Below, in pieces: positions 1 to 64,000 of a stretch of 64,000 bases of DNA (its first letter is position 1; every line of letters starts with the position of its first letter). The stretch covers positions 7,302,315 through 7,366,314 of the forward strand of contig NC_087382.1 of assembly GCF_963675165.1 (NCBI RefSeq), written 5' to 3'. A program made the position numbers and the translations under genes. The notes under the pieces were generated by a model that had not been told where the DNA came from, searched no databases, and saw only the letters and a program-made list of their open reading frames with translations. Source of the DNA: Halichondria panicea (lineage: Eukaryota > Porifera > Demospongiae > Suberitida > Halichondriidae).

Positions 1-317
1 GAGCAAAGAAATTATAATAATATTATGAAGGAAATCACAATGACTTGCCATATTAATTAATGAATCCTTTCTTTGGTCTTAATCTATAACTAAATCTAGA
101 TCTGTAAATTAAACTGTATCTGTAACTAGATATCTTAGATATAATTTATTATGTAGATCTCGGACTCCTATAGATCGATCATAGCAGAGATAAAGTCTAT
201 TACTCTATCTCTGATCATAGATACACAAAAGAAAGGGATAGGCAACGCCCAGCACTTCCGTTGGATGAGGCGAGCTGCTAAAAAGGGGCGGTGCACTCAA
301 AATGTCAGTAAATTTAT

Positions 318-490
318 AGGCATTACGAAACCATAGAAATGCCAATTTTTTTCAAAACATAAAAAAATAGTGAATCTGAATCTACACACCAAGGAGAGCA
401 CAAATGCGTTGTTCCTGAACTCCTTGTTCCTGAACTCCTAACTCTTCTTCTTACTGACGATCTTTACAAAATGCAGGTAAAGGTAACATC
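318..490 (+). repeat. Dispersed exon-like repeat, left copy
   Basis: Nearly the same sequence recurs at 35467-35630, including the stretch reading GEHKCVVPELL in the right copy and a splice-donor-like CAG|GTAAAG at the end. Both copies are followed by CCGCGG-rich sequence with the shared phrase GGCCGCGGTCAGTGGATTTAA. The left copy carries an extra 13-bp repeat (TTCCTGAACTCC twice) that breaks the frame. This could be a dead exon carried inside a repeat. Confidence 0.6.
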
Positions 491-948
491 TAAATTGGTT
501 TGGAAAGTCTCTCCATGTAGCCGCGGTTAGTAGAATTAACACCGCGGATTGCCTAACGTCCGCCGCGGCCCTTAGAATTTACGCCGCAGCTGTTAGAACA
601 AAGCCGCGGATTGTTCGAAGTCACTTTAATGTGGCCGCGGTGAGTGAAAAAACAACAACTTTATTGTGGCCGCGGTCAGTGGATTTAACGCCGCAGCGCG
701 CGCTTTATATAGAAATTAATTCAAACTACTGAGCTAGCTGCAGACACAAGCAGTAAGCTAGCTAGCTAGCTATCCTATATGGCCTATGGTAAGTGAGATG
801 ATTATATGTAAACTAGACAAATAAATTTATTATAATTATGCATGTGCTGTAGCTGCTCTAGTTAGATAGTGCTGTTGCAGCTGATATATAACGTCCTTTT
901 GTTGTCTTCCACTGCACTGTACAGGTGTATGCCCACACGGTGATGTGG

Positions 949-1343
949 CAGGGGCGTAGGGAGGGGGAGGGCTTTGGGGGCTGGAGCCCCCCCTTTCTCT
1001 GCAAAAACTACACTAAGAGCCCCACCTTCTCTGATGAGTCTTCAGCCTGGGAATTACTGGTATAGATTAGTGGCAGACAAACAGCATGTCCAAGAGCTAG
1101 CTATACTATACTAGTAACTTTGATTCTTTAGTGCAACAGAACTAAGCTAGCTAGCTACGGCTAGCTAGCTAGCTAGCTTTATTAATTGAAGCAAGGTGTG
1201 GCTATTTCTTGCACATGCGCAATGAGTCATTAATTAGGGGGTGTGGCTCCTGGTCACCGGAATTTTCGGCGCTCCGCGCCAAGTAGTTTCTGGCGCGAAC
1301 AGCTCAGCCCCCCCCCTTCCTCAAATTCCTGCCTACGCCCCTG
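949..1343. mobile_element. hAT-like MITE with CAGGGGCGTAGG terminal inverted repeats
   Basis: The left end reads CAGGGGCGTAGG and the right end is its exact reverse complement, both running inward into G-rich tracts. The interior of about 370 bp has no coding capacity. TGTGG flanks both ends; hAT elements normally duplicate 8 bp, so superfamily assignment is tentative. A related end (CAGGGGCGGATCCAGG in reverse) is at about 57540-57575. Confidence 0.55.
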
Positions 1344-3784
1344 TGTGGGACTGCTTTGCAGCTACCAATAGCTAGCGCTAAAGTGCAGAACTAACTACTA
1401 AGTAGAGTAGCAACACTCTATGGACAAGTTTTGCTACGAACTATTCTGAAAGGCTGCAATATAGCACAAAACTAGAGGCATTCTTTTGCAAATCCACAAA
1501 TTGAAATCGAAACCTATATAAAAGCTTTTACTTGCACTTATAATCGAGTGATAATCCAGTATATGATTTGTTGTTTGTGTCTGGCATTATCTTACCTCTG
1601 TTTTGCGCAGACTTGGTTTGGGTGTGTCCTGTAGGCTTTGTGTTGGAGTTTGTAAAGCAGGCTCCTGTTGCCCCTAAGCAATAGAGTGTGTGAATCATCA
1701 AATTTGCTGTATATAATCATGCTGACAGTACAGAACATTTTGATACACTTAATCAATGTGTATAGAGGTTCAGATCGTTTACTCGTACTAAACCCCACTT
1801 AGTGTTGTGACATTATTTTTACCTTCTCCAGATCAGTGGCGTCTTTTTGAGAGAAGCCGTCGTTAATTTCCTTCTCCTAACAATAGAGTGAGTGTGCATG
1901 TTAGTCAAAGTAATGGTTGCATATGATTGAAAGGATTACTACTTAAAGTTTAGGTTCCGTTTACGTAGTACGTACGCTAAAAGTATATGTACGCTTAAGA
2001 TTTAACCGTACAGTATACAATATGTAGTTGTAATTCACATAAAATGTCGTTGCATGGATTTGTTGCCTACATGTATATACACTCAGAAACGGAGACAACT
2101 GCATGCAAACCGACAACCCCCCTCCCCCCCCAATTTCCACCGAAATATGACCTCCTGGCCAGTGTACAGAGTGAGAGTCTATTCAATCAGGAGGGACGAC
2201 TCAACATAAAAAAGGTACCATTATTATTTCTTCAGGAACCACATTTAATCCCTTGCCTTTAAATCTAGACCTATAGCCTCGTCCCCATGGCAGGCAGGTT
2301 TTATTATTAATAGAACGCCTGCGATACACTGTATCTGCATGGGTGTGTCTAGAGCGATAGTAAACTGTATTGTAAACATGCTGTAAATGCCTATTACCAA
2401 TTCCAACCACGTCCAGATACAATCTTCCCCAGGCCTATTTTTCGACCTATGGGAACTGGGGGAAACACTCCCAGCTGACTCGTATGTGCGTTCTTTACAA
2501 GAAGCTGTCTTTGAAATGCTTGCGCTTCATGTGCGCTACCTAGATAATAATTGTGACTCTACTACATGTGTCGGTGGTGGTGGGTTGGGCGTTGTATGTG
2601 CGACCCCACCTAGTGTACTTAATACGATAACGCCACGGCTAAGAGGATATAGAGGCGGTGTCATACATGTAGGTCGGTAGGGGTTGGGTACCACCATACC
2701 GCAGTTTATTAATTACTTTGCGGTAACGCCGCGGCTATATAGGCTGGGGTCATAGGTCGGTAGTTTGTGCTTTATATAGAATACATGTAGGTACCTGCAA
2801 AATTCTAAGAGTGAAACTACATGAACAAGGTAGAGATAGTTCTTGTGTCTACTAGCCTTTTTATGTAAGAAACTAGTATAGTAGTACAGGTATAGTATTA
2901 CTAACTATACCCACCTCCCCTAGACTAGGGCCTAGTATTGGCATACATCATACTGCACCTATCAATGTGATGCACCCAACTACTCCCCCCCCCCCCATTA
3001 GGGGTCGGGCTATATGACCGTACCCCAGAAAAGCTACACTCACTGGCAGAAGCGCATCCATTGTTAACTTTGCAGATCCACCCCTTTTCTATAATAATAA
3101 TTATCCTCATGCATGATTATGTCTGTAATGTATGTACATTAGGGTGGATCGCACTATCCTATAATGCCTGAGTGAAACAAACGTCTGGCACCCAGGTCCC
3201 AATACCATATAGCAGGTTATTTTTGTATGGTGGAAATTTTTGTGCAGACTCGATCAGAGTAAGTCAACGTGTTATACGGTACCTCTTAGATGTGGGTCAT
3301 TCATTTCTCACGTTTAATTCTTAAGTTTCACCCCAAAAGCATTTTTCCACTCTATGTGTAACTATACACGACAATGTATAGTGTACGTCCCAAAGTTGCT
3401 ACTTGCTTGCACCATAATATGATTGACACTTTGGTACCTGCAGGTGGTGTTGCATTGTTTACTGGCTTTCCTATACAATGTCTAATTGTTATACTTTAAG
3501 AACTCATCAATAGTTAGCAAGGAGTTGGGTTAGTAGGTCGTCCTTAGTTGTGTCACAACTAACTCGCCCATGCAGTCATCTCTGACGATGGTACCACATA
3601 CATTTGCATAGATATCAATCAGCCCCAGAATCTGTCCTGTTGGACCATAACTACATGTACACTTAGTCCATTTGCCTATTGCCATGACCACTTTCCATTA
3701 AATTACACTGGATGCAAGTAATTATTTATTAGTTCTAGAAACCGCTAATAGTGTGAGCAAAGCACATTTACTGAGTGCGCGTGC

Positions 3785-3853
3785 AGTCCACTGATGAGTC
3801 CCGGCACAATAAACATTAGGGACGAAAAGGTCTTGTATTCGACCTTCTGGGCT
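3785..3853 (+). ncRNA. Hammerhead ribozyme, type I
   Basis: All core elements are present in order. Stem I 3' strand AGTCCA (3785-3790); CTGATGA (3791-3797); stem II GTCCC (3798-3802) with GGGAC (3819-3823) and a 16-nt loop; GAAA (3824-3827); stem III AGGTC (3828-3832) with GACCT (3841-3845), 8-nt loop; A3827 pairs with T3846; cleavage-site base C3847; stem I 5' strand TGGGCT (3848-3853), six pairs with one G-T wobble. The ends lie in stem I, making it type I, the form known from animal retrozymes and satellites. Self-cleavage after 3847 is predicted. The same DNA is open in one frame, but the RNA fold explains it better. Confidence 0.85.
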
Positions 3854-4644
3854 ATACCAATGATGGATGATCGACTTGATCGATCGTCCGTTACTGTAAG
3901 TGTATGGCTTTTTGTCGCACTTTTCTGCAGCTCAAGCACACCTGTCCAGCAACATTTTCTCCATACAACGCCTTCTCATGGATCTGACCAATCAGGTTGC
4001 GTAACACCAGGTGGAGGTAGCAAGAGTATGGCCGCCCAGATTGAGAATGGCGGCGTGGCAGGATATCAATACTGGAGACTGCTGCCAGGTAACTCCACTG
4101 CAGATAGTGTGAACTGCATACTGTTACTGTTCCACCTCACTTGTATTAGAGCTTTAGCTAGCAAGCCAAGAAAACACTGGCTCTCTCCTTAGCTGTTCAT
4201 GTATTGTTTATGTGCGTGCTACGTCAGTGCTGCACGTGTTTTTTTGTTTTGGTAATTATAATGTTCTCCTGTCCTTACACAGAAAAAAGTGGTTGACTCC
4301 TTCGGAAAGTTCAGGTCAGCTTTACTACATGTGTACGTACCTGACTTAGCACCTATTGGGGTGTAAATAAGAGATTGAGTTACTATTGGGCATACAGGAC
4401 ATGTAATGGGTAAAAAAAGTACCCGTATATATACATGAACGTACTAGTGATTATCAAAGCCAAAACTTTGTTCCCCGAAGGTGTCCGTTATGTAGACCAC
4501 TCAAACTTTGTGCAATGCTGACATGTAATGTCTAAACAACCTCTGCCACCTCTCTTTTTTGAGAGGCTTCAGTAGTTACGTATCTACCTCCCTAAAATCT
4601 CTCTAAATGCTGAGAAATTATCAGTGTTTTCTTCTGGTTCACAG

Positions 4645-5526
4645 ACTGAGTTCATTGTAGACAGTGAGGAGTGTGCACAGGGCCAGAAACACGGGAGCAA
4701 GCCTGGCATCTCTCTCCAGTTTGATGGCCACTGGGACCCATCGCCAGCATCAGCTCTTACCGGACAGCTGGGAAAACGTACGTGCTTTATTTTAAAAGAA
4801 TGCCAGCCTGTTTTGAATACATTTTGTTATGGGCAGTCGAAGATAGTTGCGAATTCCTCTGTAACATTATTCTATGTACATCTAGCCCTGTATCCACTTT
4901 TTCAGTGGTGCTCCCTTTCTTGCACTGGGCGTAAGCACACAAACAGCTTATACACTACACTTATACAAGTATGTATTTCCTACTAAGTCAGTAGAGCTAC
5001 TTTTTAGCTTATTCTGTCTGATCATGTGTATCATTATTATTGTGGGGAGGGGGTATTATTGCGTATCATGTGCGTTTTCTTGAACTTTGACCTCGACTGC
5101 CAAGTACGAGTACGAGTGGCAACCCAGAGTAAGGATCTGCATTATACCCTACACCTACAAGACATGAATCAAATACGTACATGTATGTATAGCATCGTAC
5201 CAATCGGCCTGATACAAAAGAAAAAGCATGTACCATCATGACCGTCGGTTCTTGCACGTCCCTCCAAATAAGCTGAAAGTAAACTCGAAGCAGCCACCCT
5301 CCCAACCAGCTCAACAGGTGAGTATAGCGGGCTTAGAAGCAAGAAGTGTATTGCATGCAGTGTTACAATGTATAATTAGTTCCTGGTAGTGTTTTGAGTG
5401 TGTGTCAGAAAGTACTCTGATTCTCCATCTGACCGTACAGGTAGAGTTGATTGGGAGCAGTGATATGAGAATGAAGCAGCTAAGGATAATATCAAAGAAC
5501 AAGAACAGAAAGCGAATGACCTCGTG
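4645..5526 (+). CDS. Partial lysine-rich multi-exon gene, first family copy
   Basis: The function is not recognised. Three exon candidates have good splice signals: 4645-4777 (acceptor CACAG, donor C|GTACGT), a segment ending at 5317 (ACAG|GTGAGT; an ATG lies at 5228) and 5441-5526 (acceptor GTACAG, donor GTG|GTAAGT). The last two join in phase 0 and encode a basic stretch (KNKNRKRMTS). The 5230-5526 part is repeated at 10205-10516, where a 1-bp deletion and a 19-bp insertion break the frame. The link from 4777 to the next exon is not resolved, so the gene may be incomplete or decayed. Confidence 0.35.
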
Positions 5527-6007
5527 GTAAGTGTTTCAGATTTCCTCTAACAGCTAGTGTACAAGTTCCGTGTGTATTTAACCTACCACCTATTATCCAG
5601 GCTATAATTATACGTACTTTAGTTATCTACATGTAATTAGGTAGGGTCTTTAGGAGGAAATTCCCTTACAAATATCCCCCACTATAGCAACCTGAATTGT
5701 AGCAATAAATTGTTGAGAGGATAAGTAGTACACCACATCTTTGCAAATGCTGCCACGCCCTTTCTCGAGAGGCACCCAAAAACAATATAATTATACACAC
5801 GAACTACGGATGCTTTCCCAACATTAGAACTCCTCATGCATATGAACACCATGCATAGACTCTGACACTCAGTAACATGCTTTAAAATACTTTATGTGGT
5901 TGTGTACTTAACAGTGACCCTGTACACAATGCAAGAAAACAACAATGTGAGTACATAATATGTACATGCATATATACAATGTACAATATGGGAGCTCAGG
6001 TATAAGG

Positions 6008-7094
6008 TTATTTACGCCGCTTCTTAGCAGCAGGTACTTGAGACGTCTCAGTGGCTGAGGCCGAGGCCTTACGGTTGGAGGTGGGGGTGCGGCAAACTGA
6101 AAGGGTTGTTGCTGGAAGGAAATACAATTGGTTTGAAGTACGCCAAGTTTTTGTTTTTGCGTTGAGCAGTTACAGAGCTGGAATACACACACACGGACAC
6201 AGTCAGCTTTATGCCGTAGTCCTCGTGCGGTCGAGACATAATTATGTCAATGTTCGTAGACACTAAAGCTACCACTCAAGTAATCTCCTATACGTACATA
6301 TATTTGTTGTACAGCACTCACCAATTGGTGGTGGTTGAGGTTGAGGGCTCTCCTCCTCAGTTGTAATCATAGTCCTCCACACTCTCTTGAGCCTCACTGG
6401 GGCCATGCAACACTGTACTGGTTTCACTCTCCTCTGAAACTAAGACAAACCATATAGTTCACCAAAAACCTACTGGAGCATAGAAGAGTTACCTTCTTGT
6501 TCATCATTGGCTGCCTCCTCCTGCCCGTTTCCTATGAGGTAGTAACAAGTGATATTGGCCAACGTCACCTGCACTCCGTCCGTCAGCTCATAATAGATGT
6601 TAGGCTTGAGGGCCACCTGGGAGGTGGGAGGGAGTGACATGCACATCACTACAATTACATCTCAGTGTAAGTTAGATTTTTGTCTTGTCGCTCAATAATC
6701 ATTTAACCAGCGGTCAAACATTAGACAATCTAACTGTCTCACATGCATGTACATGTATGTATGATTGCAATACCACCTTTCGCCTGAACGTCTTATTCCG
6801 ACTTCCAAGATCCTTTATAAAGTGTGAACCCTTCTCCACAAGTATCTGTGCATGTTTCCGGGAGAGGGACCCATTGGAGAGTGTCACATCACAATCCTCC
6901 CCACGTCCTACCAAGTTATCCCCTGTTGTACATATATGTGTGTATAGAAAATCGGGGACACACGCACACACACATGCACAGAGTATGTACAATCGACTCA
7001 CCCTCTTTGAGGAAATAGTCGAAATATACCGGGGGTGTATATTCTACGTTTTGGGAGATATTCTTGTCCTGGGAGAGCACTCGCAAAAGGCTCG
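6008..7094 (-). CDS. FHA-domain protein (MDC1/nibrin-like FHA), possibly frameshifted
   Basis: Exons 7094-7002, 6922-6777 and 6616-6493 join with matching phases into one FHA domain: GRGEDCDV (arginine of the phosphothreonine pocket), SLSRKHAQI (S-R-x-H) and DLGSRNKTF (the usual GSxNGT), then LKPNIYYEL and LANITCYYL strands. FHA domains bind phosphothreonine; this type occurs in DNA-damage mediators such as MDC1. Exon 6439-6322 runs in frame for 28 codons (acidic, ending DYDYN), then meets TGA at 6357-6359. A different frame of that exon continues into 6111-6008, which ends in the basic KKRRK before TAA. Either the protein ends early or a 1-nt frameshift separates an NLS-bearing tail. No initiator ATG was found; upstream exons are missing. 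Confidence 0.6.
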
Positions 7095-7980
7095 CTGATT
7101 GGTGCTCAAAGTCTCATCACGCTCTGCCGTTAGTCTTTCTGGTTGACATTATCAGAAGGTATCAGAGTGAGCAGACTCAGAATATATACAGACAGACAGA
7201 CCGGACTATAACCTGTGGCCCGCCTACGCGCCTCGGGTTAATAACAATCATCGTTTACCATATTTGAACTCAATGTAGGGGCATATGTCAGTAATATCTT
7301 TGTATCTTGTGATGGTATGCACATAAAATACTACTGTTCATGTTTGGCTATATAAATACAGAAAAATAGGAGATGGTATCTGGGCGTGTCTATAGCGATA
7401 GTATTGTAAAACATGCCGTAAATGCCTATTACAATATTCAACCTACCGTTCCATTAGTAATCGAACTGTGATTGCAAATACGCTTTAATAATTTACCTGT
7501 TTCAGGCAAGATTCCTCCTGGGCTGTGGTTAGGACTCTGCGACAGGTCATTAATTAACCTCTATTATACAGGGTTTACAAACCTGATTTGGCTCTTGTTC
7601 CTGCAGGAATACGCTGGACGGCTCGCTTGTTGGGTTGTGAGAGGAATCTTCCATGCTGGTTGCACTGTTGCTCAACTTGGTGAGATGTGAATAGCTTTCT
7701 GTTTGTGTAGCCTTTTATATTGTGAGCTTTGTGGGTTTTTTAGCTGAGCTCAGTGGTAAGTGTGGTTAGCTGGATGAGCACAGAGGAAAACCCTTACTAT
7801 TTTTAGGTTATATAATTATAGCCATTATGTCACACTTGTACACCTAGCTCCTACAGTTTAAGGTATTAGAGTGATGGCAAGGGTGGTGGTGTCTGGGGGG
7901 TATTTGTTGACATATACTGTACCGTTAATAACCCCTAGTACATGTATAATTAATCCTTGTGCTTCATTTGTGTGTATTAG

Positions 7981-10262
<2,282 letters not shown>

Positions 10263-11120
10263 GCTGAAAGAGTGAATTAAATCAGTCATAGTAGAACTCG
10301 AAGCAGCCACCCCTAACCAGCTCAACAGGTGAGTATAGAAGCAAGAAGTATATTGCATGCAGTGTTATTTAGTTCCTTGTAGTGTTCTAAGTGTGTGTCA
10401 GAAAGTACTCTGATTCTCCATCTGACTACAGGTTGTGTGATTGGGAGCAGTGCTACGAGAATGAAGCAGCTGAGGATGATATCAAAGAACAGGAACAGAA
10501 AGCGAATGACCTCGTGGTAAGTGTTCTAGCTAGTGTACGACCGACTGTAGCCTACTGCAAAATCAAAATTGTTTCTTAGCTTATAGTTTTCTACAGTCCT
10601 TCTACTACCTCTCTGTAAAATCTGGAGCTTTGAATCCACTCTTTCTACCGTACCGAAGCGCTTTGTCTAAGCATGCATCCATATCCACCAATTTAGCAAT
10701 TTTGAGTGGGCGTTTCTCAACTGTGCTGTTTTATCTAAATCAAGATAGTAGAGGGGACACCCCTTTTTGCTCATTATACGCTCCTTTTTACTCAACTAGC
10801 CTCATCCAACGGAGGTGCTTGGCGTTTCCTTCCTTTATCTCTGGGTTAACTTAGTAATAGTAATATACTTAGGCACTTGGCTGTTGTACAAGAAACAAAC
10901 ATTTAGATGTGATGAGCCTGCTTGACTTTGCTGACTGTAAAACGAAGTCACTAGAATTTGACCGCATGACTCAGTATTATGGTCCTCTACTATCTATGAC
11001 TAAACATTAATGCGTAAGTATTTCTTTGTTCTATCAGAGCCTGCTCCAATATGTCCCTTTTCCCAGAGCCTGTCACATAATTATATTTATGTTACGTCCA
11101 CAAAGCTATCACTAGCACCA

Positions 11121-11440
11121 AGAGTATATGATAGAGGAGAGAGTATCGAACGTAGGCATACTGTACATTAGATGTATGCGGAGAGTAACGTGACTTCCTG
11201 TATCTGTCACAACCTTGGAATTTGCACACTGACCAATCCAAGTGTGGGTGATGTCATTATCAAGAAAGTAGATTACATCACCCACACTTGGATGGGTTGA
11301 TAGATTACATCACCCACGCTTGGATTGGTCAGTGTGCAAATTCCAAGCTTGTGACAGATACAGGAAGTCACGTTACTCTCCGCATACATCTGATACACAG
11401 TATGCCTACGTTCGATACTCTCTCTCTATCATAAACTCTT
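11121..11440. mobile_element. Fold-back element, arms over 100 bp
   Basis: The two halves are near-perfect reverse complements, starting AGAGTATATGATAGAG on the left and ending with its counterpart on the right. The centre repeats TAGATTACATCACCCAC. No coding capacity. This looks like a fold-back MITE; as RNA it would form a long hairpin. Confidence 0.7.
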
Positions 11441-11993
11441 GCTCTCAACACAGCAGAGGTTGTCTGTACATAAGTAGACTGGATAACAAGTCAAATATGA
11501 AAACAATTACAATTATGAAGGATTATGAAGATCATAAAATACATAAATTTTTACTGCAAAAACATTCAGGTATATTGCTGCTCAAATGTAGGTAAAATTA
11601 CACAAACACAGGAGGCCGTGGAGAGTGATTGTTCGTCATTGTTCATGCCGTATACAAAGAGTCAGTGTGCTCTTGTCGTACCTTTTTTTGCCGGGTTACA
11701 CACTCATGTTTTCTTGTAATCTATACCCCACAAACAAAACGGATGCAGAGCACCACCGCAACTCGATCTTAGTAGATACAAAGGGTGTTCCTGCATGTAC
11801 AAGGAAAATCATTTGAAAACAGTGGTGATGTTTTGGAGGAGTTAGAACAAGAACAAAGGACATGAATAGGAATTAGTCTTATGAATCAGCCGCTCCCTAG
11901 AGAGACTGTCTGCACTTTAGTCTAAATTTTTTGGCCAGGTCGGACCAATCAGATCAAAGATTGACATAAATTAAAGGAATGATAAAAAGCGTA

Positions 11994-12392
11994 TACCGTA
12001 TATCTTCTAATTTATCGGACAGCAAAAAATAATTATTTTGGAAATTGTCCGGGTATAATTGGAACAGATTTTTATACAGCATGCGAAGTGTCCAGAATAA
12101 TTAGAACAAGCAAGCAGCTGCATGCAAGCTAGCTAAGTTTAATAGAACAAGGTACGACTGAATAGTTGCACTAACTATCTAAAACTAGCTACTCAAAGCT
12201 ATCTAACTGCAGCACTCCAAGTCTTACTTGCCGTCTATGAATGGTAACTCAACTTTTCAAGGTATTGTCCAGATATTTAGAACAAATGTAATATTAAAGT
12301 ACTGGAGTGTCCGTTGTATTAGAACAACAAAAATTGCCCAAAAGAGTGTTCGGGTAATTAGAAGTGTCCGATAAATTAGAAGATATACGGTA
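11994..12392. mobile_element. MITE with perfect 27-bp terminal inverted repeats
   Basis: The left end TACCGTATATCTTCTAATTT continues for seven more bases and is matched exactly in reverse at 12366-12392. Internally the motif GTCC...TTAGAACAA recurs. The ends begin with TACCGTATA, shared with other elements in the window (56651-56862, 58593-58852). Confidence 0.8.
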
Positions 12393-12904
12393 CTATATGC
12401 GTTTTATACAGTAGGACACATTTATAGCTAGCGCTGGGCTACTGTTAGCCAGTCAAGGAGCTATAGTAAGTTGAGTTGACTGCACTAGTGCTGTGCAATA
12501 GGTAGCCCTGAGTGCTACTCCTAGTTGATAGTTCAAATGCGTAGTTGGTAGTTCGCAGTTGCTACTTGATAGTTCAAACGCGTAGTTGGCAGTTGGGAGT
12601 TGGCAGTTTGTATAACCTTTAAACCTTGCAACAATAATTAGCCTGCTTTTATGTAAGTTAAAATTATGATACTGACACCAATAGATATCTAGCTGGCCTA
12701 AGACGGCCATATTAATCATATATGTACACATCTATAGTAGGGAGGTAATTTCAAGTCTAATCCCCAAGCACCTATATTCCCGGATCTCATGCAGTAGTGA
12801 GGGAGGGGGGGGGAATATAGAAACAGGTTTTGCATGGCACTTTTTATAAATCTTAGATTCTATTGAGGTTATGGTTAAAAGATTAGAGGCAGTGCAAAGA
12901 TCTA

Positions 12905-13275
12905 GAGTTCATTAGGAAGAGTACGCAACTCCACTTAAAACCATAGTAGGCGTTTCTTCAACCCTCGTCACAACCGGTCTATAACCACATGCTGTTGTAT
13001 AAACTGTAAAATCAAATATGCAATGAATAACATAGTGATGTATGTGATAATTATCACTACCGACGCTGATAATATTCAACCAAAATGGAATGCTGTGCTT
13101 TTTGTTGATGACGTCATTTACAACTGCCGGTAGGAAAGGCAATGAGTTACTAATTTTATTCATTGCCTTTCCTACTTGTTGCGGTTACAACAGCCAGTAT
13201 CTGTGACGTAGGAAGTGAGGAATGCTTTTTATGCACAGTCTATTGGAGTTGCGTACTCTTCCTAATGAACTCTTG
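12905..13275. mobile_element. Inner fold-back element
   Basis: The arms GAGTTCATTAGGAAGAGTAC (left) and its reverse complement (right, about 13249-13268) enclose a second inverted pair at AGGCAATGAGTTACT / TTCATTGCCTTTCCT near 13130-13180. No coding capacity. Confidence 0.55.
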
Positions 13276-13942
13276 ATAATATATACAACATTTGCTAACT
13301 GGCGTAGAAGATGTAGTCTTTGCTGGCCTCAGACAGCACTAACGTGTGTCCACTATACAATGTACATTAAGTAGGGCTTGTCCCCATCAATGAAGGCTTA
13401 GAGAAACAGATTAATTCCTGGCATTAGTTCGTTGCGAAGTTTAAAGGTCACGAACTACTAATTGCCAACTGCCAATTGCCAATTGCCAACTCCCAACTAG
13501 GAGTAGCACTCAGGGCCACCGTAGTGCAACCTTTTTCTTGTTTTTAGCAACGTTCTTGGAGCAAGCTAAACAAAAATTCATAGCTGCTAAGTCAAGCGTT
13601 TGCGGTTGACCTTTTACATGCGTTGGAAATAATCGAATTCTTTTGGTTTTGACACTGACGTAATGACATCCATTGTGCAATGACCTCTGGACGGAAGTGC
13701 TCAGACGGTACCTCTAGGGAGCGGCTGATTCATGAGACTAAATAGGAACCTGGTTGAACAAGGAGATAGAAACACGCTTTGGTTCACTGTATTAAAGTAC
13801 TCGTGCAATTAATTTGGCCTAGGTTTGAGCTTACAAACAGTTCTAGATTAGCTACAATTGTGGTGCAAGCTAAAGTCTATTTGTGTTGAGTTCGACCTTC
13901 ATAAAGTTTTCATACTTCACTGAAATTGAATGTTTCATATAC

Positions 13943-14215
13943 AGGGTTTTGCAGAATCTTTGCAATATCTACAAAAAAGCGTTGTGCGTTGAGCATTCCT
14001 TATATGGTTATCTGTGATCAACCAGAAAGTTGTAGATCTTAGTCAGCATGTCACTATTCTCCATCTTGTATCCCAAATAATGCCTTAATCTTTTTGAATT
14101 TTGTTTCCCAATCAGGCATTTCACCACAATATGTAATGACACCACTGTGTAAACATTAGATATCCATATAAGGAACGCTCTACACCCTCTATTTCAAAGA
14201 TTCTGCAAAACCCTC
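13943..14215. mobile_element. Small inverted-repeat element
   Basis: The left end AGGGTTTTGCAGAATCTTTG is matched in reverse at about 14195-14214. A second inner pair (ATTCCTTATATGG / CCATATAAGGAAC) supports one hairpin structure. Interior non-coding. Confidence 0.6.
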
Positions 14216-14454
14216 TACTAATGGATTCCTTGTTAAAAAGCACTTCTATCTATATGCTGTAGAGTATCTAAAACTGACTTATGTAGACACACGTTATCTA
14301 TTGTATATAGTATCATTGTTGTGTTTTGTGGCTTACCAGGACCTCAAGGATCTAGGAAGCAACAAAGAAGAAGATTGATTCTGCTAGGTGCTGGGTGGGG
14401 TTTAAAATGGACACGTGGTGATTAGCGCGCATGCGCATTAGATCCAGAATAAGG

Positions 14455-14856
14455 TAGTCTCGCGAGCAGACGTGGGAGGGAGGGAACGTCTGGTCACTAT
14501 TGCAGCAATTCCGTGGACCCCTGCCAGAATGTTGGCAGTGCCAATCAGATTTGTCCACGTCATAGTGGGGCGGTAACACCCCGTATATTTTCCGCATAAA
14601 ATGAACGTGAAAAGAAGGATTATTGACTCTAGCAAAGGCTAATTTTAGTGTTGAACCATACCTGGCTGCGAAGGAACTCGGTTGCAAGGAGCTCAGACCA
14701 AGCAAGAGCTAGCTAGCTGCGAAGGAAAATATTTGTCTACATGTGAATTTGGTTAATTAACAAATATCTTGCACGTGACTACATTCCTCAGTGCCATGGA
14801 ATTGCTGCAATAGTGACCAGACGTTCCCTCCCTCCCACGTCTGCTTGCGAGACTAA
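14455..14856. mobile_element. Inverted-repeat element with arms of about 70 bp
   Basis: The left arm (TAGTCTCGCGAGCAGACGTG and onward through a GGAGGGAGGG run) is repeated in reverse at about 14795-14855. The 117-residue open frame between the arms has no protein-like features. Confidence 0.65.
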
Positions 14857-15100
14857 GGAATAAGGCCCTTAAAGGCACTTCATTATTTATGGTACCAACC
14901 CTGAGTACCGTATAGCGGGTAAGTTTCGTGGGGTAAAAAATTCGTTCAACTCGAGAAATTTACTAAGATATCTCGATCAAGAATCTTGGGGCAAATGACG
15001 CATGTACAGACAGTGTATACCAGGCCGTCTTTCTCAATTGAGAGCGGCCTGGAATCAAGGCTAACCTACAACTTACTTAGCATTCCTAGTAAAGAGGATT

Positions 15101-15222
15101 TCAGGTTGGTTGGCAGAAGTTAAAAGTTGAAGTGCAACCCATGACCACGCAGTGTCCTACTAATGCAATTAGTTGTCATGGCTGACTGCACTTTAACTTT
15201 TAACTTCTGTCAACCAACCTGA
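15101..15222. mobile_element. Short hairpin MITE
   Basis: TCAGGTTGGTTGGCAGAAGT and its near-exact reverse complement bound a 122-bp element with arms of about 36 bp and a short loop. Confidence 0.65.
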
Positions 15223-15295
15223 AAAGTTATATCCTCAAAGGCAAGGTTTTTTGCATGCGCACTAATATCTAGATGGGTAAGACACCATTTTGTCA

Positions 15296-15395
15296 GTGTC
15301 CATGTGATTTAGAAGCCCTCAGGCACTTTGTAGTTCCCTCGGGATACTAAAGGGCTTCTAAATCCCATAGATACCTCCAAAACAGTGTCTAACTG
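15296..15395. repeat. Short hairpin repeat, same family as 33951-34079
   Basis: GATTTAGAAGCCC and its complement GGGCTTCTAAATC enclose a short loop containing GGGATACTAAAG. The 33951-34079 element has the same arms, the same ACACTGTTTTGGAGGT edge and a similar loop, in the opposite orientation. The hairpin at 27647-27779 has a comparable loop (CCCGAGCGTAGCGAGGG). Confidence 0.55.
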
Positions 15396-15496
15396 CGTCA
15401 CATAATATTTATTTACTTTGCTACATGTACATGTATACGTTGAATTCATTAAAATGTTTCTCACAACACATTGTTCATTTTCGTTTTGTGGTGCAG

Positions 15497-17266
15497 ATCG
15501 CAGCCATCTTACTGATGGCAAGTTGTGTGAAAGGTAAGAAACACAAAATAGATCCAAAACTAGAGCATTGGAAAACAGTTGATTTTGTGATTCCCCCGCT
15601 ATAAAATTACTGGATCTGCCCCTGGGTTGAAATAAAGATCTACGTAAGAGCCAGTGTACAAGTTAGTTTATGCTCTCTTTTATTCAACTTATTCAACTTA
15701 TTGTGTTGTTGTTGTGTTGTAAATAGCTATACGTATGCTGTAAACACAGTGATTTAGCTTCCAGGAGATCCTACGCACCTTGGGTTAATTAATGGTGCTC
15801 TGATTGGTCAGTGTATCTGTTTCTGTACAGGGCAAATCGTGGACCTAGTGTCACCGTCACCAACCAGCTATTGTGATGGTGATGCTACGACATGCCGGGT
15901 TAGTGGGCCTGCAATCTTTTGGCAGGCCTCACCGTTTTTAGATGCCGCTGTAGGGTATCAGACTCAGGTAGGTTAAGGCCGTTTTTTCTTGAAATTGAAG
16001 AAAAAGTGTACTATAAAAAATCTCGTCAATTACACATTATTTTTTTCAAAATGTATTGTAAACATGAATACCGATAACATTATTACCATGGTTACTATCT
16101 TGTGCGTTTAACTGTGACCAAATACGACTTACCTTAACCAATAGTTTTGAATATGCTGCCTCCAATACCGAAGCCATATTGGTATCAAAAGAAAGCTCTT
16201 AGTGAGATCTACTAGAAACAAGGTGGATATTTGGTCATTTTAGCTCTGATTACATCAACTTTGTTGAAAAAAATGCTCAGAAAACGTGAAAATTTATGAT
16301 TTGTATGCCTACTGTATACAAAATACGTGATAGCAGCCCTAAATATCCACTTCGTTTCTATTGTACTGTATTTCTTTTAATACTAAGATTGTACCATGAA
16401 AGTGATTATTGGAGGCAGCATTTTTTGGTTTAACAAGTTAACATACGCAACAAGGTGGTAACCATGGCAATGATGTTATCATCTAACCAACCTGTGTTTG
16501 CAGGACTCACCGCCAGCCACCAACACATTTGCTGATGGGCATATTTCCATATCCCTCATCAGCAATAACCCTCTGGCATCAGAGTTGGTATTGAGAGGCA
16601 TTGACACTGTCAATATCACATGCTCAACACTAGATGTAGATGATGCAATTGTATCCCAATCTATACAACTGACACGATCATGTAAGTACCATTGTATACC
16701 TGTAGATGTGTGTGGCTTAGTAAAACTACATGCAAGTTGTAGTGTCATTATTCCTACATGTATTCCCCCCAAACTATACTATTTGTTTCTTTATGTTTGC
16801 AGCAACACCCACCCCCTGTGGTTAATGCCACCATGACATACACTGGTGGGGCTGTTTTCCACATTAGTCCAAAATTGGAAACTGGATGGTGTCACACTAC
16901 CTAGGTGGTGTCCTAGGTAGTGTGACAATTAACCAAATGACAGTGGTGAGGTTCAACGTAACTGAAAATCACGTTGATATGAACCTCACCTGTCAGGTAA
17001 TGACCACCTTACAGCAGAAGTGAGGGTTGTTTCTAGGTGTGGTCAGGTGTCTGCACCGAGAAACACGAACGACATTTATATCATATCAAGTGAGTCACAA
17101 TCACTCAAATGGGGACAAGCCTAATAATGTTTTTGTGCAGCTCGATCTCTTGGTGCAGACCCAACAATGACAGACCTTACTATATATACCAGTGATAACG
17201 TTGTCAGCGCTCTTTGTTTTGTCTGTTTTGGTTTTGTCTGTTCTGCTGCTTCTGATGGTCATTGTG
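15497..17266 (+). pseudogene. Secreted/Ig-like single-pass membrane protein, frameshifted
   Basis: Exons 15497-15533, 15831-15967 and 16504-16681 join with matching phases. They encode the end of a hydrophobic signal (IAAILLMASC), then an extracellular Ig/fibronectin-like stretch with cysteines (SYCDGDATTC, VNITCSTLD). The next exon (16803-16996) has a later frame ending VRFNVTENHVDMNLTCQ, typical of an Ig-like F strand, but the acceptor joins it out of frame and a second shift lies near 16885. Exon 17141-17266 ends in a clear transmembrane helix (LSALFVLSVLVLSVLLLLMV), again one frame off its own upstream half. Three shifts argue for a decayed receptor; assembly indels are the alternative. 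No cytoplasmic exon was found. Confidence 0.55.
16891..16926. repeat. Perfect 15-bp inverted repeat with 6-bp loop
   Basis: GTCACACTACCTAGG, TGGTGT, CCTAGGTAGTGTGAC. It lies inside the Ig-like exon, close to the position where the reading frame changes, so it may mark an insertion or template-switch scar. Confidence 0.85.
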
Positions 17267-19250
17267 GTAAGTGAAATTTAGACTGAATGATGGCTAATAC
17301 TACGTACACTAATTAGATTACATGCAAATTCCCTGTGTTTGCTTTACACATAATAATTATTATCAGCAATTCCCACTTGTGGTACAAGCTTAGTGTGTCC
17401 TGGACTTGTACAGTCATGCATGCACTCATGTCAACAGATACTAATACTCACAGCTTGTAAGTTAATCACATTGCTTAGCCACAAGCAATACAAGCGTAGG
17501 TTGAGCTAGTTATGCCTCGGTGCGCATGAGGTATACGGTAGTGTGTTTGTGTATGTGTGTGTGTGTGTAGACTGTTACAGCTGCTGTGTCTGTGTGTGTA
17601 GAGCTGCTCAAGGATCAATGAAGTGCAAGTAAGAGTTTCTATAGGCTTCTAGTCATGTTTTCTTGGATTCGTATTTGTGGATTTGCAAAGTAAAGCTTTG
17701 TTCTCGAGTTATGCCTGCTGACTTGCAGCCATAATTTTAGGCTTGAACTTTTGGCATCTAATCGTGATCATTACCCACTCTTTGTGCTGCAAAATTAAAA
17801 ATGCTCATCATAATGTATAAAAGCTAGCTTTATGTTATGTAGCTTTGGCACCTCCATCGAGGTATCAGCACCCGCGGTGCTTTAATTTTTCAGGTGACCC
17901 TATCGTACCTTATCTGGGACACTATTTTGTCTTTGTACTGAAAATCAGTGCATTTGTAAATTCTCACCTATAAAAGTAGCTTGTTATTGAATGATATTGT
18001 TTATGTTGTAGTGCTGGAAATATCAAGGCCACTTTAGGCGGACCACTCATCATTCATCGGTTAGTTCACTTATATGGTTTGCATAATATGATGCATGTGT
18101 TGCAAATAATTTGTTTTGCTTGTCATTTAGCAGGAACACAATGCAAGGCGCGTTAAATTTTAATTGCATGTGTGAAGCCACTCGCTTATACGTGCACTCA
18201 CCTGGCCTTAGAATAAAATACCTAGTATTCCTCAGTGTAAACCACATAGAACACGTGCCAACAAGATAATTATCTACAAATTCACGTATGTAGGCCATGC
18301 AGCAGATGTTTCTACTATACTGACTCGTACTTATTATAATCATGAAGGTTCCAGTAACCACATGATATGCCTATATTAACATGCTCAAAAGTATGCTGTA
18401 ATAGTCTAGCTCTATATTTTGTCACATTGTACTATTCCTTTATTAGAATGCTGAAGAAGTTCCTACTGAGACTAAACAGTGTAATTACCTAATTAGAACG
18501 TAAATAGTGGTCTTAGTCTGTAATTTTTGGAGAAATCTATATAGCAGTCCTAGTACTTTTTACATACACCGAGTATGTATATTGAAATTTTTATTCTGAG
18601 CTGTATAATAATTATTGCTATACTAATACTAGTACAAGAACTGCATGATTGTTATAACAGACTGATACCAAAAAAAATGCAATCAGTGTAAATAAATTCA
18701 TGTAGCAAGTTGCTGTTTTTACTGCAGATGTTCGATTAAGCTAGTGTACCACAAAAGTGTACAAACAAGTGCAAAAAACATTGTGTGAAAAAATAGGAGG
18801 AAGTAGAGCTGAGCGGCTCATACACCAATGAAGTGTTCGTGTTGGTGCTGGTTATTTATAGACTTGAAAGTTGCAAAAACTGAAGGAGAAGTAGTGCTGT
18901 GCATGCATGGACCTCACTCAAACCATGCCAATTAATTAAGGGATGTCTATAATTATACCGAATGCAAAGTATACAAGTATAATTTTCTTATAGAGCTCAC
19001 AGTGTGGAATTTTAGAGCAATAAGAAGACAAAAGACATTATACAGACAAAGGTGCAAAAGACATTATACAGACAAGACAAAGGTGCAAAAGACATTATAC
19101 AGACACAGACAAAACAAAGGTGCAAAAGACATTATACAGACAAGACAAAGGTGCAAAAGACATTATACAGACACAGACAAAACAAAGGTGCAAAATACAT
19201 TATACAACAAGATAATTTCTTGCTAATTAAACCGTCTTTGAAGTACTAGT
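17267..19250. other. No gene seen; dispersed repeats
   Basis: About 17505-17885 carries a dispersed repeat (TATACGGTAGTGTGTTTGTG, then CTCAAGGATCAATGAAGTGC and TTCTATAGGCTTCTAG) with relatives at 60720-60885 and 48290-48395. Its downstream part (TTATGTTATGTAGCTTTGGC) recurs at 53216-53272 and partly at 41170-41205. Nothing else supported until the tandem repeat at 19028. Confidence 0.5.
19028..19205. repeat. Minisatellite, unit about 30-40 bp
   Basis: AAAGGTGCAAAAGACATTAT followed by ACAGACA and a variable spacer is repeated about six times with unit lengths alternating around 26 and 38 bp. It lies just past the stop codon of the minus-strand kinase-like gene at 19251. Confidence 0.85.
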
Positions 19251-20895
19251 TTATTGATCTCTCTTTGATAAAACATCTTGAAGTACCAGTTTATCCAACT
19301 CACCTAAGAATGGGAATGAGTAATAAAATTATCATTTGTATAAGTGTATAATCATTTCTTACCAGTGAAGACAAGCTTTTTAAAAAAGGGCAAACAAATC
19401 TTGTAGTCCCTGTGGTCAGTGTCATCTTTAAATAACTGATAAAAGATGAGCCCAACCTGCTTCCAATCTAAATTTTCAGCAGTCCACCTGCGATCCAACG
19501 GGTAGTACATGTCATTTTCAGGATTGAAATCACTTGATATGGCTTTTGCTTTTGTGTTCGCTTTAACGCTTCTGTCTAAGTCTATTAAAACCAAAGTGGA
19601 GAAATCCGTTGCCACACAAACATTTTCTCTTCGAATGTCCAAATGGGCAATGTTTAGTTGATGAAGCTCTTCGATGATTTGCACTAAAACTTGTAAGTAC
19701 CAATACAAATTTTTTTTAATTTCGCTAGGCAGGAGCGGTGGTAAGTACAATGGGTAAGTGAAGTAGGTAAACGGGAAAACTTCATTGGAAATGGGAAACC
19801 CGATTGACTTGGATCTCAGCCCAAAACGTAACAGATGGAACAATCTCGATTCTTCCTGCTGATTCATTGGTATTTTGTGTACCAGCTGCTGAGTTGGATT
19901 CACGATGACAACACTCTGGCCAGACATCAATTGTTTTGCTCCAGGCCCAAATACCCCAGCGATGTTGCTTTGGCATACTGGGAAAGCGAAGAGGTAACAT
20001 TTTGTTTCTTCCCATCTCTTGCCCCAAAGATCTTTATTCTTTTTATAGACACGCTTGAGGTGGGCAGGAACGTCACAATGCATAATTGGCAAATGCTCCT
20101 CGTCAAATCTCATGTCATTAAATACCCATGCCACCGTGACCAAGATAACGCATTCAACGCTCTCAAACGGAAAGTAAAACCCTTGAAGGGATTCTTCTTG
20201 GATACACCGGTTTCTCAGTGATGACAGCATTTGTGCTAAGTGGATCGCTAGCTTCAGAGTAGTGTCCTTGTATGAACTGTTTGATTCGACTTCACAAATA
20301 AAAAATGTTGCTCCACTTCGATCTGCAATTGTTACGTCCGGATATCTTCGGATTGTAACTGGCATTGAGCTAGTGTCTGGCAATAGTTTCAAACCTTTGC
20401 ACACTTGAGCTTCGACTCCCAAAACTTCTGATATGTAGTCACCAACTCTAGTTTCGCTTTTAATAATCTTTCCAGAAGCAGATACCTTCAAGCCCTTATA
20501 CAAGGCATCCAAAGAGTAGAGTTTAGGGGGGGGTGTGTCACCTCTGTGAATCAACTGTTTTAATACTGACGTACTATACGGCGACTTGGATAGCGCCGAA
20601 GGGAGAATTGGTTTGCTGGCTCTTGAAGTTCTAACGTAATCAAAGTTTGAATTCCATCCCATACGCTTTCCTGGATAATCCTATGAAGGAAATAATGAGT
20701 GGTGGTTATTATAAGCACGAGAGGTTCTTAATTAGGCACTTTCGTAATACTAACACTTTGTGAGCGAAGCAACACACTGCTCTGTGCCCACTCGTTTTAT
20801 TTACCAGTACAGTACGAGCATATCTAGTGATAGAACACTAGCTAAGTTGTGTTTACCCCTACGGCGCTCAAGAGTCCAACCATCTTCTCAGCCAT
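19251..20895 (-). CDS. PD-(D/E)xK-like + atypical kinase protein, copy 1 (Crinkler-type architecture)
   Basis: Three exons: 20895-20857 (ATG, 13 codons, donor GGG|GTAAAC), 20680-19363 and 19303-19251 (TAA). Phases match; predicted length 469 aa. Residues 75-170 look like a restriction-endonuclease-like fold: YPDVTI (P127-D128), a 12-residue gap, then the strand FFICEVES (about 140-146) and a helix with Q. The usual ExK lysine is absent (EVE), so nuclease activity is doubtful. The C-terminal half resembles a protein kinase: VHKI (lysine near 282), catalytic loop HLDIRREN (H359, D361, N366) and LIDLDR in place of DFG. No glycine loop is obvious. A minisatellite follows the stop. A related gene on the same strand starts at 25588. 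The family assignment is inference. Confidence 0.7.
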
Positions 20896-22196
20896 CTTCT
20901 TTGGAGTTTCTTCGTAGCCCCGAGACGGTAGATTTCTTGCCTAAATTTAAATTAAGCCATTTGACTTAACAAATTCCACAGAGGCAATACTTGCATTTCA
21001 TTGGGTTAAAAATCACATTACAGTCTCTAGACCTAATCCTAGCTCTACTTGATTTTGTTAACATACCAAGTTAATGTTTAATGGTTAGGGCCGGAAACTA
21101 TATGCAGGCTAAAAAACAAAAGGTTTGCTTAGTATTTGTAAACTGCAAATGGCCAGCAACGTGACGCATTTGTACGTTGTGAAATAAACGTGGCACGTGG
21201 GCCCCACTAATTTGCCTCATGTAACAGAAAGAAAGATAAACCAAGTTTCTATTCTATTCAATGAAGTTTCTCCAGAAAAGTATACTACTTCAATACGTGT
21301 TAGGATCAAGTTTATTTTATGTTTGAACCTTCTGAAGCCGATACATTTGCTAGCATGCTGGAAAGACTAATAGCCGAAAATTCTCTCACAGCCAACCAGC
21401 TTGCTCTACATGGGAGTCAAAGGACACTGTCAGTGATGTAACTGCTCAACTTGGCTTTGCAATGCTGTCAACTTAATGGAAGATTTGTTCAGTATGTGTT
21501 CCATCCTAACAAGAAAGCAGTATCTATGGACTTTCTGTTGTTGTAAGAGAGCAAAGACTACTGCGTGTAGGACAGTGACAAATCAGAAAGGCCAGAATAT
21601 CAACATAGAGCTACGATGGAATAGTGGCCTCCCAGAGTCTCTGGTTGATTCAACAAACTGCTGGGCTGAGGTCACTATATTTTTGGGGATACCCTGCAGT
21701 AGAGAGGTACTTCAATACCGAAAGGTTTCAAGGCACTAATTTTCAAAGGTAAACTGCGTAAATTTAGTGCCTCGAAGATACCAGTTCTTTTTTGCTTGTA
21801 CCAATGGTACTCGCGTCTTTAGGGAGGTTACACATTTTGAAAGTGGTGCCTATTATAATACAAGCAATAATCTACCACCCCTACCTGTACATTATGTATT
21901 TCTAAAGCTTGTCGACAAGTAGAAGTCTATTTATATACCAGCAATATTCTACCAACCCCTTCCTGTACATTCTGTATTTCCAAATAATTTCCAGAGCCTA
22001 AAAAAGTTAAAGAGAGGGATTGGAAGTAAGCCTCGATTAAAACCGCGGGGAAACATGGATGGTACCTTGTTTCCAATCCCTCTCTACTCAATCTATGATG
22101 GAAGCATGCAGTGCCGTGCACGTTCTAATTAGCTAAGCACCACAAAAAATAATCATCATTTCGTAAATTGTGTTATAGTTAGAACATGGGCATGAG

Positions 22197-22269
22197 GTAT
22201 CTATGTGTTATAGTGTCCCATATCACGAGGGCAACCCGAGGGATGAGGGACACTATAACCATAGATACC
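22197..22269. repeat. 73-bp hairpin
   Basis: GGTATCTATGTGTTATAGTG on the left pairs with the reverse complement ending ATAGATACC on the right; the loop contains a CGAGG/CCGAGGG motif. Confidence 0.75.
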
Positions 22270-22549
22270 GAATGCACATGTGCTAACTGATTTAGATCCC
22301 ACTTTTCCTTGGCAAGAAGTGTATCTATAAAAGCAACAAGCCTTAGCAACAGCTTTATTTTTGAAAATGTCCTGTTCTGACAAGCTAGTCTAGGATGATT
22401 TCTGCTAAAAAAAACCTTTGCATTGGCCTTGCTTCAACATTGGAATGGACAAACTAGTGACTCCACCTTGTGCAGGAAGCGCTCTGCAACAAATGAGCCC
22501 AGCCTCCTCTTTCTCTGCACCGAGTCAAGCCCCACCCCAGCTCAAGCTA

Positions 22550-22650
22550 CACTGAACACCCTCACGAAGTGTAAGTTGTAGTAGGATGAGGTCTCCTATC
22601 TTATCGGACCCCATCCTACTACAACTTACACTTCGTGAGGGTGTTCAGTG
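22550..22650. repeat. 101-bp near-perfect hairpin
   Basis: CACTGAACACCCTCACGAAG and onward is matched exactly in reverse up to position 22650, giving arms of about 40 bp around a loop of about 20 bp. Confidence 0.8.
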
Positions 22651-23915
22651 TGGTTCAACTCCTCCGAACCTCTTTGAACTATGCGAATTTAGTGCTAGAA
22701 AAAAGTTGAATTAAAGAGCACCACTAAAGATCCCTTTTTTGGGAATATGCTAAGCGTTACAGAAATTTTAATTTTAGGCATACATTCATTCCCTTATGAT
22801 TGGTGATCACCCCAACTACTACAAATGCTGTTTCATCTATATTTTATATAGCAATACCTCGCAAGCCAAAACTTACTGAGTACGCTGAAGAAAAGAAGAC
22901 AGAAGAATACCGAAGAATACCCCTCCTCTCTACACCCCTACACATCACCGCCCTCGTAAATGTTATTGGCTGTTCTGGCTATATATACACTCTTGTATGC
23001 CTCACCAGCTTCTCTCCATCTAAGACTGTCTGATTAGAGTGCTAAACTAATCATAATTATAGCTGTAATAATCATTTTTATCGTGTAAGTTTTTGTTAAT
23101 GTTGTTCGGTTTGATCCCACTCGTTTTACACTTAGAAAGCAACTGGCAGTGCTGTGGAGTGTTTTGCTGTCTCCAAGTGTATGTAATTATACTTAATGAA
23201 TTGGAAATTGAAATGTACGCTCACCAGCCTAGTATATATAGAAACTTCGTACAACTGATTCATCAAAAGTGAAAACAATTAAGAAAGTTACATGGTGTAT
23301 TATGTATCTTGTCGTGTGAATGATCATGGTTATTGCCTCAAACTAGTGGACTTCTTGATGGTTTTATTTTTCATTTAATTTTAAGTTGGCAGCAAAAGAG
23401 AAGCCTCTGACAGTCTTGATTGTCACCAAGTCTTGATTATTGTTCCTCAGATAATTGCAATTATTGACTGTGTGAACATGCATAATTATATGGTTGATTC
23501 GCGATCAAAATGTTGTCTATCATACATGTAACTCGGGATCCTGAACCGGTTGATATACATCCATTGTGTTACACCCATTAATACTTTTCTTGAGGAGGTG
23601 TTGTACGGCACAAAACAATGTGCATAAAAAGGGGACGCTGCTGATATGCTGGTATGCAGCTGAATCAATAAAATAATAATCTATTATCACACATCCTACC
23701 ACGTCATACACGGATAGTGCATCCTACCCCATCCTACTACAACCTTAATTCTTCGTCCTACACTGGATTGTTAAGCCATCCATCCTAAAGTACCCTATCA
23801 TACATCCTACCACGTCCTACACTGAATTGTTCATCCATATATACAAGAAGGATCATTTACAACTTGAGACTCTATTATTATTAATCACACAATTAACACA
23901 ATTAACAATTAACAA

Positions 23916-25588
23916 TTAATAACGAGCTAACAACACTTGTTCAATTGTCTTCACTTCCGATACGCAATTCTCCAACAATTCACTCTTAAACTTCCCGGAC
24001 GTGATCAGGGACTCAACGAACTTGTTGGTTCGAATTTCATCTGGTTCCGTTATCCATTCTCGTGAGTGGTACGAGCTAGAGCTGGTGCTGGTATTCAATA
24101 TCCAGGCCGCCATCCAGCCCAGCTGGAACATGTCAGTCCTGGCACCGTCGTCTCTCCATGTAGAGTCGAGTTTGTACATGCAGCTGTCAGCTTTACTAAA
24201 TAAGCCATGTGCTAATTTGGCTGGATCTGATATCGAGGCCCTATCTACGTCGATAAAAACTGGTGTGAAATTTGAAGAAAACAAAACGTTCTCCATTCGC
24301 ACATCGTTGTGCGCAATATTCATGCCATGCAGCTCATCAAGCGCGGCCTTCAAACGAAGCATGAACTCTTTGAAGCACAATCGAGCTTCTTCCTTGCTAA
24401 AGCAATGGTACGGAAGATAGGGGTACTCGACAATCATCGGATCAAGTGAAAATGTCTGGACATTAACAGTCAGCGTAGGTGCTGTTCTACCGAATGCTTT
24501 TTGGACTATCATAATTGATTTGTTTTCACCAGGGGCATGAATTACTTTGTACACAGTATTCTTGGAGAGAAAAAGAATGTGAGAGGTTGAACACAGCTGC
24601 TTGGGTGGTTGATATTCCACAAAAGTAGCACCAGCTTCAGAAGCAACCTGAGCAGCAGCATTTTGTAACTCAATCTTGGTCAGCTTTACGAGGTGGCGCA
24701 CAATCGACGTAATTGGTAAAACTTGACTGCACTTCAGTTTAATTTGGGACTTCATGTATTCAATACCTTGTTTGATTTCTGGAAAACGTTTGAGAGTGAC
24801 CAGAAATGCCATGTCTTTGATGCTGACTTTTATTGAAGTGATGCATTGCTTGTTTGTTAAATTTGGTAAAGCAAATACTTCAACGTAATCTAGTTCTGTA
24901 TTTTCTCGTAGATTCCTGAATAGGTCCGTCGCGACTAGAACAGACTTTCGCTCTGTCCATAACATTGGAGAGGATTGAATTTGTGCGACCTGTGAGATTT
25001 CCTTAAAGTTTGATTTTTTTACTATTTGTATATCGGGTAGCTTTAAATTTGATGATACTATGTCGGCTTGATTGTCAGAATCAGGTAGTGGTAGAGCAAC
25101 GGTTTTCAGGACCATCCAGTCACGGCTCAATTGACAATCCTCTAAGATCTTTTCGAAGCACACTTTACCTACAGAGTCGCTATTTCCTTTTGACACTGAC
25201 ATGCTGTTGGCTATCATATAATCAACATGCTCAAGATTATGATCAACACTCTTCAAGTTCAGCTCTTTGAAAATGTCCCATAGTGAGTAGGTTTTTATCT
25301 CAATACCTTGTCTTTCCCCCCCCCCCAACAGGTAGTAGCCATACAAGTTCAGATCAATCGCTCTAGAAAAAGAACTTGAGGAAGATTTTTCCCCGTCTAT
25401 GGCGGTAGACGATCTGGATGGTATAGGTGCAACTGCTGATGACAAGCGAGTATTGTGGAAATGCCTATGAAAAGAAAGAGGCAAAAGAGGTGATACAGTA
25501 ATACAGAACAAAATCAAAGGGTCATATGTGAGCACACGGTCACCTAAAACGCGTAAAAAACTTACGACGGTTTCTTCGGCATCGACAT
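23916..25588 (-). CDS. PD-(D/E)xK-like + atypical kinase protein, copy 2 (Crinkler-type architecture)
   Basis: Two exons: 25588-25566 (MSMPKKPS, donor GTAAGT) and 25464-23916 (acceptor TTTCATAG, stop TAA); phases match; predicted 523 aa. A Ser-rich linker covers residues 24-45. The middle contains LPDIQI (P151-D152) and, further on, the triplet ERK (179-181), a possible PD...ExK pair. The C-terminal half is kinase-like: VYKVI (lysine 314), catalytic loop HNDVRMEN (H393, D395, N400) and FIDVDR (D413/D415) replacing DFG. The catalytic loop and post-loop strand match copy 1 (HLDIRREN, LIDLDR), so the two are distant paralogues on one strand. Crinkler-type (CR) proteins pair nuclease-like or kinase domains and are tied to conflict between genomes or hosts; assignment to them is inference. 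A fungal-style choline/aminoglycoside kinase relative is the main alternative. Confidence 0.7.
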
Positions 25589-25927
25589 AGATCTACTTGC
25601 TCCACGGAACTGGTTGAGAGAAGGAAAGGGAGATGGAGGAAAGTGAGTAGAGGCTAGACTGACTGCTCTTGACTTCTGGGCTGCACAATGGACCTGGGCT
25701 GCACAATGGAATGTATTACGTCACTTTACAACCTGAAAAACCACAAAAATGTAACCACATCCGCATTCACTGCCTACCACATCACTGCTCAATGCTCAAC
25801 CGCACATAAACTTTCATTATTTGCTGCCTCCTATCTAGACCACATGATACTTGTGTAAAGAGTGCCCAGACGGTCTCTCCCCAAGAGAGGGCGGCTGGTT
25901 CACGAGACTAGGGCACTACTACGGTGG

Positions 25928-26425
25928 CCCTGAGAGCTACTAGTAGTTGACATTCGAAGTAGGTAGTTCGGTTGGCTTAGCTATTTCGTAGTAGGTAGTT
26001 GGGTTGGCTTAGCTATTTCGTAGTAGGCAGTTGGCTTAGCTATTTCGTAGTTGATAGTTGGCTAAGCTATTTCGTAGCAGGTAGTTGGCTTAGCTATTTC
26101 GTAGTTGATAGTTGGCTAAGCTATTTCGTAGTTGATAGTTGGCAAGCTATTTCGTAGTTGATAGTTGGCTTAGCTATTTCGTAGTTGGTAGTTGGCTAAG
26201 CTATTTCGTAGTTGATAGTTGGCTTAGCTATTTCGTAGTTGATAGTTGGCTAAGCTATTTCGTAGTTGATAGTTGGCAAGCTATTTCGTAGTTGATAGTT
26301 GGCTTAGCTATTTCGTAGTTGGTAGTTGGCTAAGCTATTTCGTAGTTGATAGTTGGCTTAGCTATTTCGTAGTTGATAGTTGGCTAAGCTATTTCGTAGT
26401 TGATAGTTGGCAAGCTATTTCGTAA
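25928..26425. repeat. Minisatellite, 27-28 bp unit, about 17 copies
   Basis: The unit GCTATTTCGTAGTTGATAGT plus TGGCTTA or TGGCTAA is repeated from the edge of an inverted-repeat element (CGGTGGCCCTGAGAGCTACT at about 25922-25941). A higher-order pattern of about five units recurs (TGGCTTA, TGGCTAA and TGGCAA variants in fixed order). The same AGTTGATAGTT phrases occur at the inner inverted repeat near 12520-12610, which suggests the array grew from that element. Confidence 0.9.
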
Positions 26426-26501
26426 GTTTAAACTATACAGCAAAATGCAGCAAATCCGCCATAAAAAGTAACCAGACATTGTATAATCATGACAAGAACG
26501 C

Positions 26502-26821
26502 GAACCTGTTTTGTTGAGAGAGATGGCATAGTAGGTTGAGACGGTAGAGCTGGTAGGTTGAGAGGGTAGAGCTGTAGGTTGAACTCTCGCTAACGGTAAG
26601 GTTGAGCTATAAGACGGTAAGGTAGAGCCAGTCTATATAGTCGTACTTCGCCTCCAGTTTTGGTGAGTAGCTCACGAGGGCAGATCACGTGATAGCCTTC
26701 CTGTTATTATCCCCCACTACGTACTTCAGCTCAGCCCAGCTCTACCTGTACCAGCTGTATCGTCTCAGCCCGGCCCAGCTCTACCGTCTCACTCTACCAT
26801 CTCTCTAAACAAAACAGGTTC
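26502..26821. mobile_element. Inverted-repeat element with CGGTAGAGCTGG internal motifs
   Basis: GAACCTGTTTTGTTGAGAGA at the left is matched in reverse at the right end (one mismatch). The subterminal region repeats GAGACGGTAGAGCTGG. A related segment at 28551-28725 carries CGGTACGGTAGAGCTGGGCT in direct repeats. Confidence 0.65.
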
Positions 26822-27036
26822 ACCGTACCCTATCATACATACCCATCCTACTTTTGACAATGATGACAAGTGATTCGCGGAGGCGACAAAGAAGAAGCCC
26901 TAGCCACGTGTCAGAAGTGATCCTAGATCGATCGCAGCTACTTCTTTTTCCTAGCTCCTACAGTGTCTTCTCATCCTACTACCCATCCTACTTCACATTT
27001 CACATCCTACCGATCCTACGTGTGTCTTCTACCACG

Positions 27037-27270
27037 ATGGACAGTGATCCTCGGCCTCAGGACAGTGATCCTCGGCCTCAGGTAAGTGACAGTAGGATGT
27101 GTAGTGTGTCCTTTATATGCAAAGCTTAACCTTACTTCTTAAATGTAAATGTTGGCCCTCTGTGTGTTACATAGAACACTCTGAACAGTGGAAGCAGTGA
27201 TGGCAAAATCAACGGATTTGTTGGCAAAAGGGGGAAGCCGTATGCCATTCCAGCTCAAGCTTCTCAGTAA
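27037..27270 (+). CDS. Small two-exon ORF of unknown function
   Basis: Exon 27037-27081 starts with ATG and repeats SDPRPQ twice; donor CAG|GTAAGT. Exon 27175-27270 (acceptor CATAG) continues in phase 0 (NTLNSGSSDGKINGF) and ends with TAA, giving 46 aa. The frame is also open upstream to an ATG at 26854, which would give about 107 aa with an arginine-rich start. No family recognised. The first exon lies immediately beyond a mobile element whose end is at 26821, so the promoter region may derive from it. Confidence 0.35.
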
Positions 27271-27292
27271 CGGCTAGCTAGTAAGGAAAAGC

Positions 27293-27484
27293 TTGCAGCA
27301 ATGCTACAGTGAACTATCGTTCCCAAAAAGACACAGGAGTCTACTGCAATTTGAAACATGGCTGCAGGATAGAAACAGAAGTCAGGAGGACGAAGTGACA
27401 ATGGACCCAGAACTGTTAAAATCGTTGGCTCTTAGTGTTCCTCGTAGAGACAAGAAAAGATACAACCCAGCAAACGCTATATAA
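27293..27484 (+). CDS. Short ORF, 63 aa, unsupported function
   Basis: It encodes a hydrophilic, charged peptide (QFETWLQDRNRSQEDE, PRRDKKRYNP) with more protein-like composition than surrounding frames and no splice support. It may be a further exon or separate gene downstream of 27037-27270, or chance. Confidence 0.2.
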   Translation: MQQCYSELSFPKRHRSLLQFETWLQDRNRSQEDEVTMDPELLKSLALSVPRRDKKRYNPANAI

Positions 27485-27646
27485 ACTGGTAGTGAAAAAA
27501 CTGAACAGCCATAGCTAATTATCATTTCTGTACATTCAAAAATGATACTTGTACTTTATACCCTCAAGCTTATAATTCCCTGGGAAACTATGAGATTACG
27601 GCTCATAATTCCCTACTAAACACACACAAGTGGGATCTAAATATAG

Positions 27647-27779
27647 GTTATAGGCTGAGTCCAAGGTCTCTATGGGGTTTTGAGAACCGAAGGCCCAAGG
27701 CTGTAGCATCCCGAGCGTAGCGAGGGTGCTACTAAGGGCCTCAAAACTCCATAGTGACCGTTGGACGAGGCCTATAACT
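27647..27779. repeat. 133-bp hairpin repeat
   Basis: GTTATAGGCTGAGTCCAAGG and its near reverse complement (ending GAGGCCTATAAC) enclose a loop with CCCGAGCGTAGCGAGGG. The arms are imperfect but continuous. Confidence 0.65.
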
Positions 27780-27901
27780 GATTTAGAATAGTGCTAAGCA
27801 AGCTAAGCTATTATTAACACAAAGAAGACTCTGTTTCTACAAACCTCAAGCAACATTAAAAGCTTTGCTCTGGCTAGTCTACATAAAAAAATATTGTATA
27901 T

Positions 27902-28078
27902 ACACAGTAAGTGCAGTATAGTGCAGTAGTAGTAGATCTAAGAGGTAAACTAATGCTCAAAGATGGTGGAACATCTCCTCTACACAATTCTGCAGATGCC
28001 TATATGTATATAAGATGTTCCATCATCCTTGAGCATTAGACTACCTCTTAGATCTACTACTACTGCACTTACTGTGTG
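27902..28078. mobile_element. Inverted-repeat MITE, arms of about 75 bp
   Basis: ACACAGTAAGTGCAGTATAG on the left (with a GTGCAG duplication) is matched in reverse through TACTGCACTTACTGTGT on the right. The inner arms share AGATCTAAGAGGTA and ATGCTCAA-GATG. No coding. Confidence 0.7.
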
Positions 28079-28550
28079 TATAGTAGGTATATATCTTCAA
28101 GACCAGCTAGCTCACTGACAGTTGACAAACACTCTCTGGGACAAAAACCATTGTGTAGCTCTTACTTCAATATTTCACAAACTTCCTTTATTTAGAATAA
28201 TAGCGCATGTATTACAGAATGCAGAGGCTGCAAAAACACATTGATTTTACAATGACTTCAATGTAAAAGGGTGTGCCAGCTCAGCACAATTTTACTGCGG
28301 AAGCTATACAGGAAGTAGTTAGTGGGCGTTCAAATAGCAATCAAAATTCCAGGCTCTTAAAAGGAATAGGACTATTAAATTCTACAGTTGGTGCTTAATT
28401 AGTAGTGTGGTTCTATCACAACAGTTTTTGCTTATAATTATATTGATGATAGTAGTTTTGAACAGGCTATTTAGCTCCCTCAATATTAGGGGGGTGAGAA
28501 ACATTTAGATGTCTCATAATACCACATACCCTAATCACGACACGAACGCA

Positions 28551-28725
28551 CCTGGATTGTTGAGACGGTACGGTAGAGCTGGGCTAGTGAGACGGTACGG
28601 TAGAACAGTGATCCTCGAAGAATGCACCTGGATTGTTGAGATGCACCTGGATTGTTGAGACGGTAGAGCTGGGCTAGTGAGACGGTACGGTAGAACAGTG
28701 ATCCTCGAAGAATGACAGCGAGTTA
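28551..28725. repeat. Direct repeat of about 85 bp
   Basis: CACCTGGATTGTTGAGACGG, then GTAGAGCTGGGCTAGTGAGA and AGTGATCCTCGAAGAATG occur twice in direct order. Similar sequence (ACAGTGATCCTCGG) forms the start of the 27037 ORF, so the repeat and that exon may share an origin. Confidence 0.6.
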
Positions 28726-29645
28726 CTGAGTAGCGACTTTTTATACTCTCTAGTCATCCGGTCATAAATACTGCAATCCGATTGGCTAAATGAATATGGG
28801 CAGTTCTATTTTTAGAAAGTGTCTCTATTTTTGTCATTACGTCAGGGTCAAAACCAGGTGTTGATTGTCTGCCACTTGCACTCTTACGTATACACCCTTA
28901 GGCCATAGATACTACAATGTAATTTTTTATAGTATCTATGCTTAGGCAAGCTTGTTGTTCCTCTCAAACACCTTGGTGTCATTGTGTGTTAAAACATTGT
29001 TCACATCCTCATCTCATCTTCTCAAATGACATGCATGTACAACCCCCCTCATTCACACACACACACACACACAAGCTCATAGCTAATATACTGTACACAA
29101 CCTTCCCCCCTACACACACAGGCTTATAGCTAATGTACTGCTTAAAATACGTACAATGTTCAGTTGTGACAATGTTTATACATAATTATCGCGATTCTTA
29201 GAGCTATACCCCCCCCCAAGCTCCTGGTGGTGAGGGCACACCTTAGACACGACTGACGGCTAGCCACAGGGATCACTCGATTAAACCCCTACGTGCAAGG
29301 TGTGCATGCAATTACAAACCCGGGTTTAGTGAAGCCCTTCTTGACAGCTACATTGTACATGTATGTTGCACTCCAAAGTAGTTGCTTAAGAAAATTTTGA
29401 CATGTATTTTATTCTCAAAACCACGAGCACAACATAGACTACATCATTGCCATCACACAAGCAACCTCACAAATTTATGATGGCCACATAACAGGATTCT
29501 GTTTACACTAATAGCTGAGGAATCACCCATAACTAATGTCTCCGTACAGACATGTGTTTCCAAAGCCTGCATATAGTTACCCCTTTTATACCAGCATACA
29601 TGTGTAATTCTCACCCAAAAACTTGAACTTTCTCAATGTACTCAC

Positions 29646-30930
29646 CAGTCGAGGCTTTGAAGTCCGAGCTGAATAATGAGAGGGTTTGTCTAGTCTTTCC
29701 CCCAGGACTGTGGAACCCACCACTCAGAGTGGGGGTCTGGACCACAACTCTCTGTTCTGCTGTTGAGGGATAGTGAGCGTAGAGAACAAGACGCAGGGGG
29801 TAGTGAGCAATAACTATGCACGAGTTCGAGCGTGCACCTCAGGCCAAGTGTTAGCTGTGTGTGTGTGTGTGCAGGGGGGGGGGTTGAGAGAGTGAAGCTG
29901 TGTGTTAGTGAGTGTATTGGGTATAGCATGCATGCACACAATACACACCAACAGGATCTAACTAGCCCAGAAAATAAAGTAAGCTATAACAGACGTACAC
30001 ATGAAATCCGCAAAATAGTTATTCGTATTACTAGAATAATTATTTTGCGGATGGCCTTTGCGAATAAGCCAAATCAGCAGAAAAATTGACCTACCGGAAT
30101 TGAGGTTTTGGGATTTTATTTTGGGAATTGATCAACACTCGCAAAGTTCACATATATGGCTCTAGCAATACAATATGCACAGTTATTAGTGAAAAAATAA
30201 TGTGCATCACGCCATGTGCAAATTGGTTTTATAGCAAAATCCCCTGTAGATGGCGCATGTGGCCCAGAAGGTCTAGACCTTTTCTTCCCCTATGTTTATT
30301 GTGCCGGGAGTCATCAGTGGACTGCACAACTAAATCTAGTTTGCAGTCTATCATTACGAGCACGTACGTATGATCCAGTGTGGTTCCTCTGATTAATCGT
30401 AATTATTTGAACAACGACTAACCCTTGACCTTTTGACAAGTGCCCACTGGTCTGTGTGACCACCCTCCAGGTCTCCTAAGAGTAGAGCCCCACATCCTCA
30501 GCCACATGGTACATGTACCTGAGAGGAGGGTTAGTAATGTTCAATGAACACAATAATCCAGCAATGTGACTGTCGCTCTAACACTTACTTGTCTGTTGAA
30601 ATTCTTGAGTGCAGAAACACACTGTTACATGTACGTGTAGCAGTCGTTGTAACAACAGCCAGCTTCTCTAGCGTAACTATAGTCAATATAGGGACCACTG
30701 GTGGGTGGGCGAAGTAATCCATGAATGATGAAGAGTGTAAAGAGGCATCAATCCAAGAGGTTCGTCTCTCTGGTCAGTCGTGCGTGAGACAAGAGAGGGG
30801 TGGATCTGTGTGAGGGGTGGGGTTGATGTGTACTGTATGTCATTAACACATACATTCAGTAGCTCTAAAGGAGGTCTATCACATCACATGAGTAAAGTTG
30901 GAAACCCCCCCCCCCTGCACACACACACAC
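29646..30930 (-). pseudogene. Scrambled copy of the 8-10 kb lysine-rich gene
   Basis: On the minus strand 29759-29646 is an exon homologous to 9680-9799, with the same acceptor (CAACAG), phase and donor (ACTG|GTGAGTAC); it encodes TRQTLSLFSSDFKASTG against TRHTLSLVARTIKASTG. The piece near 30850-30900 is the inverse of 8000-8040. Between them, 29860-30240 matches 8870-9290 in the direct orientation, so this copy has been rearranged internally. No complete exon chain remains. A hammerhead-like motif lies within it at 30261-30323. Confidence 0.5.
30261..30323 (-). ncRNA. Hammerhead ribozyme-like motif, diverged second copy
   Basis: Reading the minus strand: AGTCCA, CTGATGA (30317-30311), stem II CTCCC / GGGAA around a 15-nt loop that is nearly identical to the 3785 copy (GGCACAATAAACAT), GAAA, stem III AGGT-CTAG-ACCT, T, cleavage-site C (30267), then TGGGCC. 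The conserved G-C pair next to the core in stem II is a C-A mismatch here and the outer stem I pair is lost, so cleavage may be weak or absent. Flanks beyond about ten bases differ from the first copy. Confidence 0.6.
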
Positions 30931-31851
30931 ACACACACACACAGTTGGAGGAGTTGGGGGATAGTAGGGGAACAAGTGGAGATCTAGAGTGAGGGATATT
31001 GGGCAAACTGTATGTGAAACGGTGAATGTCAATGGTAACATGTATGTGGTGTATGTGGTGTAAGGAAGGGTTTAAATAATGTATTCAGTGAGTTGGCGCG
31101 GTAATTACAAGTACATACTGTAAAATTGTTTGAAATGACAGGTTACTTAATTGCATTTTGGGTGCAATTTTCAATTCAGGTAATCATTTCCATGTTGTCC
31201 CCGACATACTGATAACGAACTGGAGCACTGAAGTGCTACGTCTCAAAACGAGGTATATGTACCCATAGCAAAAGTTTAGTAGGTGCATATTTTCGCTAAA
31301 TGACTCGAGAGCCCTCAGAAAAAATTTCCTCAGTCAATTCCACGCACCTCATGGGTACACAAACACATTATTATAACTTGTTGTGTGATATGGAATCCAG
31401 GTGAGTGGATTTAATCGCAAACAGACAAACAAACCAACGGACTATTATACCCGTGGCTTCCACGCGCCTCGGATAATACAGTACAGCTATATGCATAAAA
31501 TGGATGCGCACAACGGACCAAAAAACAAAGCTGACTGCACCTTGTCCTCCACGGAAATTATTCACTTGTGAAGTAGAACACTGATTCAGCCGTATTGCGG
31601 GAATGTATGTACCGTTAGCGGGAATTTCGCGGGTGCAAAAGAACAAGAGCACGTGTATGGAATATGAACAACTGAGTGCAATGTACAGTAGAGGCACAAA
31701 AGTTCTGTTCCATTTTTTGATTCTGTTGCAGCAAGCAAATCCAAACATCAACATTACACTAGAAGGGACTGCTTCAACAAACCACCACACTTCACTTCGA
31801 CCTTTATTATTTTTGGGTGTGTGGGTGGACTAAAATAACACAACAACTACA

Positions 31852-31954
31852 TAGCCTCGATCCCAGGCCGAGTTTTCGCTTTTATAACGGTTAGGCGAAC
31901 AACTGGTTCGCCTAACCGTTATAAAAGCGAAAACTCGGCCTGGGATCGAGGCTA
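31852..31954. mobile_element. Perfect 49-bp-arm hairpin MITE
   Basis: TAGCCTCGATCCCAGGCCGA begins an arm of 49 bp that is perfectly complementary to 31906-31954 around a 5-bp loop. Relatives share the CTCGATCCCAGGCC ends: 54318-54493 (with captured exon), 56465-56556 (different centre), 61329-61380 (half element), 36360-36400 and 15025-15070 (short forms). Confidence 0.85.
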
Positions 31955-31989
31955 AACAACTACATTGTGGTTGCAGTGGCTCTAGAGTA

Positions 31990-32165
31990 TAGCCTGCAAA
32001 GGACTGTAGTAGTACTGTGGAACAATAGATACAGTAGAGAGGGATTGGAAACAACGTACCTCAGAAGTACCACCCATGTTTCATAGCCTGCAAAGGACTG
32101 CAGTAGTACTGTGGAACAATAGATACAGTAGAGAGGGATTGGAAACAACGTACCTCGAAGTACCA
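31990..32165. repeat. Tandem duplication of about 94 bp
   Basis: TAGCCTGCAAAGGACTGTAG through GGAAACAACGTACCTC occurs twice head to tail with few differences. Its end (GAGAGGGATTGGAAACAA) is shared with the inverted-repeat elements at 22008-22098 and 32296-33042. Confidence 0.8.
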
Positions 32166-32295
32166 TTGCTTGTCCCCCCCCCCCCCGTTTTAATCGAGCC
32201 TTATTTCCAAGTGAGGGTCTAAACATGAATAATTGTTTTTGCTGTCTTTGTTTTTGCTGTCTGTAAAAAGGTCACGTTTCTCCAGTCTGTTCTGT

Positions 32296-33042
32296 CATAG
32301 ATTGAAAAGGAAGGGGATTGGAAACGAAAATGTTTGTGTGAAACACTCCGCGTTATAGGGCGTGGCTAACACTACAAAGGGATTATTTTATAGTCAGCAT
32401 GCTCATTACCTGTCTTGGCTGCCATACAATGTGCTGTACACAGAAATGGTGAAATTGATCACTTTTAATGTTGAATATTCTAAAGTAAAGAAAATATAGC
32501 TCTAAAAGGTCGACTAAGCAACGCAACCACTATCACTAAACAAATAAATGTTATAAAAGAAGGAATAGCCCTTACTATGAAGTCGTGAGAGGTCAAGGCC
32601 TGTGGTGTGTCTAAAAGTATAGACTATACTGCAAACGTTTATGAACAGTAAAGCTTATCCATGGCATGAAACCATTCTATATAGCACTTAGATACATAAT
32701 AACCAAGTCAAGCAATGTCTTTTGCTGTTTAGGCTTCGCAGCAGGGAAAGAGAAAAGTTGACATGGAGTAATTCAACTATACTCAACAAAAACTAAAAAC
32801 AGAGTAAAGACAGCGGACTTAGACAAGTTAGAGCTTGTCAGTAGTGTAAACTTACTTCTCTAGAGTAACCTCCCAGCCTCTGAGTGATCGCTAGTGGATA
32901 GGAGAGCTAGAAACAGTTGAAATACAATCAGAGTACGGTCAAAACAAAAATAATCGCGAGCGCGAAATCATAACGTGGAGTGTTTCAACCATTTACACAG
33001 GGAGGCCTGGTCGTTTCCAATCCCCTTCCTTTTCAATCTATG
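32296..33042. mobile_element. 747-bp element with 30-bp terminal inverted repeats
   Basis: CATAGATTGAAAAGGAAGGG and ten further bases at the left are matched exactly in reverse at 33013-33042. A subterminal inverted pair (ACACTCCGCGTTAT / ATAACGTGGAGTGT) supports a single element. The interior has no protein-coding capacity, so it is non-autonomous. Confidence 0.75.
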
Positions 33043-33069
33043 GTTCTGTGCAGCACACCACTGCTCCTT

Positions 33070-35330
33070 TTAATGTTACATTCATTGTCTGGAATTAATC
33101 AAAACCAGGCAGGTTTGAGAGGTGCTGCTGAATCTTGCCTTAGCCACAAGGTGCTCATTAGCTCCCCACACTCTATCTGACATCTACCACATGGCAACAA
33201 GCTGGCAACAAGCTGGATCTTGCCTGGATTCACACTGGGCAGACAATGAATCAACACCTCTATCTGACATCTACCACATCCAACAAACTGTGTTGCCTTG
33301 CATGGTAGATGGTCAGATAGAGGTGTTGTGTGATACACCATACAAGCACTAGATGAATTCTTGAGGCTGTCAATAGATAAGCTAATGAGCCACCTTGTGG
33401 ACAGACAATGAATCTGTGGCCTGCTCAACTCATGCCACAAGTCATGCCACAATAAGGCAAGATTCAGCTTGCAGCACTAGTTTGTTATGTGGTACTAGCA
33501 TATGCTTCATACCCTTGGTATACAAGATATCAGATGAATATGTGGCTAAGGCAAGATTCAGCTTGTTCTCTTGATCAAGGCCTCCTGGTTTTGATTAATT
33601 CACACAGACAATGAATCAAGGACTAATGCTGCTACTGCTGCTTTTCATTTTGTGAAACTTTACCTATATGAATTGCAGGCAACAGCTATAAGAGGCAGCC
33701 ACTGGCATTAGCTATAATTATGCAATTACAAAATTATTTTGTTGGCTTGCTGGAATTCATGCACTCCTGATGTGCAAAATATAAACAATTAATTGGGGTC
33801 CAGAACATAACATATAGGTGTAGCTACTGATTTGCTTACATATTGTATCCACAAACCAGATAAGTCCAACCTAAATGCACACTAAAATTTTAACTGTAAA
33901 ATTTGGGCTTGTGATGTAGTAGTACTTCCCATGTAGATCTAGTGTCTAGATAGACACTGTTTTGGAGGTGGTCTATGGGATTTAGAAGCCCAAAGGCTGA
34001 TTTAGTATCCTGAGCATAGCAGGGTACTAAAGTGGTTAAGGGCTTCTAAGTCACATGGACATGACAAAACAGTGTCTAACTATTATTTAAAACCCCCAAG
34101 TTCAAATAGCTCATTCCCAAATAATTATAATTAAATTTTCCAGGTGTAGGTACATCAACTTCCTCACATTTTGTCTGAATGTGCTCAGCTAACTTGTTGC
34201 TTGGTTCATTTTGGCAAAATGATGGGAGCTAAAACTTGTATGTATTGGAGCTGAGGGCCTGTATTTACTATCCACACTATTATAGGCTCAGCAGCTTGTT
34301 GACCAATCAAGCATAAATGATATATAGAAGGAATTGAATGCTGTGAAAGTAGAGTAGTAAATGTACATCCCCTTGAGTTGTGTGGAAAGTCAGCAGTAGT
34401 CTGTATTTTTTTACTTCACTTTGAGTTTTGTGATGTGTGGGTGGACTACATACACTACATTGTCATAGCCTCAAGGTTTGGAAAACCACTTGTAGTGGAA
34501 CTGTGGAGCCACTCAGTCAGGTGTGGTTAGGTGGCAATCTGGGCAAGCTTCAGCTTGTTCAGCTTGTTGCCTTGCCGTAGATGGTCAGATAGAGGTGTTG
34601 ATTCCAAGTGAGCCTTGTTGCCTTGGTAGATGGTCAGATAGGGGTGTTGATTCATTGTCTGCCCAGTGTGATACACCATACTACCACTGGATGAATTATA
34701 CTTCAGAATGCTCCCTCTCACATATCATATCATGATTGATATGCTCGACTTCACATTCCGACTTCACATTCCTCATATAATCCAGAATAGCTGGCGCCCA
34801 CTTCGTGGGCTGAGCCATTCTGTAATTCTTGAGGCTGTCAAGTCCCGGCACCTTGTTGACAGACAATGAATCTGTGGCCTGCTAATAAGGCAAGATTCAG
34901 CTTGCAGCACTAGTTTGTTATGTGGTACTAGCAAGGACATAATTATGCTTCTCTTCATACCCTTGGTATAAAGATATCATGTGGCTAAGACAAGATTCAG
35001 CTTGTTCTCTTAATAAAGGCCTCCTGGTTTTGATTAATTCACATTTCACACAGACAATGAATCAAGGACTAATGCTGCTACTGCTGCTTTTCATTTTGTG
35101 AAACTTTACCTATATGAATTGCAAGCAACAGCTATGACTTGGGGCATAGAGGCAGCCACTGGCAATAGCTATAATTATGCAATTCCAAAATTATTTTGTT
35201 GGCTTGCTGACATTATAACAGAAGCCAACTGTATTTACTACATTGTGGTTGCAGTGCTTTTGCAGTATAACCTGCAAAGCTTTTCAAGTACAACCTTTTT
35301 CACCTCACTTGAAATAAAAAGAAACTACCA
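33070..35330. repeat. Duplicated repeat block
   Basis: 33405-33770 is repeated in the same orientation at about 34865-35215 (AAGGCAAGATTCAGCTTG, AGGCCTCCTGGTTTTGATTA, CTAATGCTGCTACTGCTGCT). Between and beside them, AGATGGTCAGATAGAGGTGT and its inverse occur several times. The short ORFs are not conserved between copies. The hairpin at 33951-34079 is inserted between the copies. Confidence 0.65.
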
Positions 35331-35466
35331 CTAATTGACCTCAGGTATATGTGTACATATAGTAATGGTCAGAGCTGGATGCTCATAGTTTCAAATTGTA
35401 AAGGTTGTGCAAGACCTACATCTATTTTTAGAGCATGTATTGATGTGTTTAGCCTTCTTTCGAGTG

Positions 35467-35630
35467 AATCCTAGGTATTACGAAACCAAAGAAATTGGCA
35501 TTTCTTTCAAACATAAAAAAAACAGTGAATCTGAATCTACTCACCAAGGAGAGCACAAATGCGTTGTTCCTGAACTCCTAACTCTTCTTCTTACTGACGA
35601 TCTTTACAAAAATGCAGGTAAAGGTGGCCA
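35467..35630 (+). repeat. Dispersed exon-like repeat, right copy
   Basis: This copy matches 318-490 and keeps an open frame (YYETKEIGISFKHKK, then GEHKCVVPELLTLLLTDD) up to a donor-like CAG|GTAAAG. I do not recognise the peptide. The same CCGCGG-type sequence follows it. Confidence 0.55.
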
Positions 35631-35699
35631 TCTAAATTATGCAGCTAGCGGCGGATTGTTCCTTTATAGTGGCCGCGGTCAGTGGATTTAAAGCCGCAG

Positions 35700-35915
35700 C
35701 GCTAGTGCTTTAAGCCGCCGCCAACAACTGACACCTGCCGCCACCCTCGAGGTTAAGCCGCCACCACCAAGTAAACACCGCCGCCTCCTAACACAGCAAA
35801 TTCGTTTGCCACCAACCACATCGCCGCCATCCTGGAGGTTAAGCCGCCGCCAACAACTGACACCTGCCGCCACCACCAAGTCACCGCCGCTTCCTAACAC
35901 AGCAAATTCGTTTTC
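35700..35915. repeat. GCCGCC-rich tandem duplication
   Basis: Two copies of about 105 bp, each reading GCCGCCGCCAACAACTGACA, CACCACCAAGT, and CTAACACAGCAAATTCGTTT. Strikingly GC-rich against an AT-rich background. Confidence 0.75.
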
Positions 35916-36029
35916 TTTTGGCACTATTCACCTCTCATAATTCCATGCCGCTCTCAGTTAGTATACACTGTCTGCGCATGCGTCAGTTGCCCCAAGATTC
36001 TTGGGGATCGAGATATCTTAGTAAATTAG

Positions 36030-37260
36030 TCAGTATATTGTATACTTCTGTTCTGCTCTTGCTCAAGCTCTCTCCAGTGTTGAAAAGTCAGATTTTGTCT
36101 TCTCTTGTACTGTGGTAGAGTGGTAGGCATTTTTCTGTCAGTACCAACCAGCTCTGGCAAATCTACTTGCTTCCAGACGCTTGTTTGATGCATGCCATCT
36201 CAGTAAGATCAGTGCTCCTCGTATGAGCCTAGAGTTGTGATGGCGATTTCTCTCTCTTGACACTAATCAACCCCACGTACGTCGGGTGACCATAGTACAA
36301 AAGGTTAATTGATAAAAATTAATTACAAAGAAATCCACCCACGCGCAAACGGTGATTACCAGGCCCTCTAGTGAGAGGGGCTGGGATCGAGGCTAACCTA
36401 CGTATCTCCTCTGCTCTGCGTCCAAAGGAGGTCGGACACTTTTTCACCAATAATATTTATGACCTTAGGCCAAATTGCTTTTCGTTTTTGCTGACTCAGC
36501 AGTAGAACAGACTGGCCGGATCTAGCTTGTATGGCTATTATGTGCTGATAAGGTTAGGTCCAGTAACCATCACAGACACCAACACAACAAGTTGTCAACA
36601 GATTCAGCGACAGAAACCGTGCAGAAACATTGTCTAATAAATCAGTCGCTCTCTATGACATGGACTACAGTACTGTAGTGATTAGGCCGCCCAACTTTTA
36701 GAGGGCGGCGGAAATATGAGACTAGCTACTAAGCTGCTAAGCTGCGCTATACTCTGTCTTCCTACAATGTAGTATAACCTTCTTCATTTAGCTACTCTGT
36801 TCCAAGTTTACTGTTATTGTCTTCCTAAAGATAATCTAGTAGATTATCATCTGTTGCACTCAGTTACTGTCTTCCAAGTTATTGTCTTCCTACATAGATT
36901 GTTCCTACAATACATAGACTCATCTGTTGCTAAATATATACTTACTCTGTCTTTCAATTAAGTTATTTTCTTCTTAGATTAATCTCATATGTTGCATCTA
37001 GTATAATTACGTACATGCCAATTACCATCCAATAAATCATGAAGAAGTGAATAGCTGCATGCAAGAGTAACTTTATCTATATACTCTTGCTGCATGCCTC
37101 GGTGTGCATTAATCATTGGTAGCTGCAAGAGTGAGGGCTCTGCTGACATGATGCAGCCACTTTTAGCATCGATCGTTTTTAACAACAATCATGGTCGATC
37201 ATTACCTATATATACTGGATTCTCTTGCAAGTGCAAAAATGTTCATCGTGATATAATGTA
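36030..37260. other. No gene seen
   Basis: Contains a short form of the CTCGATCCCAGGCC-type hairpin (36360-36400), a fragment of the GCGGC/GAGACTAG inverted-repeat family (36680-36725), and loosely repeated CTGTCTTCCTACA phrases from 36750 to 36980. No exon pair with matching phases was found. Confidence 0.4.
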
Positions 37261-37264
37261 TAAA

Positions 37265-37555
37265 GCTTTATTAACCCGAGGCGCGTGGGCGGCCACGGGT
37301 TATAGTAGTCGTTTGGTTTGTTTGTTACCCGAGGCGCGTGGGCGGCCACGGGTATAGTAGTCTGTTGGTTTGTTACCCGAGGCGCGCGTGGGCGGCCACG
37401 GGTATAGTAGTCTGTTGGTTTGTTACCCGAGGCGCGCGTGGGCGGCCACGGGTATAGTAGTATGTTGGTCTGTTTGTTTGTTACCCGAGGCGCGTGGGCG
37501 GCCACGGGTATAGTAGTCTGTTGGTTTGTTTGTTTGTTTGTCTGTTTGTTTGTCA
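37265..37555. repeat. Tandem array, unit about 58 bp, five copies
   Basis: TTACCCGAGGCGCGTGGGCG, then GCCACGGGTATAGTAGTCTG and TTGGTTTGT, repeated five times. Single related copies lie at 7203-7240 (variant), 31430-31475 (inverted) and 39000-39060. The array abuts the 0.72-kb tandem units. Confidence 0.9.
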
Positions 37556-40500
37556 CAGGTATATCTACTCACCTGGATGCCACAGCACTGCATTTACAGC
37601 ATGGATAGCCTTCACACAACAATATCTTGGTTTAAATAGTGACAGATTGTGATGTTAAAGCTTCTTTGTCGAGCAAAAGCTAAGAAGCTTGAACAAGCTT
37701 GTGACTGGGTCTGCTTACCTGGATGCTCTAGCACTGCGTTTACAGCATAGGTAGCCTCCACACAACAAGTCAGTACTTCTAATACTGGCAGCTTTCGGTG
37801 TTAAAGCTTCGTTGTCTAATAAAAGCGAGCAAAATGTAGCTTGAACAGAACTTGCACATGCGTTACTTATAACTGAAGTGATCCTGTACCAGGTCCAGAA
37901 ACAATGGAACAGGGTCACTAAAGTAGAAAGTTGTATATACCAAGAACAATGGAAAACAGGGTCACTAAAGCAGAAAGCTTGAATTATAGCTCCTGCTTTT
38001 AGCTCTGGGATCTAGGACCTGGAGCCATACTTCTCTGAGACTCTAGGCTTCTTTGCTGTGATCCTAATCCACAGTGCATATAGTACCACTACCTGTTCTC
38101 AAATGTTTCAGCATGCCTCCAGTCTGGTTTAGTTTTATTGTTCCTTAGTTGCTGTGCAAGTCATACGTGATAACAACATCACTATATGCACTGCATTATA
38201 TTTCTGGTTTCTTTATAATCATGTCACCAGCCGAGGGTTTGCACTTTAGTGCTCTAGTTTGTTTGTTTGTTTGTCACAGGTATATCTACTCACCTGGATG
38301 CCACATCACTGCGTTTACAGCATGGATAGCCTTCACACAACAATATCTTGATTTAAATAGTGGCAGATTTTGCTGTTAAAGCTTCTTTGTCGAGCAAAAG
38401 CTAAGAAGCTTAAATAAGCTTGTGACTAGGTCTGCTTACCTGGATGCTCTAGCACTGCGTTTACAGCATGAGTAGCCTCCACACAACAAGTTAGTACTTT
38501 TGATAGTGACAGCTTTCGGTGTTAAAGCTCCTTTGTCTAATAAAAGCTAGCAAAATGTAGCTTGAACAGAACTTGCACATGCGTTACTTATAACTGAAGT
38601 GATCCTGTACCAAGAAAACGATGGAACAGGGTCACTAAAGTAGAAAGCTGTATATACCAGAAACAATGGAACAGAAGAGTCACTAAAGTAAAAGCTTGAA
38701 TTATAGCTCCTGCTGCTGACTGGGATCCTACTCCATGCAGAACCTGGAGCCATACTTCTCTGAGACTCCAGGCTTCTTTACTGTGATCCTAATCCACAGT
38801 GCATATTATCTAAAGTACCACTACCTGTTCTCAAATGTTTCAGCATGCCTCCAGTCGAGTCTGGTTTAGTCCTGAGTTGCTGTGCAAGTCATGGCATGAT
38901 GATGATAACAACATCACTATATATGCACTGCATTATATCAGTCTTCTGGTTTCTTTATAATCATGTCACCAGCCGAGGGTTTGCACTTTAGTGCTCTAGT
39001 TACCCGAGGCCGTGCCGCGGCCAGCGGGTATAGTAGTCTGTTGGTTTGTTTGTTTGTTTGTTTGTTTGTGATGGGGTTTTCTACTCACCTGGATGCCATA
39101 GCGCTGCGTTTGCAGCATAGATAGCCTTCACACAACAATATCTTGATTTAAATAGTGGCAGATTTTGATGTTAAAGTTTCTTTGTCGAATAAAAGCGAGC
39201 AAAAGCTAAACTTGCCCGTTGGCAGCTGCTAACTACACGCGGCCTTTATTCGAGATACCCTATGTTACATTGTGATTTTTCCACATGGGTTACTTACAGC
39301 TGACGTGATCCTGTACCAGAAACAATGGAACAGGGTCACTAAAGTAGAAAGCTAGAATTACTACCTCTGCTGACTAGGTATTTGCAGCTGAAGTGATCCC
39401 GTAACATGAATAAGGGCCAAGAAAGTAGAATTGTGACTAGTTGTTGTTGACTGACTCTGGATCCTATACTCTAGCCTGGAAGGAGCCATACTTCTCTTAG
39501 TCTAAGACTCCAGGCTTCTTTGCTGTGATCCCAGTCCACAGTGCTAGTGCATGTCTCATGTGACATACTCAATGTTTCAGCATCCCTACAGTCTGGTTTA
39601 GTTTTATTGCTCTTGAGTTGCTGTGCTAGTCATACATGCTACATGCACTGCATTATCACTCTTCTGGTTTCTTTATTATGTCACCAGCCGAGGGTTTGCA
39701 CTTTAGTGCTCTAGTTTGTTTGTTTGTTTGTTTGTCTGTTTGTCACGAGTATATCTACTCACCTGGATGCCACAGCACTGCGTTTACAGCATGGATAGCC
39801 TTCACACAACAATATCTTGGTTTAAATAGTGACAGATTGTGATGTTAAAGCTTCTTTGTCGAGCAAAAGCTAAGAAGCTTGAACAAGCTTGTGACTGGGT
39901 CTGCTTACCTGGATGCTCTAGCACTGCGTTTACAGCATGGGTAGCCTCCACATAACAAGTCAGTACTTCTAATAGTGGCAGCTTTCGGTGTTAAAGCTTC
40001 TTTGTCTAATAAAAGCGAGCAAAATGTAGCTTGAACAGAACTTGCACATGCGTTACTTATAACTGAAGTGATCCTGTACCAGGTCCAGAAACAATGGAAC
40101 AGGGTCACTAAAGTAGAAAGCTGTATATACCACGAACAATGGAACAGGGTCACTAAAGTAGAAAGCTTGCTTTAGCTGACTGGGATCCATGCAGGACCTG
40201 GAGCCATACTTCTCTGAGACTCCAGGCTTCTTTGCTGTGATTAATCCACAGTGCATATTATCTATAGTACTACTTGTTCTCAAATGTTTCAGCATGCCTC
40301 CAGTCTGGTTTAGTTTTATTGCTCCTGAGTTGCTGTGCAAGTCATGCATGATGATGATAACAACATCACTATATGCTATATCAGTCTTTTGGTTTCATGT
40401 CACCAGCCGAGGGTTTGCACTTTAGTGCTCTAGTTTGTTTGTTCGTTTGTTTGTTTGTGACAGGTGAATCTACTCACCTGGATGCCACAGCACTGCGTTT

Positions 40501-41172
40501 ACAGCATGGATAGCCTTCATACAACAAGTTATTAATTTTAATAGTGGCAGAATTTCATGTTAAACCTTCGTTGTCAAATAAAAACGAGCAAAAGCTAAGA
40601 AGCTTGTGACTGGGTCTGCTTACCTGGATGCTCTAGCACTGCGTTTACAGCATGGGTAGCCTCCACACAACAAGTCAGTACTTCTAATAGTGGCAGCTTT
40701 CGGTGTTAAAGCTTCTTTGTCTAATAAAAGCGAGCAAAATGTAGCTTGAACAGAACTTGCACATGCGTTACTTATAACTGAAGTGATCCTGTACCAGGTC
40801 CAGAAACAATGGAACAGGGTCACTAAAGTAGAAAGCTGTATATACCAGGAACAATATTGGAACAGGGTCACTAAAGCAGAAAGCTTGCTTTAGCTGACTG
40901 GGATCCATGCAGGACCTGGAGCCATACTTCTCTGAGACTCCATGCTTCTTTGCTGTGATCCTAATCCACAGTGCATATATTTATAGTACTACTACCTGTT
41001 CTCAAATGTTTCAGCATGCCTCCAGTCTGGTTTAGTTTTATTGCTCCTGAGTTGCTGTGCAAGTCATGCATGATGATGATAACAACATCACTATATGCAC
41101 TGCATTATATCAGTCTTCTGGTTTCTTTATAATTATGTCACCAGCCGAGGGTTTGCACTTTAGTGCTCTAGT
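37556..41172. repeat. Five tandem units of about 0.72 kb
   Basis: Units end at the shared phrase GGGTTTGCACTTTAGTGCTC near 38254, 38994, 39711, 40432 and 41170. Each begins with a (GTTT)n tract and CTACTCACCTGGATGCC and, except for a diverged third unit, contains a second CTTACCTGGATGCTCTAGCA. On the minus strand both internal motifs end in CATCCAG|GT, a splice-donor consensus, preceded by a segment reading HAVNAVL. In one of the two motifs an acceptor (TATTAG) precedes an in-phase 60-bp segment. The array may be repeated exons of an unseen minus-strand gene, or a satellite. Confidence 0.8.
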
Positions 41173-41487
41173 GTTATGTAGCTTTAGTATCTCCACCGGG
41201 GTATCAGCCATTATACCCGGGATTCAAAATCTGCAATTAGTATAGAAAAAGGAAAGTGATATCCACGGTTACCCGATACTCTGTCTATTGAAGTGCAGCC
41301 TACAACAAGACAACCATTCTCACGTTATCTAAGTTACCTCACATGTACGGCAACCAAGCAATGTGACTAAGAAGAGAATTTAGGTTATACTCCTGACACA
41401 TAGTGTCTTCTGTTCTTGTGCTAGGAAACAGCAACCATCATTATTTTTAGATCAATTGTTAGTGCAAATTTTCGTATGAACTACTGA

Positions 41488-41708
41488 CAAGGGCGTATAA
41501 AAGAAGAGAGGGCATGCAACTCCTATATGAGCAGAGTTTAAACGTGGGCGGATAAATGTGCACGACTGTGCATGAAATGCTAAAAATATACATTTCTATT
41601 TTTAGCACTTCATACAAATGCACACATTCCTCCGCCCACGTTTGAACTCCGCTACCTACGTGTACTGATAGTGGAGTTGCATGCCCTCTCTTCTTTTATA
41701 CGCCCTTG
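41488..41708. mobile_element. Inverted-repeat MITE, 221 bp
   Basis: CAAGGGCGTATAAAAGAAGA on the left is matched exactly in reverse on the right; the inner arms share ACGTGGGCGGA and GCTAAAAAT. No coding capacity. It lies just 3' of the DUF1295 gene. Confidence 0.8.
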
Positions 41709-41852
41709 CTACTGAGTTGTATTTTCGAACAACTCACAAAATGGTGACATATATGTGCATAATTATATACACATTTTTCTCAAACATGTAACATGCATGT
41801 CTACTGTATACTACAAACAAACAGGCACGCATGCAATCGTCACACCTCAAAG

Positions 41853-42126
41853 TTAGTAGAGGTAAGGTAACAGTCTGGGGGTTGCTCTAAAGTACTGCAT
41901 GTACTGTGGATTGTCCTTCCACTTTCTCAAGTTCTGTTTCTCCAGTATGGGTATACCCGATAGCTTGGTGAGAAGATAGCCAACAAAAAGCGGAGAGATC
42001 ACACTGATGTAGTCAGTGCTCTGTATGGGAAACATAACGGTATTATTTATATGATGTAGTATAGTAATTATACCTCGAGGTGTACAGCCACACGAGGGGT
42101 ACGGTATAAAGCTGACTGTGCATGTG

Positions 42127-42178
<52 letters not shown>

Positions 42179-44646
42179 CACTTGCTATTCCGGCTCTCTG
42201 AAGTACGGCCATCTCGATAATATACCGGCCATTTAGTTTGAAACTGATTTCTATAGCTAGATATTTACTGCACAAAACTCGTCCTGAAATGCGGCGACTT
42301 GCTATTCCGTGTACTGCCCCAAACTAGGTTTTTAATGTAATTTTATACGTACGACTTTTCGGGTGTGGTATGGCAGATAAAATTGAATTACATTTATAAA
42401 ATAGAGAGCATAATGATTCATTATCCTCGAGACAGAACCGCTCATTAGATTCGAGGTAGGGTGGTTTTTAAGGTGCGGCTATTTTCTAAAAATTAATGCG
42501 GCCACCTCCCTATTCCGGCCAGGTTGCACTCCCCGAGGGTGACCAGATTATACTGTATACCACATACGAGGCTACCACGTTACAGAATTGAATTGAATAA
42601 GTTTATTAGAGGAAAGGGTCACATAATAATTATAGGAAAAAACAATGTCTATGTGTGACTATGATACTATGTAACAGTCAATATCTTGACATGTACCTTG
42701 AATGATGAAGAAGCAGAGAGGAACATTCCAGACCAGAGCAGTATTTCACCAAGATAGTTAGGAAAACGCACATACTTCCACAGCCCATGACTAATCCACA
42801 CATCTCTACAAAGCAGGAGAAATACGTACAAACACAGTAAATTATGCTTGTGTTCACAAGTATGTGAACATGCAGGTACTCAACTGCGCACTGATTTAGC
42901 ACCAACTCTGCATGACTACAGAGTACACCTAGTGAGTGGAGGTACGTGTGCAAGCTCAATCTCAGACCAAACACCACTATATGTGTCATTACTCCTTCCT
43001 CACTTGTTGGCAGGGTTACTCCTGAATGTGTACTTCTGGAAGTCAGCAACTGACTCTAGTAGCATGCCAATCAGCCACACGCTCCACCCGCAGTAGTCCC
43101 TGGTGGTGAGCTGCCTGTCTTCGTCTTTAGAGTTCAGGATTAACGTTGGGAGTAGGGTCACAAAGATCCATAGTGCTGGATGGATTAAATACTCCGGGTA
43201 TAGTATGATAATGTAAAGTTATAGACTCACTATACGGTTTATGGTAGGCAGGCTAATTACTGCAAATCACTAACACTGCAAATCAAAATACATACTACAG
43301 CCATAACACAACAACTGAAAAAGTCTCTCCTTAGACACATGATTTCCATTTCAAGCATCCCTGAAACTTGAACATACCTTGCACAGTCCAGTAAATGAAG
43401 AACCGCTTGGGATCATTCCGAACTCTGTTGAACCTGCTGTCATGGCCATCCTTCATCACCCTCATAAATAGAAACAGACCCAGGCGAATGGCCCACACAC
43501 ATACAAGTGCAGTTTGGATGAGCTGTAGAGGTAAAGCACCATTCACCATTCACTTGCAACAGGCACATCGGTATTCTTGAAGCTGCTTAAAGAATTAAAT
43601 AAAAAGTTCTCGTACTGTTTCCGTAGTTCCTGCGTAGTACGCTCGTATTTAACACCTTAAAATGGTGCGCACATTATTTTTATTACGAAATAGTACGTAC
43701 AGTTACTATTATTATACAGGAAAAGTGGAATTGGAAAACCTAAACTTCTCGAAATTATACCAACACTGTTTCTCTACAATTTAATCGAGCCTGTTTACTA
43801 CAACACAACATAGACGGGCTATAGGTGGCAACGATTATACCTTAGCTACATGTACTTTCCAACAACCGAGATTATCGATTATTTACACGTAGTATTTTAT
43901 CATTCCACATGATACCTGCACCATCAAGTTGGGACGAGGCTACTGTCTTTTGTCTAATTACAGTACCAAGTTCATTTTATTTGAGAGCGTCAAGTAAAAT
44001 ATTTTTTGCTGGCGCTTAGGTAATGTACGCGGCGGCATTAATTTTAATCGAGGCTCTATGTACAATTGATCTATGATAGCTCGCGGAAACAGCTACTAGA
44101 ACTTAGCGTTCTATTGCTAAGCGCCAAATGGAGTTTTTTCTTGTTATATTATTTGTGCGCCACTGGAAAATGATTAAATTTTAGCGGCACTGTAATTAGA
44201 AGACAGCAGATGACGTACAAGTGGCAGAGATAAATGCTAAACACGCAATTTCTGGCATTAAAATTAAGGTTTGTGGGGGTTCAGAGAGTTCTGTATTACC
44301 ATATACGTAGTTTCTTCGGGGTTTGGGGGGACAAATGAATGAAATTTGAGCTCCTACATAAATATTGTACATTTTATGTGAAGCTATAATGTGCGCACAC
44401 TATCCCTATACTCTTCTCCTGTATGTAGACAGAGCCAGCCAATACTTAACCGATCTAACACACCACACTTACCTGTCTAGGGTAGAACTTGCCAGTGTGC
44501 ATGAGGGACTGTGTACTGAGCAGAATGAAGGTTGCAGAGCCAGCCAGGTCATAGAACTTCTCTGTCTTGAAATAGGCTGCCACCAAGAAGAGTGCCCATT
44601 GCAGAGCAAGGTCTGTCACTGCTGCTTTGGACAGTACACTTCCCAT
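41853..44646 (-). CDS. DUF1295 / steroid 5-alpha-reductase C-terminal-like membrane protein
   Basis: Five exons, all with consensus splice sites and matching phases: 44646-44473, 43522-43378, 43175-43004, 42805-42697 and 42020-41853 (stop). Total 768 bp, 255 aa. The product is a multi-pass membrane protein: LALQWALFLVAAYF, a second helix in exon 2 (LVCVWAIRLGLFLFMR) and others. Family hallmarks are RLGLFLFMRV with KDGHDSRF, then WTVQ, and the C-terminal WKYVRFPNYLGEILLW, matching the NADPH/substrate-binding core of the steroid-reductase C-terminal fold. DUF1295 proteins are predicted NAD(P)H-dependent reductases of the endoplasmic reticulum; the substrate is unknown. The gene looks intact. 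The ATG at 44646 is followed directly by a plausible N-terminus (MGSVLSKAAV). Confidence 0.9.
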
Positions 44647-44917
44647 GATTGCGATAGCTAGCCAGTGTCCACAGATCAGTGAATTTCAGTTCTAGACCAG
44701 ACGTTTTGTGTTGTGCATATTAATTAAATTAGTCACCTCTGACCAATCATTATCCACGCCTACTTCCGCTTGATACAATGTCATAATAATTAGTAATGAT
44801 TGAAAAATGGAAATGGCAAGTATTCCGAATTGCATCATTTGTTCAGAGTCTATATCCAGCTAAATTGGTCTCGCCATAATATGCTAAACATAGCAATAGG
44901 TGTCAGGATGGCTGCAT

Positions 44918-45020
44918 CTGTATGAAAAAGAATAGCGAGTACATGTACTTCCATTTTCATGCCATTGAATCCCAACAAAACAAAAGTTAACAACTCCCTG
45001 TTTACAGCTACGAAATTGCA
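44918..45020 (+). repeat. Inverted copy of an intron/microexon of the death-domain kinase gene
   Basis: The plus-strand sequence from TATGAAAAAGAATAGCGAGT through CTGTTTACAGCTACGAAA matches the minus-strand sequence at 47135-47042 almost base for base. It ends with an acceptor and a 14-bp exon-like segment (CTACGAAATTGCAG|GTACCA) that keeps the same phase as the 11-bp one in the gene. It is a remnant of an inverted duplication. Confidence 0.6.
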
Positions 45021-45711
45021 GGTACCACGCTCACTTAATTGGTGTATGTACTGATTGGAGAGATTAGGCTTAATTATAGTGCCTGTAATCTAGAGAGTAG
45101 AATACTGTATAGGAACATTCCTAAGAAATGGTGCTGATACTATTGTGAATGAAAGCTTCAAAAATGATTTGTTATACAGTGTAGTGGGAAATGATTTAGG
45201 TGATAATGGGGGTGATTGTTTAATTATCTCTGGAAGTAAAGTGTTATGAAAAAGTTTTTACCAAACGTTACAGAATGTCATGTGTAAAACACTTAGCTAC
45301 TTGAGTTCCATCGCTTAGTGAGCAGGGCAATGGTAACCAAAAAGGTGCTCTAAAAATTGAGTACTAAACAGCGTGTGTACTTATAATTATGTAAACTATG
45401 ACAAGCTGTAAATTAGAATAGATCTGCCAGAAAGACAATCAAGTGGGGGGAGGGGGTTCCACTAGCAAATCATAAATACATACCTATAAAGCCATAGCTG
45501 GTTATTAAGGCTCAAGGTTCAAGCTCGAAAGCCGCAAAAATGGTAGTTCCGGTATTAAAACCTCTCTACTGTAGGGGTGTGGTTAATTGAGCCTCTATCT
45601 TTGAAAAAAATTCTGAAAAATGCTTAGTTTAAGCAATCTGCGAAAATTAAGTGCCTCGAAAATAACCCGCTAAACAGTGTACTGTTAAATGATCACCTCT
45701 TTTCAACTCAC

Positions 45712-47652
45712 CTCTTTCAAGAGCCCCCCCAGCTCAATACCTGCAGTGTACAATATGTATAATTATATATATTATTACAACCAGAATATTATACGTTGTA
45801 AGTATAGGATTGGCATAGCGATATTTCACATTATAGCTATTGCTCGTCCAGCTACTATAAATTTTTTGTTGAGATCAACATTGTTGAACCTGTCATATAT
45901 GGGGTTAGGGGGGCGTATTATTGAGATGAATGTCTACGATACATTTCATACTCTGGCTAGGGGAGGGCTTAAATTAGAAAGGGGTGTTACAGTGTATTTT
46001 CGGGTGAGTATACATTATAAAGCCCCCAAAACACATCAGCTAAAATAAATATTATCATGTACATGCATGTAAGAATTGTTTGACTCACAAAGCTCTCTGG
46101 CAGACGGTCTTCTTTTTACGTCTTTTTGCAAGCAGCCATCAATAAGTGGTCTTAACTTGTGTGTGAGAGGTGTCTGGCCAAAATAATATGATCGATCCTT
46201 AGCTGATTTGATAGTCGGTCGCTTATGAACAATTTGAACAATGACCACCCCAAAGGAGAACACATCCAGGCTTTGATCATAATTATCATCATCCATTCTG
46301 AGAGCTTCGGGAGGAAGGAACCCCATTCTGTGGCTAACGGCTGCAAGGGTAGAGCTAAGTTGGTCGGGATCAAACAGCCGAGAGTTTCCAAAATCAGAGA
46401 TTTTTGCCAAAGGAATTTGAGCGAGATTTAGCAACACGTTATCGCTACAAAGGTCACGGTGGATTATCTGCTTACTATGAATATATGCAAGGCCAGAAGC
46501 AACATCGTTAGAAAGGCTAACTTCACATTCGCTAGTGAGGGACTCTTCACCAAGACGGGACAGATAGGATCTTAGACTGCAATCCATGAGCTCAACAACG
46601 AGAACTGTTCCACCAGATTTGGGATGGTTACACGTCGCTAAGTACTCGACAACATTTGGATGCTGAAATGATTTCAGAAGCTCGAATTCACGCTGAAGAG
46701 CTTCCATACCTCTCTCTGTTGCCTCTGTACTAGCTGGAAGGTTGGTTTGCATCTGAATAGTAACATGATGTAAAAGTTTCACTGCACAAGGGTTGCTTTT
46801 GTAGAGTCCTTTGAAAACTGCCCCGAATGCACCAGCACCAATGTTTTCGTTTGTAAAAATTAGCAAATCTTCATTCATTTTCTGGTGGGGAGGTAGAGGA
46901 TCAACTGTATTATGTGTGTGGGTGTGAGGACATGTAAAAGTCAATTAAACGAACATAATTATACTATAATTGCAATAGATAAGTAGGTGCCAACTGTCCC
47001 ACATTAAATATCCCTGTTCCTTGCCCTGCACAGAAGACCTTTTTCGTAGCTGTGAACAGAGAGTTGTTAACTTTTGTTTTGTTGAGATTCAATGGCATGA
47101 AAATGGAAGTACATGTACTCGCTATTCTTTTTCATACAGAAAGCTTTTTGTTGGCCGTGAGTTTGGACTTGAATAGAGCCTTACCTTGTCTATACCTAGG
47201 TACTATCAGCTTAGTGCTTTGAGGCGCTGTCCTCGAGAACAAGCGTTCGAAAATAGCACGTGTTCGATAATCGGTTGTTTACTCTACATGTATATCTGGT
47301 TCAGTACGCAGATCTCAGATAGAAAAAATATCATCTCAGACTTGTCTAGATCTGTACAGCACTCACCACGACGCTGAATTCGATGTCTCTCAATTGCCTT
47401 GGCTATGTCGCTGTGACCCACAATTGGACCAGACAAAGCTACCATCAAATCCCTCCAACTTCTATTCCCACCTTTCAGCCACTCCAAAATTCCCTCACGA
47501 TAGCAATCATCAGGATTTTCACGCCATCTCACACCAATGCTGTCGATTGTAGTATTGTTGATACTCAGTAGAAGTAAGACATTGCGCCACTTGTTCCGAA
47601 CTCCAAATGTGATCTTGTAGACGTCCATGAGATCATTTACTGTGAGAGACAT
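45712..47652 (-). CDS. Death-domain serine/threonine kinase (IRAK/Pelle-like architecture)
   Basis: Exon 47652-47367 (ATG, 95 codons) encodes a death-domain-like fold: LMDVYKITFGVRNKWRNV, IDSIGVRW, then GNRSWRDLMVAL and VGHSDIAKAI. The kinase exon 46881-46089 has every key motif: GAGAFGAVFKG loop, CAVKLL lysine, HRDLCSDN catalytic loop, SDFG, PPEAL and DVFSFGVV. The exons are out of phase unless an 11-nt microexon (47049-47039, acceptor TTCACAG, weak donor GTCTTC) lies between; with it the frame is continuous. Exon 45740-45712 follows in phase (IELGGLLKE); a possible last exon is 45423-45364. Death-domain kinases relay Toll/IL-1-type signals; the receptor here is unknown. A kinase-active product is likely. 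Confidence 0.8.
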
Positions 47653-50600
47653 CGTTCTGTATTACTATACTATTGAGCAGATAGTATACCATGCATGACA
47701 CTGGAGTGTAGATCTTCACTTGCACTGTACTATAGCTATAATTATACACAGTATCTTTGTTTTAACCGAGCCTGGACTATGTCCATGAACTTTGACCTTA
47801 TAATTAATTTTGTCTGTGCGCATGCCTCGACTCCCCGCGGCCTGGAACCAAGGCTATACATGGGCAGTTCCAAAGATACAGGCTCTGAGAGACTGAGACA
47901 CACTGTGACAGGGCCAAAAGAGTTCATTTACAGTAGTGTACAACACTTTCTTTGTAAACTATGAAGGAAACTATTGTAGATGAACTAAAATTCAACAACA
48001 TTGTAAACTATTAATAGTCTGTGATGTACACTCGCAAGTACAAACAAGCTGTAAACTAGATCTACTACTTTGGCCCTGTGAGAGGATCAGGATTATACAC
48101 AGTGCTAGTGCTGCACCAGCACATGATACAAGTGCAGGGGGAGGTCACTACATGTACATGCACACTATGCTACTGCTGTCAGGGAGGTAATAATTATTAT
48201 GCCTCGAGGCGTAGCCGCACAAGGGATACGACTGTGTGTCTGTCTGTCTGTCTGTCTGTCTGTGTATTCCAGCTATAACTGCTCAACGGTTACAATGCAA
48301 CGAAAACTAACAGCTTCTATAGGCTTCTAGCCACGTTCTCTTGGATTTTGATTCGTGGATTAGCAAACTAAAGCTTCTTTCTCGAGTTATGGCTAGTTTG
48401 ACTCACATTGAAGGCTGTTGCAGTTTCTTCAGAATCTTTCATAGCATCATCTGTTCCCACAAACTTTCTATTCAACTTATGAGTTAGCCTTGCACTTAAG
48501 CGCTAGCTTTTTGTTGGCTACAAGAGTTAGAAAGAGCCAAGCTAGCTAGCTATTTTAGTAGCCATTATTGGCAGACACACCCCTATTCCTGGATGTAGAT
48601 CTAATGCGCATGCGCGCTCAATACCTGTAAGAGAATCCATTTTGCAGAATCAGCAATTTTCTTCTTTTGAGGTCCAGGTAAGCCACAAACCAATCTTTTC
48701 TACACAATTTGCTTTACTGTGTTTAATGTTCATTCAATTGCTAACACCTATTTGAAATCATAAATTATTGCAAATTATTAACCTTTCTATAACACTCTAA
48801 TACTTTTGAGCGAAATCAAAAACATGGCGAGAGGCATTAGCACAGCGCCAGCTTGAACACTAGTTATCAAGGCAAGGGGTGAATGCACCACCAAATGGAC
48901 TTTGAACTAACCTGGGAAATTCAAAATCCAATGCACAGTAGCTCAATAACCACAACAGATAACACAGCAGCAGCACAACAATTAAGCCACAGACAGGAAA
49001 TACAACACACAACAACCACAATTAATTAGCTATTATAGTCTGTACACAGGCAGTAGTCAGTTTTCCTTTAGTACTCCTAATGCAATATGAGAGTATAGTC
49101 TGGTGTAACAATCTCTGACAGATATAGAGAATTATCAACGGTCTATATAAACAAAATTATGTCCACGAAGAACCTGGCTTCGTGTTCGGTCCTGAACGTA
49201 CAGAATACCTTTTTCTTAGGATCCTGATTGATTGAAAAGTAAAATTGCTTTCCATCATGTCCCACCATCCACATGTCACATATTAAATACTTTGTAGCAA
49301 AAGGTCCTTTCCTATTGCTTCTGCCTCACCAGTATTGCAACTTGTCTATTGGGCATGCCCATATCTTGTTGTTGCAGTGAATTTTCAGCGACATGCACAG
49401 ACAGACAGCTTCCCATAGTGATACTCTTGAGCACTTTCTTAACATAAATTCATAAAAGTAAAATCCGATAGAGGTCTGTAGCCAGAGCATGTGCATGCTC
49501 CATCCATGCATAACCACTATACATGTACTCTTGACCACTACTCCTGACTGACCACTCTCATTCATGTCATTCATGTGTGGCCAGTGATTAGGTCTGATAA
49601 TGTGCATTTGTCTGTAAAATTCTGTATGGCTATATTGGATTTGCATACTAGTTGAGAAGTGTGGCGCTTCACTGCTAACTTAAAGGATAATAGATCTACT
49701 GTCAAGAGGGTTCAAAATAAACAGAACACACCCTGCATGAGGCACATAGAAGCTACGTAACACCATTGTTGCATCTAAGAAGAATGGTTTTGTGTTAGCC
49801 CACCAGGAATTCCTGTATGATAGCTGATTCAAACATTGCAAAGGAGTAGTATTAAAATGTGTCTGGTTGCTATTGTTGATGCAGGTGTGTCTCAAAAGAC
49901 ATAATTAATTCATGTTTGTCAGTACTTCCATGTTTGTAATGAGCTGCATGCCCTATATATATAGCTCTCCACCTTTGTGGTTTATACGCCCTGGCATGAT
50001 AACGAGTAACTTCAGCACTGCATATAGTGGTGAGACAGGTTCTGCATGACGAAACCCAGTTCATTCAGTGAGTTTACGAAGTAGCTATAGAAGATGCCTG
50101 ACGCTGTTGATATAGATTCGCAATTTCAGATATAATTATAGCTCCCCAAATGGCAGCTGCTCTGAAGAAAACTACATAATGCCTGGGATTCACCTACAAA
50201 ACCTATCGACTCTCCACTTGAGACAATTTCAATCATAATCATCAGGGCAGCTACCATGCAACATCCATACCTGTCCAACACTCAGTGGATTTTAATGCAC
50301 TCACTGATTTCCATTCTAGGACCAACTATATACCACCTGCAAACTCACGTCACTTCACAAGCATGCACTGAGCTCTCAAATTTAGACATGGATGAAAATT
50401 ATGCTCAGAAACTTTGAAGCCTTCAGTAAGCCAGATTGTCCTGCTGGCTTAAATGTGTCGCTATCAGTATAGCAAATTTGAACAAAGTATTTTAATGGAG
50501 CTCTTCCTAAACTCTGCAACATGCATAACATATCTGGCCCAAAAGAAACACCTTAGCTGAGCAACATGCATGCATGCAGCACTCTGTTTGCAGGGAGAAT

Positions 50601-51216
50601 TGTCCGAAAGTCATACAAAAGTACATCGTGTTCAGAAGGTAGCTCTTTACTGAAGGGGATTGTACCAGCAGCAAAGCGACGAGATCTATCTTTCAATGGT
50701 TTATCTCTGTATGACTGCAATCCTTTAATGAGGCTGTGAAGCTGCTGCAGTTTAGAATTTGTTTGGTTGGATTGGTTGATGATTGTTCAGCTGATTGACT
50801 TTCAAGTGAAACATTATTTTGTGTTTATGCTATTAAATTTTAACGTCAACAGCAATGTATCAGGTTCAGTCAATTCAACGACAAGTTTTTAGACTAGCTG
50901 CCAGTCAATAAGTGAACTGGCAGGATATGTACCATACCGCTGATTTAGACATACAGGCTTGACTGCCTTTAGAACCATACCGCTACAGATGATGAAAATG
51001 ACTCATACTTAGTAGAAAAAATCGTATAAAAGCGCTTCAATGCCCAAAAAGTTCAGTATAATAATATATATAAGTACCTTGTAAAATATGGCTTATATAG
51101 GCATGCTTCAACACAACAAATATTCCAAGAGACATACTCAATTCATTTGAACAAACAATTAACTGACTGGAACTTCTACAACTGATGGACAAAGAAGCAG
51201 ATTGAGATCGTATAGT
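47653..51216. other. No confident gene; one possible exon
   Basis: 48195-48400 carries a CTCGAGGCGTAGCCGCAC motif with a CTGT tetranucleotide tract, then the AGCTTCTATAGGCTTCTAG dispersed repeat. On the minus strand, 50750-50580 is open and hydrophilic (LHSLIKGLQSYRDKPLK; FSKELPSEHDVLLYDFR), more protein-like than its neighbours but with no clear acceptor or donor. 50194-50075 minus is another weak candidate (acceptor TTTTGTAG, ending in TAA). No family recognised. Confidence 0.3.
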
Positions 51217-51863
51217 ACAGAGGAACCTCCGAATAACGGTCAAGTTGGTGCAGGCTGAGGGGGTTTTGTCCGCTATTCGAAAGTTTCTTTTATTAGGAGG
51301 TTATACCATAATTATAAGGTTACGTTACCACAAATGTGTTTAATGAGACAATAAATACACAAATAATATGATGAACTGAATCAGTATACATGTAGCCATG
51401 GTCTTTGGGAACAGATTAACTACCACAAATTAACATTTTGTAAATGCAAGTGGACTGTCGTCAGTGACGACTCGTCACATGACAGTGAGTGAGAGACTGA
51501 ATGGTGAAATGCAGCAGATTGAATCTGAACTGTGCATGCACACATGACAAGAGAATAATTATTATACTTAGCTAATAGTCACAGCAGTCCTCTTGCTAAG
51601 ATTGAAATGTGAGTATTTTCGTATATCTATATTGACTATAATCACATGCACCCTTTGTCCGTTGTAGGACTGTTGTATTCTTGCACTAAATGCATCTTCT
51701 TTCGTGCAAGGGTGACATCCGTTGTTCGGAGTTTAGAGCAGTTGTCCGCTATTCGAGGTTGCAAATACACTAGTTAGATAGTAAAAGCAGTTGGTACAAG
51801 GCATGCTGTCCGCTACAACAGAGGGGTCCGCTATTTAGAGAACCGTTATAAGAGGTTCCACTG
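51217..51863. mobile_element. Tigger/pogo-like non-autonomous Tc1/mariner element
   Basis: The ends are CAGAGGAACCTCCGAATAAC (left) and, in reverse, CAGTGGAACCTCTTATAACG (right), with TA on both flanks, as in the Tigger/pogo branch of Tc1/mariner. TCCGCTATTCGA-type motifs recur subterminally. The 647-bp interior lacks a transposase. Confidence 0.75.
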
Positions 51864-53529
51864 TACACGCAGAGTGACTAGTAATATCAGCTGTCATGCA
51901 TGGATAATGATAAGTATAATTATCAAATTATAGTCTTAGATAATGACGTAATTAGTCCATGTTTGTTGTGTATTGTGCAATTTGTGTCAATGAAAATCTA
52001 TTTTTTAGAGCTGCTATATCTAGCTAGAGCTGTCACTGTTACATGTATTATAAATACCTGTACATGTAGTGGATCCACTGGATCAGTTTATGAGCGTGTA
52101 CACCGTACGGGTACCCTTTGCATCGCATGATAGACATGAATAGTGTTGAGCTCTTATCTTGGTATAGAGAGGGATTCTAGAAAGGCTAGACAAATTAGCT
52201 ATAGAGACAGGTTTCTAGCTATAGGCAACAACAACTAGTTACCAACAAAGTAATTTCACAGTGTAGCTTAACCAAATTCTTAGATCGAGGAGCAAAACAT
52301 CAACTGACAATACAGGGTAAAACGAAGTTAAAGTGAAGTTAAGGTGAAGTTAAGATGAAGTGAAGCAAAAACGTAAACAAAACCTTAAATACGTGGAGCG
52401 GGGCCCCAGAGGCTCGCACACCAACAAAGGGTTGAAGTGGAGCACTAACAATGAGAATTGTACGTTAGAAAAGAGTGATATCAACATCAACATCAAATCA
52501 ATATTACATAACATAAGGTGTTAATAAGGTTCTAATTTAAAGTAAGGTACATTGAGTGTGAACAAATAGTGCATCTGTTGCGGCGATAATGGAATGGTCA
52601 AGGGGTCAAGAGATTAATTTTTGCAGTCAAGGGTTCAAGATAAATATAAGCTCTCAGTTGATATGCTAACAAAACAAGCTAGAACTTTACTTATAGTCAA
52701 GAATATGAGCCAGCTCAACAAAATTAGTTGCACGGTGATCGTGTCCACGCTTTCCAAGAAACGGAATCCATTACTTGCGCGCTACTATTTCAGGCTGTAC
52801 TATAGTTATCATGCTTTAGGCCTACTGGGATTTCCAGTAAATCCACTCTTTGTCAACTCTCACTAGTGAATCCAAAAGCCTCCCCAGATTCTATTTGCGA
52901 CCAGTCACTTCTTAACAAGCTATAGATCTAGATCTTTGGGCTTATTTGCGACCAGTCACTTATTAACAAGCTAGATCTTCGGGCTTGTAAAGATACTGGG
53001 CAAGATCGTGGCTTATAGCTAGAGTATGCATTAGTATGGCCGTTGCCACCAGGCTGTAGGTACGCAGCCTAACCACCAACTTTTCACAGCATTGGAACTG
53101 GTATAATAATTATAGCTTTTGATAATGATCTGAATTGGATTCACACCAACTAGGACAATTTGTCAGCATTATATGATAAGAAGGCAATGTGTAAGCTATT
53201 GCTAATAGCTAGTAGCTTTATGTTATGTAGCTTTGACACCTCCATCGAGGCATCAGCACCCACGGTGCTTTATTAAAAACAAACTATCAATAAGTACAGA
53301 TTCTGAATTAAGTCATTGGACAGCCCAACTTTTAGTGCACTCTAGTTAGTATAATTATGTACAATTTAATACACAGCTATTTAAATCGCATGTAAAACTT
53401 TATGAGGCGAGAGCTTAAATTGAGGCTGATCGATTCCCCCCATCAATGATCCAGTCCAACAATAAATAATCCATACAATGTGTAAGTATTTTCTAGAACC
53501 ACAAAATATATAGTCAGTTACAAATGACT
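51864..53529. other. No gene seen; minor repeats
   Basis: About 52325-52370 repeats GTGAAGTTAAG-type units; 52889-52990 holds a tandem pair of ATTTGCGACCAGTCACTT. 53213-53272 is a piece of the TTATGTTATGTAGCTTTG dispersed repeat also at 17820-17885. Confidence 0.45.
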
Positions 53530-53712
53530 TACTGTCAGTGTGCATTGTTTTGCTACAAATGTTGAAAATAATACTTTTTCTCCCAGTTTGAATCCTCCTT
53601 GTTCTCTTCGTACAGCCGTATTTCATGTTTCTTGACTGCTGTAAAGCACCTTACAAATTCATCACCTAATGAATCAACAATGACTTTGTCTTCATTTAGA
53701 GCATCTAGAGAC

Positions 53713-55453
53713 TCATGAAGACTCATGAAGACTTCTTGGTAATGGGGGACAAACATCAGGACCCAGTTTAAAAGCTTCGTCTTTGATTTCATCGGGCAGT
53801 TCAAGTTCTCTCCTGACACCGTCTATTCCAGAAGCAATTGTAGCAGCCAGGCAAAGGTAAGGATTCGCTGAACTGCAAACCATTCGGTTCTCATAGTATG
53901 TCTTGTCGTTACCACTGTTTTTTACTCGAATGAGTGTGTTGCGATTGTCTATACCCCAGGAGATATTGTAGGGAATGTAAGCTCTCTGAGATAAAATTTT
54001 CCAGCAGTTGATGGTTGGTGCCAGGAGACAAGAGATGGCTTGTGAGTGCTTCAGATTTCCGGCAAGCTACAATAAAATGTGAGGAAATAATCTAAACAAG
54101 GTCCTAAACAAAGTCCTAAACAAGGTCGTTAATACCATATAGCGAGAAATGTTTGTGAGGTGCCAAATTTTGGTTTTTTAAGGGCAGAGCAGTGACAAAA
54201 AATTTAACTGGGAGAAACCTAGCTAGCTCCCACGCACCCGTATTTCACATGCAAAGCTCTTTGGTAGCTATAGTGTAGCGGGTTACGGTACTTGATACGC
54301 TAGATCTAGTTATATACTAGCCTCGATTCCAGGTCGAGTTTCGCTTTTGGATGATTCGCTCTAGGTTTGCAAGCTTGCTTTCTGCACTCGCTGTGGTAAA
54401 TTTTGAGCCGAATTGCTGCGATTGGATTACGGTTAGTTGAGCGAACAAATTTAACTGTTATAAAAGCGAAAACACGGCCTGGGATCGAGGCTAGTTATAT
54501 ACATGCACATGCACATGCACACAAATTATAGGTCACAAGTTCACAACTGATCCGTGGCTATTTTTTGGTCTTATAGAAATATAGATACATGCATAACAAA
54601 CCCAGTGTTGCCCCATCTTGCTAAGACTGTAAGCACCATTATGATCAGAGAAAACATTTCTCTTTCGATCCATGTCCCATATAGAATAGTTGTAATGCGC
54701 TGAGGAGCCACATGCGTCAGGGAACGGTTTTGTCATGAAGGTTATCACATGCCCTTGCTGTTGGGCAATTTCTTTGATGGCTGTTCTGAATGCAAATGCC
54801 TCGTCTGCTCCCCCAAGACCCCATGCTGGCTTGCATGATATTTCAAACTGTCCCGGACCACCTTCTGATTCGAAACTGTACATATCTCCTGGGATTTGTC
54901 TGAAGATTTGGTGAAACAATTTTGGGAATTGATTGTTTCTAATTGTAGATCTTGTACTCGTACTTGTTTCAATGGGTGTGCAATCTTTGTTTGTGATAAA
55001 GAATTCATGCTCAAAGCAGGATAAGAGTGCAAGACCCATGTCTTCAAGATTTTGCAGTTGACGTTTTGCTAGCCATCGCGGATGAGCTGACACAGGTTTG
55101 TTGTTTTGATGAAATGGTTCGACTAGAATTTGAGCAGTGGATTCAGCCCAGGGTAGCACACAGAATGTGCTCAGATCAGGGAAATTCAAAAAATCACCGT
55201 AGCTCATTTCCTCCAAAAATCCAGCTCCCTCTACATCATTTGATGCTACATCAATACTCAACATTGGGGGCATGTACTGCCCTTTGTATGCCCTATCTCT
55301 GAGATACTTTGATAGAATAGTTTTCGAGCGTGAAATACCATGCATATCAGTTTGCTCCAAACGAATAAACTCAATCAGCTCATTTTGGATGATTCGCTCT
55401 AGGTTTGCAAGCTTGCTTTCTGCACTCGCTGTGGTAAATTTTGAGCCGAATTG
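53713..55453 (-). pseudogene. Glutamine-synthetase-like (lengsin-type) gene, copy A, C-terminus lost
   Basis: Exon 55453-54602 (852 bp, phase 0 at both ends) and exon 54066-53713. Signature segments: FEHEFF (glutamate-binding E-x-E), GGPGQFEI, FMTKPFPDACGSSAHYNYS, SWGIDNRNTLIRV and SSANPYLCLAA. The metal/substrate HxH of active enzymes reads H-Y-N and the Asp before ANPYL is replaced, as in lengsin-like pseudoenzymes, so catalysis is doubtful. A 10-bp tandem duplication (TCTTCATGAG) near 53711-53730 shifts the frame and gives TGA at 53713, cutting off a tail (EFVRCFTAVKKHEIRLYEE) that is still readable in another frame. No initiator ATG exon was found. Confidence 0.8.
54318..54493. mobile_element. 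Hairpin MITE carrying 97 bp of a host exon
   Basis: The ends (TAGCCTCGATTCC... and ...CCTGGGATCGAGGCTA) and the GCTTTTATAAC-type arms belong to the 31852-31954 hairpin family. The loop is replaced by 54345-54441, which is identical over 97 bp to 55383-55479, the first exon (with its acceptor) of the glutamine-synthet­ase-like gene copy A. The element sits in an intron of that same gene. Copy B differs at several positions, so copy A is the source. Confidence 0.85.
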
Positions 55454-55559
55454 CTGCGATTGGATTACGGTTAGTTGAGTGGACTAAGCACAAATATTAT
55501 TGTAGCATTGCTTCATAAAAATTATTAAGACACAACATTAAATATTGATCTACTGTGCT

Positions 55560-55712
55560 TTGGAACAACAAATATAACACTCGCTGCATGTGGCAAATTT
55601 TGAGCCGAATTACTGCAACTATAATTATTACAGTTAGTTGGACTAAGCACAGCTGATATTACTGTAGCATTGGCATATGCTATTACAAAATACAATTGAT
55701 CTACTGTGCTTT
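55560..55712. repeat. Partial tandem duplicate of the exon start
   Basis: AAATTTTGAGCCGAATTACT through ACAGTTAGTTGGACTAAGCA and ATCTACTGTGCTTTGGAACA repeat 55430-55570 with changes. Copy B has the same arrangement at 59965-60100, so this small duplication is older than the segmental one. Confidence 0.6.
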
Positions 55713-55734
55713 GGAACAATTGATATTAGCTGAT

Positions 55735-55860
55735 AATTTCCGGGAGGGGGGAAAAATATTCGTGGTTGAACACTGGACCACAAAATAATATTTACCCACG
55801 AATGAATTAAGTGACCTTGACTGACCCCCCCCCCCCCTGAAAATTACCTGCTATACGGTA
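55735..55860. mobile_element. TACCGTATA-family MITE, deleted form
   Basis: AATATTCGTGGTTGAACACTGG and ACCCACGAATG are inverted motifs shared with 56651-56862; the right end is CTATACGGTA. The element is absent from the matching site in copy B, where a different insertion lies. Confidence 0.5.
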
Positions 55861-56464
55861 TCACCATTATATTTTTAACCACGACCTCAGTTCATGTAAG
55901 TTAGAGAAGAATACTCACTTTTCTATTCAGTAGAATCGACATGCATACCATCACAGCTGTATATATATAGCTAGATAATATATATACATAATAATTTATA
56001 CCTGAGATAGAGTGTCAGATATAATGTCAGATATCTGAAGCACACTAGATCTATAGCCAAAGACAATCTGTAGTATAAATTAGTGGCTATAGTTATCTCT
56101 AGCTAGATTTATAGTTTTATTACACCATTGATATACTAACTCTAGCAGACTAGCGAGTATATATAGCAGATTATATAGCAGCATTATAGATCTACTCATT
56201 ATAAAACATACCGAGGATGCCAGCAGCAGTCTACATGGAACTGTCATATTGAATATCCCTCAAGCAAAGTCTCGCGGGAAGCCATTGCATGCATACCTTA
56301 TCACAAGGCTTGTGTTGCCATATACCTAACCAGCAGAAATCCCATAATTCCAAAATGTGACCGCGCCTGTTGTGCCACACGCCAATGCAATCAAAATCGC
56401 TTTCTAGATAAGCTGTGAAACCGCACCCATATAAGCTTACTGTATTATGGTCTATTAATAATGT

Positions 56465-56556
56465 CTAGCCCGATCCCAGGCCGATCTGTCTCCAATTGAA
56501 CGCTAGGAGGTGACCTAGCGTTCAATTGGAGACGGATCGGCCTGGGATGGAGGCTC
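56465..56556. mobile_element. Hairpin MITE of the CTCGATCCCAGGCC family, different centre
   Basis: CGATCCCAGGCCGATCTGTC and its complement enclose CCAATTGAACGCTAGG arms and a 6-bp loop. The outer ends match the 31852-31954 element, the inner arms do not. Confidence 0.75.
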
Positions 56557-56650
56557 TAGGTTTGCACAACAGTTGTCCACAGTAATAGCAAAACCACAAT
56601 TATCCTTGGAAGCCAGCTATATGAATAGAGACTGACTTCTTGTGTGTGAG

Positions 56651-56862
56651 TACCGTATAGACCCGGGTAATTTTCGTGGGGCAAATATTCGTGGGTTTTG
56701 TGGTTGAAGGTCTGACCACGAATATTTTACCCACAAATAAAGCGACCTTGCCTACCTTTACCCGCAGTGCAAGCTCCAACCATGAAAATATTACCGACGA
56801 AATGTCTCAATATTGCTAAACCACGAATATTTTGTCCCCCGAAAATTACGCTATATACGGTA
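56651..56862. mobile_element. MITE with TACCGTATA...GGTAATTTTCG ends
   Basis: TACCGTATAGACCCGGGTAA at the left and the reverse of GAAAATTACGCTATATACGG TA at the right. ATATTCGTGG-type motifs recur in both orientations. Related elements lie at 58593-58852, 55735-55860 and 14913-14950. Confidence 0.7.
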
Positions 56863-58056
56863 GTTGTATATAATTATACTGGAACATTTCTAACGAAAAT
56901 AATATTGCTCATAATTATTATTATTATTCAAAAATATTTCCCCCCAAAAGTTTTATTGAAGTGTGTGGTTTTTGGACTTTAGTCGTTAAGTCTTCTTCAA
57001 ACCTCCCCCTCGCCGAAACCGCACTAAAAACTAGCAATTTTGAGCACTGCGGAGGATGTGCAACATCGAATCTTGCATAAGATTATAGCCAAACTTATTA
57101 GATGTTGTGACAAAATCCCAAAATATAACAATTGTTCACTGTTCTATTGAATCACCACAAATCCACCACCTATATGTTGTTATGGAAATATTTTTGGATA
57201 TGTTGTAACTTATTCATTCACCTACACAATGGTATATATCAGCACATTTTCTTTACCACTACTCGCACATTAATTTTATGGCACTGTAAATCAGTAAAGC
57301 ATGATATTCATAAGCTGCATGACTACCTTATACATGCATGTACAGAAATTAAACTGTGGTTTACTATTTTGCCTTTGCTCTGGACAACTGGTGCAAACCA
57401 TGCACTGTAGCTAGACCTGGCTGTTGTCTAGCATCTCTTAAGTCAGTGAGTCTACAGATGCATAAAAGTAACAAGGTTATTCACAAAATTGTTGTAACCT
57501 CAGACTAGGTAGTTTTCAAAGGGGGGGGCTTTAGCCCCCCAAAACCACCCCCTGGATCCGCCCCTGGTGCCATGCGCAGAGTTTCTCCGTAACATTAGAC
57601 TTGGTCGCATTATGTTTGACTCACTAGAAACTATATACCAGCTCAATCCTCCACTCTGTCTGCTGTGACTGACTGTATAACTATATAATTATGCATGTTA
57701 TTTACTGCTATACCTCTATTATTTTATCTACTTACACTGTATACATGAACACCTTTTCTGGTGTGTTCATTATATATAATTATAGCCATAGTATCATGCA
57801 CTCCTGCTAGTATTTGCATGTGGATAGCAAATTATTAATTAGGGCCGATCTATAGTTGTCCCGCTCTTCGTACATGCTTCGTACATGGATAATGATGCCT
57901 TCTATATGCACTGCACACATGATGCATACATATATAATTATAGTGTCCAACAATTATTATCCATACAATTAATGCATGTGCATTAATATTACTGTCAGTG
58001 TGCGCATATGCACCCATGCAGTTACATTGTTTTGCTACAAATGTTGAAAATAATAC

Positions 58057-59846
58057 TTTTTTCTCCCAGTTTGAATCCTCCTTGTTCTCTTCGTACAGCC
58101 GTATTTCATGTTTCTTGACTGCTGTAAAGCACCTTACAAATTCATCACCTAATGAATCAATAATGACTTTGTCTTCATTTAGAGCATCTAGAGACTCATG
58201 GAGACTTCTTGGTAATGGGGGACAAACATCAGGACCTAGTTTAAAAGCTTCGTCTTTGATTTCATTGGGCAGTTCAAGTTCTCTCATGACACCGTCTATT
58301 CCAGAAGCGATTGTAGCAGCCAGGCAAAGGTAAGGATTCGCTGAACTGCAAGCCATTCGGTTCTCATAGAATGTCTTGTCATTGCCATTGTTTTTTACTC
58401 GAATGAGTGTGTTGCGATTGTCTATACCCCAGGAGATATTGTAGGGACTGTAAGCTCTCTGAGATAAGTGTTTCCAGCAGTTGATGGTTGGTGCCAGGAG
58501 ACAAGAGATGGCTCGTGAGTGCCAGATTTCCGGCAAGCTATAAAATACAATAAAATGTGAGGAAGTAATCTAAACAAGGTCCTGAATGTACCTACCATAT
58601 AGCGGAAATTTTTGTGAGGTGCCAAATTTTGGTTTTTCGAGGGCAGAGCATTGACACAAAAATATAACTGGGAGAAACCTAGCTAGCTCCCACGCACCCG
58701 TATTTCACAAGCAAAGCTCTTGGTGGGTGTAGTTTCCTGGCATTGAAGCAAGTATTACAATGCCAGGAAACTAATAATTAATTTTTTTCGGAGGGCTCTA
58801 GAACCAAATAGTGAAAATTTGCACCTGCAAACATTTTCCGCTATATACGGTATTAATACATTTGCATCCAATGATATGCTGGATCTAGTTATATACACAT
58901 GCACATGCACAATGTAGGTCAAAAGTTCACAACTGATCCGTGGCTATTTTTTGGTCCTATAGAAATATAGATACATGCATAACGAACCCAGTGTTGCCCC
59001 ATCTTGCTAAGACTGTAAGCACCATTATGATCAGAGAAAACATTTCTCTTTCGATCCATGTCCCATATAGAATAGTTGTAATGCGCTGAGGAGCCACATG
59101 CGTCAGGGAACGGTTTTGTCATGAAGGTTATCACATGCCCTTGCTGTTGGGCAATTTCTTTGATGGCTGTTCTGAATGCAAATGCCTCGTCCGCTCCCCC
59201 AAGACCCCATGCTGGCTTGCATGATATTTCGAACTGTCCCGGACCACCTTCTGATTCGAAACTGTACATATCTCCTGGGATTTGTCTGAAGATTTGGTGA
59301 AACAATTTTGGGAATTGATTGTTTCTAATTGTAGATCTTGTACTCGTACTTGTTTCAATGGGTGTGCAATCTTTGTTTGTGATAAAGAATTCATGCTCAA
59401 AGCAGGATAAGAGTGCAAGACCCATGTCTTCAAGATTTTGCAGTTGACGTTTCGCTAGCCATCGTGGGTGAGCTGACACAGGTTTGTTGTTTTTATGAAA
59501 TGGTTTGACTAGAATTTGAGCAGTGGATTCAGCCCAGGGTAGCATACAGAATGTGCTCAGATCAGGGAAATTCAAAAAATCGCCGTAGCTCATTTCCTCC
59601 AAAAATCCAGCTCCCTCTACATCATTTGATGCGACATCAATACTCAACATTGGGGGCATGTACTGCCCTTTGTATGCCCTATCTCTGAGATACTTCGATA
59701 TAAAATAGGATAGTTTTCGAGCGTGAAATGCCATGCATATCAGTTTGCTCCAAACGAATAAACTCAATCAGCTCATTTTGGATGATTCGCTCTAGGTTTG
59801 CAAGCTTGCTTTCTGCACTCGCTGTGGCAAATTTTGAGCCGAATTT
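58057..59846 (-). pseudogene. Glutamine-synthetase-like (lengsin-type) gene, copy B, two frameshifts
   Basis: Exon 59846-58988 is 859 bp, 7 bp longer than in copy A; the extra TTTTATA-type bases near 59698-59706 shift the frame between TDMHGISRSKT and KYLRDRAYKG. Exon 58537-58057 lacks two bases near its start (AATCTGGCAC against AATCTGAAGCAC), a second shift. After that the frame is open through ANPYL and the tail lost in copy A (EIRLYEENKEDSNWEKK) to a donor at 58056. The same catalytic substitutions are seen as in copy A. Neither copy can make a full protein as read. Confidence 0.8.
58593..58852. mobile_element. TACCGTATATAGCGG-family MITE
   Basis: Left end TACCATATAGCGGAAATTTT, right end in reverse TACCGTATATAGCGGAAAAT. 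It lies in the intron of glutamine-synthetase-like copy B; a related, shorter piece sits at the same place in copy A (54133-54290). Confidence 0.65.
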
Positions 59847-60653
59847 CTGCGATTGGATTACAGTTATAGTTGAGTGGACTAAGCACAAATATTATTGTAG
59901 CATTGCTTCATAATAATTATTAAGACACAAAATTAAATATTGATCTAGGAACAACACGTATATAACACTCGCTGCATGTGGCAAATTTTGAGCCGAATTA
60001 CTGCAATTATATTACAGTTAGTTGGACTAAGCATGCATGCAGCTGATTTTACTGTAGCATTGGCATGCTATTACAAAATACATTGTGCTTTGAAACAATT
60101 GATGTGAGCTATTAGCTGATAATTTCCGGGGGGGGGGGTCAAAGATGCAGGATGATTTCCTTTTTATAAGCGCCAGAAAAAAATAATTCCAGCAACGGTT
60201 GGCGCTTTTTTAGGACCTAAAAAATTATGCTGATGCTGTCGTGGCGCTTAAGTTATGGTGGCGCTGTAATTACATCAATTATATACGGTATATAATTATA
60301 GCTAGATAATAATTATACATTATACCAGAGATAGAGATGTCAGATATCTGAAGCACACTAGATCTATAGCTAGCCAAAGGCAATCTGTAGTATAAATTTA
60401 TAGTGGCTATATCTATATCTCTAGCTATAGTTTTATTACACCATTGATATACTAACTCCTAGCGAGAGACTATATATAGCAGATTATATAGCAGCATTAT
60501 AGATATACCCATTATCATACAGAGGATGCCAGCAGCAGTCTACATGGAACTGTCATCATATTGAATATCCCAACTCTCAAGCGCAAGCAAAGGTCTCCGG
60601 TGCAGAAGCCATGCAATGCATACCTTATCACAAGGCTTGTGTTGCCGTATACC

Positions 60654-62841
60654 GTAATCCTTCTAATTATAGAACCAGTAAAAAATAATTATTTTTCTAG
60701 AAACAATGTACTGTATAAAGCAAGGTATACGGTAGTGTGTTTGTGTGTGTGTGTGTGTAGACTATTTCAGCTGCTCAAGGATCAATGAAGTGCAAGTGAG
60801 AGTTTCTATAGGCTTCTAGTGATGTTTTCTTGGCTTGCAATGGTTGGATTTGCAAAATAAAGCTTCGTTCTCGAGTTATGCCTAGTTTTGCTTACTTGTC
60901 ACAGTTCTAAACTGGTTTGACGGCATCTTACTCAGCAAGAGAGAGGGATTAACACCTTGTGTGTACAGTCATACACTATTGCACAACAATACCAAATAAG
61001 TAGATGTAGTCTATTTAACACTATAACTTCTATAATCAAGCTAAGGCAAGAATCCTGGCATAAAAGTACCTATATAATAACGAACAAATACTACGCACAA
61101 ACAATAACCAACTAAGAAACGCACTAGTCTTTCACAATGGTGTTGGATGAATATGTGCATTTAATTGTTATAGTGGTACTCATTACTTGGGGTTTATATT
61201 GTGGCTTGAACTACTTTCCACCATCTCAACTTCCTTTTTGTTCATGCGTAGATGCCGCGAAAGTTTCGACCTGGAAGATTAAGTAAGAACGAAGACAGAA
61301 AACCCCTTCTTGATCTCACCCAAGACACTAGCCTCGATCCCAGGCCGAGTTTTCACTTTTATAACAGTTAGGCGAACAACTAGCCACCAAGACACTAGAT
61401 AGATTTTATTTTCAGTTTATATATCTGTTGGCCATATCATTTATGACAATGATTTACATGTATGTGAAATAATGAACTGAATATAGATGATTAAAACATT
61501 GCAGCTATATAGTATCTATATCGTTTTCTTCATCTTCTCCTCAGTTTCTTTCGATCTTTTAACCTTGGAGTGTCCAATAGGAAGACTATAGGAATTCCTT
61601 GCCCTCCAGAATAGCTGCTAATAGCTGCTCTAACTGCTTTGACTGCCATTTGTTATTTATTGTGATTGAACTCCACTCTTACTATTGACAACAAATTTTC
61701 CCTCTCAAGCTTAGGGTAGATGTTTTCAAATACCTTGGCATCAACTTCTCAAGTGATTTCTCCTGGACTAAGCATAATTATTACTTCTACATGCAATAAA
61801 TCGAGAAAACTTATTGGCATGCTCCACAGGAGTAAAGGTAGTAAAGGTAGTGTATATAAATATATTATATGTTAGGCCTTATGGGAGTACTAGTATCTAG
61901 GTGATTTCTTAGGTAATTTCCAATACATGAGTTGTGATCTCCTTCAGTGCATCAGTCTAGGCTGGTGTTAACAGAGTCTATATGTGGCCATAGACTATAT
62001 AATGTTGTGCTAGTGGTTTACACTGAGGAATAATAGGTTGTTGTTTTGAGATAATAGGCAGTGCATGCATGGCTTGTCAATGGGCATAATTTAGCTAACC
62101 CCACCCCCCTACATTGGCACTTGCTAGTCTACTTCTTGCTCTCTCAACAGACATACCACACCCCCTCTTTTTAGCTGGATTAAACCACACCCACACTGTT
62201 ATTATTGTAATCAACGCATGGCGGAATGAACAGGAATAGAGAATTGGAATTTGTTTGTTTTTCATCCACATAATAGGATTTTGAAAATCGTTTTCATTAT
62301 TTAATTTTCATCCTCAAAATTAGATAATAATTATTGTGGCTTGTATAGATAGGGCCCGCATTTCTGTGCTGCATGTATATGTAACTAATAAACTAGAATG
62401 TGCATGCAAAGTGAACAACTGAATTAAGGTGGGGGGGGGGGGGGCGACATAATTTGTTGGGTTTGCTTATTTGACACTTGCATGCCAGTCAGTATACTTA
62501 TAGTCAGTAGCTATATAAGGTCAATGGCTTTTCTGTGCGCTTGCATGTTATTGACATGACTTAATTGTTTCAGCACTGCTATATATCGTAATTCGCTTGC
62601 TCATATAATATACGGGAATTGACTAAAACAATGTTAATAAATGCAAATAAAACAAGTGACATTATTGCCAATTTTTGCAAAACTAAAGCATGTTCATGAC
62701 TATACACGATAATGTGTTTCTAGGAGGAATACAACTAATTATTATGTTTCTCATGTTCAACTATTATACTTCTACAAAATATATACCTCTACAAAATATA
62801 ATGTTTTTTAAAGTTTCCAATGTCCATAAATCGTTTATTTG
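60654..62841. other. Mostly repeats; one small candidate exon
   Basis: 60720-60885 is the TATACGGTAGTGTGTTTGTG dispersed repeat. 61329-61380 is half of a CTCGATCCCAGGCC hairpin element. A G run is at 62433-62444. No further exon chains were found between 61290 and 62840. Confidence 0.4.
61137..61286 (+). CDS. Small ORF with N-terminal hydrophobic segment
   Basis: ATG at 61137 opens 49 codons: VHLIVIVVLITWGLYCGLNY is a signal-anchor-like helix, followed by FPPSQLPFCSCVDAAK. The frame stops at TAA, but that TAA lies in a donor consensus (ATTAA|GTAAGAAC), so this may be the first exon of a membrane or secreted protein. No following exon was identified. Confidence 0.3.
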   Translation: MVLDEYVHLIVIVVLITWGLYCGLNYFPPSQLPFCSCVDAAKVSTWKIK

Positions 62842-64000
62842 TTAGTTTCCAGTGAGGTTGTAAGCGGTGAACCCACTTGCTGTAGTGGCATTAGAGGCAT
62901 TGCTGTTGTTGCTACTATCGTCGAGGATTACAGAAGTGGGACACGAATCTTGCAGTGTGAAAGTGGTTATATCGAGAGTAGTCGTATTGACTGTTTCGCT
63001 GAAACGGAAAGTAATCTCTCCTCTATTCAAATCCACTGAGAATGATACAAGTTCTGGTGGAGAGCTGTCTTCAGTGTAACTTGTGACTGGAAGTGCGTTG
63101 GTTCTTGGTATTTCAACAACATTATTGCCACTTGCATCTTTAATGGCCGCATCTGTGATGCTAATAAAAGTACTGGAGTTAGAGACAGCTAGTAAAGGAC
63201 GACTCTTGATCTCATTCAGGTCAGAGTTAGCAAGTCGAACGAGGATTTCGGTATTAGTAATGTAGGAGATATTATCACTTGATGTAAGAGAATATAGAAT
63301 GCTTGCATTCATTGGTGCAATGTTCCTGTACTGTAAAGTGATGGCTGATGGGTCTACTGAAGAGGCTAATACTGTCTCAGAGAATCTCAGTAACAGTGTA
63401 GAATTGTCAATATCCAAATCGAATCCAGTTAGCTGAGGCTGTATGGCGTCTGCAACAGGGACATCAGCAACTTTAATTGCCATATCTGAGAGGATTTCTT
63501 CAACTGGGTTTCCACTGGTATCGAGAACAGTGCTCTCTTCGAGTGTGATGTATGTGTTGTTTTCATTCATGGCAAGGTCTAGATTTGCTTTGATATTATC
63601 GAGATCAATCTTAACAATTTCAAACACAAGATAAGTTTGATTTACCAAAACAACCGAGCCATTGGTGAGAGAGTATGATTGACTGTAGTTGGCAGAGTTA
63701 TTGCTCAAAAAAGATATACCAGTAGGGTTAAAGGATGTTTCATTGACTGCTTCAGTGAATGTCAGTGTTACTAAACCAGAGTTGAGATCAAGGCGGAAAC
63801 CCAATAGATTTGGAGTCGTAATATCAGATGTGAATTGAGAGGCTTCCCGAGCAGAAGATCTTGGAGTCTCAAAGACAGAGTTACCATTAATGTCTGTTAC
63901 TGCAGTTGATCGAATAGAAATGAAGGTGTTTACAGAAGCATTGTTATTTCCAGATGCTAGTTCAGGTAGACGTTTAATTTCATTGAGATCAAACTGAGAT
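62842..64000 (-). CDS. Extracellular protein of SbsA/Ig-like repeats, 5' end beyond the window
   Basis: One exon is open from the right edge to TAA at 62842 (about 385 codons). It has repeats of about 126 residues, each starting LxGFxLDLxxGxxTLTF / FSETV and ending with an AxxDxSGNxV segment. Repeat starts are near 63805, 63430 and 63050, plus a partial one at the edge; the last is cut after about 66 residues. N-glycosylation sequons are frequent. The pattern matches the bacterial SbsA Ig-like (Big_5-like) fold found in large cell-surface proteins of some marine invertebrates. The missing half-repeat suggests a truncated C-terminus or an exon not recognised. No transmembrane helix or catalytic domain is seen. 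Confidence 0.75.
   Translation of the reverse strand, partial: SQFDLNEIKRLPELASGNNNASVNTFISIRSTAVTDINGNSVFETPRSSAREASQFTSDITTPNLLGFRLDLNSGLVTLTFTEAVNETSFNPTGISFLSNNSANYSQSYSLTNGSVVLVNQTYLVFEIVKIDLDNIKANLDLAMNENNTYITLEESTVLDTSGNPVEEILSDMAIKVADVPVADAIQPQLTGFDLDIDNSTLLLRFSETVLASSVDPSAITLQYRNIAPMNASILYSLTSSDNISYITNTEILVRLANSDLNEIKSRPLLAVSNSSTFISITDAAIKDASGNNVVEIPRTNALPVTSYTEDSSPPELVSFSVDLNRGEITFRFSETVNTTTLDITTFTLQDSCPTSVILDDSSNNSNASNATTASGFTAYNLTGN

Follow-up and report, generated by a model that had tools for sequence, protein, structure and literature searches.

A probably active type I hammerhead ribozyme and its low-copy family in segmental duplications of the sponge Halichondria panicea

Genes and features of the locus

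The stretch of DNA analysed here, 64,000 nucleotides in length and referred to below as the window, is C6:7302315-7366314 in a 131-Mb assembly of Halichondria panicea with 39 contigs. It carries two hammerhead copies, one on each strand (Table 1). The FHA-domain exon lies on the minus strand, and the strand of the ribozyme at 3785-3853 is therefore antisense to the FHA gene; this exon is 99% identical in the loci L013, L014 and L016. T-box and forkhead exons in neighbouring loci mark the genome as that of an animal. The open reading frames (ORFs) over the ribozyme and in the block behind it (block X) have no Pfam match, and ORF X (4587-4826) shows 22 distinct substitutions, distributed 5/9/8 by codon position, as well as gaps that are not triplets. 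Given the missing Pfam matches and the lack of codon periodicity in ORF X, a protein-coding reading of the ORFs over and after the ribozyme was rejected.

Behind the minus-strand copy, at a distance of 4.7 kb, lies a 557-aa kinase-like exon with relatives elsewhere in the genome, and one relative of 40% identity was located 1.1 kb from the related copy on contig C9, on the opposite strand. We rejected the kinase-like gene as host of these copies (group C, see below), since no relatives were among the matches listed at five of the seven group C loci. An exon-like piece at 30444-30515 (-) is common to six of the seven loci; at least 27 further matches to it lie on C1 at 11.5-14 Mb (among the best 40 of 66 candidates), a region in which no ribozyme copy was found.

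Elsewhere in the window, the long ORFs 19355-20677 and 23919-25589 (-) have a divergent kinase-like C-terminal part and an unassigned N-terminal part, and the second of them has scattered relatives in the genome. A 134/27-bp tandem array of GTTGGCTAAGCTATTTCGTAGTTGATA-like units occupies 26003-26424. Pieces of a glutamine synthetase catalytic domain are present in three ORFs at 54536-59764 (-), probably a tandem gene pair because two of the three ORFs cover the same part of the domain.

Table 1. Hammerhead copies of the window, their parts and neighbouring features (positions within the window)
Feature	Position	Strand	Description	Basis
Approximate stretch common to several other group A copies	3583-4270	+	ends vary by copy	
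Group A copy of the window	3781-3856	+		
GUGC, candidate 5' strand of a loop II pseudoknot	3781-3784	+	adjoins stem I on its 5' side; complementary to GCAC 3804-3807	
Type I hammerhead ribozyme	3785-3853	+	stems of 6, 5 and 6 bp (I, II, III)	sequence
Stem I	3785-3790/3848-3853	+	AGUCCA/UGGGCU, one G-U	sequence, energy fold
Catalytic core CUGAUGA (C3-A9)	3791-3797	+	intact in 28 of 30 copies	sequence
Stem II	3798-3802/3819-3823	+	GUCCC/GGGAC	sequence, energy fold
Loop II	3803-3818	+	16 nt	sequence, energy fold
GAAA (G12 A13 A14 A15.1)	3824-3827	+	GAA at 3824-3826; A3827 opens stem III	sequence
Closed stem III	3827-3832/3841-3846	+	AAGGUC/GACCUU, 8-nt loop	sequence, energy fold
C17	3847	+	triplet UUC; cleavage predicted after C3847	sequence; cleavage predicted
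Putative mini-intron GTAAGTG...TTTTCTGCAG	3896-3930	+	35 nt; splicing predicted	
FHA-domain exon	6729-6914	-	Pfam PF00498, E 2.5e-13; same segmental duplication as some group A copies	
Degenerate group C copy	30262-30327	-	same core; first stem II pair C-A	

The hammerhead motif

At the level of sequence, 3785-3853 is a genuine type I hammerhead. The first-pass annotation had called it complete, and each element that it named, including the stems, CTGATGA, GAAA and the C at the cleavage position, is in its place; the description stands as far as the core, the three stems and the energy fold are concerned. The stretch contains the type I core (CUGANGA ... GAAA with H at position 17), and energy folding gives the type I architecture of three stems, of which stem I is open and stems II and III are closed. 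When the plus strand is folded alone, the hammerhead is both the minimum-free-energy and the centroid structure. The folding energy is mildly better than that of shuffled sequences (z -1.79 and -1.66), with 9 and 10 of 200 shuffles folding at least as well. UUC is not the commonest cleavage triplet of hammerheads, and we count it against the main reading.

A descriptor with at least 5, 4 and 3 bp in stems I, II and III matched once in the window, and 3.84 Mb of first-order Markov sequence, scanned in both directions, gave no match; loosened to 3/3/3 bp, it found two in the same random sequence. The loose motif CTGATGA-N(10-40)-CGAAA on its own is weaker evidence, being observed once in the window with 0.17 expected and occurring at least once in 14 of 100 shuffles. 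No match to the exact pattern was obtained in the viral and prokaryote collections.

The Rfam type I covariance model, proposed by the annotation as a check, returned no match at gathering, nor does any Rfam model match anywhere in the window at gathering thresholds. In E-value mode, RF00163 aligned to 3785-3838 with 16.5 bits (E 0.26), in a register that misses stem III; the gathering score is 34 bits, a curator's cut-off and not a mechanistic feature. The annotation had named the lack of both a covariance-model match and cleavage as its refutation, and the first half was found, for the public model. In our view the low score reflects a limitation of this model, because an equally well-formed, unrelated hammerhead on C9 also falls below the threshold (26.3 bits). 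A family model was built from four copies, the two of the window included, and so fits the family by construction. Its opposite-strand match at 3817-3893 (17.4 bits) was rejected as an effect of the symmetric stem III without a core, and L037, the second match of the Rfam genome search (best 73 of 13744 candidates), was rejected for having no motif in the descriptor scan; the window copy itself was not among the matches which that search listed. Could the motif be a chance resemblance and no ribozyme at all? The sub-threshold Rfam score and the shuffles that fold as well are set against the empty descriptor scan of random sequence and the conservation across copies described below, and we consider this explanation hardly credible.

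Copies in the genome

The annotation had also suggested a search for further copies, and by DNA and pattern searches at least 30 hammerhead copies were found on nine contigs (C2, C3, C4, C6, C7, C8, C9, C11 and C14). Copy counts are lower bounds because the genome search scores only the best candidates. All 30 copies were examined for their parts and can be divided into four groups, with 12 copies in group A, eight in group B, eight in group C and two in group D. All parts are kept in 18 copies, L016 with its one stem II mismatch included, while the other 12 are damaged. No compensatory change among the copies backs any stem. Judged by sequence, this is a real motif in an unusual low-copy hammerhead family.

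Group A is uniform over 72 nt in 11 of its 12 copies; the remaining one, L016, has a single change that breaks the last stem II pair. In group B, loop III is 6 nt shorter and six of the eight copies are complete; the other two, L014b and L026, have a 9-nt deletion that removes GAAA. Folded by energy alone, the B sequence with its short loop III takes another structure. The two copies of group D (L027 and L028) have C3 changed to A, and their upstream DNA differs up to about position +7. Group C consists of eight copies in seven loci, which keep the core in all eight copies and stem III in seven; L031b is truncated. In every one of them the first stem II pair is C-A in place of G-C, and the minus-strand copy of the window is predicted to be inactive or weak because of this pair.

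Groups C and B are about 94% identical over the 66-nt ribozyme, and BLAST finds almost nothing else shared around it. Matches between group C and the other groups start at or beside GTGC and end with the 3' strand of stem I, and a diverged likeness of the upstream DNA is visible by eye.

Segmental duplications as the carrier

The annotation placed the ribozyme outside any tandem array, which is correct, as none was detected at the site, and left its carrier unknown. The carrier can now be placed in part, as low-copy segmental duplications with at least 30 dispersed copies. We compared the flanks in 27 stretches around copies. Within groups, homology extends hundreds to several thousand bases past the ribozyme, with many indels and with ends that vary among copies. 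L020 and L021 are 99.96% identical over 8,984 nt in opposite orientation, both on C2 and 5 Mb apart, and L017 and L018 (C8 and C2, also in opposite orientation) are 99.4% identical over 9,727 nt. In addition, L032 and L033 on C7 are near-identical stretches of 8-10 kb, 17 kb apart and in opposite orientation. These pairs could be recent duplications or duplicates of the assembly. Five of the eight B copies have the whole upstream stretch in common, with a 250-bp dispersed repeat whose end falls about 150 nt short of the ribozyme. The flanks suggest a low-copy family spread by segmental duplication, and a transposon origin of the family is possible.

Four places contain an A and a B copy, and in each of them the two point the same way with A first; the spacing is 1.96 kb in the twins L020 and L021, 7.8 kb in L014 and about 9 kb on C7. 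L031 contains a partial 130-bp tandem duplication; elsewhere, the nearest copies are 1.96 kb apart. This direct order in L020 and the duplication in L031, together with the finding that animal type I hammerheads mostly reside in such elements (passages of PMC7229834), are what a mobile retrozyme, or another non-autonomous retrotransposon moving via RNA circles made by the hammerhead, would have in its favour. The animal settings named by the annotation were indeed retrozymes and satellite DNAs, a list that leaves out Penelope-like elements, Terminons and the conserved ribozymes that amniotes and mammals carry in introns or 3' UTRs (PMC7229834 and PMC6155905, in part). For this copy, however, no satellite or retrozyme array was found.

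In animal non-LTR retrozymes, type I hammerheads lie in 150-450-bp tandem repeats, from dimers up, and thousands of motifs occur in the genomes described (parts of PMC7229834 and PMC7761336). By comparison, the family numbers only about 30 dispersed copies in kilobase segmental duplications, and repeats of 150-450 bp, each with a hammerhead, are absent at the site and between the A and B copies of L020. A and B are also not newly made terminal repeats, because the same two distinct sequences recur in all loci holding both. No terminal direct or inverted repeats were found around L019, L030 or the window copy (L030 has a 15-nt inverted repeat inside the shared stretch and not at its ends), and visual inspection of the L019 and L030 ends showed no target-site duplication. 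A retrozyme is therefore not supported where termini were inspected, and we regard this explanation as very unlikely. The family nevertheless resembles animal non-LTR retrozymes, as far as these sources describe them, in being type I, non-coding and multi-copy with a G+C content below 45%, and in its stable stem III, which is usual there.

An empty site for L019 was also considered and rejected: no paralogue of the first 760 nt downstream was among the matches listed (best 40 of 686 candidates), and the remainder of that flank matches an unrelated palindromic repeat.

The other mobile setting is the pseudo-LTR ribozyme of a Penelope-like element. Of 19 GIY-YIG matches in the genome, eight fall in 803-aa open frames and three lie less than 30 kb from a hammerhead locus; on the other side, none is within 10 kb of any copy, and CTGANGA is missing from both strands of the one inter-ORF region examined (L038). 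Penelope-like elements and Terminons carry minimal type I hammerheads, which are described as lacking stem III or tertiary contacts (passages of PMC7229834, PMC6155905 and PMC7761336). These share with the present family the type I form and the occurrence in animal genomes, and differ from it in its 6-bp stem III (PMC6155905, PMC7761336, same passages). Such an origin of the window ribozyme is highly improbable in our judgement.

Candidate pseudoknot and mini-intron

GTGC and its partner motif in loop II are both kept in 27 of the 30 copies, the exceptions being the two core-damaged D copies, which have no GTGC, and L035 with one change in loop II. By our own arithmetic, a given 4-nt sequence will find a complement in a 16-nt loop by chance about 5% of the time, and GUGC/GCAC shows no covariation among the 30 copies; for these two reasons we treat the 4-bp pseudoknot from the stem I side to loop II as a candidate. 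Stem I-stem II pseudoknots are reported for about 40% of one large hammerhead collection and also for the C10orf118 ribozyme (PMC3088659, in the passages used here). These are base-paired tertiary contacts, whereas the present one is proposed from sequence alone.

The stable 6-bp stem III should allow cleavage as a monomer. Forms with a weak stem III need dimers for cleavage, and most invertebrate type I hammerheads have a stable one, so that the stem III found here is ordinary (sections of PMC6155905 and PMC7761336).

The putative mini-intron starts 49 nt past the cleavage-site base, inside the conserved downstream block. Its termini are present in all 22 copies of groups A, B and D, with lengths of 32-45 nt, and in none of the eight C copies.

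Conservation of the ribozyme and its flanks

For the comparison of groups A and B we aligned 10 copies of the former with 6 of the latter, omitting the twins L018, L021a, L021b and L025, every C and D copy and, in the upstream columns only, L024, whose DNA is different there. Fixed A/B differences occupy one of 66 columns in the ribozyme, located in loop III, against 20 of 68 upstream (Fisher p 5e-6); the 6-nt and 9-nt deletions in the ribozyme are absent from these counts because gaps were uncounted. Just downstream (columns 72-112) 6 of 39 columns differ (p 0.010), and in the downstream block (columns 113-180) 4 of 68 (p 0.37). The nearest 40 upstream columns, with three differences (p 0.15), are not significantly different from the ribozyme, so the upstream signal comes mostly from farther out. 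Mean pairwise differences within groups are 0.003 (A), 0.000 (B) and 0.005 (C) in the ribozyme, 0.000-0.029 in the 60-70 columns downstream, and upstream 0.02-0.04 in A and C and 0.16-0.20 in B, the latter partly from L024; the divergence of the far flanks in group C comes in part from L030, whose flanks are non-homologous. The ribozyme is among the best-conserved parts, and the downstream block is nearly as conserved.

This conservation may reflect selection for cleavage. The group C ribozyme, however, is conserved despite its broken first stem II pair, which argues against catalysis as the sole reason, and damage at this pair in members that are still alike fits passive duplication too. A passenger relic would be a ribozyme that arrived once with an extinct retroelement and has since multiplied through segmental duplication alone; such a ribozyme may have kept the ability to cut but would serve nothing, and the high identity of its copies would stem from recent duplication or gene conversion. 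Kilobases of flank are common to the copies within subfamilies, twin loci (L020/L021, for instance) reach 99.96% identity over 9 kb, 12 of the 30 copies are broken, few substitutions and frequent indels are seen outside the ribozyme too, and the downstream block is equally conserved, all as expected of a passenger. It accounts less well for the scarcity of A/B differences in the ribozyme when all 68 upstream columns together serve as the comparison, and for the ribozyme that A, B and C share amid strongly diverged surroundings. We give this explanation some weight and think it rather less than even in probability.

Proposed interpretation

We favour, with modest confidence, a genuine type I hammerhead, probably active, as a member of a low-copy family in segmental duplications; the family has at least 30 copies, of which 18 retain every part. 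Confidence in this reading is lowered by the downstream block, which within groups equals the ribozyme in conservation. The window ribozyme itself is probably active, judging from its sequence and the modelled fold. The plus strand would be transcribed within a non-coding, possibly spliced RNA, in which the ribozyme would fold as a monomer with its 6-bp stem III, loop II being held to stem I by the GUGC/GCAC pseudoknot. The transcript would then cut itself after C3847, and the 5' product would end in a 2',3'-cyclic phosphate, while the 3' product, which would hold the mini-intron, would begin with a 5'-OH. We infer transcription, splicing, pseudoknot and cleavage for the family as a whole, and, in view of other animal hammerheads, its origin from a retroelement is plausible.

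A co-opted hammerhead in a non-amniote animal is a further reading. The segmentally duplicated units would be spliced non-coding RNA genes, in whose transcripts a type I ribozyme under selection, stabilised by the pseudoknot and lying beside a very small intron, would carry out the processing, and the derived subfamily C would have kept most of the sequence and lost catalysis. We regard it as speculative and unlikely.

Comparison with known hammerheads

The nearest setting is that of the few low-copy conserved hammerheads of amniotes and mammals, as far as the sources describe these. They include the ribozymes in an intron of RECK and in a 5'-UTR intron of C10orf118 (parts of PMC3088659 and PMC6155905) and in the 3' UTR of Clec2 (PMC6155905, in part). 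Like them, the sponge copies are low in number, dispersed and well conserved. The C10 ribozyme uses a pseudoknot, which here is a candidate. The amniote ribozymes lie in introns or UTRs of known protein genes, whereas the family described here has many copies, partly broken, to which no host gene could be assigned. In the passages cited (PMC7229834, PMC3088659, PMC6155905 and PMC7761336), animal type I hammerheads are mostly explained as parts of retroelements, with a few conserved others in amniotes and mammals. Among the papers listed in searches of open-access full text, none dealt with sponge hammerheads or with a low-copy family of this kind. A small family with uneven conservation, in which broken versions stand beside intact ones in one genome, would make a host role of hammerheads testable across loci and sister species.

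Additional observations

The unrelated type I hammerhead on C9 lies at L036:1501-1558, that is, C9:2565689-2565746 (+). It has a 6-bp stem I, a GUC cleavage triplet and a long stem III, and its lowest-energy fold is the hammerhead; a genome search gave no second copy.

The three GIY-YIG matches near hammerhead loci are C4:4715732, C7:5186278 and C8:3719859, compared with about 0.2 estimated by chance. At C12:6452239-6461549 (L038), three GIY-YIG matches with 803-aa open frames are arranged in tandem at a spacing of about 4.53 kb, and a separate 227-aa ORF lies between two of the units, an arrangement that is retroelement-like.
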